Both the position numbers and the translations under genes were made by a program. The notes under the pieces were generated by a model, which was given only the letters and a program-made list of their open reading frames with translations, had not been told where the DNA came from and made no database searches. Shown piece by piece: positions 1 through 64,000 of a stretch of 64,000 nt of DNA (positions are counted from its first letter, which is position 1; each line of letters starts with the position of its first letter). The DNA lies in the NCBI RefSeq assembly GCF_005490785.1, contig NZ_CP027295.1, positions 2,480,001 to 2,544,000 on the forward strand. Direction: 5' to 3'. This stretch comes from Brachybacterium sp. SGAir0954 (GTDB lineage Bacteria > Actinomycetota > Actinomycetes > Actinomycetales > Dermabacteraceae).

Positions 1-79
1 CGACGGCCTCGCCCTCCAGCGCGTGCTCGACGCGGTCATCGCCTCCGACGCCGACGGCGGCCGCACCGTCACCCTCTGA
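1..79 (+). CDS. C-terminal end of a Gfo/Idh/MocA-type oxidoreductase (partial)
   Basis: Only the last 25 codons are inside the window, ending at TGA 77-79. The tail reads as DGLALQRVLDAVIAS followed by a short Asp/Gly stretch and RTVTL. This resembles the end of NAD(P)-dependent Gfo/Idh/MocA sugar or inositol dehydrogenases, in which a helix of the DGL-x-VLDA type precedes a final basic-Val-Thr/Ser-Leu strand. The next gene on the same strand is a sugar-phosphate-isomerase-like TIM barrel, a frequent partner of such dehydrogenases, which supports the reading. The catalytic and Rossmann parts are outside the window, so the family call rests on the tail and the context only. Confidence 0.5.
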   Translation, partial: DGLALQRVLDAVIASDADGGRTVTL

Positions 80-166
80 CCCGGGAGCCCGGCTCCCCCG
101 GGGCGGGCCCCTCGCTCGTCCTCCCCCTGTCCTGCCATCGACCACCCTGCGAAGGAGCACTGCAGT

Positions 167-1168
<1,002 letters not shown>

Positions 1169-1265
1169 CGGCCCGCCGGGGCGGCCTGCCACGGCCGGCC
1201 GCCTCGGCGCCGTGCGCGCCCGCGCACCCTGTGCGCTCCCCGTGACCGTCCCGGCGACCCGCTCC

Positions 1266-1271
1266 TAGGAT
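1266..1271 (+). promoter_or_regulatory. -10 hexamer TAGGAT, probable leaderless promoter
   Basis: TAGGAT fits the actinobacterial -10 consensus TANNNT and ends 6 nt before the ATG at 1278, so transcription would begin at the start codon itself. A GTGACC at about 1242-1247 could be the -35, with an 18-nt spacer. There is no Shine-Dalgarno in front of the gene. Confidence 0.55.
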
Positions 1272-1277
1272 GCAGGC

Positions 1278-1946
1278 ATGACGCCCTCCAGCGACCCCCG
1301 CCCCGCCGACGGCGCCGCCGGCCCGGATCCCCGGTCCGAGCGCGCCCAGATCGCCGATGCCTTCGCGCAGCTGGGCCCGGCCGCGCCCACGATCCTGCCG
1401 GGATGGGACGCGCGCGAGCTGCTCGACCACCTGCTGCTGCGCGAGCGCTTCTGGACGCTGCAGCTCGGCGGCGCGCTCCCGGGCCCCGCAGGGACGGCGC
1501 TCACGCAGCGCAAGGAGGCGGCGCTCGACCTCCCCTGGGAGCAGAAGGTCGCGCTCCTGCGCGAGGGCCCCGGGCGTCTCTCCCCCGCCGGCCGCGCCGA
1601 TGCGCTCACCGGCGACCTCGAGCAGCTCATCCACCACGAGGACCTGCGCCGCGCGCAGGACGGCTGGCGCCCGCGCCGGATCACCCCGGAGGTCGAGCGT
1701 GCGGCCTGGCGCGGCATCGGCGTCTTCGCGCGGCTCTCCCTGCGGGTCGACGCCCGGGTCACGCTGGTCTCGCCGCGCGGCGGCAAGCAGGTGGGACCGC
1801 GCCGCGCGGAGGGCAGCCTGCGCGTGCACGGCGAGGTGCTCGAGCTGCTCCTGTGGGTGACAGGACGCGACGAGGTCGCCCGCGTCCAGATCCAGGGGGA
1901 CGAGGCCGGGCTCGCGGCGCTCCGCGAGGGTCGCCGCGGCATCTGA
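1278..1946 (+). CDS. TIGR03085-type DinB/maleylpyruvate-isomerase-fold metal-binding protein
   Basis: A 222-residue protein with the layout of the actinobacterial TIGR03085 family, which shares the four-helix DinB/mycothiol-dependent maleylpyruvate isomerase N-terminal fold. The early segment LGPAAPTILPGWDARELLDH matches the typical opening of that fold, and the later LEQLIHHEDLRRA carries the second histidine region. Histidines in these two places usually bind a divalent metal. No enzymatic reaction is established for the family; a link to mycothiol chemistry is inference from the fold. It appears to be transcribed alone from a leaderless promoter, and a minus-strand methyltransferase converges on it 12 nt downstream. 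Confidence 0.75.
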   Translation: MTPSSDPRPADGAAGPDPRSERAQIADAFAQLGPAAPTILPGWDARELLDHLLLRERFWTLQLGGALPGPAGTALTQRKEAALDLPWEQKVALLREGPGRLSPAGRADALTGDLEQLIHHEDLRRAQDGWRPRRITPEVERAAWRGIGVFARLSLRVDARVTLVSPRGGKQVGPRRAEGSLRVHGEVLELLLWVTGRDEVARVQIQGDEAGLAALREGRRGI

Positions 1947-1958
1947 CCCGCGCGCCCC

Positions 1959-2984
1959 TCAGCGTGACGTGAGCAGGAACAGCCGCGGGTGATGCCCCTT
2001 CTGGAAGAAGCGGTGCTCGTCCCGCAGCGCCCAGGCGGTGCCGGGCCGCTCGAGGACGGCGTGCATACGCCGGATCTCGTGGGTGAGCACGCCGAGCCGT
2101 GCCCCGGGTGCCGCGAGTGCCGCCGCGCGGTCCAGGAGGTCGGCGAGCAGCTGCTCGTTGCTCTCGTGCTCCCCGTGGAGGGTGCCCCAGGGCGGGTTGG
2201 TGAGGATGCGGGTGAAGCCGCCCTCGATCGGCGCGTCCCGCACGTCCCCCGTGATCCACTCGATCCGGCCGCGGCGCCGTGCTGCGCGCTGATGGGCGGT
2301 GGCCGCGGCGATCGCGGCGGGGTCGAGGTCGACGCCCACGGCCCGCGCGGGGGCGGCCACGTGCAGCTGCTCGACGAGGAAGGTGCCGGAGCCGCAGGTC
2401 ATGTCCAGCAGGGAGTCCTCGGCGCGCACGCCGAGGAGGTCGAGCACGGTCGCCGCGATCGTCCCGTTGACGGCTCCGGGGTAGTTCACGGTCCGCCAGG
2501 CGCGCGTCGCGAGCGGCCGGGGTGTGGTGCGCAGGAGCACCTGCCAGCCGGCCTCGCCGCTCGGGGTGCGCCGCACCCGGGCCACGAGATCGCCGTCGGC
2601 GTCGTCCACGGGGAGTCCGGCGGCGTCGGCGAGGGCCTCGGCGAGCCGGCGCATGTCCGTCGAGTCCGCACCGGCGGCCTCGAGCCGGAGCCCGTGGAAC
2701 ACCTGCCGGGGGCGCTGGCGGGCCATGTCCTCGAGGAGGGCCGCGATCCGCTGCTGGAGCGAGGTCTCGAGCAGCTCCCGGGGACGGCGCGCCGCGGCGG
2801 TGAGCGTCGTCGAGGCCGCGACCACGCGGCGGAGGTCGCGCACGGCGTCGAGGTCGGCGGTGCGCAGGGTGAGCTCGGTGGGGGTGCGCACCGCCGCCGG
2901 GCCCAGCCGCCGCGCCTCCGCGAGGGCGGAGGGAGCACAGCCCTCGAGCACCTCGAGCACCAGCTCGTGCGTGATCTGCGACAT
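1959..2984 (-). CDS. SAM-dependent RNA methyltransferase (Trm14/RlmL-like)
   Basis: A 341-residue class I methyltransferase. The SAM-binding motif I is DMTCGSGTF at about residue 190 and the catalytic motif IV is NPPWG at about 265; this pair is typical of RNA guanine-N2 or N6-adenine methyltransferases of the RlmL/TrmN/Trm14 group. The N-terminal 160 residues lack a strong signature but are placed where related enzymes carry a THUMP-like RNA-binding region. The ATG at 2984 has a GGAG-like Shine-Dalgarno. It diverges from the ParA gene at 3090. Target RNA and position are unknown; a DNA target is less likely given the N-terminal extension. Confidence 0.75.
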   Translation of the reverse strand: MSQITHELVLEVLEGCAPSALAEARRLGPAAVRTPTELTLRTADLDAVRDLRRVVAASTTLTAAARRPRELLETSLQQRIAALLEDMARQRPRQVFHGLRLEAAGADSTDMRRLAEALADAAGLPVDDADGDLVARVRRTPSGEAGWQVLLRTTPRPLATRAWRTVNYPGAVNGTIAATVLDLLGVRAEDSLLDMTCGSGTFLVEQLHVAAPARAVGVDLDPAAIAAATAHQRAARRRGRIEWITGDVRDAPIEGGFTRILTNPPWGTLHGEHESNEQLLADLLDRAAALAAPGARLGVLTHEIRRMHAVLERPGTAWALRDEHRFFQKGHHPRLFLLTSR

Positions 2985-3077
2985 CCTGCTCCGTCCTGCG
3001 GGGTCCGACGGCCGCCTGATCTGCGATCTGTGGTGCGGCCCTCGGGAAGGCTACCGGGCTCGCGGGCCGCGGATCGG

Positions 3078-3083
3078 TAGACT
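3078..3083 (+). promoter_or_regulatory. -10 hexamer TAGACT, probable leaderless promoter of the ParA gene
   Basis: TAGACT ends 6 nt before the GTG at 3090, so the transcript would start at the initiation codon. No Shine-Dalgarno is present. I see no clear -35. The arrangement matches nine other genes in the window. Confidence 0.55.
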
Positions 3084-3089
3084 GCCCGG

Positions 3090-3881
3090 GTGTTCATCGT
3101 GAGTGTGTGTTCGCTGAAGGGCGGCGTCGGCAAGACGTCCGTGACCCTCGGGCTGGCCTCGGCCGCTCTCCACCAGGGGATCAACACCCTGGTGATCGAC
3201 CTGGACCCGCAGGGCGACTCGACCCTCGGGCTGCTGGGCGAGCCCGCGACGGGTCTCGACATCGCGGAGGTGCTCTCCTCCCCGCGCACGGAGACGGTGG
3301 ACCGCTCCATCGTGCCGGTGCCGTGGTCGGAGGGTGAGTCCTCCCATCTCGACCTGATCCCGGGCACGGGGCGCTCCGCGCTCCTGGACTCCCCGGCCCC
3401 TGCCGCGAAGGACGTGCGCCGGCTGCGGGAGGCGCTGGACAAGCGCACCCACCAGTACGACCTCGTGCTCGTGGACTGCCCGCCGTCGCTCAACGGCCTC
3501 ACGCAGACGGCCCTCGCCGCCTCGGACCGCGCCCTCGTGGTCTCCGAGCCGGGCTTCTTCGCCGTCACCGCCGCCGATCGCGCGCTCAAGCTCGCCTCGG
3601 AGATGCGTGAGGACGGCATCGCGCCCCGGCTCATGCCGCTGGGCCTCGCCGTGAACCGCTACCGGCCCCGCTCGGTCGAGCACCAGTACCGTCTCGCGGA
3701 GCTGCGCGACCTCTTCGGCGACCTCGTGCTCGAGCCGGTCATCGAGGAGCGCGTGGGACTGCAGCAGGCGCAGGGCGGTGCCGTGCCGCTGCACCGCTAC
3801 GAGGGCGCCTCCGGCAAGCGCCTCACCGAGGACTTCGACGCGCTGCTGCGCCGCGTGCTCGACTCCCGACAGCACTCCTGA
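3090..3881 (+). CDS. Orphan ParA/MinD-family ATPase
   Basis: A 263-residue deviant-Walker ATPase. The P-loop KGGVGKTS lies at residues 10-17 with the signature lysine, followed by LVIDLDPQGDST (Walker A') and LVLVDCPPSL (Walker B). Family members form ATP-dependent dimers that bind DNA or membrane and position cargo such as chromosomes or protein complexes. No ParB or parS-like partner is adjacent; a second, Soj-like ParA is at 21379-22245 next to xerD, so this copy is more likely to place something other than the origin. It ends about 48 nt before a bidirectional terminator shared with the MerR gene on the opposite strand. Confidence 0.85.
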   Translation: MFIVSVCSLKGGVGKTSVTLGLASAALHQGINTLVIDLDPQGDSTLGLLGEPATGLDIAEVLSSPRTETVDRSIVPVPWSEGESSHLDLIPGTGRSALLDSPAPAAKDVRRLREALDKRTHQYDLVLVDCPPSLNGLTQTALAASDRALVVSEPGFFAVTAADRALKLASEMREDGIAPRLMPLGLAVNRYRPRSVEHQYRLAELRDLFGDLVLEPVIEERVGLQQAQGGAVPLHRYEGASGKRLTEDFDALLRRVLDSRQHS

Positions 3882-3928
3882 GCCCGCCGCCCCGCGCACC
3901 CGCGGCGCCGGGCATGCGGCTCCCGCGC

Positions 3929-3968
3929 ACGAACGGCGGGCCCCCTCCCCCGGGGGCCCGCCGTTCGT
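3929..3968. terminator. Bidirectional hairpin terminator, 17-bp perfect stem
   Basis: Arms 3929-3945 and 3952-3968 are perfectly complementary with a 6-nt loop. The hairpin sits between the convergent ParA gene (+) and MerR gene (-) and would serve both. No U-tract follows, as in many actinobacterial terminators. Confidence 0.85.
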
Positions 3969-4008
3969 GTGCGGCCTGCAGGTGCCGGCCGCGGCCGGCG
4001 ATGCGGTC

Positions 4009-4593
4009 TCAGCCGGCGGCGCGGCTGCGGCGACGGGCGGCGAGCTCGTCGTGCAGGGCGAGCTCGGCGTCGTCGGCCGGATTGACGCCGGGCAGGACCG
4101 AGAGCTCGCTCTCGACCTCGCGCCACACGCGGCCCACGGCGATGCCGAAGACGCCCTGGCCGCCCTGGACGAGGTCGAAGACGTCCTGGGCGGAGGTGCA
4201 CTCGTAGACGGAGGCGCCGTCGCTCATGAGGGTGATCTCGGCGAGGTCGTCGATACCGCGCTCGCGCAGGGCGCCGACGGCGACCCGGATCTGCTGCAGG
4301 GAGACGCCCGTGTCGAGGAGGCGCTTGACGACCTTCAGCACGAGGATGTCGCGGAAGCCGTAGAGGCGCTGGCTGCCGGAGCCCGAGGCGGCGCGCACGC
4401 CGGGCTCGACCAGGCCGGTGCGGGCCCAGTAGTCCAGCTGGCGGTAGGTGATGCCGGCGGCCTTGCACGCGGCAGGACCGCGGTACCCGAGCTCTCCGGG
4501 AGTGTCGACGACCTCGTCGAAGAGCACTCCCTGCTGGGGTTCCGCGGGCACAGTGGACTGCGCCTGTCGATCATCGCCGCGAGTGGCGTTCAC
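4009..4593 (-). CDS. MerR-family transcriptional regulator (Rv1830-like)
   Basis: A 194-residue regulator with one MerR helix-turn-helix. The domain starts near residue 36 with GYRGPAACKAAGITYRQLDY, followed by WARTGLVEP and QRLYGFRDILVLKVVKRLLD. The C-terminal part (ITLMSDGASVYECTSAQDV) matches the conserved family next to garA in actinobacteria (Rv1830 in M. tuberculosis), not a metal or drug sensor: the usual C-terminal cysteine pair of metal-sensing MerR proteins is absent. The start is GTG with GGAGG upstream. It is the last gene of the garA cluster, 168 nt beyond ftsR. In mycobacteria a bifunctional nuclease gene stands in that space; here it is missing. Confidence 0.85.
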   Translation of the reverse strand: MNATRGDDRQAQSTVPAEPQQGVLFDEVVDTPGELGYRGPAACKAAGITYRQLDYWARTGLVEPGVRAASGSGSQRLYGFRDILVLKVVKRLLDTGVSLQQIRVAVGALRERGIDDLAEITLMSDGASVYECTSAQDVFDLVQGGQGVFGIAVGRVWREVESELSVLPGVNPADDAELALHDELAARRRSRAAG

Positions 4594-4643
4594 AGCTGCC
4601 TCCGGGTTCCGGCTCCCGACGGGGAAGATGGGAGCTCCGGCTC

Positions 4644-4649
4644 AGCGTA
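4644..4649 (-). promoter_or_regulatory. Candidate -10 (TACGCT) for the MerR gene
   Basis: On the minus strand TACGCT lies 50 nt before the GTG at 4593, inside the 168-nt gap behind ftsR. This suggests that the MerR gene can be transcribed on its own. No convincing -35 is visible. Confidence 0.35.
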
Positions 4650-4761
4650 GCGCGAAGGGGCGGCGCGCCGGAAGCAACGCGCCGCGATCGGGTCACGGAC
4701 CGGTCACGGTCCCGCCCCGCCAACGCCCCGACGAAGGGGCGTCGAACCGAGGATCCGCTGG

Positions 4762-5460
4762 TCAGCTGCCCCGCAGCCGCAACCGGAGGAGGGAGCTGTG
4801 CAGGGTGATCATGGACTCGCCGAGATCCCGCGCGTAGTCCTCGGCCTCACCCCGCGAGGCGGGATCCGCGGGCCGCGAGCGCGGCGAGGCGACCGAGCGG
4901 ATCATGTGCGCCTCGCGCTCGGCGGAGGTGCGCAGCATGACGAGGTGCCGCGGGTGCAGACCCTCCGCCGCGAGGTCGCGGGCGGCGGTCGTGATCTCGA
5001 GCTCCGTCGCGCCGTAGAAGAGCTGACCCTCGGGGAGCATCCCGTACTGCTCGAGCTCGACGAGGAAGGCGTCGTCCACCGCGGCGCGGGAGCAGAGGCC
5101 GCTGCGGTCCAGCCGCACGGCGTGCATCGTCGCCGAGGGACCGGGCCGGGAGGCGATCGAGGTGATCTCCCCGTCGCCCTCGACCCCGTGCTCGAGGAGG
5201 TGCTCCTTGATGACCTTGAGCGGCCAGAACCGGTCCCGCTGCGCGCGCAGCACGAAGCGGAGCCGATCCACGTCGGAGCGGGAGTACTTGCGGTACCCGG
5301 CCGCCGTGCGCTCGGGGGTGATGAGCCCCTCCGCCTCGAGGTAGTGGAGCTTGGAGTGCGCGAGATCGGGGAACTCGTCCCGGAGCAGCTCGAGCACCTG
5401 CCCGATGCTCATCCGCGCGGACGGCGAGCTCCCCGGCCTGCGCGATGCGGAGGCCGGCAT
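4762..5460 (-). CDS. ftsR: FtsR-like MerR-family regulator of cell division
   Basis: A 232-residue MerR-family protein. Its N-terminal helix-turn-helix contains SIGQVLELLRDEFPDL, SKLHYLEAEGLITPERT and AGYRKYSRSDVDRLRFVL, typical of the Rv1828/FtsR family, which in corynebacteria activates ftsZ. The remaining part is a family-specific dimer/effector domain ending with a conserved helix. The ATG stands only 3 nt behind the garA stop, so the two genes are almost certainly co-transcribed and translationally coupled. The place directly downstream of garA is the standard actinobacterial order. Function in division is known for the family, not shown here. Confidence 0.85.
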   Translation of the reverse strand: MPASASRRPGSSPSARMSIGQVLELLRDEFPDLAHSKLHYLEAEGLITPERTAAGYRKYSRSDVDRLRFVLRAQRDRFWPLKVIKEHLLEHGVEGDGEITSIASRPGPSATMHAVRLDRSGLCSRAAVDDAFLVELEQYGMLPEGQLFYGATELEITTAARDLAAEGLHPRHLVMLRTSAEREAHMIRSVASPRSRPADPASRGEAEDYARDLGESMITLHSSLLRLRLRGS

Positions 5461-5463
5461 GCC

Positions 5464-5910
5464 TCAGTCCGTCCCGACGAAGGGATGGAAGGTGAGGCGG
5501 TACTTGCCGATCTGGACGTCCTGCCCGGCCTGGAGGACGGCCTCGTCGACCCGCTCCTTGCCGAGGTAGGTGCCGTTGAGCGACCCGAGGTCACGCACGA
5601 GGAAGGAGTCCCCGTCCCGCACGAAGGCGGCGTGGCGGCGGGAGACGGTGACGTCGTCGAGGAAGATCTCGCAGCCGGGGTGGCGACCGGCGACCGTGGT
5701 GTCGGCGTCCAGCAGGAAGCGGGCGCCGAGGTTCGGCCCCTTGCGCACGACCAGCAGCGCGCTGCCGCGCGGCAGGTTCTCGATCGCCCGGCGGTCCTGG
5801 GCGGTGAGGCCGGGCTCGGCCTCCTCGACCGGGTCGCTGGGCGAGATCGCGCTCAGCTTCGACGTGTGATCGAGATTGTCGTCGTTCCACTGGTGGTTCG
5901 TCGTGGACAC
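5464..5910 (-). CDS. garA: GarA/OdhI-type FHA regulator of 2-oxoglutarate metabolism
   Basis: A 148-residue protein: a flexible N-terminus of about 50 residues and an FHA domain at about 52-145 with the conserved GRHPGCEIFLDD, VSRRHAAF and GSLNGTYL motifs. GarA/OdhI proteins bind and inhibit 2-oxoglutarate dehydrogenase and regulate glutamate dehydrogenase and synthase; Ser/Thr kinases phosphorylate a TT pair in an ETTS motif, and the FHA domain then closes on itself. Here the matching spot reads LDHTSKL, with only Thr16. I chose the GTG at 5910 because GGAAGGGG lies just upstream; longer in-frame starts extend into Arg-rich, promoter-like sequence. It is followed 3 nt later by ftsR. Confidence 0.9.
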   Translation of the reverse strand: MSTTNHQWNDDNLDHTSKLSAISPSDPVEEAEPGLTAQDRRAIENLPRGSALLVVRKGPNLGARFLLDADTTVAGRHPGCEIFLDDVTVSRRHAAFVRDGDSFLVRDLGSLNGTYLGKERVDEAVLQAGQDVQIGKYRLTFHPFVGTD

Positions 5911-5958
5911 CGTGCACCCCTTCCCGGACCTGCGGCGCGTCCTGTCTTCTGGTCCGAC

Positions 5959-5964
5959 AGGATA
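5959..5964 (-). promoter_or_regulatory. Candidate -10 (TATCCT) for garA-ftsR
   Basis: On the minus strand TATCCT lies about 48 nt before the garA GTG, leaving a leader of about 40 nt with a Shine-Dalgarno. A TCGACG about 19 nt further upstream could act as the -35. It lies in the 137-nt gap after the DUF881 gene, where many actinobacteria carry gcvH. Confidence 0.4.
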
Positions 5965-6047
5965 CGGCGGAGACATCCTCGCACGTCGAGAGCCCGCCGA
6001 GAGCCCGCTGGGGACCATCGGCCCCAGGTCCTGTCAGGATTTGACCT

Positions 6048-6803
6048 TCACTTGACCACCCGCGAGTACTCGGGCTCGCGGACCGTCGCGAGCGCCTCGA
6101 TCGCGACCTGCTCCTCCGCGCTCACCTCGAGGCTCCCGCCGTCCGCGGTGACGGAGTCCACCGCGCCGCCGGGGATGCTCAGCGCCGGCTCCATGACGGT
6201 CGGGTCGCCGATCGCGAGGACGTCGAACGGGGCGGGCACGCGCGTCCCGTCCACGAGCAGCGTGCCGTCCTCCGCGGTCGTGAACGACGTCGAGGCGACG
6301 ACCCGGACGTCGCCCACCTGGATCACCTCGGCGCCGGCGTTGCGCAGCTCCTGCACGACGCCGAGGACGGTGCGCGCTCGGACGGTGCCGGTGCTCTCCG
6401 TGACCCGGGCGGAGATCCCGCGACCATAGGCGGGCGCGGTCCCGGCGACGATCTCGAGGTCCTCGAGCCGCTGCTGCGCGGCGTTCTGCGCGGCGACGTC
6501 GTCCTCGTGGCCGGCCTGCAGGGTCGCGAGGGATCCGTCGAGGTCCTCGTTCTCCTGCTCGAGGTCGCTCACGTGGCGGTCGGACTCGTCGAGCAGCCGC
6601 ACGAGGTCCTCCTGGGTCGCGCCCTGCAGGGCGTCCTCGTCCTGGGCGCGCACCTGCACGACGATCGTGATGCCGAGCAGGAAGCAGAGCACGCCGACGA
6701 TGACCTGCTGCGCGCTCGCATGGGGGCGCAGCGTCTCGCGCAGGCGCCGCAGCACCTCCCGCTGCTCCTGGCGGGACTCGGGGATCCGGGAGCCGTCGCT
6801 CAT
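6048..6803 (-). CDS. DUF881 membrane-anchored protein, second copy
   Basis: A 251-residue protein with a cytoplasmic basic N-terminus, one membrane segment at about 33-51 (VIVGVLCFLLGITIVVQV), a coiled coil at about 55-110 rich in Glu/Asp/Gln, and a DUF881 domain (for example GISARVTEST, VQELRNAGAEVIQVGDVRVV) outside the membrane. Relatives resemble the YlxW family of division-associated proteins. The chosen ATG at 6803 overlaps the stop of the small basic protein by 4 nt, so it is translationally coupled. The order DUF881, small basic protein, DUF881, garA matches Rv1823-Rv1825 and Rv1827. The biochemical role is unknown. Confidence 0.85.
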   Translation of the reverse strand: MSDGSRIPESRQEQREVLRRLRETLRPHASAQQVIVGVLCFLLGITIVVQVRAQDEDALQGATQEDLVRLLDESDRHVSDLEQENEDLDGSLATLQAGHEDDVAAQNAAQQRLEDLEIVAGTAPAYGRGISARVTESTGTVRARTVLGVVQELRNAGAEVIQVGDVRVVASTSFTTAEDGTLLVDGTRVPAPFDVLAIGDPTVMEPALSIPGGAVDSVTADGGSLEVSAEEQVAIEALATVREPEYSRVVK

Positions 6804-7132
6804 GAGCGGAAGAGGCGGCGACGGATCGCGGCCGCGTTGGAGAAGATCCGGATGCCCAGCACGACGATCACGGCGGTGGAGAGCTGGGCTCCCACGCCGA
6901 GCTGGTCGCCGAGGAACACCAGCAGCGCCGCGATCAGGACGTTGAAGAGGAAGGAGGTGATGAAGACGTGGGCGTTGAAGACGCCGTCGAGGACGGCGCG
7001 GAGGCCGCCCGCGAGGGTGTCCAGCGCCGCGACCACGGCGATGGGCAGGTAGGGCTGCAGCACCGCGGGGACGTCCGGCTGGAGGAACAGCCCCACGGCG
7101 ATGCCGATCAGCAGGCCGAGGATCGCGATCAT
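6800..7132 (-). CDS. Small basic membrane protein (Sbp family, DUF1290)
   Basis: A 110-residue integral membrane protein with three hydrophobic segments, starting with MIAILGLLIGIAVGLFLQ, and a basic end (AAAIRRRLFRS). It contains the typical YLPIAVVAALDTLAGGLR and FNAHVFITSFLFN stretches of the small basic protein family (B. subtilis Sbp/YlxX), which is encoded near division genes and always sits with DUF881 proteins in actinobacteria. It overlaps both neighbours by 4 nt, so the three genes form one tightly coupled unit. Its molecular function is not established. Confidence 0.88.
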   Translation of the reverse strand: MIAILGLLIGIAVGLFLQPDVPAVLQPYLPIAVVAALDTLAGGLRAVLDGVFNAHVFITSFLFNVLIAALLVFLGDQLGVGAQLSTAVIVVLGIRIFSNAAAIRRRLFRS

Positions 7133-8061
7133 GGGGTGGTCTCCTTGTCGGTGGCACCGGGGTCGGTGTCGGGGTCGGTGGGCGAGGCGTCGGCGCCGGC
7201 CTCCCCCGGCGGCGTCGAGGAGGCCTCGCGGAGGGCGGCGGGAGCGCGGGCCGGGACGGAGAGGTCCTCGGAGGTCTCCCACGACAGGACGATCCCGAAC
7301 CGGGAGGAGATCTCGGAGAGGTACTCCCCGGTCGCCTCGCCCTGGACGGCCTGCTCGATCGCGGCCCCGTCGCCGAGCGCGACGATGCGGTAGGGCGGCG
7401 ATATCGGGCGGAGGTCCACGAGCACGGCCGATCCCGCGGTGCGGATGGCGCTCGAGGCGGAGATCCGCTGCCCGTTGACGGCGATCGCCTCGGCGCCCGC
7501 GGCCCAGAGGCCGTTGACGGCGATCTGGAGGTCCTCGTCGGTCGCGCGGTTCACGGTGCCTTCGGCGACACCCGGCGAGGCCGGCAGCGGGGCGGAGTCC
7601 TCGACCTGCAGCACGACGCCCGGCCCGCTCAGGGCGGTCGAGGCCGTCGCGGTCTCGTAGGTGGACAGGCGGGCCGCCGCGGCGGAGTCGGAGGACTGCA
7701 GCACGTCCTCCTGGAGCGCGCTGATCTCCGACTGGAGCTCCTCCTGGCGCTGCTCGAGGCCGACGGCGTGCTCGCGGGAGTCCCGCACCTCCTGCTCGAG
7801 GGCGGCGCGCGGGGAGTCCTCGGAGACGGCGTCCGCGCGGAGGTTCGTCACGGCGACGGCGACGGCGAGCCCCAGCAGGATCGCGATGGCGAGGGTGACG
7901 ACGCGGCTCGCGGGCGTGTCGGGGTGGGAGTCCGCCTCGGAGTCCTCCTCGGTGCCGCGCAGCTCGTCGACGTCGAGCGGGCTCGAGGTCAGGGCGCGCA
8001 GCAGCGACATCGGCGAGTACGGGGTCTCGCCATGAGGTGTCTCGCGGGACGGCTCCGGCAT
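7129..8061 (-). CDS. DUF881 membrane-anchored protein, first copy
   Basis: A 310-residue protein with a long acidic N-terminus, one membrane segment at about 50-72 (VVTLAIAILLGLAVAVAV), a coiled coil at about 80-120 rich in Glu and Gln, then a DUF881 domain that includes ALSGPGVVLQVED, LWAAGAEAIAVNGQRI and PPYRIVALGD. The C-terminal 30 residues are a Pro/Asp/Thr-rich tail. I start at the ATG at 8061 rather than the upstream GTG at 8070, because a TATCGT -10 at 8069-8074 would make 8061 the leaderless start and overlaps the GTG. It heads the DUF881-sbp-DUF881 operon. Confidence 0.85.
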   Translation of the reverse strand: MPEPSRETPHGETPYSPMSLLRALTSSPLDVDELRGTEEDSEADSHPDTPASRVVTLAIAILLGLAVAVAVTNLRADAVSEDSPRAALEQEVRDSREHAVGLEQRQEELQSEISALQEDVLQSSDSAAAARLSTYETATASTALSGPGVVLQVEDSAPLPASPGVAEGTVNRATDEDLQIAVNGLWAAGAEAIAVNGQRISASSAIRTAGSAVLVDLRPISPPYRIVALGDGAAIEQAVQGEATGEYLSEISSRFGIVLSWETSEDLSVPARAPAALREASSTPPGEAGADASPTDPDTDPGATDKETTP

Positions 8062-8068
8062 GGCCGCC

Positions 8069-8074
8069 ACGATA
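8069..8074 (-). promoter_or_regulatory. -10 hexamer TATCGT, probable leaderless promoter of the DUF881 operon
   Basis: On the minus strand TATCGT ends 7 nt before the ATG at 8061. No Shine-Dalgarno is present. This decides the start codon of the first DUF881 gene. Confidence 0.5.
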
Positions 8075-8147
8075 TCGGGAGGCGAAGGCGGGGCGGACGC
8101 ATGACCGCCCGGCGCGCCGGGCGGCGGCGCACCGGGCGGGCGCGGGA

Positions 8148-8176
8148 CGGGGCCCGCCCGTGACGGGCGGGCCCCG
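8148..8176 (-). terminator. Hairpin terminator behind the dioxygenase-like gene
   Basis: Arms 8148-8161 and 8163-8176 are perfectly complementary; the practical loop is about 3 nt (TGA). The hairpin begins 5 nt beyond the stop of the minus-strand lipoprotein gene and isolates it from the DUF881 operon. Confidence 0.8.
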
Positions 8177-8181
8177 GAGGA

Positions 8182-9252
8182 TCAGCGGGAGCCGACGAGG
8201 TTGTTTCCCACGAGGCTGCTCTCGCCGCCGCCGTCGGAGGCGCCGGACGGCGGGGTGCCCCCCTCGGGCGGGGTGCCGCCCATGCCGCCGCCGTCGGACG
8301 GACCGCCGCCCGAGGGCGGGGTCCCGCCCATGTCGCCGCCGCTCACGCCCGGCTCCGTGGACGGATCGATCGCGACCGGGAGCGTCACCGTGAAGCCGGA
8401 GGTGACGTCGCCGTCGACGGTCGCGAGCTGCAGCTCGCCGCCGTCGTCCCCGAAGACGTTGTCGGAGTCCAGCGTGATGTTCGCGAGGTTCTCGGTGGAG
8501 CCGTCGTAGCCGTCCTCCGCGTAGACGGTCTCCGCCACGTCCTGCGGGATCGCGACCTGGGAGGTCGCGAGCAGGTTGTCGGTGCTCGTGATCGAGGCCT
8601 CGTCCGGGTAGACCTCGAAGTGGATGTGCGGCCAGCGGCCTGCATAGCAGCCCGGCATGATGCTGGTGAAGGTGACCTGGCCGTTCTCATCGGCGACCTG
8701 CACGCCGCGCAGGAAGTTCTCGTTCTCGAGCCCCTCGGAGTACAGGGAGTAGAGACCGTCGCCCGTGCAGTGCCAGACGTAGACCGCGACCCCGGCGTAG
8801 GGGGCGTTGTCCTCCTCCATGTTCGTGAGGGTGAGGGTGAGCGTCATCGGGACGCCGGAGACGGCCGTCGTGGAGTCGCCGAAGCTCGCGGTGATGTCGG
8901 AGCGGACGATCCCGGACTCGGTGAGGACGTTGACACCGTTGGTGCCGTCCGCCGGGTAGGGGCCGTTGGTCTCCTCGGGGATCTCGCCGTCGGAGGTGGT
9001 CGAGTCGGAGCCGCCGTCGGAGGCGGCCGAGGTGCTCGAGTCCGAGGAGCTCGACGTGCTGCACGCGGCGAGACCGGCGACCGCGGCACCGGCTCCCAGG
9101 GCGCCGAGGGCCCGGCGACGGGTGACCATCGTGGTGATGTCGAAGCCGAGGCCCTGGTCCGCGAGCGGCTCGTCCTGGTGGGCGAGGCGTCGGCCCTCGT
9201 AATGCAAAGTGCCGTCGGCGTCGCGCTGGAGGCGGGGGTCCTGGTCGGTCAT
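8182..9252 (-). CDS. Tat-exported lipoprotein with intradiol ring-cleavage dioxygenase fold
   Basis: A 356-residue protein. A twin-arginine motif (TRRRALGALG) precedes a hydrophobic segment ending in the lipobox LAAC, so it is probably exported folded and lipid-anchored, after an unusually long N-region of about 45 residues. A Ser/Thr/Asp-rich linker leads to the intradiol dioxygenase domain with GPYPADG, VYVWHCTGDGLYSLYS and CYAGRWPHIHFEVYP; Tyr and His in the last two are the expected Fe(III) ligands. The C-terminal 55 residues are low-complexity Gly/Pro/Asp repeats. I prefer the ATG at 9252, since GAAGGA is 10 nt upstream; the GTG at 9261 is too close to it. Substrate unknown. Confidence 0.85.
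   Translation of the reverse strand: MTDQDPRLQRDADGTLHYEGRRLAHQDEPLADQGLGFDITTMVTRRRALGALGAGAAVAGLAACSTSSSSDSSTSAASDGGSDSTTSDGEIPEETNGPYPADGTNGVNVLTESGIVRSDITASFGDSTTAVSGVPMTLTLTLTNMEEDNAPYAGVAVYVWHCTGDGLYSLYSEGLENENFLRGVQVADENGQVTFTSIMPGCYAGRWPHIHFEVYPDEASITSTDNLLATSQVAIPQDVAETVYAEDGYDGSTENLANITLDSDNVFGDDGGELQLATVDGDVTSGFTVTLPVAIDPSTEPGVSGGDMGGTPPSGGGPSDGGGMGGTPPEGGTPPSGASDGGGESSLVGNNLVGSR
8266..8340 (-). repeat. Imperfect 27-bp repeat encoding Gly-Pro-rich tail of the lipoprotein
   Basis: Two 27-bp units, 8266-8292 and 8314-8340, differ at two bases and are spaced 48 bp apart; a partial third copy lies near 8250. They encode MGGTPP-type repeats separated by SGGGPSDGG. Such a region is prone to length change by slippage. 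Confidence 0.7.
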
Positions 9253-9289
9253 GCGGGTCACGTCCTTCGTCTCGGTGATGATGACAGCG

Positions 9290-9295
9290 ACGCTA
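9290..9295 (-). promoter_or_regulatory. Candidate -10 (TAGCGT) for the dioxygenase-like gene
   Basis: On the minus strand TAGCGT lies 37 nt before the ATG at 9252, giving a leader of about 30 nt that holds the GAAGGA Shine-Dalgarno. No clear -35 is visible. The rest of the stretch 9296-9456 up to the tRNA gene shows nothing further. Confidence 0.4.
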
Positions 9296-9456
9296 CGGAG
9301 CCCGTTTATGCCGCGGCTTCGGCGCTCCTGTGCCCCTGCTGTGCGACGCGTCGTGGACGCCCGAACGGAGGGTGCCGCAGGTCACGTGCCTCCCGATTCG
9401 CGGGCACGGCCCCCGGCGGGGTATCGTTTCTCTCGGCCCTTCGGGGCTCGCCCTCT

Positions 9457-9530
<74 letters not shown>

Positions 9531-9546
9531 CCGAGAAGATTGCAGG

Positions 9547-9580
9547 AACAGGCAGGTCCGGAAGCCCGGACCTGCCTGTT
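9547..9580 (+). terminator. Hairpin terminator of tRNA-Pro
   Basis: Perfect 14-bp stem (9547-9560 with 9567-9580) and a 6-nt loop, beginning 16 nt behind the tRNA. Confidence 0.85.
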
Positions 9581-9581
9581 C

Positions 9582-9889
9582 TCATTCCGGGGCCGTCCAC
9601 CTCGGGTGCGCACGGCGCCCATCCGCACCTGCTGGGCGTCGGCGAGGGCGCAGATGCCGAGCGGGCCCGGCTCGTAGCCGTGGCCGTGGCCGGAGCACGT
9701 GATCCCGCCGCAGGGCAGGCGCGGATCCGACGTCACGATCCCGTTCACGGCGACCTTGGTCCACGGCCCCCTTCGCCCCGACGGTCATCCCGGGGTTCGC
9801 CGGATCCCCCGCGCCCCATCGGCGATCGGAACGTCCGGCAGGCCCCCGCCCGTCGTGACCTCGACCCCACTCACGACGTCCACCCCGCG
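9582..9889 (-). pseudogene. Possible gene remnant between tRNA-Pro and purU
   Basis: This is the only coding-like content of the 402-nt gap 9531-9932. On the minus strand one frame shows the GC-rich third codon positions of a real gene and reads VDVVSGVEVTTGGGLPDVP, then about 12 residues, a TGA at 9785-9787, and then WTKVAVNGIVTSDPRLP, CGGITCSGHGHGYEPG and LGICALADAQQVRMGAV. The frame is open on both sides of the single stop, has no good start or Shine-Dalgarno, and runs into the tRNA terminator. I do not recognise the family. It could be a decayed gene, or a short Cys/His protein beginning at the GTG at 9748. A chance open frame in GC-rich DNA is not excluded. Confidence 0.3.
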
Positions 9890-9919
9890 GCGTCCGTCCT
9901 CGCGAGGCGGCCACCCTTC

Positions 9920-9925
9920 TAGACT
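9920..9925 (+). promoter_or_regulatory. -10 hexamer TAGACT, probable leaderless promoter of purU
   Basis: TAGACT ends 7 nt before the ATG at 9933, and no Shine-Dalgarno is present. No clear -35 is seen. Confidence 0.55.
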
Positions 9926-9932
9926 TCCGGGC

Positions 9933-10802
9933 ATGAGCAGCCCCACCGCCTCCCCCACCGTCGAGTACGTCCTCACCGTCGTGTGCGAGGACAGGCCCGG
10001 CATCGTCCACGCCGTCACCGGTGCGATCGTCGAGGTGGGCGGCAACATCACGGAGAGCCGCCAGTTCGAGAGCGGCGCCACCCAGCGCTTCTACATGCGG
10101 CTCCAGCTGGCCACCTCGGCATCCCCTGCGGAGATCGCCGCGGCGCTCGCACCCGTCGTGGAGCGCTTCGGGATCGAGCACCGGCTCGACGAGGTCGCCC
10201 GCCCGGTGCGCACGCTGATCCTCGGCTCCACCGCGAAGCACTGCGTGAACGACCTGCTGTTCCAGATCGACGCGGGCCACCTGCCGATCGAGGTGCCGCT
10301 CATCCTCGCCAACCACCCCACGCTCGAGCCGCTCGCGACGTTCTACGGGGTGCCCTTCGAGCACCTGCCCACCAAGGGTGAGGGTGCCAAGGCCGCCTTC
10401 GAGGACCGGGTGCGGGAGGCCGTGGTCGAGCACGACGTGGAGCTCGTGGTCCTCGCGCGCTACATGCAGATCCTCTCCCCCGAGCTGTGCGAGGAGCTCG
10501 AGGGGCGCTGCATCAACATCCACCACTCGTTCCTGCCGGGATTCAAGGGCGCGAACCCCTACCGCCAGGCGCACGCCCGCGGGGTCAAGCAGATCGGTGC
10601 GACGGCGCACTTCGTCACGAGCGACCTCGACGAGGGCCCGATCATCGAGCAGGACGTCATCCGGGTGGACCACACGCGCTCGCCGCAGGAGCTCATGGCG
10701 ATCGGCCAGGACGCCGAGGTGCGCACGCTGCGCCAGGCGGTCACCTGGTTCTCGCAGTCGCGCGTCCTCCTCGACGGCACGCGGACGGTCATCTTCCGCT
10801 GA
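9933..10802 (+). CDS. purU: Formyltetrahydrofolate deformylase
   Basis: A 289-residue enzyme that hydrolyses 10-formyl-THF to formate and THF, balancing one-carbon pools and supplying formate to PurT-type purine synthesis. An N-terminal ACT domain (residues about 10-85, YVLTVVCEDRPGIVHAVTGA) senses amino acids in the family. The C-terminal formyltransferase domain contains ILANHPTLEPLA, VLARYMQILSP, the catalytic region INIHHSFLPGFKGANPYRQA and ATAHFVTSDLDEGPII. The length is typical. The ATG at 9933 is supported by the -10 element just upstream; more upstream in-frame codons lack family similarity. It converges on the SDR gene with a 28-nt gap. Confidence 0.95.
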   Translation: MSSPTASPTVEYVLTVVCEDRPGIVHAVTGAIVEVGGNITESRQFESGATQRFYMRLQLATSASPAEIAAALAPVVERFGIEHRLDEVARPVRTLILGSTAKHCVNDLLFQIDAGHLPIEVPLILANHPTLEPLATFYGVPFEHLPTKGEGAKAAFEDRVREAVVEHDVELVVLARYMQILSPELCEELEGRCINIHHSFLPGFKGANPYRQAHARGVKQIGATAHFVTSDLDEGPIIEQDVIRVDHTRSPQELMAIGQDAEVRTLRQAVTWFSQSRVLLDGTRTVIFR

Positions 10803-10830
10803 TCGATATGCCGAGGGCGGCCGAGAGGTC

Positions 10831-11760
10831 TCAGAACACCGGTCGCCCGCCGGTCACGCCGAGCACGGTGCCGGAGACGTAGCTCGCCTCCGTCGGGCTC
10901 GCGAGGAACACGAAGGCCCCCGCGACCTCCGCGGGCTGGCCCGCGCGCCCCAGCGGCGTGTTCCCGCCGAAGGCGACGTAGTCGTCGCTGACGCGCGTGG
11001 CGACGTTGAGCGGGGTCCAGATCGGTCCTGGGGCGACCGCGTTCACGCGGATCCCCTGCGGGCCGAGGTCCGCGGCGAGGTTCACGGTGACGTTATTGAT
11101 CGCGGCCTTCGTCGCCGCGTAGTCCATGAGCGGCACCGAGGGATCGTAGGACTGGATCGAGGAGCAGTTGATCACCGAGGACCCCGCGCGCAGGTGCGGC
11201 GCGGCCTCCTGCGTGATCCAGAACAGCGCCTCGAGGTTCGTGGTCAGGGTCCGGTGCAGGCGCGCGGAATCGATGCCCGCGAGGCCGCGGGGCTCCGCGC
11301 GGCCCCACTGGAACGCGGCGTTGTTCACGAGCACGTCGAGGCCGCCGTGCTCCTGCACCGTGCGGGTCACGAGCGACCGCGCCATCTCCTCCTCGCGGAT
11401 GTCGCCGGGCAGCAGGAGTGCGCGGCGGCCGGCGTCGCGGATCCAGCGGGCCGTCTCCTCGGCGTCCTCCTGCTCCTCGGGGAGGTAGGAGATCGCGACG
11501 TCGGCGCCCTCGCGGGCATAGGCGATCGCGACGGCGCGGCCGATCCCGGAGTCGCCGCCGGTGATGAGCGCGGAGAGCCCCGCGAGGCGGCCGTGGCCCA
11601 CGTAGCTCTCCTCGCCGTGGTCGGGGACCGGGGTCATGGGCGCGGTGAGTCCGGGCGGCTGCTGGTCCTGCGCGGGGAACGACGGCTCGCCGTCGCGGGT
11701 GGAGAGCTCCTGCGCGCGGCGGGCCACCTGCGGTTCCAGGGTGCTGTTCTTCTCGGTCAT
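10831..11760 (-). CDS. SDR-family oxidoreductase (YghA/YdaD-like)
   Basis: A 309-residue short-chain dehydrogenase/reductase. After an unstructured N-terminus of about 45 residues, the NAD(P)-binding motif TGGDSGIGRA appears, then NNAA, and the catalytic Ser, Tyr and Lys in INCSSIQSYD and MDYAATKAAI. The extended N-terminus with PGLTAPMTPVPDHGEESY is typical of the SDR subgroup that includes E. coli YghA and Bacillus general-stress dehydrogenases. The ATG at 11760 has AAGGAG upstream, which decides the start. It stands alone downstream of the ABC operon, 199 nt from it. Substrate unknown. Confidence 0.88.
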   Translation of the reverse strand: MTEKNSTLEPQVARRAQELSTRDGEPSFPAQDQQPPGLTAPMTPVPDHGEESYVGHGRLAGLSALITGGDSGIGRAVAIAYAREGADVAISYLPEEQEDAEETARWIRDAGRRALLLPGDIREEEMARSLVTRTVQEHGGLDVLVNNAAFQWGRAEPRGLAGIDSARLHRTLTTNLEALFWITQEAAPHLRAGSSVINCSSIQSYDPSVPLMDYAATKAAINNVTVNLAADLGPQGIRVNAVAPGPIWTPLNVATRVSDDYVAFGGNTPLGRAGQPAEVAGAFVFLASPTEASYVSGTVLGVTGGRPVF

Positions 11761-11959
11761 CACGGCTCCTTCATCGAGGGCGGGTGCATCCAGGGCGTGC
11801 GCCGCCACGCTATGCCGTGCACCCCCTCCGCGTCCCGCGCCCCGGTCGACCGGTCGGTGGGTGCCCCGGGGAGCGAGACCATCCGGGAGCGCGCGAGGAC
11901 CGCTCTCGTTGCGCGGACGCCGCCCCAGCGCACCTCGACGGATGCGGTCGGAGGTCCCG

Positions 11960-12889
11960 TCAGCCCTTCACGCCGCCGGCGGCGGCGAAGCCCTGGCCCA
12001 GGTTGCGGCCCAGGAACAGGTACAGCACCACGACGGGCAGCGAGTAGAAGATCGAGAAGGCCGCGAGCTGGCCGTAGGCGACCTGCCCGTACTGCGAGGA
12101 GAAGGTGTACAGGGTGACCGCGGCGGGCAGCTTGTCCGGGCTCAGCAGCAGCATGAACGGCACGAAGAAGTTGCCCCACATGGAGACGAAGGTGAAGATC
12201 GTCGCGACCGAGAGACCTGAGCGCATGAGCGGCAGCACCACGGACCACAGGGTGCGGTAGACACCGGCGCCCTCCGTCCAGGCGGACTCCTCGATCTCGA
12301 GCGGCACCCCGTCCATGAACCCCTTCGTGAGGAAGATGGCGTACGGGAGCGAGCTCGCCCCGAGGAACAGGATCGCCCCGCCCATCGAGTCGATGAGGTT
12401 CACCTGCACGAACATCGAGTACACGGGGATCATGATCGCCGTGATCGGCAGGCCCGTGGAGAAGATGATCGTCAGCAGCAGCGGGCGCTTGGCCCGGAAG
12501 CGGTAGCGGGAGAGCGGGTAGGCGCACAGCACCGCGGTCACCATCGTGAGGATCGTGGCCCCGCCGCACAGCACGAGCGAGTTCGCGAGCGGGCGGAACG
12601 TCGTCTCCGTGTTCCAGATGGCGGCGTAGTTGCCTAGGCTCCAACGCTTCGGCCAGCCCACGGAGAGCGAGGCCTCCGTGTCGAAGGAGGCGAGCACCAC
12701 CCACAGCAGCGGCACCAGGAACACGATGCCGATGACGACCATCGCGATGGTGCTCGCGAGGGAGGTGCCGGCGGCGCGGGTGGCCTTCCGGCGGCGGGGT
12801 CCGGGATCCCGGCGCGCGGTCGTGGTGGTGGGCGCTGCGTCCCGGAGGCCCGCGGCGGGGGCGGTGGCGGTCGGGTCGGCGGCGGTCAT
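11960..12889 (-). CDS. Carbohydrate ABC transporter permease (MalG/CUT1 family)
   Basis: A 309-residue inner-membrane permease with six predicted membrane segments. The cytoplasmic EAA loop is recognisable (PLEIEESAWTEGAGVYRTLW), which is where an ABC ATPase docks. The N-terminal 40 residues are Pro/Ala/Thr/Arg-rich and cytoplasmic. The ATG overlaps the stop of the MalF-type permease by 4 nt. It is the last gene of the binding protein-permease-permease operon. No ATPase gene follows, so a shared MsiK-type ATPase elsewhere is likely (known for actinobacterial CUT1 systems; inferred here). Confidence 0.92.
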   Translation of the reverse strand: MTAADPTATAPAAGLRDAAPTTTTARRDPGPRRRKATRAAGTSLASTIAMVVIGIVFLVPLLWVVLASFDTEASLSVGWPKRWSLGNYAAIWNTETTFRPLANSLVLCGGATILTMVTAVLCAYPLSRYRFRAKRPLLLTIIFSTGLPITAIMIPVYSMFVQVNLIDSMGGAILFLGASSLPYAIFLTKGFMDGVPLEIEESAWTEGAGVYRTLWSVVLPLMRSGLSVATIFTFVSMWGNFFVPFMLLLSPDKLPAAVTLYTFSSQYGQVAYGQLAAFSIFYSLPVVVLYLFLGRNLGQGFAAAGGVKG

Positions 12890-13827
12890 CGCTTGTCCTC
12901 CTCCGGCAGCAGGCGCAGGTAGGCGACGGAGGCAAGCGCCCCGATCAGCAGGAGCAGCAGGGCCACGGCGGTGCCGTAGCCGAGCTGCCCGTACGAGAAC
13001 GCCTGCTCGTACATGTACAGGGGCAGGGTCTGGCTCTGCCGGGCGGGACCGCCGCCGGTCATGATGAAGATCAGGCCGAAGACGGAGAGGGTCTGCAGGG
13101 TGGTGAGCATGAGGTTGGTGGCGATCGCGGGCCGCAGCAGCGGGATCGTCACGGACACGAAGCGCCGCACCGGGCCGGCGCCGTCGAGCGCCGCGGACTC
13201 GTACACGTCGCCGGGCACCGAGCTCAGCGCCGCGGAGTAGACGAGCATCGAGAAGGCCGCGCCGCGCCAGATGTTCGCGAAGGACACCGCGATGATCGGC
13301 GCGCTGAACAGGAGGTCCTGGCCGGGCAGGCCGACGGAGGTGAGCAGCGTGTTCAGGCTGCCGCCGTCGGCGAAGAAGGTGTAGAGCAGGTACCCGGCGA
13401 CCACTTCGGGCAGGATCCAGGCGGCGATGACGATCGAGGTGACCGTGAAGGTCATGAGCCGGTTCGCGCGCTCCATGAGCAGGGCCAGGAGCATGCCGAG
13501 CACGTTCTGGCCGATCACCGCGGAGATCAGCGTGAACACCAGCGTCAGCACGACGGAGTTCCAGAAGTCCGCGTCGGTGAAGGCGTCGGTGAAGTTCGTG
13601 AAGCCCACGAAGCTCGTGTCCGAGGCGCCCTCGCCGCGGATCGCGCTGTCGGTGAAGGCGAGGTACAGCGAGTAGAGGATCGGGCCGAGCATGAACACGA
13701 CCAGGAGGATCCCTGCCGGGAGCATGGGCACGGCGCGGACGGCCGTCAGCCGGTCCCCGAGCCGGGAGCGGCGACGCGGCGTGGGGACCTGCGCGCCCGC
13801 AGTGGTGGTGGGTGTCGCGGTGGTCAT
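12886..13827 (-). CDS. Sugar ABC transporter permease (MalF/CUT1 family)
   Basis: A 313-residue membrane permease with six predicted helices, starting with a membrane segment at about 32-54 (VPMLPAGILLVVFMLGPILY). The EAA loop is SSVPGDVYESAALDGAGPVR. It pairs with the MalG-type subunit to form the channel of a CUT1 importer, the class that takes up oligosaccharides and polyols. The ATG at 13827 overlaps the stop of the binding-protein gene by 4 nt, which decides the start over longer in-frame alternatives that lie inside that gene. Confidence 0.92.
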   Translation of the reverse strand: MTTATPTTTAGAQVPTPRRRSRLGDRLTAVRAVPMLPAGILLVVFMLGPILYSLYLAFTDSAIRGEGASDTSFVGFTNFTDAFTDADFWNSVVLTLVFTLISAVIGQNVLGMLLALLMERANRLMTFTVTSIVIAAWILPEVVAGYLLYTFFADGGSLNTLLTSVGLPGQDLLFSAPIIAVSFANIWRGAAFSMLVYSAALSSVPGDVYESAALDGAGPVRRFVSVTIPLLRPAIATNLMLTTLQTLSVFGLIFIMTGGGPARQSQTLPLYMYEQAFSYGQLGYGTAVALLLLLIGALASVAYLRLLPEEDKR

Positions 13828-15218
13828 CCGTTCGCCTCCTGGACGTTCTCGGGACCGACGATGTCCGTCACCGTGGAGTCGTACGCGGCGGCCGCGGAGG
13901 CCGGGTCGCTGCCGGTCAGCACCGCCTCCATCGCCTCCTGGATCGCGGAGGACACCTCCGGGTAGGCGGGCAGGGCGGGCCGGTAGTACGCGGTCTCGAG
14001 CAGGTTCGTGTAGTACTCGACGGCCGGGGAGTACTCGAGGTACTCCTTCACCTCGGCGACGTCGGAGCGCACGGTGATGTGGTTGTCCGCGATCGCGTAC
14101 TGCACGAGCGTCTCGGTGGAGACGAGCACCTCGAGGAACGCGAAGGCGGTCTCGCGGTCGGTGACGTGGCCCGGGATCGACAGGCCCCAGCCGCCGGCGA
14201 GGGTCACCGTGCCGGTGCCGCCGCCGTCCTGGGTGGGCATGTCCGCGAGGCCCACCTCGTCGGGCCACTCGGGCCACGGACGGCCGGCGGACTCTGTCCA
14301 GTTCTGGGAGATCCAGGAGCCGTCCACGAGCATGCCGAGCTTCCCGTCCGGCAGCAGCTGCGTGTAGATCTGCTCGGAGATGTTGGGGTCCAGCAGCTGG
14401 CCGAGCGGGAGCGTGAGCTCCTCCTGGACGATCGTCTGCAGGAAGGTCAGCGCGTCCACGAAGCCCGCCGAGCCGAGCACCCACTTCTTGGTCTCGTCGT
14501 CGTAGAGGCCAGTGCCGTCGCCGGTGCCGTAGAGCAGCATCTCGAAGCCCTGCATCGAGGCCTTCTCGCCCTGCGGCGTGCCGGCGAACAGGAAGAACGG
14601 GGTCGCCTCGGAGTCGGACTCCTTGATCGCGCGGGCCGCCTCGAGGATGTCCTCCCAGCTGGTGGGCTGCCAGTGCGCGGGGAGCCCTGCCTCCTCGAAC
14701 ACGCCACGGTGGAACCAGATGGCACGGGTGTCCGTCGTGATCGGGACGCCGTAGACCTCGCCGTCCTCACCGGTGACGGCGAGCTTGGAGGCGTCGGCGA
14801 TGTCCTTCCAGTGGTCCCAGCCCTCGACGAGGTCCGTGATCGGCTGCAGGTACCCGGCGCCGACGTCGGACAGGAGGATGAAGGAGTCCTCGTAGACGAG
14901 GTCGGGGCTCGTGCGGGGCGAGCTCATGAGCAGCTCGTTCTTCGTGAAGTAGTCGTTCTCCGCGGCCACGATCGGCACGAGGTCCACGACGAGGTCGGGG
15001 TTCTGCGCGGAGAACTCCTTCGCGGCCCCCTGGATCCACTTCTCCTTGATCGTGTTCGAACCGAACTGCTGGTAGGCGATGCGCAGGGTGCTGGGGTCGC
15101 GGCTGCTGCCGGAGCAGCCGGCCAGGGCCCCCAGCGGCAGCACCGTGGCCACGCCCGCGGTCCAGCGCAGGAAGCTGCGCCGCGCGGGGCGGGGGCGGAT
15201 CGGGGTACCGGCGGGCAC
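13824..15218 (-). CDS. Extracellular sugar-binding lipoprotein of an ABC importer
   Basis: A 464-residue solute-binding protein of the CUT1 type. The N-terminus has a twin-arginine-like RRSFLRW, a hydrophobic core and the lipobox LAGC, so it is a surface lipoprotein. The mature part begins RIAYQQFGS and has the two-lobe extracellular binding protein pattern (for example FSAQNPDLVVDLVP, YGVPITTDTRAIWFH, LGMLVDGSWI). The start is GTG with GAGGAGGA immediately upstream. It is the first gene of the operon with two permeases. The ligand cannot be told; a sugar-isomerase gene lies about 13 kb away with no evident link. Confidence 0.9.
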   Translation of the reverse strand: MPAGTPIRPRPARRSFLRWTAGVATVLPLGALAGCSGSSRDPSTLRIAYQQFGSNTIKEKWIQGAAKEFSAQNPDLVVDLVPIVAAENDYFTKNELLMSSPRTSPDLVYEDSFILLSDVGAGYLQPITDLVEGWDHWKDIADASKLAVTGEDGEVYGVPITTDTRAIWFHRGVFEEAGLPAHWQPTSWEDILEAARAIKESDSEATPFFLFAGTPQGEKASMQGFEMLLYGTGDGTGLYDDETKKWVLGSAGFVDALTFLQTIVQEELTLPLGQLLDPNISEQIYTQLLPDGKLGMLVDGSWISQNWTESAGRPWPEWPDEVGLADMPTQDGGGTGTVTLAGGWGLSIPGHVTDRETAFAFLEVLVSTETLVQYAIADNHITVRSDVAEVKEYLEYSPAVEYYTNLLETAYYRPALPAYPEVSSAIQEAMEAVLTGSDPASAAAAYDSTVTDIVGPENVQEANG

Positions 15219-15269
15219 GGGTCCTCCTCGTCGACGGTGACGGCGGCCCGGGTCCGGGACCGCGCGTCG

Positions 15270-15275
15270 ACCTTA
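15270..15275 (-). promoter_or_regulatory. Candidate extended -10 (TGTGTAAGGT) of the sugar ABC operon
   Basis: On the minus strand TAAGGT, preceded by TGTG, lies 51 nt before the GTG at 15218, giving a leader of about 45 nt with a strong Shine-Dalgarno. I see no clear operator, although the imperfect palindrome ATCACATGATCA at about 15293-15304 lies just upstream. Confidence 0.45.
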
Positions 15276-15359
15276 CACAGACCATGGCGCGGATCACATG
15301 ATCAGGGAGGAGACGGCGTGGCGGCGCCGCCCGCGGGGAGGCGCCGCCGCGCGCAGGGC

Positions 15360-15968
15360 TCAGCGGCGCGCGGCCCGCCCGACGCCCTGGGCCTGCTCAG
15401 CGTCCGCGTAGCGCATGCCGGCGGGGACCTGGGCGAGCTCGAACCAGCGCTCGGCGCGCGGGAGCAGCCGCACGTCGTGCCAGGGCACCTCGAATGAGGG
15501 GCTCTGCCAGAGCGTCAGGGCGACCTCCTCCCGGCGGCCGGTCGCGACGAGCAGGAGCCGGCGCAGCCGCGAGTAGGGGTGCGGCGAGGGCCGGGAGGCG
15601 GGCGGCACCGCGAGGTGGCCGTCCAGGGCGAGGGGCCAGATCGTCTCGCCCCAGTGCAGCTCCGCGCCGGCGCCCTTGCCGCGGATCACAGCGGGCAGGC
15701 GCAGGTCGCTCGCGCGCACGGGCCGCGGGGCGAGCGGGGTCCCCCGCTCGAGCACCTCGGGCTGCACCCAGGCGCCGGGCAGCACGAGGCGGCCCTCCCG
15801 GTGGACGTCCACGAGCAGGGCGTCCGCGAAGGGGCCGAGCGGGGCGGAGAGCACACCGTCGCGCGCGAGGTCGCGGCGCGGCGCGGCCAGCACGCGCACC
15901 TCGGCCGTGTCCCGCGGGTCCTCGGTCAGGGCGATCGCCACCTGGGTGCCGGGCAGCGGGTCCCTCAT
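15360..15968 (-). CDS. Hypothetical protein coupled to a Nudix hydrolase
   Basis: A 202-residue protein that I do not recognise. It is predicted soluble, with no signal peptide or membrane segment. The N-terminal half contains FADALLVDVHREGRLVLPGAW, split here as ALLVDVHREG and RLVLPGAW; the C-terminal half ends with WHDVRLLPRAERWFELAQVP. The ATG at 15968 overlaps the stop of the upstream Nudix gene by 4 nt, so the two are translated together and probably act in one process. Codon use matches the neighbours, so it is a genuine native gene. Confidence 0.75.
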   Translation of the reverse strand: MRDPLPGTQVAIALTEDPRDTAEVRVLAAPRRDLARDGVLSAPLGPFADALLVDVHREGRLVLPGAWVQPEVLERGTPLAPRPVRASDLRLPAVIRGKGAGAELHWGETIWPLALDGHLAVPPASRPSPHPYSRLRRLLLVATGRREEVALTLWQSPSFEVPWHDVRLLPRAERWFELAQVPAGMRYADAEQAQGVGRAARR

Positions 15969-16438
15969 CGGCGGAACCTCGCCTCGGGGCGGCCTGCGAG
16001 GGCGATGGTCAGCATCTCGGTGAACCTCTCGTTCATCGGGGGCGGGGCGTCGATCGGGAACCACCGGGCCTCGGTGTTCTCGCCGTCCGCGGGATGGGGG
16101 TCCCCGTCCTCGTGCTCGCACAGGAAGCACAGGTCGAGGTACTCGGCGACGTCGCCGTTGGGGTAGGTGACGGGGCCGACGGTCCTCACGTCGATCAGGC
16201 GCAGCGCCCGGCAGCGCACGCCGGCCTCCTCGAGCACCTCGCGCTCGGCGGCGACGGCCGGCTCCTCCCCCGGGTCGATGATGCCGGTGACGGGGGTCCA
16301 GGCGCCGTTGTCGGCGCGGCGCACGGCGAGCATCCGGCGGCGATCCGCGTCGAGCACGATCGCGGTGACACCGCTCATCCACAGCGGGGCGTGGCCGATC
16401 CGCTCGCGCAGGGCGAGCACGAACTCGGGCGTGGCCAT
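15965..16438 (-). CDS. Nudix hydrolase
   Basis: A 157-residue Nudix protein. The complete Nudix box runs from about residue 51 (GIIDPGEEPA, then AEREVLEEAGV), including the REVLEE catalytic helix that binds Mg2+. The family hydrolyses nucleoside diphosphates linked to another group. It shows the SGVTAIVLDADRRRMLAVRR opening and the EARWFPIDAPPPMNER tail of an actinobacterial subgroup. The start ATG at 16438 is preceded by GAGGAGC. It overlaps the following hypothetical gene by 4 nt. The substrate cannot be assigned. Confidence 0.9.
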   Translation of the reverse strand: MATPEFVLALRERIGHAPLWMSGVTAIVLDADRRRMLAVRRADNGAWTPVTGIIDPGEEPAVAAEREVLEEAGVRCRALRLIDVRTVGPVTYPNGDVAEYLDLCFLCEHEDGDPHPADGENTEARWFPIDAPPPMNERFTEMLTIALAGRPEARFRR

Positions 16439-16466
16439 GGTGCTCCTCGGGAAGTGCCGGGGGTGG

Positions 16467-17048
16467 TCAGTCGGTCAGCGGGCGGCCCTGCGCATCGCGG
16501 GTGAAGGGCTCCGCCTTGGCGAGGATCATGATGCCCTCGATGAGGCCCCACAGGTGGCCGGCGCCGCAGGTGAGGATCGTGACGATGATCTGGACGACGC
16601 CGATCGCGGTGTACCCCAGCAGGAAGCGGTGCACGCCGAAGCCGCCGAGGAAGATCCCCATCAGCCCCGCGAGAAGCCTGCTCGTGCCGATCTGGCCGGG
16701 TGCCCCGTGGAGGGGCGCGGGCACGGCCCCTCCCTGCGGTGCGGCGCCGTAGGGCGATCCGCCGTACGGGGCCCCTGCCGAGGGTGCGCCCGCCGAGGGG
16801 ATACCGTCGCCGTAGGGATCCGCCGGGGCCGGGTGCCAGGAGGGCTCCGCGCGCGGTGCCGCCCACGGGTCATGGTCGGCCGGTGCGGCCGACCCGACGG
16901 ACTGCGGGGGCGCGGCCCACGGGTCCTGGGGTCCTCCGGAGGACAGGTCACCCGACCCCGCGCCGTACGGGTCCCGGCCCCCGGGCTGGGGCGCTCCGTA
17001 GGGGTCGACGGGGTGGTCACCGGGTCGCTGCGGGTCCGTGGAGCTCAT
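16467..17048 (-). CDS. TM2-domain membrane protein with Pro/Gly/Tyr-rich N-terminus
   Basis: A 193-residue protein. Residues 1 to about 115 are low-complexity Pro/Gly/Ala/Tyr with repeated DPYG and AAPYG-like units, probably disordered. Residues about 120-185 form a TM2 domain: two membrane helices (LLAGLMGIFLGGFGVHRFLL and IGVVQIIVTILTCGAGHLWG) joined by a short turn, with the family's GxxGxHRFYLG-like motif present as GGFGVHRFLLGY. The ATG at 17048 is chosen over the GTG at 17057 because a TACTGT -10 ends 7 nt upstream of it. Function unknown; TM2 proteins are widespread in actinobacteria. Confidence 0.85.
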   Translation of the reverse strand: MSSTDPQRPGDHPVDPYGAPQPGGRDPYGAGSGDLSSGGPQDPWAAPPQSVGSAAPADHDPWAAPRAEPSWHPAPADPYGDGIPSAGAPSAGAPYGGSPYGAAPQGGAVPAPLHGAPGQIGTSRLLAGLMGIFLGGFGVHRFLLGYTAIGVVQIIVTILTCGAGHLWGLIEGIMILAKAEPFTRDAQGRPLTD

Positions 17049-17055
17049 GGGCACC

Positions 17056-17061
17056 ACAGTA
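17056..17061 (-). promoter_or_regulatory. -10 hexamer TACTGT, probable leaderless promoter of the TM2 gene
   Basis: On the minus strand TACTGT ends 7 nt before the ATG at 17048, and no Shine-Dalgarno is present. It overlaps the alternative GTG start at 17057. Confidence 0.5.
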
Positions 17062-17079
17062 CCGGCGACCCGGCGCCGC

Positions 17080-19290
17080 TCAGCGCTTGCGCTTCTCGCG
17101 GATCCGGACGCCGATCACGACGGGTGAGCCGGTGAACTCGAAATCCTCGCGGAGGCGGCGCTCGATGAAGCGGCGGTAGCCGTGCTCGAGGAAGCCGGTC
17201 GCGAAGATGACGAAGCGCGGCGGGCGCGTGCGGGCCTGGGTCGCGAAGAGGATCCGCGACTGCTTGCCGCCGCGCAGCGGATGCGGGTGCGCCGCGACGA
17301 GCGTGCCGAGGAAGGCGTTGAGGCGCCCGGTCGGGATGCGCTGGTCCCAGGACTCGAGGGCCTGCTCGAGCGCCGGCACGAGCTTCTCCGCGTGACGTCC
17401 CGTCTTGGCGGAGAGGTTCACGCGCGGCGCCCAGGAGACGTGGCCGAGGTCCTTCTCAATCTCGAACTCGAGCTGGTGGCGGCGCTCCTCGTCCAGGAGG
17501 TCCCACTTGTTGAAGGCGAGCACGAGCGCGCGCCCGGATTCCAGGACCATGTCGATGATCTTGAGGTCCTGGGTGGAGATCGGCTCGTTCGCCTCGATGA
17601 GGACGACGGCGACCTCGGCCCGGTCCAGGGCGGAGCGGGTGCGCAGCGAGGCGTAGTAGTCCGCGCCGGAGGACTGCAGCACGCGGCGGCGGATGCCGGC
17701 CGTGTCCACGAAGGTCCACTCCTTGCCGCCGAGGGTGATCTTCTCGTCGACCGGGTCACGCGTGGTGCCCGCGAGGTCGTCGACGACGACGCGCCGCTCC
17801 CCCGCGAGCCGGTTCAGCAGCGAGGACTTGCCGACGTTCGGCCGGCCCACGAGGGCGATGCGCCGCGGCCCGTGGTCCACGGCGTCGCCGCGGCCCTCCT
17901 CGGGGAGCACGGCGAGCACGGCGTCGAGCAGGTCGCCGGAGCCGCGGCCATGGAGCGCGGAGACCGGGAACGGCTCCCCCAGCCCCAGGTTCCACAGGGC
18001 GGCGGCCTCGAGCTCGCCGCGCTGGTCGTCGACCTTGTTGGCGACGAGCACGATCGGGCGCTGCGAGCGGCGCAGCACCTTCAGCAGCTGCTCGTCGGTG
18101 GTCGTGATGCCGACGTTCGCGTCGACCACGAACATGACGACGTCCGCGAGCTCGACCGCGACCTCCGCCTGCTCGGCGACGCGGTAGGCGATGCCGTCGA
18201 CCTTCTCCTCCCAGCCGCCGGTGTCGACGAGCCAGAAGTCCTTCCCGGCCCACTCGGCTTCGTAGAACACGCGGTCGCGGGTCACGCCGGGGACGTCCTC
18301 GACGACGGCCTCGCGGCGGCCGAGGATGCGGTTGACCAGGGTCGACTTGCCGACGTTGGGGCGGCCGACGACGGCGACGACCGGCAGGTTCGGCGCCGGG
18401 TCCCCGTAGCCGAGGTCCTCGAGGTCGTCCGCGTCCAGGAGGGCGAGGTCGTCGGCGTCGAGGTCGAAGTCCTCGAGGCCGGCGCGCAGGGCGGCCTCGA
18501 CCGCGTCGTCGTCGCTCGTGTCGAGTCCCGCGCCGGCGGCGGCAGGGGCAGTGCCGCCGGCGGCGGGGGCGGTGGCGGAGGCGGTGCGGGCCTGCTCGAC
18601 GAGCTCGAGCACGGCGGCGACGACCTCGGTCACGCCGCGGCCCGTCGTGTCGACCTCGTGGACGCCGTCGGCCGCGGTCGCGAACTCGGAGACGGTCGCG
18701 TCGTCGCGGTCGCGGCGCAGCACCTGGTCCTCCATGCGCTCGCGGGACTCCTCCGAGTCGGGGAGCCCCAGCTCCTGCGCGCGGCGGCGCATGCGCTCCT
18801 CGGGGCTCGCGGTGAGCAGCACCCGCACGGCGGCGTCGGGGGCGACGACGGTCGTGATGTCACGGCCCTCGGCGACGCAGCTGCCGCGCTCGGCGGCGGT
18901 CGCGAACAGCAGCTCCCGCTGCCGGCGCTGGAGCACGGGCCGCACCAGGGTGTTGGTGGCGACGGCGCTGACCTGCTGGGAGATACGCTCGCTGCGGATC
19001 TCCCCGGTCACGTCCTCGCCGTCGACGACGACGCTCGCCCCGGCCGGGTCGGTCCCCAGCTCGAGGTCGAGGGCCTCGGCGACGCGCGCCACGGTCTCCT
19101 GGTCGGTGAGGGCCACGTCGTTCTCGAGGCACCACCAGGTCACCGCCCGGTACATGGCGCCGGTGTCGAGCATGCCGCCGTCCAGCGCCTCCGCGACGAG
19201 GCGGGAGACGGTGGACTTGCCGGAGCCGGCGGGGCCGTCGATCGCGATGGTCACGCCGCCGGGGGCGGTCGAGGGAGCGCTGGTGTGCAT
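17080..19290 (-). CDS. cmk-der: Bifunctional cytidylate kinase / ribosome-assembly GTPase Der
   Basis: A 736-residue fusion. Residues about 12-235 are cytidylate kinase (P-loop GPAGSGKST, then [14 protein letters not shown]), which makes CDP and dCDP. Residues about 235-300 are an Ala/Asp-rich linker. Residues about 300-736 are Der/EngA, a double GTPase needed for 50S assembly: G1 motifs GRPNVGKST and [10 protein letters not shown]4 motifs NKVD and NKWD, and a KH-like C-terminal domain. The fusion is known in several actinobacteria; the genes are adjacent in most others. The ATG is placed 6 nt behind a TATCCT -10, so the mRNA is probably leaderless and separate from tyrA. Confidence 0.95.
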
Positions 19291-19296
19291 CCGTCA

Positions 19297-19302
19297 AGGA
19301 TA
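19297..19302 (-). promoter_or_regulatory. -10 hexamer TATCCT, probable leaderless promoter of cmk-der
   Basis: On the minus strand TATCCT ends 6 nt before the ATG at 19290. It lies in the 20-nt gap behind tyrA. The gene can therefore be transcribed independently of the rluB-tyrA unit. Confidence 0.5.
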
Positions 19303-19310
19303 CGGGGCGC

Positions 19311-20426
19311 TCAGGCGTCGGCCACCGTCCAGCCGCGCTCGGTGAGCGATCTCGTGAGCAGGTTCTCGGCGCGGACGTCCACGGCGATGTGCGCGAGGCC
19401 CACCGGCTGCCCGAGCGTGTGCTCGAGACGGAGGTCCTCGAGGTTCACGCCGATCTCGCCCATCTCGGTCAGCAGGCGGCCCAGCTCGCCCGGGCTGTCC
19501 GGGACGAGCACGACGACCGTCGCGAAGGAGTCGGTGGCCCCGCCGTGCTTGCCGGGGATGCGCCGCACCCCGCGGTTGCCGTCGGCGACGAGGTCCGCGA
19601 TCGCGCGCCGGGACCCGAGCTCCGGGCGCGGATCGCCCTCGAGGGTGCCGAGCGCCGCGATGACGTCGTCGAGCCGCTCGCGCAGCCCCTGCAGCACACC
19701 GCCCACGGCGGCCGCGTTCGCGCCGAGGATCTCGACCCAGAGCCGGGCGTCGGAGTCCGCGATGCGGGTCGTGTCCCGCAGTCCCTGGCCGGCGAGGCCG
19801 AGGGCCTGCTCCGTCGGCTCGAGCAGGCTCGTCGCGAGCAGGCTCGAGAGCACCTGCGGCACGTGGGAGACGTGGGCGACCGCGTCGTCGTGCGCCGCGG
19901 CGTCCATGACCACCGGCACGGCGCCGATCTCCGTCGCGAGGCCCCGGAGCACGCTCGCGGCGCCATCGCGGGTCGCGGGGTGCGGGACCACGACGAAGGG
20001 CCGGCCCTGGAAGAGGTCGCTGCGCGAGGAGATGACGCCGGAGACCTCGCGGCCCGCCATCGGGTGGGCGCCGATGTAGCGCGGGAGGTCGGCGGGGGCG
20101 GCGAGGGCGCGCACGCCCTCGAGCACGGTGCCCTTGACGCTCGCGACGTCGGTCACGAGCGCCTCGGGGAAGCGGGCGAGGGCGTCGGCGACGAGCGTCG
20201 CGGCGACGTCGGGCGGCGCGGCGACGACGACGAGCCGCGGTTCGGGACCGCCCTCGACGGGCCGCTCCCCCACGCCGAGCTCGACGGCCAGGGCCGTGGT
20301 CCCCGGGGAGACGTCCTCGACCTGGACCCGGGCGCCCGCGCGGCCCAGCGCGAGGCCCAGGGAGCCGCCGATCAGCCCGGTCCCGATGATCCGCACCGGG
20401 GAGGGCACGAGCGCGTCGGCGCTCAC
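19311..20426 (-). CDS. tyrA: Prephenate dehydrogenase
   Basis: A 371-residue enzyme of tyrosine synthesis that oxidatively decarboxylates prephenate to 4-hydroxyphenylpyruvate. The N-terminal Rossmann motif is IGTGLIGGSLGLAL. The region around YIGAHPMAGREVSG holds the conserved substrate-binding histidine. The C-terminal 80 residues (ATVVVLVPDSPGELGRLL and onward) form an ACT domain, so tyrosine feedback is likely. The start is the GTG at 20426, which overlaps the rluB stop by 4 nt. The order rluB-tyrA-cmk is common in actinobacteria. Confidence 0.93.
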   Translation of the reverse strand: MSADALVPSPVRIIGTGLIGGSLGLALGRAGARVQVEDVSPGTTALAVELGVGERPVEGGPEPRLVVVAAPPDVAATLVADALARFPEALVTDVASVKGTVLEGVRALAAPADLPRYIGAHPMAGREVSGVISSRSDLFQGRPFVVVPHPATRDGAASVLRGLATEIGAVPVVMDAAAHDDAVAHVSHVPQVLSSLLATSLLEPTEQALGLAGQGLRDTTRIADSDARLWVEILGANAAAVGGVLQGLRERLDDVIAALGTLEGDPRPELGSRRAIADLVADGNRGVRRIPGKHGGATDSFATVVVLVPDSPGELGRLLTEMGEIGVNLEDLRLEHTLGQPVGLAHIAVDVRAENLLTRSLTERGWTVADA

Positions 20427-21379
20427 AGCCCCAGCTCCGCCATGAGCGTGCCGAGCTCGCGGCCCGTCAGCTCGCGGGTCGCGCCGGGGGCGAGGTCGCC
20501 CAGCAGGACCGGCCCGATCCGCGTGCGCATGAGGCCGGTCAGCTCGAAGCCCTGGGAGGCGAACATGCGGCGGACGATCCGGTTGCGGCCCTCGTGCAGG
20601 CTCACCTCGACGACGGCCTCGCGGCCGTCCTGGGCGAGCACCCGGGCGCGGTCGGCGCGCGCGGGGCCGTCCTCGAGCTCGACGCCGTCGCGCAGGGCCT
20701 TGACGAGACCGCGGGGCGGGCCGCCGGGCGCGTCGAAGCGGCACACGTACGTCTTCTCCACAGCGAAGGAGGGATGGGTCAGGCGGTGCGCGAGCTCACC
20801 GTCGTTCGTGAGCAGCAGCAGGCCCTCGGTCTCGTAGTCGAGGCGACCCACGTGGTAGAGCCGCTGGTCGTAGCGCTCGGTGAACTCCGTGAGATCGCGG
20901 CGACCCTCAGGATCGTGCATCGCGGAGACCACGTGCCGCGGCTTGTTGAGGACCACGGTGAGCTTCTTCTCGTCCAGCTGCAGCCGGCGCCCGTCCACGT
21001 GCACCGCCTGCGTGGCGGCATCGATCCGCAGGCCCTGCTCGGTGACGATCTCGCCGTCCACGCTCACGCGCCCCTGGGCGATGAGCGCCTCGCAGGCGCG
21101 GCGCGAGCCGAAGCCGGCGCGGGCGAGCACCTTCTGGAGGCGCTCGCCACCCTCCTGGTGATGGTCTCCCGGCTCGGATCCCGCGGCGGCGGGCGTCGTC
21201 CCCTTCCGGCCCTCGTCGTCACGCAGCGTGACCGTGCGCGGCGGGGTGAACGCGCTGCGTCGGCGCTGCCGCGACGTCCCGGTGCGCGCCCCGCGGTGAC
21301 CGCCCCGGCGTCCCCGTCCCTCGCCGGAGGCGTCCTTCCGGCCGTCGCCGCCGGCGCCCTGGCCCCGCGGGCCGGCCAT
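20423..21379 (-). CDS. rluB: 23S rRNA pseudouridine synthase of the RluB/RsuA family
   Basis: A 318-residue enzyme that isomerises uridine in rRNA. Residues 1 to about 75 are a disordered Gly/Arg-rich extension. An S4 RNA-binding domain follows (ERLQKVLARAGFGSRRACEA). The catalytic domain has the active-site Asp in GRLDYETEGLLLLTNDG and the C-terminal EVSLHEGRNRIVRRMF motif. The ATG at 21379 shares its first base with the TGA of parA (TGATG), a 1-nt overlap. In most actinobacteria scpA and scpB stand between parA and rluB; they are absent here. Confidence 0.92.
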   Translation of the reverse strand: MAGPRGQGAGGDGRKDASGEGRGRRGGHRGARTGTSRQRRRSAFTPPRTVTLRDDEGRKGTTPAAAGSEPGDHHQEGGERLQKVLARAGFGSRRACEALIAQGRVSVDGEIVTEQGLRIDAATQAVHVDGRRLQLDEKKLTVVLNKPRHVVSAMHDPEGRRDLTEFTERYDQRLYHVGRLDYETEGLLLLTNDGELAHRLTHPSFAVEKTYVCRFDAPGGPPRGLVKALRDGVELEDGPARADRARVLAQDGREAVVEVSLHEGRNRIVRRMFASQGFELTGLMRTRIGPVLLGDLAPGATRELTGRELGTLMAELGL

Positions 21380-22245
21380 CAGGCCGCGCCGCCGCGCGAG
21401 ATCAGCTCGCGGGCCAGCTGGCGGTAGGCGTCCGCGCCCTTGTTCGACGAGGCGAAGGAGATGATCGGCTCCGCCGCGACGGAGGCGTCGGGGAACTTCA
21501 CCGTGCGGTTGATCGTCGTGTGGAAGACCTTGTCCGGGAAGGCCTGCACGACGCGCTGGCACACCTCGCGGGCGTGCAGCGTGCGCGGGTCGAACATCGT
21601 GATGAGGATCCCGTCGATCTCGAGGCGCGGGTTGATGCGGTCCTGCACCTTCTCGATCGTCTCGACGAGCAGGGCCACGCCGCGCAGGGCGAAGTACTCC
21701 GCCTCGAGCGGGATCACCACGCCGTGGCTCGCTGCGAGGGCGTTGACGGTGAGCAGGCCCAGCGACGGCTGGCAGTCGATGATGATGACGTCGTAGTCGT
21801 CCGCGACGGGCCGCAGCACGCGGGCGAGCGCCATCTCACGGGCGACCTCGTTGACGAGCTGGACCTCCGCCGCGGAGAGGTCGATGTTCGCGGGCAGCAC
21901 GTCGAGGTTCTCGGTGCCGGTCTCCTGGATCACGTCGCGCACGTCGTGCTTGCGGTCCATGAGCAGGTTGTAGACCGTGACGTCGAGCTCGTAGGGGTTC
22001 ACCCCGGTGCCGGCGCTCAGCGCGCCCTGCGGGTCGAGGTCCACGAGCAGCACCTTGCGGCCGATCTCCGCGAGGGCCGCGCCGAGGTTGATGACGGAGG
22101 TCGTCTTCCCGACCCCGCCCTTCTGGTTGACCATCGAGATGATCCGCGCCGGTCCGTGCCCGTCGAGGGGCGCGGGCTCCGGCAGCTCGGGCATCGGCCG
22201 TCCCGTGGGGCCGAGGTCGATGTCCAGCTGCTGGTTCGCGTTCAC
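21379..22245 (-). CDS. Soj-like ParA ATPase of the xerD-parA-rluB cluster
   Basis: A 288-residue ParA ATPase with P-loop NQKGGVGKTTSVINLG at about residues 40-55, VLLVDLDPQGALSAGTGVNP and VIIIDCQPSLGLLTVNAL. This is the chromosomal cluster copy found between xerD and scpA in actinobacteria, thought to act in chromosome organisation. The GTG at 22245 is chosen, with AGGA 7 nt upstream; longer forms extend into Pro/Arg-rich sequence without family similarity. The stop overlaps the rluB start by 1 nt. Upstream, 167 nt separate it from xerD, with no other gene seen. Confidence 0.9.
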   Translation of the reverse strand: MNANQQLDIDLGPTGRPMPELPEPAPLDGHGPARIISMVNQKGGVGKTTSVINLGAALAEIGRKVLLVDLDPQGALSAGTGVNPYELDVTVYNLLMDRKHDVRDVIQETGTENLDVLPANIDLSAAEVQLVNEVAREMALARVLRPVADDYDVIIIDCQPSLGLLTVNALAASHGVVIPLEAEYFALRGVALLVETIEKVQDRINPRLEIDGILITMFDPRTLHAREVCQRVVQAFPDKVFHTTINRTVKFPDASVAAEPIISFASSNKGADAYRQLARELISRGGAA

Positions 22246-22412
22246 GGAGGAGTCCTGTCGTCGGCGTCGTGGTCGTGCGGGGCGCGCCGCCGTGGCGGAG
22301 GCGCCGAGGGGGCCGACGAGCGGCCCCAGCCCCGGGAGGGACGGCTGAGGACAGCCGCCCGGCAGTGGTGTGCCCTCGCTCCCCTGCCCGGGGGCGATCC
22401 GGCCGCCCAAGT

Positions 22413-23396
22413 CTAAGCCCCCGCTCCGGACCGCGGATGGGCGCTCGCGTGGATCTCGCGCAGCGAGTCCACGGTCACCTGCGTGTAGAGCTGGGTCGTG
22501 GTGACCGAGGCGTGCCCGAGCAGCTCCTGCACGCTGCGGACGTCCGCCCCGCCCTGGAGCAGGTGCGTCGCGTACGAATGGCGCAGCGTGTGCGGGCTCA
22601 CCGCCTCGGCGAGACCGGCGTCCTCCGCGGCGCGCCGCACCACCTGCCAGGCGGCCTGCCGCGTGAGCCGCGTCCCCCGCGAGCCCAGGAAGATCGCCGG
22701 GGTGCCGGGGCCGCGAGCGGCGAGGGCGGGCCGGGCACGGGTCAGGTAGGCGTCGAGGGCGTCGAGGGCGAAGGAGCCGACGGGCACCGTGCGCTGCTTG
22801 TCGCCCTTGCCGTGCAGCAGTGCCGCCCGCTGCTCACGGTCCACGTCGTCCACGTCCAGTCCGATCGCCTCAGAGATCCGGGCGCCGAGGCCGTAGAGCA
22901 CCTCGAGCAGGGCCCGGTCGCGCAGCGCGCGCTCTGCGGGGAGCGCGCCGGTGCCGGGCCGGCCCGCGGCCTCGATGAGCTCGAGCACCTGGTCCACGGG
23001 CAGCGGGTGCGGCAGCCGCGAGGGCAGCGCAGGGCCGGGCACGAGCCGGGTCGGGTCCCCGGTCTCCGATGCGCGCTCGGCGTCGAGGAAGGCGTGGAGA
23101 CCGCGGACGGCGGCGAGGGCGCGGGCGGCGGAGGCGGCGGCGAGGGGGGCGCCGCCGTCCTCCCCGGTGCGCAGCGCGCGCACCCAGGCGGCGGCGTCCT
23201 CCGTGCTGACCGCGGCGGCCTCGGTGCCGGTGCGGTCCAGGTGACCGAGGTAGCGCAGCAGGTCCCGCCGGTAGGCGGCGAGGGTGTTCTCGGAGAGTCC
23301 GCGCTCGATGCGCAGGTGGCTCAGGTACTGCTCGAGCAGGCGGCGGTGGGCCGGGCGCAGGTCGTCCGCGTCCGGTATCACCGCCGGCCCGCTCAC
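22413..23396 (-). CDS. xerD: Site-specific tyrosine recombinase XerD
   Basis: A 327-residue recombinase that resolves chromosome dimers at dif together with XerC. Residues about 14-110 are the SAM-like core-binding domain ([20 protein letters not shown]). The catalytic domain shows the conserved Arg in [11 protein letters not shown], Lys in [13 protein letters not shown], His-x-x-Arg in [14 protein letters not shown], His in [13 protein letters not shown] and the nucleophile Tyr in the same stretch. The start GTG overlaps the ctaB stop by 4 nt, so the two are co-translated. Its place before parA is the usual actinobacterial order for xerD rather than xerC. Confidence 0.93.
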
Positions 23397-24433
23397 AGGT
23401 GCACGAAGGGATCGACCGCGAGGGCCACGAAGAGCACGGTGAGGTACGTGATCGAGCCGTGGAAGACGACCATCGGGTCGAGCTTCTTCCCGGTGAGGCC
23501 CTTCCGGGTGCGCAGCGCGTAGCGGCCCACGAGGAAGCCGAACCAGGCGCCGGAGCCGAGGGCGGCGACGGTGTAGACGATCCCGGTGTGGCCCAGCGGG
23601 ATGATCGCGAGGCTCGAGGCGATCATGAGCGTGGTGTGCAGGATCATCTGCCGCGCCACGGAGGAGCGGGAGGCGACGACGGGCAGCATCGGCACGCCCG
23701 CGGTCTCGTAGTCGCGGGAGAACTTCTCGGCGAGCGGCCAGTAGTGCGGCGGCGTCCAGAAGAAGATGACGAGGAAGAGCAGCACCGCGGTCCAGGACAC
23801 GGTGCCGGTCACGGCCGACCATCCGATGAGCACGGGCATGCAGCCGGCGACGCCGCCCCAGACGATGTTCTGGCTCGTGCGTCGCTTGAGGATCATCGTG
23901 TAGAAGACGACGTACAGCAGGATCGCGGCGACCGCGAGCACGGCGGACATCACGTTGACCAGGGCCCCGAGCCACAGCGCGGAGACCACGGAGAGCGCGA
24001 TGCCGAAGACGAGCGCGGCCCGCGGGGAGACCTCGCCGGTGACGATCGGACGGTTCTTCGTCCGCTTCATCTTCGCGTCGATGTCGCGGTCGAGGTACAT
24101 GTTCAGGGTGTTCGCGCCGCCTGCGGCGAGGTAGCCGCCGATGAGCGTCCAGGCGATCAGCCATGGGTTCGGGAAGCCGCCCGCGGCGAGGAACATGGTG
24201 GGGATCGTCGTGATGAGCAGGAGCTCGATGATCCGCGGCTTCGTCAGCGCCACGTAGGGCTTGAGCACGGCGAGCACACGGCGCCAGGGGCTCGCCGCAA
24301 GGGCCGGCGTCGACGCGGGATCCGACGGCGCGGCCGCGGAGCTCTCCGCCCCCGCACCCTCATGATCCTGCCGCTGGACGCGCTGCTCGTGCTGGTCGGT
24401 GCCCTGCGAGGGCATTCCCGGGGTGGCGGTCAC
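23393..24433 (-). CDS. ctaB: Protoheme IX farnesyltransferase (heme O synthase)
   Basis: A 346-residue UbiA-family membrane enzyme that farnesylates heme b to heme O for cytochrome oxidase. The N-terminal 55 residues are disordered; about nine membrane helices follow. The prenyl-diphosphate-binding motif is [20 protein letters not shown], and the second motif is [13 protein letters not shown]. The start is GTG with AGGAAGGA 9 nt upstream. It is divergent from tkt, the common actinobacterial arrangement. No ctaA is present in the window. Confidence 0.93.
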
Positions 24434-24812
24434 CGCCCACCGTCCTTCCTGAGGTCGCGACGGTCCCGCCGCATGCAGACGGGTCCCAGTGTAGGTGCCG
24501 ACGAGGCCCAGGTGGGCGGTGCACGAGGGGTGAGTCGGGTGAGTCCGGGCACGGACGGCGCGCCGACATCCAGGTGTCTGTCAGCTCACTCCCGGGCCCC
24601 GGCGGCGCCGTCCCCCACGCCCGCAGACGCTCCGCCCTCGGCGAACCAGGGGCCCGTGGGACGGGACGGCTCGCCTCACCACCCCTCGTGCGCACTAAGG
24701 TGGACCCCGTCGCTCCGCGTCCCGCACCGAGCGCCGACGTCGCTTCCTGCGGGACGCAGAGCCTGTGATCCCGACGGCACAGGCCGTCACCCGGCGAAAG
24801 GAAGCACTCCCC
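24434..24812. promoter_or_regulatory. Divergent promoter region between ctaB and tkt
   Basis: A 379-nt stretch without a gene. Candidate -10 elements are TACACT on the minus strand (24488-24493) for ctaB and TAAGGT on the plus strand (24696-24701) for tkt; the latter would give a leader of about 105 nt. I see no convincing -35, operator or RNA gene. An in-frame ATC-initiated extension of tkt to 24765 is possible but lacks support. Confidence 0.4.
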
Positions 24813-26912
24813 GTGACCGACACCTTCAAGGCCCCCGAGGGCTGGACCGAGCTCGACAAGCGCGCCGTGGACACCGTGCGCGTGCTCGCCGCGGACGCCG
24901 TGCAGAAGGTGGGCAACGGCCACCCCGGCACCGCCGTGAGCCTCGCCCCCGCCGCGTACCTGCTCTACCAGGACGTCATGCGTCACGACCCGAAGGACCC
25001 GTCGTGGCTGGGCCGCGACCGCTTCGTCCTCTCCGCGGGCCACTCGAGCCTGACCCAGTACATCCAGCTGTACCTCGGCGGCTTCGGGCTCGAGCTCGAG
25101 GACATCGAGGCGCTGCGCACCTGGGGCTCCAAGACCCCTGGCCACCCCGAGAATTTCCACACGAAGGGCGTGGAGATCACCACCGGCCCCCTCGGCCAGG
25201 GCATCTCCTCCGCCGTGGGCATGGCGATGGCGCAGCGCCGCGAGCGCGGCCTGCTCGATCCCGAGGCGGCCGCGGGCGAGAGCCCCTTCGACCACTTCAC
25301 CTACGTCATCGCCTCCGACGGCGACCTCGAGGAGGGCGTCTCGAGCGAGGCCAGCTCCCTGGCGGGCACCCAGAAGCTCGGCAACCTCATCGTCCTGTGG
25401 GACGACAACGAGATCTCCATCGAGGGCGACACCTCGATCGCGTTCACCGAGGACACCGCCGCGCGCTACGAGGCCTACGGCTGGGACGTGCGCACCGTCG
25501 ACTGGACCAACGGCGGCACCGAGTACGTCGAGGACGTCGCGGCGCTCAAGCAGGCCATCGTCGAGGCGCAGGGCGTCACCGACAAGCCGACCTTCATCCG
25601 TCTGCGCACCGTCATCGGCTGGCCCACCCCGGGCAAGGCCGGCAGCCACTCCGTCCACGGCTCCGCCCTGGGCGACGAGGCCGTCGCCGGCCTGAAGAAG
25701 GAGCTCGGCTTCGACCCCGAGAAGACCTTCGAGGTCTCTGACGAGGTCATCGCCCACACCCGCGCCCTCGCGGACCGCGCGGCCGAGCAGAAGGCCGAGT
25801 GGGACAAGGGCTACCAGGCGTGGCGCTCCGCGAACGCGGAGAAGGCGGCCCTCCTGGACCGCCTCCAGGCGCGCGAGCTCCCCGAGGGCTTCGCCGAGGC
25901 GTTCCCGACCTTCGAGGCCGACGCCAAGGGCGTCGCGACCCGCGCCGCCTCCGGCACGGTCCTCGAGAAGCTCGCCCCGGTGCTCCCCGAGCTGTGGGGC
26001 GGCTCCGCCGACCTCGCCGGTTCGAACAACACCACGATGAAGGGTGAGCCGTCCTTCATCCCCGCGGAGTACTCCTCCTCCGAGTTCGCCGGTGACGAGT
26101 ACGGCCGCACGCTGCACTTCGGCATCCGCGAGCACGCGATGGGCGCGATCCTCTCCGGCATCTCGCTGCACGGCCTGACGCGTCCCTACGGCGGCACGTT
26201 CTTCCAGTTCGCGGACTACATGCGCGGCGCCGTGCGCCTCGCGTCCCTCATGAAGGTCCCCGCGACCTACGTGTGGACCCACGACTCGATCGGCCTCGGC
26301 GAGGACGGCCCGACCCACCAGCCGGTCGAGCACCTGGCCGCCTATCGCGCGATCCCGAACCTCTCGATCGTGCGCCCGGCGGACGCCAACGAGACCGCCC
26401 AGGCCTGGAAGGCCCTGCTCGAGCGCGACAACGGCCCCGTCGGCCTGATCCTCTCCCGCCAGGCGCTGCCCACGCTGGACCGCAGCGAGTACGCGGGCGC
26501 CGAGGGCCTCGCCCAGGGCGGCTACGTCCTCAAGGACGCCTCGAACGGCGCCCCCGAGGTCATCCTCATCGCCACCGGCTCCGAGGTGCAGTACGCCGTC
26601 GAGGCGCAGAAGCAGCTCGAGGCGGAGGGCACGCCCACCCGCCTGGTCTCCATGCCGTCCGTCGAGTGGTTCGACGAGCAGTCCGACGAGTACAAGGAGT
26701 CCGTGCTCCCCTCCTCGGTCACCGCCCGCGTGACCGTCGAGGCCGGCATCGCGATGCCGTGGTACCGCTTCCTGGGCACCGCCGGCCGCGCGGTCTCCCT
26801 CGAGCACTACGGCGCCTCGGCCGACGCCAAGACGCTGTTCACGGAGTTCGGCTTCACGGCGGAGGCCGTCGTCGCCGCCGCCAAGGAGTCCCTGGCCGCC
26901 GCCGGCGCCTGA
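24813..26912 (+). CDS. tkt: Transketolase
   Basis: A 699-residue thiamine-diphosphate enzyme of the non-oxidative pentose phosphate pathway that moves two-carbon units between ketoses and aldoses. Motifs: [12 protein letters not shown] near residue 30, [14 protein letters not shown], the TPP/Mg site [24 protein letters not shown], and in the pyrimidine domain [11 protein letters not shown] and [19 protein letters not shown]. The GTG at 24813 is chosen because GAAAGGAAG precedes it. It is the first gene of tkt-tal-zwf-opcA/pgl. Codon bias is extreme, as expected for a highly expressed gene. Confidence 0.96.
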
Positions 26913-26920
26913 TCCGCACG

Positions 26921-26951
26921 AGGGGGGGGGACCCCTGGGGTCCCGCCCCTC
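26921..26951 (+). terminator. GC-rich hairpin between tkt and tal
   Basis: GGGACCCC (26928-26935) pairs with GGGGTCCC (26937-26944), and an outer GAGGGG/CCCCTC can extend the stem. It lies 9 nt behind the tkt stop and could be a partial terminator or an mRNA stabiliser within the operon. Confidence 0.45.
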
Positions 26952-27012
26952 ACCCCGCCATCCCCATCGTTCGCACGGGGCGCCACGAGCGCCCGGAAGG
27001 ACATCGCCACCC

Positions 27013-28125
27013 ATGGCACAGAACCCCCAGACCCAGGCCCTCAGCGACGCCGGCGTCTCCATCTGGCTCGACGACCTCTCCCGCGGCCGCCTCAGCTCCG
27101 GCAACCTGCAGGAGCTCGTCGACACGAAGAACATCGTCGGCGTGACCACCAACCCCTCGATCTTCCAGGCCGCCATCTCCGGCGCCGAGGACTACGACGC
27201 GGACATCGCCGCCCTCGCGAAGGACGGCAAGGACGTCGAGGCCGTCATCGAGAAGCTCACGACGGACGACGTCCGCTCCGCGGCGGACCTCTTCTCCGGC
27301 GTCTACGCCTCGAGCAAGGGCTTCGACGGCCGCGTCTCCATCGAGGTGGACCCCCGCCTCGCCCACGAGACCGAGAAGACCATCGAGCAGGCCAAGCGCC
27401 TCTTCGAGATCGTCGGCCGCGAGAACGTCATGATCAAGATCCCCGCGACCCTCGAGGGCCTCCCGGCGATCACCGCGGTCATCGCCGAGGGCATCAGCGT
27501 CAACGTGACCCTGATCTTCTCGGGCGACCGCTACCAGCAGGTCATCGACGCCTACCTCGCGGGCCTCGAGAAGGCCGCGGAGGCCGGCAAGGACCTCTCC
27601 ACCATCCACTCGGTGGCGTCCTTCTTCGTCTCCCGCGTCGACACCGAGATCGACGCCCGCCTCGAGAAGATCGGCGGCGACGCGGCGGCCCTCAAGGGCA
27701 AGGCCGGCGTCGCCAACGCGCAGGCCGCCTTCGGCATCTACCTCGCCGCCTTCGGCTCCGAGCGCTTCGCCGCGCTCGAGGCCAAGGGCGCCAACGTGCA
27801 GCGCGCGCTGTGGGCGTCCACCGGGGTGAAGAACCCCGAGTACTCCGACACCATGTACGTCGACCAGCTCGTGGCCTCCCCCGTCGTGAACACCATGCCG
27901 GAGAAGACCCTCGACGCCGCGGCCGACCACTCCGCGCCGGCCCCCGCGCTCGACGCGGCCGCCGCGCAGGCCGGCCAGGCCGTCCTCGACCAGGTCGCCG
28001 CCGCCGGCGTCGACCTCGCCGACGTCTTCGCCGTCCTCGAGTCCGAGGGCGTCGAGAAGTTCGAGCAGGCCTGGGGCCAGCTGCTCGAGACCGTCTCCGC
28101 CTCGATCGACGCCGCCCGCGCCTGA
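27013..28125 (+). CDS. tal: Transaldolase
   Basis: A 370-residue enzyme that transfers a dihydroxyacetone unit between sedoheptulose-7-phosphate and glyceraldehyde-3-phosphate. It is of the longer actinobacterial/cyanobacterial class. Motifs: [13 protein letters not shown] near residue 40, [13 protein letters not shown], and the Schiff-base lysine in NVMIKIPAT at about residue 140. The ATG at 27013 follows CGGAAGGAC. It stands 100 nt behind tkt with a hairpin between. In many relatives pgi follows; here zwf does, after a strong hairpin. Confidence 0.95.
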
Positions 28126-28131
28126 TCCCGC

Positions 28132-28185
28132 CCGTGCGCACGGCCCCTCCCCCGACCCCGGCCCGGGGAGGGGCCGTGCGCACGG
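28132..28185 (+). terminator. 21-bp perfect hairpin between tal and zwf
   Basis: Arms 28132-28152 and 28165-28185 are perfectly complementary with a 12-nt loop. It begins 7 nt behind the tal stop and ends 32 nt before the zwf GTG. It is probably a terminator that lowers or separates zwf transcription from tkt-tal. No U-tract is present. Confidence 0.75.
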
Positions 28186-28216
28186 TTCCGTGTCCAGTGT
28201 CCAGGAAGGGACCACA

Positions 28217-29779
28217 GTGACCGACTCCAGTGCGCCCACGTCAGGGCGCGACGCGCAGGACGCCCTCAACCCCCTGCGCGATACGCGTGACCGGCGGCTC
28301 CCGCTCATCGCCGGGCCCAGCTCGATGGTGATGTTCGGCGTCACCGGCGACCTCGCCCGCAAGAAGCTGCTGCCCGCCATCTACGACCTCACCCACCGCG
28401 GCCTGCTGCCCCCGAGCTTCGGGCTCGTCGGCTACGGCCGCCGCGACTGGTCCGACGACGACTTCGCCGAGTACGTGAAGAAGTCCGTCTCCGAGCACTC
28501 CCGCACGGGCTTCTCGGAGAGCGTCTTCGAGCAGCTCCGCGGCGGTCTGCGCTTCGTGACCGGCACCTTCGACGACCCAGCCGCCTTCGAGCGCCTCACC
28601 GAGGTCGTCGGCGAGCTGGACCGCACCCGCGGCACCGGCGGCAACCACGCCTTCTACCTCTCGATCCCGCCGGACGCCTTCCCGCAGGTGTGCGAGCAGC
28701 TCGCGAACTCCGGGCTGAACACGCCGCGCGACGGCTCCTGGCGGCGCGTCGTCATCGAGAAGCCCTTCGGGCACGATCTCGAGTCCGCCCGCGAGCTCAA
28801 CGCCGTGGTCGAGAAGGTCTTCCGTCCCGAGGACGTCTTCCGCATCGACCACTACCTCGGCAAGGAGACGGTGCAGAACATCCTCGCGCTGCGCTTCGCC
28901 AACCAGCTCTTCGAGCCGGTCTGGAACGCCAGCTACGTGGACCACGTGCAGATCACGATGGCCGAGGACATCGGCATCGGCTCGCGCGCGGGCTACTACG
29001 ACGGCATCGGCACCGCCCGCGACGTCATCCAGAACCACCTGCTCCAGCTGCTCGCCCTCACCGCGATGGAGGAGCCCGTCTCCTTCCGCGCCGAGGACCT
29101 CCGCGCGGAGAAGGAGAAGGTGCTCGCGGCCATCGAGCTGCCCGAGGACCTCGCCGCGCACACCGCCCGCGGCCAGTACGTGAGCGGTTGGCAGGGCGGC
29201 GAGGAGGTCAAGGCATACCTCGAGGAGGACGGCATCCCCGCCGACTCCGCGACCGAGACCTTCGCCGCCATGCGCCTGGACATCGCGACCCGCCGCTGGG
29301 CGGGCGTGCCGTTCTACCTGCGCGCCGGCAAGCGCCTGGGACGCCGCGTCACCGAGATCGCCGTCGTCTTCAAGCGCGCGCCGTTCCTGCCCTTCCGCTC
29401 CACGGACACCGCGGACCTCGGCCAGAACGCGATCGTCATCCGCGTCCAGCCGGACGAGGGCGTGACCCTGCGCTTCGGCTCCAAGGTCCCCGGCACCCAG
29501 ATGGAGGTGCGGGACGTCTCGATGGACTTCGCCTACGGCATGAACTTCACCGAGGAGTCCCCCGAGGCCTACGAGCGGCTCATCCTCGACGCGCTGCTCG
29601 GCGATCCGCCGCTGTTCCCGCGCCAGAAGGAGGTCGAGCTGTCCTGGAAGGTCCTCGACCCCATCACCGCGTACTGGGCCGAGCACCTGAGGCCCGCTCC
29701 CTACCGCCCCGGCTCCTGGGGACCGGACACCGCGCACGAGATGCTCGCCCGTGACGGACGTACCTGGAGGCGACCGTGA
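28217..29779 (+). CDS. zwf: Glucose-6-phosphate dehydrogenase
   Basis: A 520-residue enzyme that oxidises glucose-6-phosphate to 6-phosphogluconolactone with NADP+. Nucleotide-binding motif FGVTGDLARKKLLPAIYDL near residue 38; substrate and catalytic motif RIDHYLGKETVQNILALRF at about residue 212; also VVIEKPFGHDL and YLRAGKRL. The GTG at 28217 has AGGAAGGG upstream, which decides the start. The last 4 nt overlap the opcA/pgl fusion, so G6PDH and its partner protein are translated together. It is the full family length. Confidence 0.96.
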   Translation: MTDSSAPTSGRDAQDALNPLRDTRDRRLPLIAGPSSMVMFGVTGDLARKKLLPAIYDLTHRGLLPPSFGLVGYGRRDWSDDDFAEYVKKSVSEHSRTGFSESVFEQLRGGLRFVTGTFDDPAAFERLTEVVGELDRTRGTGGNHAFYLSIPPDAFPQVCEQLANSGLNTPRDGSWRRVVIEKPFGHDLESARELNAVVEKVFRPEDVFRIDHYLGKETVQNILALRFANQLFEPVWNASYVDHVQITMAEDIGIGSRAGYYDGIGTARDVIQNHLLQLLALTAMEEPVSFRAEDLRAEKEKVLAAIELPEDLAAHTARGQYVSGWQGGEEVKAYLEEDGIPADSATETFAAMRLDIATRRWAGVPFYLRAGKRLGRRVTEIAVVFKRAPFLPFRSTDTADLGQNAIVIRVQPDEGVTLRFGSKVPGTQMEVRDVSMDFAYGMNFTEESPEAYERLILDALLGDPPLFPRQKEVELSWKVLDPITAYWAEHLRPAPYRPGSWGPDTAHEMLARDGRTWRRP

Positions 29780-31485
29780 TCACCACCCTGCAAGACACCA
29801 CCGCCTCGGCCGTCGCGAAGACGATGACCGAGATGCGCGAGACCTTCGGCGCGAACACCATCGGCCGGGTCCTCACGCTGATCATCGTCGCGACCGGTGA
29901 GACGATCGACGAGCCCCTCGAGGCCGCCGTCCACGCCTCGCACGAGCACCCCGCGCGGGTCATCGTGGTCGACGTGGACCAGGAGGCGGAGACCTCCGGC
30001 CTCGACGCGGAGATCCGCGTGGGCCGCGACGCCGGCGCCGGCGAGATCATCATCCTGCGGGCCCGCGGGAACACGATGATCGCCCCGGACACGCTCGTCA
30101 TGCCGCTGCTGCTGCCGGACGCCCCGATCGTCACCTGGTGGCCGGAGGCGGCTCCGTCCGCCCCGGTGAACGACGTCCTCGGCTCCATGTCGCAGCGTCG
30201 CATCACCGACGCGGCCGCCTGCTCGAACCCGGTGGGCACGCTCAAGCGGCTCCGCCGCGGGTACACGAGCGGCGACTCGGACCTCGCCTGGTCGCGACTG
30301 ACCACCTGGCGCGGTCTCGTGGCGAGCCTGTACGAGATCACGCCCGTCGCCGTCCCCTCGGCCGTCGAGGTCACGGGCCAGGAGGACGATCCCTCGGTCG
30401 TCCTCATGAAGGCATGGCTCGAGAACGCGCTCGGCGTGGAGGTCACCCTCCGCGCCCCGGAGCAGGACGCCGCGGGCCAGGGCGTGCAGGGGCTCAGCCT
30501 CGAGCGTCCCGACGGCACGATCGCCCTGCGTCGCACCGGCGAGGACACCGTGGTGCTGTCGCTCCCGGGCGACGACTCCGACCAGCACGTGACGATGCCG
30601 CAGCGCTCGCTGTACGAGCTGCTCGCGGAAGAGCTGCGTCGCCTGGATCCCGACGAGGTCTACGGCGAGGTCCTCGCCCATGCCTTCACGGGCGTCGACG
30701 ACGCGGCGACCTTCGCCTCCGGCAAGCCCGCGCCCACGGACGTCGTCTCGGCGGACGCCGCCGGCGTCGCGACCGAGGCTGCCACCGCCGCCGCGGCGCG
30801 TCTGGCCGAGGCGCAGACCGAGCGCGGGGTCGCGCATCTCGTCGTCACGGGCGGGACCGTCGGCGTGCGCGCCGCCGGTGCCCTGCCCGCGGCGCTCGAG
30901 GCCGCGGGCGTGGACCTCTCGACCCTCCACCTGTGGTGGGGCGACGAGCGCTTCGTCGGCCCGGACGACGACGACCGCAACGCGGTGCAGGTCCGCGAGG
31001 GCCTGCTCGAGCCGCTCGAGGCGGCGGGGCTGCCCGAGCGCAACGTGCACCTCGTGCCCTCCACGCAGGACGGCATGTCCCTCGCGGAGGCCGCCGCCTG
31101 GTACGGCCAGCAGCTCGACTCCGCGGGCGGCGACGAGCCGTTCCGCACCCGCGGCCGCGCGTTCTTCGACGTGCTGTGGCTCGGGGTCGGTCCGGACGCC
31201 CATGTGGCCTCGCTGTTCCCGGGCCACCCGGCGCAGCGGGTCACGAGCGCGAGCGCGATCCCGGTGGAGGACTCCCCCAAGCCCCCGCCGCTGCGGGTGT
31301 CGCTCTCCTGGCCCGTGCTGAACTCGGCGCGCCATGTGGCGCTGCTCGTGGCCGGCGCGGAGAAGGCGGAGGCCGTCGCGAAGGCCCATGGCGACATCGA
31401 CCCGCTGCAGGTGCCGGCGTCCTCGGTGCGCGGGCTCGAGTCGACGACCTGGTTCCTCGACGAGGCGGCCGCCGGGAAGCTCTGA
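29776..31485 (+). CDS. opcA-pgl: Fused OpcA (G6PDH assembly protein) and 6-phosphogluconolactonase
   Basis: A 569-residue single reading frame. Residues 1 to about 310 are OpcA, which supports G6PDH oligomerisation and activity (TLIIVATGETIDEPLEAAVH, VMPLLLPDAPIVTWWPEAAP, ITDAAACSNPVGTLKRLRRG). After a short linker, residues about 320-569 are 6-phosphogluconolactonase, the next enzyme after G6PDH (HLVVTGGTVGVRAAGALPAAL, LWWGDERFVGPDDDDRN and the catalytic-region WLGVGPDAHVASLFPG). The GTG overlaps the zwf stop by 4 nt. Both parts have normal length, so this is a true fusion without loss. In most actinobacteria opcA and pgl are separate adjacent genes. Assembly error is unlikely, as the frame is continuous and codon use is uniform. 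Confidence 0.93.
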   Translation: MITTLQDTTASAVAKTMTEMRETFGANTIGRVLTLIIVATGETIDEPLEAAVHASHEHPARVIVVDVDQEAETSGLDAEIRVGRDAGAGEIIILRARGNTMIAPDTLVMPLLLPDAPIVTWWPEAAPSAPVNDVLGSMSQRRITDAAACSNPVGTLKRLRRGYTSGDSDLAWSRLTTWRGLVASLYEITPVAVPSAVEVTGQEDDPSVVLMKAWLENALGVEVTLRAPEQDAAGQGVQGLSLERPDGTIALRRTGEDTVVLSLPGDDSDQHVTMPQRSLYELLAEELRRLDPDEVYGEVLAHAFTGVDDAATFASGKPAPTDVVSADAAGVATEAATAAAARLAEAQTERGVAHLVVTGGTVGVRAAGALPAALEAAGVDLSTLHLWWGDERFVGPDDDDRNAVQVREGLLEPLEAAGLPERNVHLVPSTQDGMSLAEAAAWYGQQLDSAGGDEPFRTRGRAFFDVLWLGVGPDAHVASLFPGHPAQRVTSASAIPVEDSPKPPPLRVSLSWPVLNSARHVALLVAGAEKAEAVAKAHGDIDPLQVPASSVRGLESTTWFLDEAAAGKL

Positions 31486-31502
31486 CCGCTTCCTGACACG
31501 AG

Positions 31503-31539
31503 AGAGCCCGTCCTCCTGCCGAGCAGGGGGACGGGCTCT
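31503..31539. terminator. Bidirectional terminator between opcA-pgl and secG
   Basis: A 17-bp stem (31503-31519 with 31523-31539), with one G-U pair, between convergent operons. The plus-strand side ends in TTCGTCT. Confidence 0.85.
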
Positions 31540-31594
31540 TCGTCTGCGGTACGGCGACGCATGCGGCGGGTGGTGCCGGGCGCCGGCAGCCGGG

Positions 31595-31855
31595 TCAGAG
31601 CATGCGCTCGAGGATGCCGAGGCCCACGCAGCACGCGCCCCAGAGGATCGCCACGGTCACCGTGAGGCGGTTGAGGTTGCGCTCCGCGACGCCCGAGGCG
31701 CTCGCGGAGGAGGAGACGCCGCCGCCGAACATGTCGGAGAGACCGCCGCCGCGCCCCTTGTGCAGGAGGACGAGCAGCACCAGGAGCAGGCTCGTCACGG
31801 CGAGCAGCACCAGGAGGATGGTCTTGATGAGGCTGAGATCCACGAGGGAGTGCAC
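31595..31855 (-). CDS. secG: Preprotein translocase subunit SecG
   Basis: An 86-residue membrane protein of the SecYEG channel. It has two membrane helices (KTILLVLLAVTSLLLVLLVL and TVTVAILWGACCVGLGIL) joined by a Gly/Ser-rich loop with HKGRGGGLSDMFGGG, the family signature. The position behind tpiA is conserved in actinobacteria. The start is GTG with GGAAGG upstream. A hairpin stands between tpiA and secG and a TATCCT -10 behind it, so secG probably has its own promoter. Confidence 0.93.
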   Translation of the reverse strand: MHSLVDLSLIKTILLVLLAVTSLLLVLLVLLHKGRGGGLSDMFGGGVSSSASASGVAERNLNRLTVTVAILWGACCVGLGILERML

Positions 31856-31883
31856 CTTCCACAGGGGTCGGACGTACCGGTCA

Positions 31884-31889
31884 AGGATA
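31884..31889 (-). promoter_or_regulatory. Candidate -10 (TATCCT) for secG
   Basis: On the minus strand TATCCT lies 28 nt before the secG GTG, just downstream of the tpiA hairpin. The leader of about 22 nt contains GGAAGG. Confidence 0.45.
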
Positions 31890-31903
31890 CGGCACGGTGC
31901 GCG

Positions 31904-31935
31904 GACGGGCCGGACCCCGCGGGGTCCGGCCCGTC
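31904..31935 (-). terminator. Hairpin terminator behind tpiA
   Basis: Arms 31904-31918 and 31921-31935 form a perfect 15-bp stem, with a 4-nt practical loop. It lies 46 nt beyond the tpiA stop and upstream of the secG promoter. Confidence 0.75.
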
Positions 31936-31981
31936 ACAGCGTCGAGGTCGCCGGGGCGCCGGCGACCGAAGGAACGATCGC

Positions 31982-32758
31982 TCAGGCGTCCTGGAACCGG
32001 ACGATCTTCGCGAACTCGTCCGCCTTGAGCGAGGCGCCGCCCACGAGGGCGCCGTCCACATCCGGGCGCTGCATGAGCTCGGCGACGTTCGAGGACTTCA
32101 CCGAGCCGCCGTAGAGGACGCGCACGGCGTCCGCCGCGGTGTCGCCGTGGACGGTGCGGACCCACTCGCGGATCGCGGCGCAGACCTCCTGCGCGTCGTC
32201 CGGGGTGGCGACCTCGCCGGTGCCGATGGCCCACACGGGCTCGTAGGCGATGACGGTCCTCGCGACCTGCTCGGCGTCGAGGCCCTCGAGGCCGCCCTCG
32301 ACCTGTGCGAGGGAGAACTCGACCTGCTTGCCGGCCTTGCGCTCGTCGAGCGCCTCGCCCACGCACAGGATCGGCGTGAGGCCCGCCGCGAAGGCGGCCT
32401 TCACCTTGGCGTTCGTGACCTGCTCGGTCTCGCCGTGGTACTGGCGGCGCTCCGAGTGGCCGACGGCGACGTAGGTCGCGCCGAGGGCGGTCAGCATCGC
32501 ACCGGAGATCTCGCCGGTGTAGGCGCCGGACTCGTGCTCGGAGATGTCCTGGGCGCCGTAGCCGATCGGGAGCTTCCCGGCGTCCACGGCGGTCTGCACG
32601 GTGCGCAGGTCCACCGCGGGCGGCAGCACGACGGCCTCGACGGCCGAGGTGTCCAGGCCCTTGAGCGCGTCGCCCAGGTCCTCGACGAGGGCGAGGCCCT
32701 GCTTCCAGTCGAGGTTCATCTTCCAGTTGCCCGCCATGAGCGGGGTGCGGGTGGTCAT
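31982..32758 (-). CDS. tpiA: Triosephosphate isomerase
   Basis: A 258-residue TIM barrel that interconverts dihydroxyacetone phosphate and glyceraldehyde-3-phosphate. It shows [10 protein letters not shown] (catalytic Lys), [12 protein letters not shown] (catalytic His), [16 protein letters not shown] (catalytic Glu and mobile loop 6) and [11 protein letters not shown] (phosphate binding). The ATG overlaps the pgk stop by 4 nt, so the two are co-translated. The length is typical. Confidence 0.96.
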
Positions 32759-33957
32759 GCCTTGCCCTCCTCGAGGATCGCGATGCCCGGCAGCTCCTTG
32801 CCCTCGATGAGCTCGAGGCTCGCACCGCCGCCGGTGGAGATGTGCGAGAAACGGTCCTCGGCCACGCCGAGGGTGCGCACGGCCGCGGCGGAGTCGCCGC
32901 CGCCGACCACGGTGTACCCCGGGGCCGAGGCGAGGGACTCCGCGACCGCCGCGGTGCCCTTCGCGAAGGACGGGAACTCGAAGACGCCCATGGGGCCGTT
33001 CCAGAACACGGTGGCGGCGTCCGCCATCTTGTCCCCGAACAGCTTCGCGGTCTCCGGGCCGATGTCCATGCCCTCCTCGTCCGCGGGGATCGAGTCCGCG
33101 GCGACGACCGTCGGCGTGGCGTCCGCGGAGAACTCGGGGGCCACGACGGTGTCCACCGGGAGGACCAGCTCGACGCCGTTCGCGGCCGCGCGATCGAGGT
33201 ACTCCTTGACCACCTCGACCTTCGACTCGTCCAGCAGCGACTTGCCGACCTCGAGGCCCTGGGCCTTCTGGAAGGTGTAGGCCATGCCGCCGCCGATGAG
33301 GATGCGGTCGGCCTTGCCCAGCAGGTTGTCGATCACGCCGAGCTTGTCGGCGATCTTCGCGCCGCCGAGGACGACCACGAAGGGTCGCTCGGGCTCGTCG
33401 GTCACCTTCCGCAGCGCCTCGACCTCGCGGAGCACGAGCTCGCCGGCCGCGGCCGGGAGCAGCGTCGCGAGCTCGTAGACGGAGGCCTGCTTGCGGTGGA
33501 CCACGCCGAACCCGTCGGAGACGAAGGCGTCGCCGAGGGCCGCGAGCTTCTCCGCGAAGGCGAGGCGCTCGGCGTCGTCCTTCGCGGTCTCGCCCGCGTT
33601 GAAGCGCAGGTTCTCGAGGACGGCCACGCGGCCCTCCTCGAGCGCGCCGACGGTCGCGGTGGCCGCGTCGCCCACGGTGTCCTCGGCGAAGGCGACCTCC
33701 TGGCCGAGCAGCTCGCCCAGGCGGGAGACGACCGGTCGCAGGGAGTACTTCTCCTCCGGCGCGCCCTTGGGGCGGCCGAGGTGGGAGACGACGACGACCT
33801 TCGCGCCGGCCTCGACGAGGCGCGTGAGGGTCGGCAGCGCCGCACGGATGCGGCCGTCGTCGGTGATGGTGGTGCCGTCCAGCGGCACGTTGAGGTCGGC
33901 GCGCACGATGACGCGCTGGCCGCGCAGGTCACCGAGGGAATCGATGGTCTTCAGCAC
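32755..33957 (-). CDS. pgk: Phosphoglycerate kinase
   Basis: A 400-residue two-domain kinase that forms ATP and 3-phosphoglycerate from 1,3-bisphosphoglycerate. The N-terminal domain has [14 protein letters not shown] and VSHLGRPKG; the C-terminal nucleotide domain has [20 protein letters not shown] and [12 protein letters not shown]. The ATG at 33957 follows GGAG. It lies 105 nt behind gap, with a hairpin between, and overlaps tpiA by 4 nt. It is a standard gap-pgk-tpiA glycolytic operon. Confidence 0.96.
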
Positions 33958-33989
33958 GAGAGCTCCTCGCAGGGTGGGGTGGACAGGGC

Positions 33990-34043
33990 GGAGCCCGCCC
34001 GGACGCCGGGTCGCCGGGGGCGACTCAGCTCCGGACGGGCTCC
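33990..34043 (-). terminator. Intercistronic hairpin between gap and pgk
   Basis: Arms 33990-34003 and 34030-34043 pair over 14 positions with one C/T difference (A-C or G-U, depending on strand) and enclose a second GC-rich stem. It may be a partial terminator or processing site that gives gap more transcript than pgk-tpiA. Confidence 0.5.
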
Positions 34044-34062
34044 GTCGATGATCCGGGGAGGA

Positions 34063-35172
<1,110 letters not shown>

Positions 35173-35327
35173 TCAATGAGGAGGGTCATCCACATCACTG
35201 TCCGTCCGAGGAGCGGGACGGCGTGCACACTCTGTGGGACGGACCGGCGCCCGGGCACCCGGCGCGGGACCTCGGTCCCGGGCCGCCCGGCCCGCGGCGG
35301 CGCCGCGGGGCGACGGGCTCGGGACGC

Positions 35328-36326
35328 TCAGCGCTCCTGGTCGGGCGAGGGCGGCAGATGCTCCTCGTCCACGCCGTCCTCGGTGCCCGGGATCCCCAGG
35401 TCCTCGGCGCGCTTGTCCGCCATCGCGAGCAGACGGCGGATGCGACCGGCGACGGCGTCCTTCGTCATCGGCGGTTCCGCGAGCCGTCCCAGCTCCTCGA
35501 GGCTCGCCTGCCGGTGCTCCAGGCGCAGGTCCCCCGCCGTGCGCAGGTGCTCGGGGACGTCGTCGCCGAGGATCTCGAGCGCGCGCTGGACCCGCTGCCC
35601 CGCGGCGACTGCCGCCCGGGCGGAGCGCCGCAGGTTCGCGTCGTCGAAGTTCGCGAGCCGATGCGCCGTCGCCTTCACCTCGCGGCGGGTGCGCCGCTCC
35701 TCCCAGACGACGACCGTCTGCTGGGCGCCCATCCGGGCGAGCAGCGCGGAGATCGCGTCGCCGTCGCGCAGCACCACCCGATCAGCGCCCCGCGCCTCCC
35801 GCGCCTTCGAGGCCACGCCGAGGCGACGGGCCGCGCCGACCATCGCGAGCGCCACCTCCGGGCCCGGGCAGGACAGCTCGAGCGCGGAGGACCGCCCCGG
35901 CTCGGTGAGCGTGCCGCGGGCGAGGAAGGCGCCGCGCCAGGCGGCCTCGGCGTCCACCGCGGCCCCGCCCACGACGGTCGGCGGCATGCCCCGCACGGGA
36001 CGACCGCCGGCGTCGATGAGACCCGTCTGGCGGGCCAGCTGACCGCCCTCCCGCTCGACGCGGACGATGTAGCGCATCGAGCGTCGGATGCCCGAGGGCT
36101 GCAGCACGCCCAGCTCGGCGCGGTGGCCGTACATCTCCGCGATCGTGCGGTGCAGCCGGCGGGCGACCGCTGCGGAGTCCAGCTCCGCCTCGACCACCAC
36201 CTGACCTCCGACGAGGTGCAGTCCCCCCGCGAAGCGCAGCATCGCGGCGGCCTCCGCCTTGCGGGCCGAGGGCCGGGTCACCTCCAGGTGGCTCAGCTCC
36301 TCCTTGGCGTCAGCGGTCAGCGCCAT
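35328..36326 (-). CDS. whiA: WhiA, DNA-binding regulator of division/development
   Basis: A 332-residue protein: a degenerate LAGLIDADG homing-endonuclease-like N-terminal part ([20 protein letters not shown], then [13 protein letters not shown]), and a C-terminal helix-turn-helix (YHR-like region ending [19 protein letters not shown]). In streptomycetes WhiA with WhiB switches on division genes; in non-sporulating bacteria it affects division and metabolism. The ATG at 36326 has GAGGAG upstream and lies inside the end of yvcK, a 17-nt overlap. It is the last gene of the uvrA-uvrC-rapZ-yvcK-whiA string. Confidence 0.95.
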
Positions 36327-37407
36327 GGGCGTGCTCCTCGGGATCGGTGGGACCGGTGTGATCGGACGGTCCGTCGACGTCGCCGTAGACGTCGGCGAAG
36401 ACGTCACGGTACGCAGCGGCGAGCCGGACGGGATCGTGCTGCGGGGTGCCGTCGCCGGTGGAGACCTGCCGCAGCAGCGTGCGGATGCCCCGGGACTCGG
36501 CGACGGAGGCCAGCTCGAGGGCGTCCTCGAGCGCGGTCGGGTCCGCGACGAGGGCGTCGAACCGGAGGCCCGGCGCATGATGGAGCAGGACGTCGAGCAT
36601 GTCGAGGCTCGACATGCCCTCCGATTCCTGCTGCCCCACGGAGAGGTTGGTGGTCACGCAGAGCCGGGCGGAGGTGGAGCGCAGCGCCTCGGCGATCTCG
36701 GGGATCATGAGGTGCGGCAGCACCGAGGTGTACCAGGAGCCGGGCCCCACGATCACCCAGTGGGCCCGCTCGATGGCCTCGACGACGTCCGCGGGGACGC
36801 GGGGGCGCGGCGGGTCCAGCCGCACCTGCTCCACGCGCCCCTCCGCGGTCGCGACCTGCCACTGCCCGCGGATCGTGCGCAGCTCGCCGCCCGCCTCACG
36901 GACGTCCGCCTCGATGTGGAGCGGGTCCAGGGCCATCGGGAGCACCCGGCCGCGCGCGCCGAGGAGCTCCCCCATCTGGTCGAGCCCCTCGATGGGGTCC
37001 TCGAGGATCTGCCACAGGGCGACGATCAGCAGGTTGCCGAGCGCATGGCCGTCGAGGTCGCCGCTCGTCGAGAAGCGGTGCTGGATGACCTCGCCCCAGA
37101 TCGATCCCCACTCGGAGTCCTCGCACAGCGCCGCGAGGGCCATGCGGAGGTCGCCGGGCGGCAGCACGGGCATCTCCGTGCGCAGACGACCCGAGGAGCC
37201 GCCGTTGTCCGCGACGGTGACGATCGCGGTGATGTCGTCGGCGAGCAGGCGCAGGGCCCGCAGGTTCGCCGCGAGGCCGTGCCCGCCGCCGAGGGCGACC
37301 ACACGCAGCGGCTCGCCCTCCCCGCGACGGCGCCGGGCCGCGCGCGCGGAGGCGGCACGCGAGGAGACGGTGGGGCGCCGGCCCCCGGAGCGGTGCGCGA
37401 TGCTCAT
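36310..37407 (-). CDS. yvcK: YvcK/CofD-like gluconeogenesis factor, UDP-sugar-binding
   Basis: A 365-residue protein. The Rossmann-type core shows [43 protein letters not shown] and [20 protein letters not shown]. YvcK (CuvA in mycobacteria) binds UDP-GlcNAc and is needed for cell-wall synthesis and shape on gluconeogenic carbon. The N-terminal 33 residues are Arg/Ser-rich. It overlaps rapZ by 4 nt and whiA by 17 nt; this trio is conserved across Gram-positive bacteria. Confidence 0.94.
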
Positions 37408-38342
37408 TCGCGCCCCAGGTCCCGGTGCCGGATCCGCACCGCGTGGCCGGCACGGCGCAGCTCCTCGCCGATCCGCTCGGCGACGGCCACGGAGCGGTGC
37501 TTGCCGCCCGTGCAGCCGATCGCGAGGGTCGTGAAGTGCTTGTTCTCCGAGACGTACCCCCGCAGCGCCGGGGTGATCATCTCGAGGTACTTCTCGACGA
37601 ACTCGCCCGCGTTGGCGTCACGCAGCACGAAGTCGGAGACCGGCTGGTCGGTGCCGCGCAGGGCGCGCAGCTCGGGCACCCAGTACGGGTTGGGGATGAA
37701 GCGCACGTCGCTCACATGGTCCGCCTCGAGCGGGATGCCGTACTTGAAGCCGAAGGACAGCATCGTCACCGTGAGCCGCGTCTCCGCGCTCGTGCCGAAG
37801 GCGGAGCGCATCTTCATCGTCAGCTGATGGACGTTCAGCGGCGACGTGTCGATGACCAGGTCCGCCATGCGCCGATAGGCGGCGAGCATCTCCCGCTCCC
37901 GGCGGATGCCCTCGAGCACACCTTCCTCCCCCTGCAGGGGGTGGGGTCGGCGCACCGAGTCGAAGCGGCGCACGAGGGTGGCCTCGTCCGCCGTGAGGAA
38001 CACCAGGCGCAGCCTGTGCTGGGACCGGCGCAGCTCGGCGACGACGTCGGAGAGCTCCGCGAAGAAGGGGCCCGAGCGGGGGTCGACGACCACGGCCACG
38101 CGGTAGTCGCGGCCCTCCGCCGAGGCATGCAGCTCCACGAGGCGCGGGATCAGCTGCGGGACGATGTTGTAGACGACGTACCAGCCCATGTCCTCGAGGG
38201 CGTGGGCGGCCGTCTCGCGACCGGATCCGGCGAGGCCGGTGATGATGACGACGTCGCCGCGGGACGCGGGTCCCGCGGGCTCGTCGAGGGCGCCGGGCTC
38301 GGCGGTGGCGTCATCGGCGCGATCGGCACGATCAGCGGTCAC
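37404..38342 (-). CDS. rapZ: RapZ-family nucleotide/RNA-binding protein with altered P-loop
   Basis: A 312-residue RapZ/YvcJ protein. The C-terminal domain is well conserved ([19 protein letters not shown], and the phosphosugar/RNA-binding signature [18 protein letters not shown]). The N-terminal ATPase domain is degraded at key points: the P-loop reads [10 protein letters not shown] (residues 36-45), with Glu43 at the Ser/Thr position that binds Mg-nucleotide, and WYVVDNLPP of relatives reads WYVVYNIVP, with Tyr58 in place of Asp. ATP hydrolysis may therefore be lost while the ligand/RNA domain still works. The GTG start lies in the end of uvrC (11-nt overlap). Confidence 0.92.
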
Positions 38343-40338
38343 CGGGGGCTCCTTCGGGGTCGGGGCGGGGATCCTGCTCGTTCCCGCCGGGGCCGGGGTC
38401 CAGGATCTCGCCGGTGGCCATGTCGATGCTGAGGCCGATGGCCTCGGGTTCAGCGGCGCCGTCGGCCTCCGCCGGCGCGCTCCCCTGATCGGATCGTAGC
38501 GCGGCGCTGATCCTGGCGGCGAGCGCGGGCCCGATGCCGTCGACCTCCTCGAGCTGCTCGGGCTCCGCCTCGCGGATCGCGGAGACGGTGACGAAGCGGT
38601 CCAGCAGAGCCCGCCGGCGTGCGGCGCCGAGCCCGGCGATCCCGTCGAGGGCGCTCGCCTGCATGGCCCGGCCGCGCTTGGAGCGGTGGTACGTGATCGC
38701 GAAGCGGTGCGCCTCGTCGCGGAGCCGCTGCACGAGGAACAGCGCCTCGCTCGTGCGCGGGAGGATCACGGGGTATTCCTCCCCCGGCAGCCAGATCTCC
38801 TCGAGGCGCTTCGCGATGCCGGCGAGGGCGACGTCCGTGATGCCGAGATCGTCGAGGGCGCGCTGCGCGGCGGCGACCTGGGGCGGCCCGCCGTCCACGA
38901 GCAGCAGCGAGGGCGGGTAGGCGAAGCGCCGGGGAGCGCCCTGCTCGTCCACCGCCGGCTCGGGCGGGTCGAGATGGTGCTTCATGCGGCGCAGGATGAC
39001 GTCGTACATCGACGCGGTGTCGTCCCGGGCGGCGGCGCCGTGGACGGAGTAGCGGCGGTACTCGCTCTTGCGGGGCAGGCCGTCCTCGAAGACGACCTGC
39101 GAGCCCACCACGTTGGTGCCCTGCGAGTGGGAGATGTCGTAGCACTCGATGCGCAGCGGCGGCTCGGCGAGGTCGAGCGCCTCGCCGAGGTCCTCGAGCG
39201 CCTTGGTGCGGGAGGTGAGGTCCCCGGTGCGGCGCATCCGGTGCAGGCGCAGCGCCTCCTCGGCGTTCTTCGTGACCGTCGCGAGCAGGTCCTTCTTCTC
39301 CCCGCGGCGCGGGACCCGCAGGTCCACGCCGGGGCCGAGCATGCCGCGCACCTGCTCCACGTCCCGCGGGAGCACGGGGACGAGCACCTCGCGGGGCGCG
39401 GAGCCCTCCGCGTAGAGCGTCGTGAGCGCGCGCTCGATGAGGTCCTCGGGTTCGGACTCGTCGAGGATCTCCGCGGTCCATCCGCGCTGGCCGCGGATCC
39501 GCCCCCCGCGCACGTGGAACACCTGGACGGAGGCCTCGAGCTCGTCCTGGACGAGACCCAGGAGGTCCGCGTCGGTCGCGTCGGAGAGGACCACGGAGTT
39601 CTTCTCCATGACCTTGTTCAGCGCCTGCAGGTCGTCGCGCAGGGACGCGGCGGTCTCGTAGTCCATCGCGGCGGCGGCCTCCCGCATGCGCCGCTCGATG
39701 TCCTTCGTGTAGGCGGCGGTGTTGCCGGCCATGAAGTCGCAGAAGCGCGCGGCGAGCCGGCGATGGTCCTCCTCCGAGATGTCACCCACGCAGGGCGCCG
39801 AGCACTTGCCGATGAATCCGAGCAGGCAGGGCCGGCCAGAGCGCTCGGCGCGGCGGTAGACGCCGGCGCTGCAGGAGCGCACGGGGAACACCCGCAGCAT
39901 GAGGTCGAGCGTCTCGCGGATCGCCCCCACCTGCGGGTAGGGCCCGAAGGTCCGGTCGCCCTTCGCGCGCGGGCGCCGCGTGATGTGCACCCGGGGGACC
40001 TTCTCCCCCATCGTCACGGCGAGGAAGGGGTAGGACTTGTCGTCGCGGAACTTGACGTTGAACCGCGGGTCGTACTCCTTGATCCAGGTGTACTCGAGGG
40101 TGAGCGCCTCGACCTCCGTGCCGACGACGGTCCACTCGACCCGCGCGGCCGTCGTGACCATCCGCCGGGTGCGCTCGTGGAGCACCGAGAGGTCCTGGAA
40201 GTAGTTGGACAGGCGCTGGCGGAGGTTCTTCGCCTTGCCCACGTAGATCACGCGCTCGTCCGCGTCGCGGAAGCGGTAGACCCCCGGCGAGGTGGGGATG
40301 GTCCCCGCCGGGGGACGGTAGGTCGAGGGGTCCGCCAC
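38332..40338 (-). CDS. uvrC: UvrABC excinuclease subunit C
   Basis: A 668-residue dual-incision nuclease. The N-terminal GIY-YIG domain ([20 protein letters not shown]) makes the 3' cut. A UVR domain ([19 protein letters not shown]) contacts UvrB. The C-terminal RNase H-like domain ([20 protein letters not shown], then [10 protein letters not shown]) makes the 5' cut, and tandem helix-hairpin-helix motifs follow ([18 protein letters not shown] and [15 protein letters not shown]). The GTG at 40338 is 5 nt behind the uvrA stop, which gives a coupled start; a long open frame further upstream lies inside uvrA and is not coding. Confidence 0.95.
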
Positions 40339-40343
40339 GCGGA

Positions 40344-43202
<2,859 letters not shown>

Positions 43203-43208
43203 CCGCCC

Positions 43209-43214
43209 ATCCTA
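43209..43214 (-). promoter_or_regulatory. -10 hexamer TAGGAT, probable leaderless promoter of uvrA
   Basis: On the minus strand TAGGAT ends 6 nt before the GTG at 43202. A -35-like TTGTTC (43234-43239) lies 19 nt upstream, inside the LexA-type box. Confidence 0.6.
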
Positions 43215-43231
43215 CGAGCGCACCCCCGACT

Positions 43232-43247
43232 TCGAACAACTGTTCGT
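43232..43247. promoter_or_regulatory. LexA/SOS box in front of uvrA
   Basis: The 16-nt sequence TCGAAC-AACT-GTTCGT matches the actinobacterial/Bacillus-type LexA operator (CGAAC-N4-GTTCG core, perfect inverted repeat). It lies 30 nt upstream of the uvrA start codon and overlaps the predicted -35, the position where a repressor would block RNA polymerase. The divergent MBL-fold gene starts 40 nt on the other side, so it could be affected too. Confidence 0.85.
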
Positions 43248-43287
43248 CGAGAGGATCACCAGCGTCGACATGCGCGACACTGGTCCC

Positions 43288-44016
43288 ATGACCACCCGCA
43301 GCGAGAACAACGACCCCTCGACCCCTCTCCCCCGCGGCGCCGATGCGGTCCATGGGCTGGGCACGCTCACCCTGCGCACCGCCTCCGTGGGCCCGATGGA
43401 CAACAACGCCTACCTGCTCACCTGCACGGCGACCGGGGAGCAGCTCCTGATCGACGCCGCGGCCGAGCCGGAGCGGCTGCGGGCGCTGATCGCCGAGGGC
43501 GCCGGCGCGGCCGACGGCGACGCGGCGGGCGGCGCGTGGCCACGGCTCGACCAGGTGGTCACCACGCACCGTCATCACGATCACATCGGGGCGCTCGCGG
43601 AGGTCGTCGGCGCGACCGGCGCCCGCACGGCCGCCGGGGCGGAGGACGCCGACGCGATCCGGGAGCAGACGGGCACAACGATCGACGTGCAGCTCGCGCA
43701 CGGCGACCGCGTGCGGGTCGGGGAGGCGGAGCTCGAGGTGATCGCGCTGCGCGGGCACACCCCGGGCTCGATCGCGCTGCTCTGGCGCGGCGGCGTGCAC
43801 GGCGACCACCTGTTCACGGGCGATTCCCTGTTCCCGGGCGGCGTCGGCAACACCGATCACGACCCGGTGCGCTTCGGGCAGCTCATCGACGACGTCGAGC
43901 AGCGGGTCTTCGCCGTGCTCCCCGACGCCACGCGGGTGCACCCCGGGCACGGGGACGGCACCACGCTGGGCGTGGAGCGTCCCTCGCTGCCGCAGTGGCG
44001 CGAGCGCGGCTGGTGA
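43288..44016 (+). CDS. MBL-fold metal-dependent hydrolase
   Basis: A 242-residue metallo-beta-lactamase-fold protein of the glyoxalase-II-like class. The metal-binding motif is THRHHDHIG (His-x-His-x-Asp-His), with further ligands in [18 protein letters not shown] and VHPGHGDGT. It probably hydrolyses a thioester or related small molecule in the cytoplasm. Its place between uvrA and uvrB is common in Micrococcales. The ATG at 43288 is chosen because a GACACT element ends 6 nt upstream, like the leaderless promoters elsewhere; the in-frame ATG at 43270 is the alternative. Confidence 0.88.
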
Positions 44017-44034
44017 GCTGACCCCCGGCGGCGC

Positions 44035-44559
44035 TCAGGCGCCCCCGGCGCGGCCCGGCTCGTCGGCTCCGTCGGCGTCCTCGAACCGGTCCTCGAGCAG
44101 GGTCAGCCCTGTCATGAGGACGCCCGAGAGCACGCCGATGATCAGCCGGGGAGCGGGGGCCCCGCGGCGCCGCAGCGTCTCCTCGACCCAGCGGTCCGCG
44201 CGGATCCCCGCGGCGCTCGCCGCGCCGACGAGCCCGCCGAACGCGAGCGGCATGAGCACCACCATCGCCAGCGGCGGGCGGGTCCACGCCTCGAGCTCCT
44301 CGGCAGCCCCCGTCGCGGGGTCTGCCTCCGCCTCGACCGGTCGGCCGTCGGCGACCACATCGGTGTCGGCCGGGCCGGTCTCCGCGGGGCCCCGCAGCAG
44401 CGCCCGCGCCATCACCCCGGCCGTCAGCACGGCCGGACCCCAGACCATCGCCGCGCGGAGGGGGCGCGGCGCGCGATGCAGGGGAAGGGTACCGAGGGCG
44501 GCCGAGGCCACGGCCTGGACCGCGAGATCACGGGGTCGGGAGCGGCGGTTCCGGGTCAT
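44035..44559 (-). CDS. Hypothetical membrane protein
   Basis: A 174-residue protein that I do not recognise. It has three or four hydrophobic stretches: about 38-52 (MVWGPAVLTAGVMARAL), about 95-115 (MVVLMPLAFGGLVGAASAAG) and about 135-155 (LIIGVLSGVLMTGLTLLED), with an acidic Ala/Asp/Glu region at about 55-90. The ATG at 44559 has GGAAGGA upstream, which decides the start. It lies downstream of, and opposite to, the MBL gene, and about 143 nt behind uvrB on the same strand. Codon use is as in neighbours. Confidence 0.75.
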   Translation of the reverse strand: MTRNRRSRPRDLAVQAVASAALGTLPLHRAPRPLRAAMVWGPAVLTAGVMARALLRGPAETGPADTDVVADGRPVEAEADPATGAAEELEAWTRPPLAMVVLMPLAFGGLVGAASAAGIRADRWVEETLRRRGAPAPRLIIGVLSGVLMTGLTLLEDRFEDADGADEPGRAGGA

Positions 44560-44702
44560 GAGTGGTCCTTCCGGGTCAGGGGCCCGGACGGTCGGAGCGC
44601 GGACCGGGCCGGTCCCCCACGACGCTAGGCGGGGCCCCTCCCCCACGGCCCCCGACCATGGTCGGCGTCCGGGCGCCCCAGGTCGTCGGCGTCCGCCGGG
44701 GC

Positions 44703-46808
44703 TCAGGAGGAGCGCTGGATCGCCTTGAGCTCCTTCTTCATCCCCTGCACCTCGTCGCGGAGCTTCGCCGCCACCTCGAACTGCAGCGACTCCGCCGCCT
44801 GGTGCATCTGGGCGGTGAGCTCGTCGATCATCGCCGTCAGCGCGCCGACGGGATCGTCACCGAGGTCGACCGTGCGAGCCGTGACCGCATCGACCGCCTG
44901 CGACCTCGCGCGGTCGCGCTGCACGCGCTCCTTGCCGGAGCGGTAGTCGGTCGCGAGCAGGGTCTCGGTGTCGATGTCCTCGCGGGCGAGCATGTCGGTG
45001 ACGTCGGCGATCCGCTTGCGCAGCGGGGTCGGGTCGATCCCGTGCTCCTCGTTGTAGGCGATCTGCTTCGCCCGGCGGCGGTTGGTCTCGTCGATCGCCT
45101 CCTCCATGGAGTCGGTGATCCTGTCCGCGTACATGTGCACCTGGCCGGAGACGTTGCGGGCCGCACGGCCGATCGTCTGGATGAGCGAGGTGCGCGAGCG
45201 GAGGAAGCCCTCCTTGTCCGCGTCGAGGATCGCGACGAGCGAGACCTCCGGCAGGTCCAGTCCCTCGCGGAGCAGGTTGATGCCCACGAGCACGTCGAAC
45301 TCGCCCGTGCGCAGCGAGCGCAGCAGCTCCACGCGGCGCAGGGTGTCGACGTCGGAGTGCAGGTACTGGACCTTCACGCCGTTCTCGAGCAGGTAGTCGG
45401 TGAGGTCCTCCGCCATCCGCTTGGTGAGGGTCGTGACGAGCACCCGCTCGTCCTTCTCGACCCGCTCGTGGATCTGCTCGAGGAGGTCGTCGATCTGCCC
45501 CTTGACCGGCTTGACGATCACCTCGGGGTCCACGAGGCCCGTGGGGCGGATGATCTGCTCGACGACGCCGTCGGACCGGTCGAGCTCGTACTGGGCGGGC
45601 GTCGCCGAGAGGTAGACCGTCTGCCCGGTGCGCTCGGTGAACTCCCCGAAGGTGAGCGGCCGGTTGTCGAGCGCGGAGGGCAGACGGAACCCGAAGTCCA
45701 CCAGGGTGCGCTTGCGGGAGCGGTCTCCCTCGTACATCGCGCCGATCTGCGGGACCGTCACGTGCGACTCGTCGATGACGAGCAGGAAGTCCTCCGGGAA
45801 GTAGTCCATGAGGGTGTTCGGCGGGGTGCCGGGACCGCGCCCGTCGAGGTGCCGGGAGTAGTTCTCCACGCCGTTGGTGGAGCCCGTCTGTCGCAGCATC
45901 TCGAGGTCGTGGCTCGTGCGCATGCGCAGCCGCTGGGCCTCGAGCAGCTTGTTCTGCCCCTCGAGCTCCTCGAGCCGCTCCTCGAGCTCGGTCTCGATCG
46001 TGCCGATCGCGCGGGCGAGGCGCTCCGGGCCGGCGACGTAGTGGGAGGCGGGGAAGATGTGGATGTGGTCCTCCTCGCGGATGACCTCCCCGGTCATCGG
46101 GTGCAGCGTGTAGAGCGCGTCGATCTCGTCCCCGAAGAACTCGATGCGGATCGCGAGCTCCTCGTACATCGGGATGATCTCGACGGTGTCGCCGCGCACG
46201 CGGAAGGTGCCGCGCTCGAAGGCGACGTCGTTGCGGTCGTACTGCATGTCCACGAAGCGGCGCAGCAGCTCGTCGCGGTCCACCTGGTCACCGCGGCTCA
46301 GCTGCACCATCCGGTCCACGTACTCCTGCGGCGTGCCCAGGCCGTAGATGCAGGAGACGGAGGAGACCACGACCACGTCGCGGCGCGTGAGCAGCGAGTT
46401 GGTCGCGCTGTGCCGGAGCCGCTCGACCTCCGCGTTCACCGAGGAGTCCTTCTCGATGTAGGTGTCCGACTGCGGGACGTACGCCTCCGGCTGGTAGTAG
46501 TCGTAGTACGAGACGAAGTACTCGACCGCGTTGTTCGGCAGCAGGTCGCGGAACTCGCTCGCGAGCTGCGCGGCGAGGGTCTTGTTGTGCGCCATCACCA
46601 GGGTGGGCCGCTGGAGCTTCTCGATCAGCCAGGCGGTCGTCGCTGACTTGCCGGTGCCGGTCGCGCCGAGCAGCACGACGTCCTGCTCGCCGCTCTCGAT
46701 GCGGCGCGCGAGCTCGTCGATCGCGGCCGGCTGGTCGCCGGAGGGCGTGTACTCGGAGACGACCTCGAAGGGATGCTCGGAACGGACGAGATCGGTGACG
46801 GGACGCAT
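44703..46808 (-). CDS. uvrB: UvrABC excinuclease subunit B
   Basis: A 701-residue helicase-like repair protein. Walker A is [19 protein letters not shown], followed by [16 protein letters not shown] and the beta-hairpin [20 protein letters not shown] that clamps the damaged strand. Motifs IV-VI ([29 protein letters not shown]) are intact, and the C-terminal UVR domain ([19 protein letters not shown]) binds UvrC. The ATG is 6 nt behind a TAGGCT -10. I see no LexA box here, unlike at uvrA. Confidence 0.96.
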
Positions 46809-46814
46809 GGGTCG

Positions 46815-46820
46815 AGCCTA
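46815..46820 (-). promoter_or_regulatory. -10 hexamer TAGGCT, probable leaderless promoter of uvrB
   Basis: On the minus strand TAGGCT ends 6 nt before the ATG at 46808. No Shine-Dalgarno is present. Confidence 0.5.
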
Positions 46821-46904
46821 CGTCGCGGGGCCGACGCACGGCAGGCCGCAGGCCGGTGTTCCGCCGCCGGCGGACGCCCGTCCCGCGCCCGGTGCGGGCG
46901 CGGC

Positions 46905-47558
46905 TCAGCTCGGGAGCTGCAGGCCGAGCTCCGCGAGCACCGTCGCGAGGGCGTGCAGCGCCCGCCCTCGCAGCACCTGCTCGTCCCCCGTGTTCAGCAC
47001 CAGACGGTCCGCCCGGCGGATCCGCTCGAGGTCGCTCACCTGCGCCGCCATGACCGACTCGGCGTAGGCGCGGTCCCGACCACGGTCCCTGACCACCCGG
47101 TCGATGCGGTCGTCACGGCGGGCGAGCACGGCTACCACCGCGGCATAGCGGTCCCCCGCGTCGTGACGCTTCTCGAGCAGCAGCGGGCTGTCGTGCACGA
47201 CGACCCCCTCCCCCGCCTCGCGCGCCTGCTCCTCCTCCGCGGCGACGGCCTCGTCGACGCGGCCCAGCACGATCGCCTCGAGGTCCGCGCGGGCGTCGGG
47301 GTCGGCGAAGACGAGGCGGGCGAGCGCCGCACGGTCCACGGTCCCGGAGTCCTGCCGGTACTCCTCGCCGAAGCGGGCGATCGCCTCCTCGACCCCGGCG
47401 CCGGGCACGTCGAGCACCGCCCGGGAGTGCGCGTCGAGGTCGATCACGCGCAGGCCCCGCTCCCGCCAGATCGCGGCGACGGTGGACTTCCCGGCGCCGA
47501 TGCCGCCCGTGAGCCCGAGACGGACGGGGGACCCCTCGCGGGTGGCGGTGCGCTCCAT
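46905..47558 (-). CDS. coaE: Dephospho-CoA kinase
   Basis: A 217-residue P-loop kinase that phosphorylates dephospho-CoA in the last step of CoA synthesis. P-loop LTGGIGAGKSTVAAIW near residue 15, then VIDLDAHSRAVL, VVVHDSPLLLEKR and the LID-region arginines (RDDRIDRVVRDRG). It lacks the C-terminal GrpB/DUF427-like extension seen in mycobacteria. The ATG at 47558 is fixed by a TAGCAT -10 that ends 7 nt upstream. The neighbourhood uvrB-coaE is typical for actinobacteria; rpsA, often next to coaE, is found separately at 53-55 kb. Confidence 0.93.
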   Translation of the reverse strand: MERTATREGSPVRLGLTGGIGAGKSTVAAIWRERGLRVIDLDAHSRAVLDVPGAGVEEAIARFGEEYRQDSGTVDRAALARLVFADPDARADLEAIVLGRVDEAVAAEEEQAREAGEGVVVHDSPLLLEKRHDAGDRYAAVVAVLARRDDRIDRVVRDRGRDRAYAESVMAAQVSDLERIRRADRLVLNTGDEQVLRGRALHALATVLAELGLQLPS

Positions 47559-47565
47559 GGCCCCG

Positions 47566-47571
47566 ATGCTA
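47566..47571 (-). promoter_or_regulatory. -10 hexamer TAGCAT, probable leaderless promoter of coaE
   Basis: On the minus strand TAGCAT ends 7 nt before the ATG at 47558. It lies back to back with the leaderless promoter of the TRIC-family gene. Confidence 0.5.
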
Positions 47572-47658
47572 CGGGGCGCGTCCCCCGCCGTCCCACCGGC
47601 GGAGTGGTGCCCGGCACCTCTCACCGACGACCACGGGCGCGCCCGCCCCCCGGGCGAC

Positions 47659-47664
47659 TACCGT
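47659..47664 (+). promoter_or_regulatory. -10 hexamer TACCGT, probable leaderless promoter of the TRIC-family gene
   Basis: TACCGT ends 7 nt before the GTG at 47672. No Shine-Dalgarno is present. Confidence 0.5.
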
Positions 47665-47671
47665 CGGGCCC

Positions 47672-48550
47672 GTGGATCCTCTGCAGCTCCTGGTCTCCAA
47701 CGACCTCCTGCGCGCCCTGGACCTGCTCGGCGTGTTCATCATGGGCGTCGCGGCGGGCGCCCTCGCCGCGCGCCTGAACTTCGACGCCGTGGGCTTCGCG
47801 ATCATCGGGATCGTCGCGGCCCTGGGCGGCGGGATCGTGCGCGACCTCGTGCTGGACTACGGCACGCCCGCGGCGTTCTCCGGTGCCGGCTACCTCACGT
47901 GCGCTCTCGCGGGCTCCGCGGTCACCTTCCTGCTCTCCCCCGAGGGCGCCTGGTGGCGGCACCTCGTGACGGTGCTGGACATCATGGCGATGGCGCTCTG
48001 GGCCGCGACCGGCACCGCGAAGGCCATCGGCTACGGCCTGGACCCGCTGCCGGCGATCCTGCTCGGCGTGACGAGCGCGGTGGGCGGCGGGGTGATCCGG
48101 GACGTGCTCGTGGGGCGGATCCCGGCGATCTTCGGCGGCGGCCCGCTCTACGCGACGGGCGCCCTGCTCACCGCCGTGGGCACGTGGGGCGTCGTGGCGC
48201 TGCACGTGCCGGCCGCGTGGGTGCTCGTCGCGGTCGCCGCAGGGGCCCTGCTCGCCGGGCTCGCCGCCTGGCGGCGCTGGACGCTCCCCGCGCACGGCGG
48301 CTGGCAGGTGACGATGTCCGCGGCGCAGATGAAGGCGTTCGTGCGACGGGTGCGGCGCAGCGAGCGGTCCCGCGTCGCCGCGGAGACCGGCACGATCCCC
48401 GTGGTCGGCGTCGGCCACGACGACCTCGCGGACGACGTCACGATCGACGACGACGACGCCGCCGCGTACGAGGACCGGGTGCTCGGCCAGGACGTCGCCC
48501 TCGACGGCATCAACCCGTTCCGGGACTCCACCGATCCCGAGCGGCGCTGA
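47672..48550 (+). CDS. TRIC-family (UPF0126/YicG) cation channel protein
   Basis: A 292-residue membrane protein with about seven helices in two internally repeated halves. The repeats carry the glycine-rich motifs ALGGGIVRDLVL and AVGGGVIRDVLVGRIPAIF, which kink the pore helices in TRIC-type trimeric channels. Residues about 215-292 are a cytoplasmic tail, basic first (FVRRVRRSERSR) and then strongly acidic (DDVTIDDDDAAAYEDR), longer than in YicG. Transport of K+ or other small cations is known for the family; the substrate here is unknown. The GTG start follows a leaderless -10. It converges on the aro operon. Confidence 0.9.
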   Translation: MDPLQLLVSNDLLRALDLLGVFIMGVAAGALAARLNFDAVGFAIIGIVAALGGGIVRDLVLDYGTPAAFSGAGYLTCALAGSAVTFLLSPEGAWWRHLVTVLDIMAMALWAATGTAKAIGYGLDPLPAILLGVTSAVGGGVIRDVLVGRIPAIFGGGPLYATGALLTAVGTWGVVALHVPAAWVLVAVAAGALLAGLAAWRRWTLPAHGGWQVTMSAAQMKAFVRRVRRSERSRVAAETGTIPVVGVGHDDLADDVTIDDDDAAAYEDRVLGQDVALDGINPFRDSTDPERR

Positions 48551-48583
48551 TCCCGTCCCCGCTCCCCCGTCGGGACCCGGGGC

Positions 48584-49375
48584 TCAGGGACGCAGCAGGT
48601 CCAGGAGACGGGAGACGTCCTCGGCATCCAGCTGACCGGGGGCCGAGGCCTCGCCCGCGCTCGCGAAGGTCGCCGCGCTGCCGAAGGTCTCCGCGGCGAC
48701 CCGGCTCACCGCGCCGAGCGACCCCATGGAGATCGCGAGGTGCGGCCCCGCCGCGTCGGCCGCGACCGTGAGGCTCGCCCCGAGCAGCGCGAGCACGTCC
48801 CGCGGATCGCGCGGGGTCACGGCGACCTTGGGGAGGTCCGCTCCGAGCGCCCGCTGACCGCGCAGGATCTCGACGATCCGCGCCTCCTCCGGGGTGCCGG
48901 CGAAGTCGTGGAAGGAGCCGACGACGGCCACCACGCGCGCACGGGCCGCCTCGGCCACGGCGCGCACGGCGCCCGCGTCCCGCGCGGTCTCCACGTCGAC
49001 GAGGTCCACGAGCGGCGCGCCGTCCGGGGCGGAGGCACGGATCGCGCCGATGAGCAGGGCCGCGAGATCCTCGTCGGCGATCTCCCGGTCCCCGCCCTCG
49101 GCGCTCGTGCGCAGCGTGAGCAGGAGCGCGCGCTCCTGTCCCAGCGCCTCCCGCACCCCGGGCAGCGCCGCGAGCACGGCCGCCCGGTGCTCGGCGGTGC
49201 CGGCCCCACGGGCGAAGCGGTCGGTGCGCCATTCGACGATCCGCGCCGGCGCCCGCCGGGCGGCCGCGAGGTGGCCGTGCAGCGCGGCCTCGTCGTCCCC
49301 GGCGACGGGCACGATGATCTCGGGCCGACCGGCGCCGAGCTCGACGCCGCGGACGGTGAGGGTCGGGGAGGCCAC
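48584..49375 (-). CDS. aroD: 3-dehydroquinate dehydratase, type I
   Basis: A 263-residue class I aldolase-type enzyme that converts 3-dehydroquinate to 3-dehydroshikimate. Diagnostic residues are Glu48 (VEWRTDRF), Arg90 (LLTLRTSAEGG), His156 (VVGSFHDFAGTP) and the Schiff-base Lys183 (ADLPKVAVTPR), and the C-terminal AISMGSLGAVSR, TFASAGEASAPGQL. Most actinobacteria have the unrelated type II enzyme (AroQ, about 145 residues) at this place in the operon. The GTG at 49375 stands 5 nt behind the aroB stop and lacks its own Shine-Dalgarno, so it is translationally coupled. Confidence 0.9.
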   Translation of the reverse strand: MASPTLTVRGVELGAGRPEIIVPVAGDDEAALHGHLAAARRAPARIVEWRTDRFARGAGTAEHRAAVLAALPGVREALGQERALLLTLRTSAEGGDREIADEDLAALLIGAIRASAPDGAPLVDLVDVETARDAGAVRAVAEAARARVVAVVGSFHDFAGTPEEARIVEILRGQRALGADLPKVAVTPRDPRDVLALLGASLTVAADAAGPHLAISMGSLGAVSRVAAETFGSAATFASAGEASAPGQLDAEDVSRLLDLLRP

Positions 49376-49380
49376 GGCGG

Positions 49381-50463
49381 TCAGTCCGCGGTGACGGCCG
49401 CGTAGGCGGCGAGCAGGAGGGCCGGGTCCGGTCCCTCGAGGCGGCTGACGGTCCCGATGCGGTCCAGGACCACGAAGCGCAGCACGCCCGCGCGGGTCTT
49501 CTTGTCCCGCTTCATGGCGTCCTCGAGCTTCGGCCACTGGCGGTCGCGGTAGGTCGTCGGCAGTCCGAGGGAGGTGAGCACGGCGCGGTGGCGGTCCACG
49601 TCCGCCTCGGAGAGCTTCCCCGCGAGGTGCGAGAGCTCCGCGGCGAACATCATGCCGACCGCGACGGCGGCGCCGTGGCGCCACTGGTAGCGCTCGTTGC
49701 GCTCGATCGCATGGCCGAGGGTGTGGCCGTAGTTGAGGATCTCGCGGTTCCCCTGCTCGGTGAGGTCCTCGGAGACCACGCGGGCCTTGATCCGGATCTT
49801 GCGCTCGACGACCTCCCGGAAGGCGTCGGAGGTGACGTCGAGGACGGCCTGCGGGTCCTCCTCGATGATCTCGAGGATCCGCTCGTCGGCGATGAAGCCG
49901 CCCTTGACCACCTCAGCGAGCCCCGCGGCGACGTCGTTCGCGCCGAGGCCCGCGAGCACGTCGAGGTCCTCGACGACGGCGATCGGCGGGTGGAAGGCGC
50001 CCACGAGGTTCTTGCCCTCGGAGGTGTTGATCCCGGTCTTCCCGCCGACGGCGGCGTCGACCATCGCGGCGACCGTGGTGGGCACCTGGAGCACCGCGAT
50101 GCCCCGCAGCCAGGACGCGGCGACGAAGCCCGCGAGGTCCGTCGCGGCGCCGCCGCCGAGACCGATCACGAGATCCTGGCGGCCGATCTCGGCCTGCCCG
50201 CACACGCCCCACAGGAACCCGGCGACCTGGGCGGTCTTCGCCTCCTCGCCGTCGGGGACCTCCGCGGCGAAGGCCTCCCGGCCGGAGCCGACGAGGCTCT
50301 CGCGGATCTGCTCGGCGACCTCCCGCAGCGGCGGCTGGTGCACGATGAGCACGCGACGGGTCGCCTCGGGCACGAGCGCCGGGATCTCGGCGAGGAGACC
50401 GCGGCCCACGAGCACGTCGTAGCCGCCGGTCGGTGTGGTCACGGGGATCGTGGTGGTGCTCAT
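49381..50463 (-). CDS. aroB: 3-dehydroquinate synthase
   Basis: A 360-residue NAD- and metal-dependent enzyme that cyclises DAHP to 3-dehydroquinate. It shows VIGLGGGAATDLAGFVAASW, VPTTVAAMVDAAVGGKTGIN, and metal ligands in AEVVKGGFI and ILNYGHTLGHAIER. The ATG overlaps the aroK stop by 4 nt. It lies third in aroC-aroK-aroB-aroD. Confidence 0.96.
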   Translation of the reverse strand: MSTTTIPVTTPTGGYDVLVGRGLLAEIPALVPEATRRVLIVHQPPLREVAEQIRESLVGSGREAFAAEVPDGEEAKTAQVAGFLWGVCGQAEIGRQDLVIGLGGGAATDLAGFVAASWLRGIAVLQVPTTVAAMVDAAVGGKTGINTSEGKNLVGAFHPPIAVVEDLDVLAGLGANDVAAGLAEVVKGGFIADERILEIIEEDPQAVLDVTSDAFREVVERKIRIKARVVSEDLTEQGNREILNYGHTLGHAIERNERYQWRHGAAVAVGMMFAAELSHLAGKLSEADVDRHRAVLTSLGLPTTYRDRQWPKLEDAMKRDKKTRAGVLRFVVLDRIGTVSRLEGPDPALLLAAYAAVTAD

Positions 50464-51014
50464 GCGTTCTCCTCCTCGGCGCCGGGAGCCGACAGCCCCA
50501 GCGTGCTGATGATCGTGCGGGCCACGTGCCCGGGGCTGCCGCGGCCGGCGTCGACCCGGTGCGCGGCGAGGTCGCGGTACACGGGGCCGCGCTCCTGCAT
50601 GAGGCGCCGCCAGCGCTCGAGCGGGTCGTCCCCCGCGAGCATCGGCCGGCCCGCGCCGCGGCCCAGGCGTCGCGCCGCCGCCTGCTCGTCGATCTCGAGC
50701 AGCACCACGGGCCGGCCGCGGAGCCGCTCCCCGGACTCCGGGCGGAGCGGAGCACCGCCGCCCAGGGCGAGCACCCCGGGCCGCTCCTCGAGGGCGCGGG
50801 CGAGGACCTCCGCTTCGAGCGCGCGGAACCCCTCCTCCCCACGATCCTCGAAGATCTCCGGGATGCCGCGGCCGGCGGCGGCGACGATCAGCTCGTCGAG
50901 ATCGGCGAAGGGGACGCCGAGCCGTGCGGCGAGGGAGCGCCCCACGCTCGTCTTCCCCGCCGCCATCGGCCCCATGAGGATGACGAGCGGCCCGGTCACG
51001 GGCCCGTCGCTCAC
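50460..51014 (-). CDS. aroK: Shikimate kinase
   Basis: A 184-residue P-loop kinase that phosphorylates shikimate. P-loop [17 protein letters not shown] at about residues 14-30, [12 protein letters not shown] (substrate-binding Asp), the [10 protein letters not shown] segment and GGGAPLRPE. The start is GTG and overlaps the aroC stop by 4 nt. Confidence 0.95.
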
Positions 51015-52249
51015 GAGGCCGGATCCGGGCGCCGTGCGCTCAGGTGCTCCTGCAGCTCCGCGGTGCCCGCGAGGTGCGCGCGGATCTCCTGGACGCTGTC
51101 ACCGCCGGCCTTCTCGAGGAGGGCGTCGGCGAGGGTCAGCGCGACGACGGCCTCGGCGATCACGGCGGCGGGGGCGACGGCGCACACGTCCGAGCGCTGG
51201 TGGTTCGCGGTGGCCTCGCCGCCGGTGGCGACGTCGACGGTGCGCAGCGCGCGCGGGACGGTCGAGATCGGCTTGAGGGCGCCGCGCACGCGGATCACCT
51301 GGCCGTTGCTCATGCCGCCCTCGAGACCGCCGGCGCGGTTCGTGACGCGGCCGAAGCCGTCCTCCTGCGGGACGAGGATCTCGTCGTGCGCGGCGGAGCC
51401 ACGGCGGGCGGCGGTCGCGAAGCCGTCGCCGATCTCCACGCCCTTCATCGCCTGGATCGACATGACGGCCTGGGCGAGGCGGCCGTCGAGCTTGCGGTCC
51501 CACTGCGTGTGCGAGCCGAGGCCGACGGGCACGCCGTAGGCGAGGACCTCGACGACGCCGCCCAGGGTGTCGCCGTCCTCCTTCGCGGAGTCGACCTCCG
51601 CGACCATCGCCGCGGAGGTCTCCGCGTGGAAGCAGCGCAGCGGGTCCTCGTCCAGGCGAGAGACGTCCTCGGGGGCGGGGAGCGGGGCGTCCTCGGGGAC
51701 GCGCACGGCGCCCACGGAGAGCGTGTGGGAGACGAGGCGGATGCCCGCGGCCTGCTCGAGGAGGGCGGCGGCGACCCGGCCGGCGACCACGCGCGCGGCG
51801 GTCTCGCGGGCGCTCGCGCGCTCGAGCACGGGACGGGCGTCCTCGAAGCCGTACTTGAGCATGCCGGAGAGGTCGGCGTGACCGGGGCGGGGGCGCGTGA
51901 GCGGCCGGTTCCGGGCGATCTCCCGCTCGTCGCCGGTGCCGGCGTCCACCACGAGATCCTCGCGCGGCACCGGGTCCGCGCTCATGACCTTCTCCCACTT
52001 GGGCCACTCGGAGTTCGCGATCTCGATCGCGAGCGGGGAGCCGATCGTGAGCCCGTGGCGGAGACCGCCGTGGATCGTGAGCACGTCCTGCTCGAACTTC
52101 TGACGGCTCCCGCGGCCGTGGCCGAGGCGACGCCGTGCGAGCGCCGCCCGCAGGTCGTCGCCGGTCAGCTCGATCCCGGCGGGGACGCCGTCGAGCAGGG
52201 AGATGAGGGAGGGGCCGTGGGATTCCCCGGCCGTGAGCCAGCGCAGCAT
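51011..52249 (-). CDS. aroC: Chorismate synthase
   Basis: A 412-residue FMN-dependent enzyme that forms chorismate from EPSP. Signatures are [21 protein letters not shown] at the N-terminus (given here in part: GESHGPSL), [36 protein letters not shown], and [20 protein letters not shown]. It is the first gene of the aro operon. A GAGAAT element ends 7 nt before the ATG at 52249 and could be a weak leaderless -10. Confidence 0.96.
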
Positions 52250-52372
52250 GGCCCCGATTCTCTCACGTCGCCGCAGGCCCCGGCCCCCTCGTCCAGAGCG
52301 CGGGGGCGGCCCGGCGGCCGGACCCCGGAGCGCCGGGAGCGCCCGTCTCCCCGGCGCCGGGCCCGGACCGGG

Positions 52373-53203
52373 TCAGTCCTCCCCCAGCTCCTCGGAGATC
52401 CCGGGGGTGAGCTGCTCGACGAGCGGGACGACGTCGGCGATGCCGTCCAGCACGACGGTGGGCCGGTAGGGGTACTGCGCGATCTGGTCCGCGCGCGTCG
52501 AGCCCGTCATCACGAGGATCGAGCGCATGCCAGCCTCGAGGCCGGACTTCACATCGGTGTCCATCCTGTCGCCGATCATCACCGAGGTCTCCGAGTGCGC
52601 CCCGATCCGGTTCAGCGCGGTGCGCATCATGAGCGGGTTCGGCTTGCCCACGTAGTACGGGGAGATCCCCGTCGCGGCGGTGATCATCGCGGCGACGGAG
52701 CCGGTGGCCGGCAGCGGGCCCTCGGCGCTCGGCCCGGTCACGTCGGGGTTCGTGGCGATGAACTTCGCGCCCTGGCCCACGAGGCGGATCGCCCGGGTGA
52801 TCGCCTCGAAGGAGTAGGTGCGGGTCTCGCCGAGCACCACGAAGTCGACGTCGGTGTCGGAGAGGATGAAGCCCTCCTGGTGCATGGCGCTCGTGAGCCC
52901 GGCCTCGCCGATCACGTAGGCGCTCGCCCCGGGCTCCTGCTCCGCGAGGAAGCGGGCGGTCGCCAGCGCGCTCGTCCAGATCGACTCCTCGGGCAGCTCG
53001 ATGCCGGCGCGGGAGAGGCGCGCCGCGAGATCGCGCGGGGTGAAGATCGAGTTGTTCGTCAGCACGAGGAAGGGCCGACCGCATCGCTGGAGCTCGGCGA
53101 TGAACTCTGCCGCGCCGGGGAGGGCGGACTGCTCGTGGACGAGCACGCCGTCCATGTCGGTGAGCCAGCTGTGGATCGGGGACTCGTCGAAACCGGTGTT
53201 CAT
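52373..53203 (-). CDS. HAD-IIA family hydrolase (NagD-like phosphatase)
   Basis: A 276-residue HAD phosphatase of the NagD/AraL group. Motif I is WLTDMDGVLV, motif II VLTNNS, motif III GKPNPLMM and motif IV MIGDRMDTDVKSG, all intact, with the C2-type cap between. It probably dephosphorylates a nucleotide or sugar phosphate in the cytoplasm. The ATG at 53203 is preferred over GTG 53218; a CACACT element ends 6 nt upstream of it. It stands between the aro operon (123 nt) and the rpsA terminator. Confidence 0.88.
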   Translation of the reverse strand: MNTGFDESPIHSWLTDMDGVLVHEQSALPGAAEFIAELQRCGRPFLVLTNNSIFTPRDLAARLSRAGIELPEESIWTSALATARFLAEQEPGASAYVIGEAGLTSAMHQEGFILSDTDVDFVVLGETRTYSFEAITRAIRLVGQGAKFIATNPDVTGPSAEGPLPATGSVAAMITAATGISPYYVGKPNPLMMRTALNRIGAHSETSVMIGDRMDTDVKSGLEAGMRSILVMTGSTRADQIAQYPYRPTVVLDGIADVVPLVEQLTPGISEELGED

Positions 53204-53260
53204 GCCCCTAGTGTGCACGTCCGCGAGGACTCGCGGCGACCCGCCCCTCCCCCGGGACGC

Positions 53261-53297
53261 GGAACGGCCCGACCCCCTCCGGGGATCGGGCCGTTCC
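53261..53297 (-). terminator. Hairpin terminator of rpsA
   Basis: GGAACGGCCCGA (53261-53272) pairs with TCGGGCCGTTCC (53286-53297), and CCCC/GGGG extend the stem inward. It begins about 38 nt beyond the rpsA stop. Confidence 0.85.
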
Positions 53298-53334
53298 TCA
53301 GGCGTACCCGCCGGAGCGGGCGCTGATCAGGGGA

Positions 53335-54825
53335 TCAGTTGCCGGTGAGCTTCGCGCGGAGCGCCGCCAGCGCCTCGTCGGAGGCGAGGGTGCCCTCGTC
53401 CGACGACGCCGACTGGTAGGACGCCTGCGCCGGGGCCGCGGGGGCCGAGGAGGACGAGGAGCTCGAGGCGCTCGCCGCCGGGGCGTTCGCGGACTCCTCG
53501 TCAGCCTTGATGGCCTCGGCGACCTGGGTCTTGTGCGCGGTCCAGCGCTCGTAGGCGGCCGCGTACTGGGCCTCCCACTCCTCGCGCTGGGCGTCGTAGC
53601 CCTCGAGCCACTCGTTGGTCTCCGGGTCGAAGCCGTCGGGGTACTTGTACTCCCCGTTGGCGTCGTACTCGGCGGCCATGCCGTAGAGCGCGGGATCGAA
53701 GGTCGAGTCGTCGCCCTCCGGGTCCACACCCTCGTTGGCCTGCTTGAGGGACAGCGAGATCCGGCGACGCTCGAGGTCGATGTCGATGACCTTGACGAAG
53801 ACGTCCTGGTCGACGGTGACGACCTGCTCGGGCAGATCCACGTGGCGCTGGGCCAGCTCGGAGATGTGCACGAGGCCCTCGATGCCGTCCTCGACGCGGA
53901 CGAACGCGCCGAAGGGGACCAGCTTGGTGACCTTGCCGGGCACGACCTCGCCGATGGCGTGGGTGCGGGCGAAGAGCTGCCAGGGGTCCTCCTGGGTCGC
54001 CTTCAGCGACAGGGAGACGCGCTCGCGGTCCATGTCGACGTCCAGGACCTCGACCTTGACCTTCTGACCGACCTCGACGACCTCGGACGGGTGGTCGATG
54101 TGCTTCCAGGACAGCTCGGAGACGTGCACGAGGCCGTCCACGCCGCCCAGGTCGACGAACGCGCCGAAGTTGACGATCGAGGACACGGCGCCCTCGCGGA
54201 CCTGGCCCTTCTGGAGGGTCTGCAGGAAGTCGGAGCGGACCGCGGACTGGGTCTCCTCCAGGTAGGCGCGGCGCGACAGGACCACGTTGTTGCGGTTCTT
54301 GTCGAGCTCGATGATCTTCGCCTCGATCTCCTGGCCGACGTACGGCTGCAGGTCGCGGACGCGGCGCATCTCGACGAGGGAGGCGGGGAGGAAGCCGCGC
54401 AGACCGATGTCGACGATGAGGCCGCCCTTGACGACCTCGATGACGCGACCGGTGACGACGCCCTCGTCTTCCTTGATCTGCTCGATCGTGCCCCAGGCGC
54501 GCTCGTACTGGGCGCGCTTCTTGGACAGGATCAGCCGGCCTTCCTTGTCCTCCTTCTGGAGGACGAGGGCCTCGATCTCGTCGCCGACGCCGACGACCTC
54601 GCCGGGGTCGACGTCGTGCTTGATGGACAGCTCGCGCGAGGGGATGACGCCCTCGGTCTTGTAGCCGATGTCCAGGAGGACCTCGTCGTGATCGACCTTC
54701 ACCACGGTGCCCTCGACGATGTCGCCATCGTTGAAGTACTTGATGGTGGCATCGATGGCGGCCATGAGCTCGTCGGCGCCGCCGATGTCGTTGATGGCGA
54801 TCTGGGGGGTCGTGGTCTCGGTCAT
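53335..54825 (-). CDS. rpsA: 30S ribosomal protein S1
   Basis: A 496-residue RNA-binding ribosomal protein with four S1 domains at about 35-105, 120-190, 205-275 and 292-360 (for example GDIVEGTVVKVDHDEVLLDI, GAFVDLGGVDGLVHVSELSW, GAFVRVEDGIEGLVHISEL). The remaining 130 residues are a Micrococcales-type tail: an acidic/aromatic stretch with YDANGEYKYPDG and WEAQYAAAYERW, then Ser/Ala-rich sequence and a short helix at the end (LASDEALAALRAKL). The ATG at 54825 opens MTETTTPQIAIND. It is a single-gene unit with its own terminator. Confidence 0.96.
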   Translation of the reverse strand: MTETTTPQIAINDIGGADELMAAIDATIKYFNDGDIVEGTVVKVDHDEVLLDIGYKTEGVIPSRELSIKHDVDPGEVVGVGDEIEALVLQKEDKEGRLILSKKRAQYERAWGTIEQIKEDEGVVTGRVIEVVKGGLIVDIGLRGFLPASLVEMRRVRDLQPYVGQEIEAKIIELDKNRNNVVLSRRAYLEETQSAVRSDFLQTLQKGQVREGAVSSIVNFGAFVDLGGVDGLVHVSELSWKHIDHPSEVVEVGQKVKVEVLDVDMDRERVSLSLKATQEDPWQLFARTHAIGEVVPGKVTKLVPFGAFVRVEDGIEGLVHISELAQRHVDLPEQVVTVDQDVFVKVIDIDLERRRISLSLKQANEGVDPEGDDSTFDPALYGMAAEYDANGEYKYPDGFDPETNEWLEGYDAQREEWEAQYAAAYERWTAHKTQVAEAIKADEESANAPAASASSSSSSSAPAAPAQASYQSASSDEGTLASDEALAALRAKLTGN

Positions 54826-55072
54826 GTAGTCAGGAACTCCGTCGGGACAGGAATGAGTAGGTACGGTGGACGTGCAGTGCCCGGTCGGGACCACCCTGAT
54901 CCGTGCTCGGGCTGAGCCGTGCTCGGGGGTGATCCGTGGGGCGGATCGATGCGCGTAGGCGCACAGACCCCCGTCACCCTACCAGCCGCGCCCGCTCCGT
55001 GCGAGGACGCAGCCCTCCCCTGCGAGGATGCGGACTGTGACCTCCTGCACTCGGTCCGGGCCGCCCACGGGA

Positions 55073-57808
55073 TCAGTGGGCGGCGGCGAGCCAGTCCTCG
55101 CCCACGCCGATGCCCACCTCGAGCGGCACCGAAAGCGTGTACGCGGAGCCCATCCCCTCGGCGACGAGCTCGCGCAGCCGCTGCTCCTCGCCCTCGGCGA
55201 CGTCGAGCACGAGCTCGTCGTGCACCTGGAGCAGCACCCGTGAGGTGAGGCCGTGCTCGCGCAGCAGCGCGTCCACCCGCAGCATGGCGAGCTTGATGAT
55301 GTCCGCCGCGCTGCCCTGGATCGGGGAGTTCAGCGCGACCCGCTCGGCGTTCTCGCGGCGCTGGCGGTTGTCGCTCGTGAGGTCCGGGAGGTAGCGGCGG
55401 CGGCCGAGGATCGTCTCGGTGTAGCCGGTCGCGCGGGCCTTCTCGACGCTCTCGCGGAGGTAGTCCCGCACCCCGCCGAAGCGCTCGAAGTAGCCGTCGC
55501 GCAGCGCCGTCGCCTCGCCCTGGGAGATGCGCAGCTGCCGGGAGAGCCCGAAGGCGGAGAGCCCGTAGGCGAGGCCGTAGCTCACGGCCTTGGTCTTCGA
55601 GCGCATGGCGCCGTCGACCTCCTCCGGCTCGACGGAGAACACGCGCGAGGCGACGAAGCGGTGGAGATCCTCCCCCGAGTTGAAGGCCTCGATGAGCCCC
55701 TCGTCCTCGGAGAGGTGCGCCATGATCCGCATCTCGATCTGCGAGTAGTCCGCCGTCATGAGCGAGACGTAGCCGTCGGAGCGGCGGAAGGCCGAGCGGA
55801 TCCGGCGTCCCTCCTCGGTGCGGGCCGGGATGTTCTGGAGGTTCGGATTGTTCGAGGAGAGCCGGCCGGTCGCCGCGATGTTCTGGTGGAAGGTCGTGTG
55901 GATGCGCGAGTCCGCGGCGATGAACCGCCGCAGGGTGTCGATGATCTGCCGCATCTTCGTCACGTCACGGTGCGCGAGCAGGTCCACGAGGAAGGGGTGC
56001 TGCGTCTTGTCGAGGAGGTCCGCGAGGGTCTCCGCGTTCGTGCTGTAGCCCGTCTTCGTGCGCCGCCCCTTGGGCAGGCCCAGGCGCTCGTAGAGCACCT
56101 CCTGGAGCTGCTTGGGCGAGCCGAGGTTGATGCGATCGCCGTCGAGGTGGGAGAAGGCCGACTCGGCGACCTCCGCCTGCCGGGTCTCGTGCTCGGCGTC
56201 GAGCTCCGCGAGCACCGCGTCCTCGGTCGCGATCCCGGTGGCCTCCATGACCCGGATCACCTGGGACAGCGGCAGCTCGAGGTCGTCGTGCAGGGAGGTC
56301 GCCCCGCGCTCCTCGAGCTCGGCCCGCAGCAGCTCCGCGAGCCGCCGCACGGCGTCCGCCGTGCGGCCGAGCTGCTCGGCGCCGCGGGCGGCGGCGTCCT
56401 CGTCGCCCGCCCCGAGGTCGAGCTCCTGCTGCGCTGCAGCGGTCGTGACCTGGAGGTCCTCCTGGAGGTGGCGCAGCGCGAGCGCGGCCACATCCACGGG
56501 GCGCTGGTCGGGACGGCACAGGAACTCGGCGATCGCGAGGTCCGTCGCCCATCCGGCGACCTCGAGCCCGCGCCCTGCCAGCTGATGGTTCGCGAGCTTC
56601 GTGTCGTGCGCGGACTTCGGGATCCCGGCGTCCGCGAGCCAAGCGGCGAGTGCCCGCTCGGCGGTGTCGTCCAGCCCGGCGAGGTCGATCACGGCGATCG
56701 ACTCCTCGGTGGCGAGCGCCAGCTGGTGCGCGTCGCCCTCCCCGAGCTCCCAGCGTCCCTCCACGACGAGCGCGGCGCCGCCGGCGAGCTCGCCCTCGAG
56801 CAGGGCGGGCAGCTCCTCGGAGCCGGGGCGGGAGATCGGCGGCAGCTCGCGCGCGGCCTCGGCGGCCGCGTCCTCCGCGGTGCTCGCGTCGAGCAGCACC
56901 GCCGGGAGGTCCTTGCGGATGGTCGGACCGAACGCGAGCTCGTCGAAGACGGCGCTCACGGCCGCGGCGTCGCCGCGGCCCAGCACGCAGCCCTCGAGCG
57001 GGGGGAGGTCGAGATCGGTGACGGCGGCGTTCATCCGGCGGTTGCGCTCGACGTCCTCGACGTGGTCGCGCAGGGACTGGCCCGCCTTGCCCTTGATCTC
57101 CTCGGCGTGGGCGAGGATTCCCGGGAGGTCGCCGTACTGCACGATCCACTTCGCCGCGGTCTTGGGGCCCACGCCCGGCACCCCGGGGAGGTTGTCCGCC
57201 TGCTCGCCGACGAGGGCGGCGAGGTCCGGGTAGCGCTCCGGCGGGATGCCGTACTTCTCCTCGACCGCCGCCGGGGTCATGCGCTTCATCTCGGTCACGC
57301 CCTTGACGGGCTGGAGCAGGGTGACCCGCTCCCCCACGAGCTGGATCGCGTCGCGGTCGCTCGAGACGATCGAGACCTCGATGCCCTCCGCGGCGTTGCG
57401 CGTGGCGAGGGTGGCGATGATGTCGTCCGCCTCGTAGTCCGGCACGGTGTGCCAGGCGACGCCGAGCGCATCGAGCACCTGCTGGATGAGGCCGATCTGC
57501 CCCTTGAACTCCTGTGGGGTCTCGTCGCGGCCGGCCTTGTACTGGTCGTAGATCCGGTCGCGGAAGGTGCCGCCGGGCAGGTCGAAGGCCACGACCACGT
57601 GGGTGGGCCGCTCCGACTGGACGACGTTGAAGATCATGCGCGTGAACCCGTAGACGGCGTTCGTCGCCTGCCCGCGGCCGTCGCTGAAGCCGTCCGCCGG
57701 CAGCGCGAAGAAGGCGCGGAAGGCCATCGCATGGCCGTCGATGAGGAGGATGCGCCGCTCCTCGGGGTCGGTGGTCCCGGGGACGTCGGTGATGTCGCTC
57801 GCGCTCAT
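55073..57808 (-). CDS. polA: DNA polymerase I
   Basis: A 911-residue polymerase for repair and Okazaki-fragment processing. Residues about 15-300 form the 5'-3' exonuclease (LIDGHAMAFRAFFAL, PDYEADDIIATLA, and the helix-hairpin-helix NLPGVPGVGPKTAAKW). The middle domain lacks the DxE of a proofreading exonuclease (the strand reads ALVVEGRW), as in other actinobacterial Pol I. The polymerase domain has motif A TADYSQIEMRIMAHLS, motif B RSKTKAVSYGLAYG and motif C LLQVHDELVLDV. I chose the ATG at 57808, as GGGAGG lies 9 nt upstream. Confidence 0.96.
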   Translation of the reverse strand: MSASDITDVPGTTDPEERRILLIDGHAMAFRAFFALPADGFSDGRGQATNAVYGFTRMIFNVVQSERPTHVVVAFDLPGGTFRDRIYDQYKAGRDETPQEFKGQIGLIQQVLDALGVAWHTVPDYEADDIIATLATRNAAEGIEVSIVSSDRDAIQLVGERVTLLQPVKGVTEMKRMTPAAVEEKYGIPPERYPDLAALVGEQADNLPGVPGVGPKTAAKWIVQYGDLPGILAHAEEIKGKAGQSLRDHVEDVERNRRMNAAVTDLDLPPLEGCVLGRGDAAAVSAVFDELAFGPTIRKDLPAVLLDASTAEDAAAEAARELPPISRPGSEELPALLEGELAGGAALVVEGRWELGEGDAHQLALATEESIAVIDLAGLDDTAERALAAWLADAGIPKSAHDTKLANHQLAGRGLEVAGWATDLAIAEFLCRPDQRPVDVAALALRHLQEDLQVTTAAAQQELDLGAGDEDAAARGAEQLGRTADAVRRLAELLRAELEERGATSLHDDLELPLSQVIRVMEATGIATEDAVLAELDAEHETRQAEVAESAFSHLDGDRINLGSPKQLQEVLYERLGLPKGRRTKTGYSTNAETLADLLDKTQHPFLVDLLAHRDVTKMRQIIDTLRRFIAADSRIHTTFHQNIAATGRLSSNNPNLQNIPARTEEGRRIRSAFRRSDGYVSLMTADYSQIEMRIMAHLSEDEGLIEAFNSGEDLHRFVASRVFSVEPEEVDGAMRSKTKAVSYGLAYGLSAFGLSRQLRISQGEATALRDGYFERFGGVRDYLRESVEKARATGYTETILGRRRYLPDLTSDNRQRRENAERVALNSPIQGSAADIIKLAMLRVDALLREHGLTSRVLLQVHDELVLDVAEGEEQRLRELVAEGMGSAYTLSVPLEVGIGVGEDWLAAAH

Positions 57809-57900
57809 GGCGAGCATCCTCCCACGCCCGGGCGACATCCGCCCGTCCGCCGCGGCAGGCTCCGCCCGCGCGGGCGGGTCGGTTGTGGCACGCTCGGGAC

Positions 57901-58380
57901 ATGGACGAACAGCTCCCCCGCCCTGTGGCCGAACGTGATCCCGGCACCCCGCTCGCCGCGATCCCCGAGGCCCTCCGCACCCAGCTCGAGGAGTCCACGC
58001 GAGGCACGCTCGTGGAACGCCTGGGCATGCGCCTGGTCTCGCTCGGCGCCGACGGCGGCGTCATGACGATGCCGGTCGCGGGGAACACCCAGCCCGCGGG
58101 CCTGCTCCACGGCGGGGCGACGATCGCGCTCGCGGAGTCCGTCGCGTCGTTCGCGGCGATCCTGCGGGCCCGCGAGGTGCACGGCGAGGGGGCGCAGGCC
58201 GTGGGGACCTCCGTCTCCGCGCTCCACCACCGCTCGGGGAGGTCGGGCGAGGTGCGTGCCGTGTGCACCGTGCGCCACGCCGGCCGGCAGACGGCCAGCT
58301 ACCTCGTGGACGTGCACGACGAGGCCGGTGCGCTCCTGAGCACGATCACCGTGCAGACCATGCTCCTGCCGCCCCGCTGA
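57901..58380 (+). CDS. PaaI-family hotdog-fold thioesterase
   Basis: A 159-residue hotdog-fold protein. The motif QPAGLLHGGATIALAESVAS carries the conserved His-Gly-Gly and the Glu that acts as catalytic base in PaaI/YbaW-type acyl-CoA thioesterases. It probably hydrolyses aromatic or aliphatic acyl-CoA in the cytoplasm. The position next to polA is common in actinobacteria. There is no Shine-Dalgarno before the ATG; CACGCT, 6 nt upstream, could be a weak leaderless -10. Confidence 0.88.
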   Translation: MDEQLPRPVAERDPGTPLAAIPEALRTQLEESTRGTLVERLGMRLVSLGADGGVMTMPVAGNTQPAGLLHGGATIALAESVASFAAILRAREVHGEGAQAVGTSVSALHHRSGRSGEVRAVCTVRHAGRQTASYLVDVHDEAGALLSTITVQTMLLPPR

Positions 58381-58428
58381 GTCGACGGCCCCGGCACCGG
58401 CGCCGGCACCGGCAATGGTCACCGCTGC

Positions 58429-59790
58429 TCAGGCAGGGATCTCGAAGCCCGTCGTGGAAGGCGCCTCGAGCGCCCCGGTCCCGGTGAAGGAGTACGTGCG
58501 CAGCTGCCCCGTGCGGGCGTCACGATCCGCCCCGAGCTCGATCGCGCCGGACCGCCCCTGGTAGGAGACGGTGGTCGTGCCGCCCGCGATCAGCGCGTCG
58601 CGCAGCGCCGAGCGGCACGTCCCGTAGTCCTCGCACTCCTCGGCGCCCGTGAGCACCACGGGCACCTGGGCGGCGATCGCCGTGCCCTCCACGGACAGCG
58701 CCTGGTACGCGGCGAGGCAGAGGATCACGACCGCGTCGTAGGCCTGCTGGGAGTAGGCGTAGCCGCTCTTCTGGAGGGTCGAGTCCGCATTGAGCATCAT
58801 GTTCACGTGGACCTCGGTGAGATCGCCGCCGGGCTCGTAGCCGGTGGCGCGGGTCATCGCCTCGGCGACCAGCCCCGCCTCGGACTGGTCCACGGTGCCG
58901 CCCGGGGAGAGGCGCACGGGCAGCTGGAGGTCCGAGCGGCCGTTCTCGTCCGTCGTGGCGTCCTGGAGGGCGGAGAGCAGCGCCCCGGACTCCGGGCCGC
59001 CGTGGACCACGAGCAGGGCGGGCTTCTTCTTGATGATCTGCCCCGCGAGCTTCCCCACGTCGCCGAGCTTCCCCGGCTCGTGGAAGGACTCCAGGACGAT
59101 CGAGCCGGACATCGGGTCGAGGATCAGCTTCATCTCGTCGCGGAGGCTGTGGCCCTGCGCGGTGTCCTCGGAGACGATCGCGACGGTCCCGGGGCGGCCC
59201 CCGCGGTCGCTCGACCCGGACCACGCCTCCTCGGCGTAGAGCGCGGCGATCGCCCGCGTGCTCGGTGCGAGGCGGAACAGCAGGCCCGCGTCCTGCACCG
59301 CGTCGTCCCGCACGCTCATCCCCGCCGTCGCGACGTCGATGACCACCATCCCGGCCTCGGCGAACAGGGGCATCGCGGCGACGAGCGCGTCCTCGTCCAG
59401 CGAGCTGACGACGGCGGTGACACCCTGCTCCTGCCAGTCGGCGACCAGCCCGGCGAGGTCCTCGCCGGCCGTCTCCTGGACGTGGCGCTCCGGACCGGTG
59501 ACCTCCTGGCCGAAGAGCCCGTCCCAGCGGGCGTCGACGTCCGTGAGCGCCTCCTGCACCGCGAGGGAGATCGGACGCTCCCACTGCGCGGTGCGTCCGT
59601 GGGAGGCGCCGATCGAGGCGATCACGAGCGGGGTCTCCGGCTCGCCGAGGGCGACACCGGTGGGCGGCGGGGTGGTCGCCTGCCGGCGACCGCGACCGCG
59701 GGAGGGCAGCTGGTCGCAGGCGGAGAGCGCCCCGACCCCGAGCGCCCCGATCCCGAGCCCGCGCATGAGGCGGCGACGTGAGATGGCCAT
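58429..59790 (-). CDS. Tat-exported lipoprotein, type I periplasmic-binding fold (branched-chain amino-acid-like)
   Basis: A 453-residue protein. The N-terminus has a twin-arginine motif (SRRRLMRGLG), a hydrophobic core and the lipobox LSAC, so it is a lipid-anchored surface protein. The mature domain belongs to the type I binding-protein fold of LivJ/LivK relatives and receptor ligand domains (for example TAVVSSLDEDALVAAMPLFA, TVAIVSEDTAQG, SYAYSQQAYDAVVIL-like GYAYSQQAYDAVVIL). The ATG at 59790 follows GGGGGGA. No LivHMGF transport genes are adjacent, so it may be a sensor or serve a distant transporter. The gene in front of it is pdtaR, with a terminator between. Confidence 0.85.
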   Translation of the reverse strand: MAISRRRLMRGLGIGALGVGALSACDQLPSRGRGRRQATTPPPTGVALGEPETPLVIASIGASHGRTAQWERPISLAVQEALTDVDARWDGLFGQEVTGPERHVQETAGEDLAGLVADWQEQGVTAVVSSLDEDALVAAMPLFAEAGMVVIDVATAGMSVRDDAVQDAGLLFRLAPSTRAIAALYAEEAWSGSSDRGGRPGTVAIVSEDTAQGHSLRDEMKLILDPMSGSIVLESFHEPGKLGDVGKLAGQIIKKKPALLVVHGGPESGALLSALQDATTDENGRSDLQLPVRLSPGGTVDQSEAGLVAEAMTRATGYEPGGDLTEVHVNMMLNADSTLQKSGYAYSQQAYDAVVILCLAAYQALSVEGTAIAAQVPVVLTGAEECEDYGTCRSALRDALIAGGTTTVSYQGRSGAIELGADRDARTGQLRTYSFTGTGALEAPSTTGFEIPA

Positions 59791-59836
59791 GGTCCCCCCG
59801 CTCCTCGTGGTGCGCCGCTCCCCCGCGGCACGACGG

Positions 59837-59872
59837 GAGGGCCGTCCCGCCCTCAGGGCGCGGACGGCCCTC
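59837..59872 (-). terminator. Hairpin terminator of pdtaR
   Basis: GAGGGCCGTCC (59837-59847) pairs with GGACGGCCCTC (59862-59872), and CGCC/GGCG extends the stem inward. It starts just beyond the pdtaR stop. Confidence 0.8.
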
Positions 59873-59875
59873 GCG

Positions 59876-60526
59876 TCACTCCTTGGACTGCCCGCCGAGC
59901 TGGTCGACGACCGCGTCGGCGACCTCGCGCATCGTGAGACGACGGTCCATGGACGTCTTCTGGATCCAGCGGAAGGCCTCGGGCTCCGAGAGGCCCATGT
60001 TGGTCTGCAGCAGGCCCTTCGCGCGGTCCACGCGCTTGCGGGTCTCGAACCGCTCGCCGAGGTCCGCGATCTCGGACTCGAGCTGCACGATCTGCTGGTG
60101 GCGGGAGATCGCGATCTCCACGGCCGGGAGCAGGTCCGCCGGGGTGAAGGGCTTGACCACGTAGGCCATGGCGCCGGCGTCACGGGCCCGCTCGACGAGC
60201 TCGGTCTGGGAGAAGGCCGTCAGCATGACGACCGGCGCGAGGTTCTCCTCGCCGATCCTCGCCGCGGCGGTGACGCCGTCGGTCTGCGGCATCTTCACGT
60301 CCATGACGACGACGTCGGGTCGCAGCTCGCGGGTCTTCTCCACGGCGCTCTCGCCGTCGCCCACGGCGGCCAGCACCTCGAAGCCCGCCTCGGTCAGGGT
60401 CTCGACGATGTCCATGCGGATGAGGCTCTCGTCCTCCGCGACCACCGCCGTGCGGCGGGCGGCCGCGTCCTCGGTGCCGGTCTGCTCCGGGGCGTCGTCG
60501 GGAAGCGTGGTGGTGTCGTCGTTCAT
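59876..60526 (-). CDS. pdtaR: ANTAR-domain response regulator (PdtaR-like)
   Basis: A 216-residue two-component regulator. Residues about 25-145 are the receiver domain, with the phosphoacceptor Asp76 in VVVMDVKMPQTDG, the acidic pair in VVAEDESLI and the conserved Lys in YVVKPF. Residues about 155-212 are an ANTAR domain (KRVDRAKGLLQTNMGLSEPE), which binds paired RNA hexaloops and prevents termination. PdtaR (Rv1626) works with the kinase PdtaS, not encoded here. The ATG stands alone upstream of the Tat lipoprotein gene. Nitrogen, stress or lipid roles are known only from relatives. Confidence 0.93.
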   Translation of the reverse strand: MNDDTTTLPDDAPEQTGTEDAAARRTAVVAEDESLIRMDIVETLTEAGFEVLAAVGDGESAVEKTRELRPDVVVMDVKMPQTDGVTAAARIGEENLAPVVMLTAFSQTELVERARDAGAMAYVVKPFTPADLLPAVEIAISRHQQIVQLESEIADLGERFETRKRVDRAKGLLQTNMGLSEPEAFRWIQKTSMDRRLTMREVADAVVDQLGGQSKE

Positions 60527-60642
60527 GTCACCCTGTGTCTCGGGAAAGGGTCCCGCACCTGCCGCGGGAGCGGTGCTCCGCGCTGCACGTCGGCAGCGCG
60601 CGGCCGCGCTCGGCGGTGCACGGGACGGATGGTCATCGGCGC

Positions 60643-60649
60643 TATCCTA
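60643..60649. promoter_or_regulatory. Two-way -10 element TATCCTA between pdtaR and tRNA-Leu
   Basis: TATCCT on the plus strand (60643-60648) is 28 nt before tRNA-Leu; the overlapping TAGGAT on the minus strand (60644-60649) could serve pdtaR with a leader of about 110 nt. No clear -35 elements are visible. The tRNA use is the more likely. Confidence 0.4.
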
Positions 60650-60676
60650 GTCCAGCCCCGTTTCCGGGGTGGACGA

Positions 60677-60759
60677 GCCGGATTGGCGGAATGGTAGACG
60701 CGGCGCACTCAAAATGCGCTGTCCGTGAGGGCGTGCGGGTTCGAGTCCCGCATCCGGTA
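60677..60759 (+). tRNA. tRNA-Leu (anticodon CAA)
   Basis: An 83-nt class II tRNA with a long variable arm. The acceptor arm GCCGGAT pairs with ATCCGGT (first pair G-U), and the discriminator is A. The anticodon arm is GCGCA-CTCAAAA-TGCGC. The T-arm is GCGGG-TTCGAGT-CCCGC. The CCA end is not encoded. Confidence 0.95.
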
Positions 60760-60797
60760 CCGCGGCGAGGGGCGCCTGCCCCGCCGAGGACGCCACG

Positions 60798-60841
60798 ACG
60801 ACGCCCCCGGAGGGCCCTCGCGGGCCCTCCGGGGGCGTCGT
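60798..60841. terminator. Bidirectional terminator, 20-bp perfect stem
   Basis: Arms 60798-60817 and 60822-60841 are perfectly complementary around a TCGC loop. It lies between tRNA-Leu (+) and pyk (-) and would end both transcripts. No U-tract follows. Confidence 0.88.
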
Positions 60842-60846
60842 CCGTG

Positions 60847-62316
60847 TCAGTTGTCCAGACCGGAGGCGATGCGGTCCGCCTCGATGCGGGCGGACTCGGT
60901 GCCGTCGAGGTCACCGATGCGGTGCACGCGCAGCGTGTTCGTCGAGCCGTGGACCCCGGGGGGCGAGCCGGCGGCGACGATGACGAGATCGTTCTTCTGC
61001 AGGCCCTTCTGCTCGCGCAGCAGCTCGTCCACGACGGAGACCATCGCGTCGGTGTCCTTCTGCATCGGGACGAGGTGCGTCTCGGTGCCCCAGGACAGCT
61101 CGAGCTGACGCGCGACCTCGGGGTACGGGGTCAGCGCGATGAGGGGGATCGTCGGGCGCAGGCGCGCGAGACGACGGGCCGTGTCACCGGACTCCGTGAA
61201 GGTCACCAGGTACTGCGCGGAGAGCTGGTCGCCGATCTCCGCCGCCGCACGGGTGATGGCGCCGCCGCGGGTGTGCGGGATCGTGCCGAGCGGGAGGATG
61301 CGGTCCGCACCGTTCTCCTCGGTGTTCGTGATGATGCGGGCCATGGTCCGCACCGCCTCGAAGGGGTACTTGCCGACGCTGGTCTCGCCGGAGAGCATGA
61401 CGGCGTCCGCGCCATCGAGGATGGCGTTGGCGCAGTCGGAGGCCTCGGCGCGGGTGGGGCGCGGGCTCTCGATCATCGACTCGAGCACCTGGGTCGCGAC
61501 GATGACCGGCTTGGCGTTGCGGCGGGCCAGCTCGATCGCGCGCTTCTGCACGAGCGGGACCTGCTCGAAGGGGAGCTCGACGCCGAGGTCGCCGCGGGCG
61601 ACCATGATGCCGTCGAAGGCACCCACGATCGAGCGCAGCGCACGCACGGCCTGGGGCTTCTCGATCTTCGCGATGACCGGGACGCGGCGCCCCTCCTCCT
61701 GCATGATCCGCAGCACGTCGTCCATATCGTGCGCATCGCGCACGAAGGACAGCGCGATGAGGTCCGCACCGAGGTTCAGGCCCCAGCGGAGGTCGTCGAT
61801 GTCCTTCTCGCTCATGGCGGGGACGGACACGGCGACGCCGGGGAGGTTGATGCCCTTGTTGTTGGACACGGGCCCGGGGACCTCGACGACCGTGGTGACG
61901 TCGGTGTCGGAGACGTCGGTGACGCGCACCGAGACCTTGCCGTCGTCGATCAGGAGCACGTCGCCGGGGCGGCAGTCGCCCGGGAGGCCCTTGAAGGTCG
62001 TCGAGACGCGGTCCCTGGTGCCGACGATGTCGTCGACCGTGATCGTGAAGGTGTCACCCACCTCGAGGAAGTGCGGGCCGTCCTCGAACTTCCCCAGACG
62101 GATCTTGGGGCCCTGCAGATCGACGAGGATCGCCACGTTCTGGCCGAGGTCCTCGGCCGCGCGCCGGATGTTCGCGTACACCTGCTCGTGGTCCGCGTGA
62201 GAGCCGTGGCTGAGGTTCATCCGGGCGACGTTCATCCCGGACTCGATCAGGGTACGGATCTGCTCATACGTGTTCGTCGCCGGACCGAGAGTGCAGACGA
62301 TCTTCGCTTTTCGCAT
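60847..62316 (-). CDS. pyk: Pyruvate kinase
   Basis: A 489-residue glycolytic enzyme that makes pyruvate and ATP from phosphoenolpyruvate. It shows AKIVCTLGPATNTYEQI, NVARMNLSHG, VPVIAKIEKPQAV, the active-site VARGDLGVELPFEQVPLVQK and AVMLSGETSVGKYPFEAV. It has the C-terminal allosteric domain. The ATG at 62316 follows a leader of about 80 nt. The gene stands alone between strong terminators and gltD. Confidence 0.96.
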   Translation of the reverse strand: MRKAKIVCTLGPATNTYEQIRTLIESGMNVARMNLSHGSHADHEQVYANIRRAAEDLGQNVAILVDLQGPKIRLGKFEDGPHFLEVGDTFTITVDDIVGTRDRVSTTFKGLPGDCRPGDVLLIDDGKVSVRVTDVSDTDVTTVVEVPGPVSNNKGINLPGVAVSVPAMSEKDIDDLRWGLNLGADLIALSFVRDAHDMDDVLRIMQEEGRRVPVIAKIEKPQAVRALRSIVGAFDGIMVARGDLGVELPFEQVPLVQKRAIELARRNAKPVIVATQVLESMIESPRPTRAEASDCANAILDGADAVMLSGETSVGKYPFEAVRTMARIITNTEENGADRILPLGTIPHTRGGAITRAAAEIGDQLSAQYLVTFTESGDTARRLARLRPTIPLIALTPYPEVARQLELSWGTETHLVPMQKDTDAMVSVVDELLREQKGLQKNDLVIVAAGSPPGVHGSTNTLRVHRIGDLDGTESARIEADRIASGLDN

Positions 62317-62404
62317 GTCAACCCATCTGTTGTTCCTGTAGGGGCCGCGGGCCAGGGCGGAGTGGGGACGCTCCGCCTCGGGGGACGCAGCATCGCGTGA
62401 TCAG

Positions 62405-62410
62405 AGCCTA
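62405..62410 (-). promoter_or_regulatory. Candidate -10 (TAGGCT) for pyk
   Basis: On the minus strand TAGGCT lies in the 99-nt gap behind gltD, about 90 nt before the pyk ATG. No clear -35 is seen. Confidence 0.35.
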
Positions 62411-62415
62411 GTCTT

Positions 62416-63894
62416 TCACACCGTGAGCGCGGTCTCCCCGGCGTGGACAGGCGCCGGGAGGGAGCTCGCGCCCATGAGGTGACGGTCCACCGCGGCGGCC
62501 GCGCTGCGACCCTCCGCGATCGCCCAGACGATGAGGCTCTGACCGCGCGCGCAGTCGCCCGCGGTGAAGACGCCGGGGACGCTCGTCTCCCAGCTGTCGT
62601 CGTGCTCGATGTTGCCGCGGGAGGTGGTCACGAGACCGAGCTGCTCGACCAGACCCTCCTGCTGCGGGCCGGTGAAGCCCATGGCCACGAGAACGAGCGT
62701 CGCCGGGAGCACCTGGTCGGTGCCCGGGGTCGGGAGCCGCTTGCCGTCGCGGTACTGGGTCCGCGCCACGCGCAGGCCCGTGACGGCGCCGTCCTCGTCG
62801 ACCTCGAAGCCGGTCGTGGAGGCGAGGAAGGAGCGGTCGCCGCCCTCCTCGTGCGCGGTCGTCACCTCGAAGAGCACGGGGTGCGTGGGCCACGGGTGCG
62901 ATTCGTCGCGCTCGACCGGCGGCTGGGTGCCGATCGCCAGCGTGGTCACCGAGCGCGCGCCCTGGCGCAGAGCGGTGCCCAGGCAGTCGGCGCCGGTGTC
63001 GCCGCCGCCGATGATGACGACGTCCTTGCCCTCCGCGGAGATCGGCGCCTCGAGCGTGTCCCCCTCCACGAGCCGGTTGGCCTGGGTGAGGTACTCCATC
63101 GCCGGGAAGATGCCCGCGGCCTCGCGGCCGGGGACGGGCAGGTCGCGCGGCGCGGAGGAGCCCGTCGCCACGAGCACCGCGTCGAAGCGGCTGCGCAGCT
63201 CCTCGACGCTCATCGCGCCCTCGCCGCTGCCGCCCACGTCCACACCCGTGCGGAAGCGCGTGCCCTCGGCCCGCATCTGCTTCAGCCGGCGGTCCACGTG
63301 GCGCTTCTCGAGCTTGAACTCCGGGATGCCGTAGCGCAGGAGGCCGCCGATGCGGTCGTCGCGCTCGAGCACCACGACCGAGTGGCCCGCCCGGGTCAGC
63401 TGCTGCGCGGCCGCGAGGCCCGCGGGCCCGGAGCCGACCACGGCGACCGAGCGACCCGTCTGGCGGCTCGCCTCGACGGGCTGGACCCAGCCCTCGTCGA
63501 AGGCGCGGTCGATGATCGACACCTCGACGTTCTTGATCGTCACCGCGGGCTGGTTGATGCCGAGCACGCAGCTGGACTCGCAGGGCGCGGGGCAGGCGCG
63601 ACCGGTGAACTCCGGGAAGTTGTTCGTCGCGTGGAGCCGCTCGGCGGCCTCCTGCCAGTCGCCCCGGTACACGAGGTCGTTCCACTCGGGGATGAGGTTG
63701 CCCAGCGGGCAGCCCTGGTGGCAGAACGGGATGCCGCAGTTCATGCAGCGTCCGGCCTGCCGGGACACGACGTCGAGGGTGCCCTTCTCGCGGGCCTCGT
63801 AGACCTCGCGCCAGTCCATGAGGCGCACGGGGACCGGGCGACGCTCGGGGAGCTCACGCTCGCGGTACCGCAGGAATCCGCGGGGATCAGCCAT
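62416..63894 (-). CDS. gltD: Glutamate synthase small subunit
   Basis: A 492-residue NADPH-dependent flavoprotein of GOGAT, which transfers electrons to GltB for glutamate synthesis from glutamine and 2-oxoglutarate. The N-terminal cysteines (QAGRCMNCGIPFCHQGCPLGN, given here as CMNCGIPFCHQGCP) and ACPAPCESSCVLG bind [4Fe-4S] clusters. FAD and NADPH motifs are VVGSGPAGLAAAQQL and VVIIGGGDTGADCLGTAL. The ATG lies 8 nt inside the end of gltB. 2-oxoglutarate use links it to GarA. Confidence 0.96.
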   Translation of the reverse strand: MADPRGFLRYRERELPERRPVPVRLMDWREVYEAREKGTLDVVSRQAGRCMNCGIPFCHQGCPLGNLIPEWNDLVYRGDWQEAAERLHATNNFPEFTGRACPAPCESSCVLGINQPAVTIKNVEVSIIDRAFDEGWVQPVEASRQTGRSVAVVGSGPAGLAAAQQLTRAGHSVVVLERDDRIGGLLRYGIPEFKLEKRHVDRRLKQMRAEGTRFRTGVDVGGSGEGAMSVEELRSRFDAVLVATGSSAPRDLPVPGREAAGIFPAMEYLTQANRLVEGDTLEAPISAEGKDVVIIGGGDTGADCLGTALRQGARSVTTLAIGTQPPVERDESHPWPTHPVLFEVTTAHEEGGDRSFLASTTGFEVDEDGAVTGLRVARTQYRDGKRLPTPGTDQVLPATLVLVAMGFTGPQQEGLVEQLGLVTTSRGNIEHDDSWETSVPGVFTAGDCARGQSLIVWAIAEGRSAAAAVDRHLMGASSLPAPVHAGETALTV

Positions 63895-64000
63895 GGGTGG
63901 CCTCCATGATGGTGTTCCAGACTTCGTTCGAATCGGGGTCGATCCCGGCGGCGAGGGCGTCCTCGCGGATGCCGGTGATCTCGAGGAACGCGCGCGGCGC
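63887..64000 (-). CDS. gltB: Glutamate synthase large subunit, C-terminal end (partial)
   Basis: The last 37 codons of a gene that enters from the right edge. The end reads FLEITGIREDALAAGID, then VWNTIMEATHG and TGA at 63887-63889. The ending MEATHG and the 8-nt overlap with gltD are typical of actinobacterial GltB. Catalytic parts are outside the window. Confidence 0.85.
   Translation of the reverse strand, partial: APRAFLEITGIREDALAAGIDPDSNEVWNTIMEATHG

What the first reader, a model, noticed from the sequence alone, without database searches (positions are those of the whole stretch)
21370..21390. scpA/scpB missing: parA and rluB overlap by one base
Seen: the parA stop and rluB start share a base (TGATG), with no scpA or scpB. 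Known: the usual actinobacterial order is xerD-parA-scpA-scpB-rluB, and ScpA/ScpB are the kleisin partners of SMC. Inference: a clean deletion that fused the operon, possibly tied to loss of SMC-ScpAB condensin or its replacement by another condensin.
Basis: partly seen in the sequence, partly recalled or inferred. Interest (0 to 1): 0.55.

Follow-up and report, generated by a model that had tools for sequence, protein, structure and literature searches.

The report
Family that swapped its chromosome condensin
The two missing genes are the visible scar of a bacterial family having lost the standard SMC-ScpAB chromosome-organising machine, while its members keep a nuclease-free relative of an anti-plasmid defence motor, which probably took over the job.

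Summary
The junction is real: the parA stop (TGA, 21381-21379) and the rluB start (ATG, 21379-21377) share base 21379, with no scpA or scpB. It is an old event. parA-rluB without scpAB occurs in 29 of 29 Dermabacteraceae-group loci (Brachybacterium, Dermabacter, Helcobacillus and kin); scpA follows parA in 51 of 51 other loci. The genome has no ScpA, ScpB or SMC hit; SMC_N hits over the cut-off are RecF and RecN. Across the family a real SMC hinge is found in 1 of 47 genomes, the outlier "Micrococcales bacterium 31B". MksF/JetA, MksE/JetB and MksB/JetC are found in 47 of 47. The 46 SMC-less genomes each have a set without the Wadjet nuclease JetD beside it; 12 of these MksB were placed in trees and form one clade. 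Gene order and strand are kept in 36 of 36 genomes with all three on one contig, although the former operon spans 5.5-82 kb. ParA-ParB-parS is intact at oriC. Best reading: SMC-ScpAB was lost in the family ancestor and a JetD-free, Wadjet-type MksBEF is the only condensin. The loss is shown; the replacement is inferred. Against it: one genome (G303) has mksF interrupted by an IS-like element.

The parts
21377..21381 (-). TGATG junction: parA stop TGA and rluB start ATG share base 21379; the place where scpA-scpB stand in other genera
   Evidence: scpA found in 51 of 51 other loci (query from one of them) and in 0 of 29 Dermabacteraceae-group loci
21379..22245 (-). parA-like ATPase gene of the xerD-parA-scpAB-rluB cluster (288 aa; not the oriC ParA)
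   Evidence: Pfam AAA_31 1.2e-62; an oriC-proximal ParA is a separate gene
20423..21379 (-). rluB, 23S rRNA pseudouridine synthase (318 aa)
   Evidence: S4 + PseudoU_synth_2, TIGR00093 over its cut-off
22413..23396 (-). xerD-type tyrosine recombinase, upstream gene of the cluster
   Evidence: Phage_integrase 1.4e-42, SAM-like N domain; the name xerD is by context

Best explanation
The ancestor of Dermabacteraceae (without the outlier 31B) lost the Smc-ScpAB condensin altogether. scpA and scpB were deleted from the xerD-parA-scpA-scpB-rluB cluster, leaving parA and rluB intact and overlapping, and smc disappeared too. The chromosome is now handled by MksF-MksE-MksB (kleisin, KITE, SMC-like ATPase; JetA-JetB-JetC in Wadjet naming), which descends from a type I Wadjet-like system and has no JetD nuclease. 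Without JetD the motor can work on the chromosome without cutting it, and it is conserved as a housekeeping set whose operon has fallen apart into separate genes. Shown: the absences, the presence in every genome searched, the missing JetD, the intact ATPase motifs, the common clade of the rows tested and the dispersal. Inferred: that MksFEB organises and segregates the chromosome, and that it derives from a JetD-bearing defence system.
For: Own genome: ScpA 0, ScpB 0. Of 20 SMC_N hits the two over the cut-off are RecF and RecN. The one SMC_hinge hit is a LacI regulator. Family: a real SMC hinge in 1 of 47 genomes, G318 = 31B, which has a full 1211-aa SMC next to ftsY and scpA after parA. ScpA in 0 of the 23 family members in the order draw, against 254 of 274 others. 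MksB/JetC 47 of 47, MksE/JetB 47 of 47, MksF/JetA 47 of 47; JetB in 101 of 274 other genomes of the order, 99 over the cut-off. JetD in 8 of 47: five belong to a second compact JetABCD in Brachybacterium, one to the only Jet locus of 31B, one is an orphan about 1.4 Mb from mks (G306), one a 63-residue fragment (G244). None lies beside a core mksB; the nearest is 30 kb away, in G188 (coordinates). In 9 core loci read downstream of mksB there is no JetD. Core MksB (12 genomes) is one clade with 100% support in two trees, among mostly JetD-bearing relatives. All 12 rows keep GGPGTGKS, LSGGQ and IIIDEAF. Core MksB is 83-92% identical within the genus (15 pairs), against 55-100%, mean 65%, for the second JetC (10 pairs). 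Order F-E-B and strand kept in 36 of 36. ParB and four parS-like sites at oriC.
Against: No functional data. In one of the 46 SMC-less genomes (G303) the core mksF is interrupted near residue 342 of 509 by about 2.6 kb holding a 520-aa IS-like frame, so the set is not visibly intact everywhere; that genome also has a second JetABC. In G308 core mksB and mksE have frame breaks, perhaps sequencing errors. In C. glutamicum MksBEFG does not fold the chromosome and acts on plasmids (PMC7083940, passages), and actinobacteria can tolerate smc deletion (PMC11898615, passages). In the same order 16 of 274 other genomes lack both ScpA and the SMC hinge and only 4 of the 16 have JetB, so loss need not be matched by Mks. 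JetD-less JetABC is also seen in 24 of 58 loci outside the family, 23 of them in genomes with ScpA, so losing JetD alone does not make a sole condensin. Descent from a JetD-bearing ancestor rests on a long stem (1.0-1.2), moderate support for the exact sister (87, 96) and an unknown root.
Confidence: 0.65

Rival explanations
1. SMC-ScpAB was lost and nothing replaced it. ParABS and FtsK suffice, and MksFEB is kept for another role, such as holding down plasmids without cutting them or with a different nuclease.
For: smc is dispensable in C. glutamicum, where FtsK compensates (PMC11898615 passages). Mks in C. glutamicum acts on plasmids (PMC7083940, PMC10123090 passages). Other ScpA- and hinge-negative genomes of the order mostly lack JetB (12 of 16). 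G303 carries an interrupted core mksF.
Against: JetB is in 101 of 274 other genomes and the second JetABCD in only 5 of 46 SMC-less Dermabacteraceae, while a JetD-free set is in 46 of 46 and its MksB is well conserved. Its operon is dispersed, which is unusual for a mobile defence island (general knowledge).
Confidence: 0.26
2. MksFEB is still a complete Wadjet defence system whose JetD lies elsewhere in the genome.
For: JetD is found in 8 of 47 genomes.
Against: No JetD_C hit in the window's own genome or in 39 of 47 genomes. In the five Brachybacterium genomes with a Jet-associated JetD it sits with the second system, whose JetC is 30-34% identical to the core. The profile detects JetD in C. 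glutamicum (control).
Confidence: 0.04
3. scpA, scpB and smc moved elsewhere in the genome.
Against: Profile searches of the single-contig 3.41-Mb genome find none; the same absence holds for ScpA in 23 of 23 family genomes searched and for the hinge in 46 of 47 (discounting the LacI hit).
Confidence: 0.02
4. The junction is an assembly error.
For: None found.
Against: 29 of 29 Dermabacteraceae-group records show parA followed directly by rluB.
Confidence: 0.01

Closest known systems
MksBEF condensin (Pseudomonas aeruginosa type)
   Same: Kleisin MksF, KITE MksE and SMC-like MksB without a nuclease; in P. aeruginosa MksBEF contributes to chromosome layout and segregation (PMC7485682, PMC10586767, passages).
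   Different: In P. aeruginosa it coexists with SMC-ScpAB; here no SMC-ScpAB is found. The Dermabacteraceae proteins score as JetA/JetB/JetC type I and in most genera their genes are dispersed rather than in one operon.
Wadjet type I / MksBEFG / EptABCD plasmid defence
   Same: JetA, JetB and JetC homologues (JetC PDLC00518 1165 bits; PDB JetC 8dk2 E 2e-78; JetA 8dk1 E 6e-23 over its first two thirds; JetB weak, E 8e-4).
   Different: No JetD with it; in every family genome searched rather than patchy; operon dispersed; separate clade from the JetABCD systems carried by 5 Brachybacterium genomes.
Smc-ScpAB condensin
   Same: The machine that normally fills this role in the order (ScpA in 254 of 274 non-family genomes).
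   Different: Absent here.
Bifidobacterium longum with only a distant MksBEF homologue
   Same: A Hi-C study lists B. longum among species with a distant MksBEF homologue and not among the seven (all Firmicutes) with a clear Smc-ScpAB (PMC10197239, passages): possibly a second actinobacterial case of the same kind.
   Different: One strain, noted in passing there. If family code f4 is Bifidobacteriaceae (a guess), at least two of its SMC-less genomes with a Jet locus keep a full-size JetD (L267, L268).

Membership tests
Smc-ScpAB condensin | smc, scpA and scpB present | tested here: not met
MukBEF/MksBEF condensin superfamily | MukB-like ATPase with AAA_29 P-loop and SbcC_Walker_B halves, intact Walker A, signature and Walker B | tested here: met
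   Pfam AAA_29 1.8e-22 and SbcC_Walker_B 1.6e-21; motifs in 12 of 12 core rows
MukBEF/MksBEF condensin superfamily | KITE subunit MksE and kleisin MksF present | tested here: met
   MksE PF21980 32.5 bits over cut-off 27 and DUF4194 143 bits; DUF3375 444.9 bits; 47 of 47 genomes, mksF interrupted in G303
MukBEF/MksBEF condensin superfamily | acts on the chromosome | not testable with these tools
   needs deletion, imaging or Hi-C
Wadjet type I (JetABCD) defence system | JetA, JetB, JetC homologues | tested here: met
   PADLOC JetC1 1165 bits, JetA1 496 bits, JetB1 193 bits
Wadjet type I (JetABCD) defence system | JetD nuclease in the same operon | tested here: not met
   JetD_C absent from G000 and from 39 of 47 genomes; where present in SMC-less genomes it is not beside a core mksB
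Wadjet type I (JetABCD) defence system | compact four-gene operon | tested here: not met
   compact F-E-B only in genus g96 and without JetD; 17.5 kb span in G000, median 27 kb in 28 g1 genomes
Wadjet type I (JetABCD) defence system | JetB N-terminal motif that contacts JetD | tested here: inconclusive
   The LW/LF-x-GD-x-G stretch common in other JetB is not seen in core MksE, but is also missing from several JetD-bearing systems

The most novel reading that the evidence does not exclude
A defence machine became the chromosome's only condensin. An ancestral actinobacterium carried SMC-ScpAB plus a Wadjet, lost the JetD nuclease and then SMC-ScpAB, and its descendants (Brachybacterium, Dermabacter, Helcobacillus and kin) run a ParABS chromosome on a Wadjet-derived motor alone. 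It would be a natural, clade-wide instance of the proposed route from plasmid defence to chromosome segregation, with an SMC-plus-Wadjet relative (31B) still at hand.
Probability: 0.46. Interest if true: 0.75.

Novelty: new variant of a known kind. Interest (0 to 1): 0.62.

Why it matters
In C. glutamicum, the actinobacterium where Mks was tested in the papers I saw, the complex works on plasmids, not the chromosome. A review proposes, without a worked case in the passages I read, that MksBEF arose from JetABCD by losing JetD (PMC10586767). A culturable family in which that complex is found in every genome searched, nuclease-free and without SMC-ScpAB makes the idea directly testable. It also allows asking what ParB-parS does when its usual client, SMC, is gone. 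The listings showed no paper reporting SMC loss in Brachybacterium or Dermabacteraceae (open-licence PMC library only). A 2013 survey whose genome list includes B. faecium says Smc, ScpA and ScpB are present in nearly all actinobacteria (PMC4255298, passages).

Tried and rejected
Relocation of scpAB/smc and assembly error: rejected. The weak SMC_hinge hit in G000 (22.5 bits) is a LacI-family regulator. Of the 18 SMC_N hits below the cut-off one was checked, a 1216-aa open frame that is an ABC transporter. The larger SbcC_Walker_B frame (L031) is SbcC. A first scan of RecF and RecN on the wrong strand gave nothing and was repeated on the right strand; the RecN stretch scanned scores 400 bits against a model cut-off of 408.

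JetB N-terminal motif as a marker of JetD binding: inconclusive. ScpB was searched only in the window's own genome. ScpA was searched in 23 of 47 family genomes.

Trees: FastTree on 76 rows. Of 17 further core loci (L045-L061) 3 were left out as duplicates, 3 were added, and 11 were not used because the script took the longest forward frame. So 12 of 46 SMC-less genomes have their core MksB in the tree. IQ-TREE quick on 56 of those 76 rows; 20 rows (near-duplicates, long branches such as 31B, most f4 rows) were dropped beforehand. The PADLOC JetC score does not separate core from second JetC (both about 1140-1222 bits where whole); the second sets were told apart by JetD, place and direct comparison. 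Absence of JetD in the 24 of 58 non-family loci holds only for the stretches fetched, a few kb past JetC.

Counts of genomes lacking both ScpA and hinge (16 of 274) were made by hand from the handles listed as positive, since negatives are only partly listed. The dispersal table uses 36 of 46 SMC-less genomes; in the other 10 the genes lie on different contigs or are cut by contig ends. It includes G303 (interrupted mksF) and G308 (frame breaks).

Full report
Observation. On the minus strand the parA gene (22245-21379) ends TGA and rluB (21379-20423) begins ATG with one shared base, TGATG at 21381-21377. Upstream is an xerD-type recombinase. Neither scpA nor scpB lies between them, and a tblastn with ScpA finds none in the 64-kb window. 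The window is G000:C1:2480001-2544000 of a single-contig 3.41-Mb genome.

The junction in relatives. A search for the window's ParA in named genomes gave 80 loci. The first 29 are Brachybacterium, Dermabacter, Helcobacillus, unnamed Dermabacteraceae and one 'Actinomycetales bacterium' MAG that groups with them by ParA identity. In all 29 the RluB core starts 81-192 bases after the parA stop; 21 have TGATG and one TAATG. In the other 51, scpA is found in 51 of 51, one of them (31B) being the source of the query. Of 50 loci other than 31B, the RluB core lies 1.7-3.7 kb beyond parA in 45 and is not found in 5. L152 (Micrococcales bacterium 31B) has scpA after parA (Pfam ScpA 147.5 bits) but no rluB within 6 kb. 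L152 is identical to a stretch of G318, which the genome tool places in the same family (f1, genus g95). So the deletion is shared by the family members seen, except this outlier.

Loss of SMC-ScpAB. In the window's genome ScpA gives 0 hits and ScpB 0. Of 20 SMC_N hits two are over the cut-off, and these are RecF and RecN; one of the 18 weaker ones was checked and is an ABC transporter. In 297 genomes of the order ScpA is found in 254, none of them among the 23 of family f1 (family membership). The SMC hinge is found in 2 of 47 family genomes: a real one in 31B, which has a 1211-aa SMC (TIGR02168 900 bits against a cut-off of 567) beside ftsY, and a false one in G000 that is a LacI regulator.

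What is there instead. The SbcC_Walker_B profile finds two proteins in the genome. One is SbcC. The other, 1132 aa (G000:C1:1280732-1284130, L032:2733-6131), is a MukB-like ATPase of the JetC/MksB family: PADLOC JetC1 1165 bits, and JetC in the PDB (8dk2, E 2e-78). MksE/JetB (G000:C1:1273601-1274320; DUF4194 143 bits, MksE 32.5 bits) and MksF/JetA (G000:C1:1266511-1268040; DUF3375 445 bits) lie upstream on the same strand. In the family the three are found in 47 of 47 genomes each. Outside the family JetB is in 101 of 274 genomes of the order, 99 of them over the cut-off.

No nuclease. JetD_C is absent from the window's genome and present in 8 of 47. In five Brachybacterium genomes (G090, G188, G303, G304, G308) it sits with a second, compact JetABC whose JetC is 30-34% identical to the core one. 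In 31B it sits in the only Jet locus. In G306 it is an orphan about 1.4 Mb from the mks genes (L275) and in G244 a 63-residue fragment. By coordinates none is beside a core mksB; the closest is 30 kb off in G188, where the second system lies inside the spread-out core cluster. Nine core loci were read downstream of mksB and show no JetD. In the genus with a compact core operon (g96, L105 and L106) the next frame opens within a few bases of the mksB stop; in L105 it is a CshA-repeat surface protein, so there is no room for a JetD remnant.

A dispersed operon. MksF, MksE and MksB keep order and strand in 36 of 36 SMC-less genomes where all three are on one contig. The span is 5.5 kb in g96, 7.6-22.8 kb in g2, g3 and g4, and 9.8-81.5 kb (median 27 kb) in the 28 genomes of genus g1 in the table. 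In G000 it is 17.5 kb, with other genes between (from the translations, by recall, among them a transporter, a regulator and siderophore-uptake genes). Genus g1 is Brachybacterium, by contig-length matches of G188 and G308 to named records and by ParA identity of the window. Step-by-step break-up of an operon fits a long-resident, vertically inherited gene set; this is inference.

Phylogeny and constraint. Core MksB forms one clade with 100% support in two trees (12 and 6 rows), separate from the second JetC clade of the same family. It sits among mostly JetD-bearing systems: the sister group is 10 of 12 with JetD (support 87) and 12 of 15 (support 96). The stem is long (1.0-1.2 changes per site) and the root is unknown, so descent from a JetD-bearing system is likely, not proven. 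All 12 core rows keep Walker A, signature and Walker B motifs; identity within the genus is 83-92% (15 pairs), against 55-100%, mean 65%, for the second JetC (10 pairs).

ParABS. Near dnaA and recF the genome has an oriC ParA, a ParB (ParB_N, HTH_ParB and ParB_C domains) and four parS-like sites with at most two mismatches within 1.1 kb (consensus recalled). So the usual SMC-loading platform persists without SMC.

Results against the replacement idea. In G303 the core mksF is interrupted near residue 342 of 509: the two parts (84% identical to G000 each) lie about 2.6 kb apart with a 520-aa frame between them. The start of that frame reads the same as one between JetC and JetD of the second system in the same genome (L114) and resembles an IS21-type transposase (recall). 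Whether G303 lives with a broken core set, leans on its second JetABC, or the insertion is not fixed, is open. In G308 core mksB changes frame at residue 335 and mksE is split; JetD is split too and the assembly is rated 85% complete, so sequencing error is likely. In the order draw 16 of 274 other genomes lack both ScpA and the SMC hinge, and only 4 of them have JetB, so SMC can go without Mks stepping in, although some of these may be incomplete genomes or diverged genes. JetD-less JetABC occurs in 24 of 58 non-family loci, 23 of them in genomes with ScpA. In C. glutamicum Mks does not fold the chromosome (PMC7083940, passages) and smc is dispensable (PMC11898615, passages). A Hi-C study lists B. 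longum with a distant MksBEF homologue and not among those with a clear Smc-ScpAB (PMC10197239, passages), so this may not be the first actinobacterium of the kind.

Interpretation. The loss of SMC-ScpAB is established for this genome and very likely ancestral to the family. The nuclease-free MksFEB, present in every family genome searched and well conserved, is the best candidate for the sole condensin (confidence 0.65). [quoted passage not shown] This family is a concrete, testable case. I saw no report of it in the listings.

Noticed in passing
L280:462-2351 (+), G000 oriC region: ParB has its domains starting near residue 360 of a 629-aa frame that begins with a RGLGRGLGALIP-type N-terminus, i.e. 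an unusually long linker before the ParB_N domain ('unusual' by recall).
   Followed up: no
G037, G096, G124, G278 (family code f4, genus g23) and 12 other non-family handles: 16 of 274 non-family genomes lack both ScpA and SMC hinge; four have a JetABC locus (L266-L269), at least two of these with full-size JetD (L267, L268; L269 has only a short JetD frame). Possibly independent SMC losses; f4 may be Bifidobacteriaceae (guess).
   Followed up: partly
L283:2465-4027 and L114:2920-4482 (G303): A 520-aa IS-like frame (same start in both; IS21-type by recall) interrupts the core mksF and also sits between JetC and JetD of the second system of the same genome.
   Followed up: partly
L117 and L284 (G308): JetD of the second system and the core mksB are each split over two frames; with 85% completeness this looks like sequencing error in that assembly.
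   Followed up: partly
G188:C1:2861649-2868364: The second, JetD-bearing Jet system lies between the dispersed core mksB and mksE genes of the same chromosome.
   Followed up: no
L275:9206-9928 (-): G306 carries a JetD piece with no JetABC in the 16 kb fetched around it, a likely relic of a lost Wadjet.
   Followed up: partly
L105, L109 (confirmed by Pfam): A CshA-repeat surface protein gene lies downstream of core mksB in g96 and g2; g4 and g3 have a large open frame at or near that place that was not scanned.
   Followed up: partly
L175: A contig labelled Vibrio cholerae strain 35D carries an Arthrobacter-like parA-scpA region (75% ParA identity to the window), so that record is probably mislabelled or contaminated.
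   Followed up: no
L152: 31B keeps scpA after parA, but neither rluB nor an evident scpB follows within 6 kb.
   Followed up: partly
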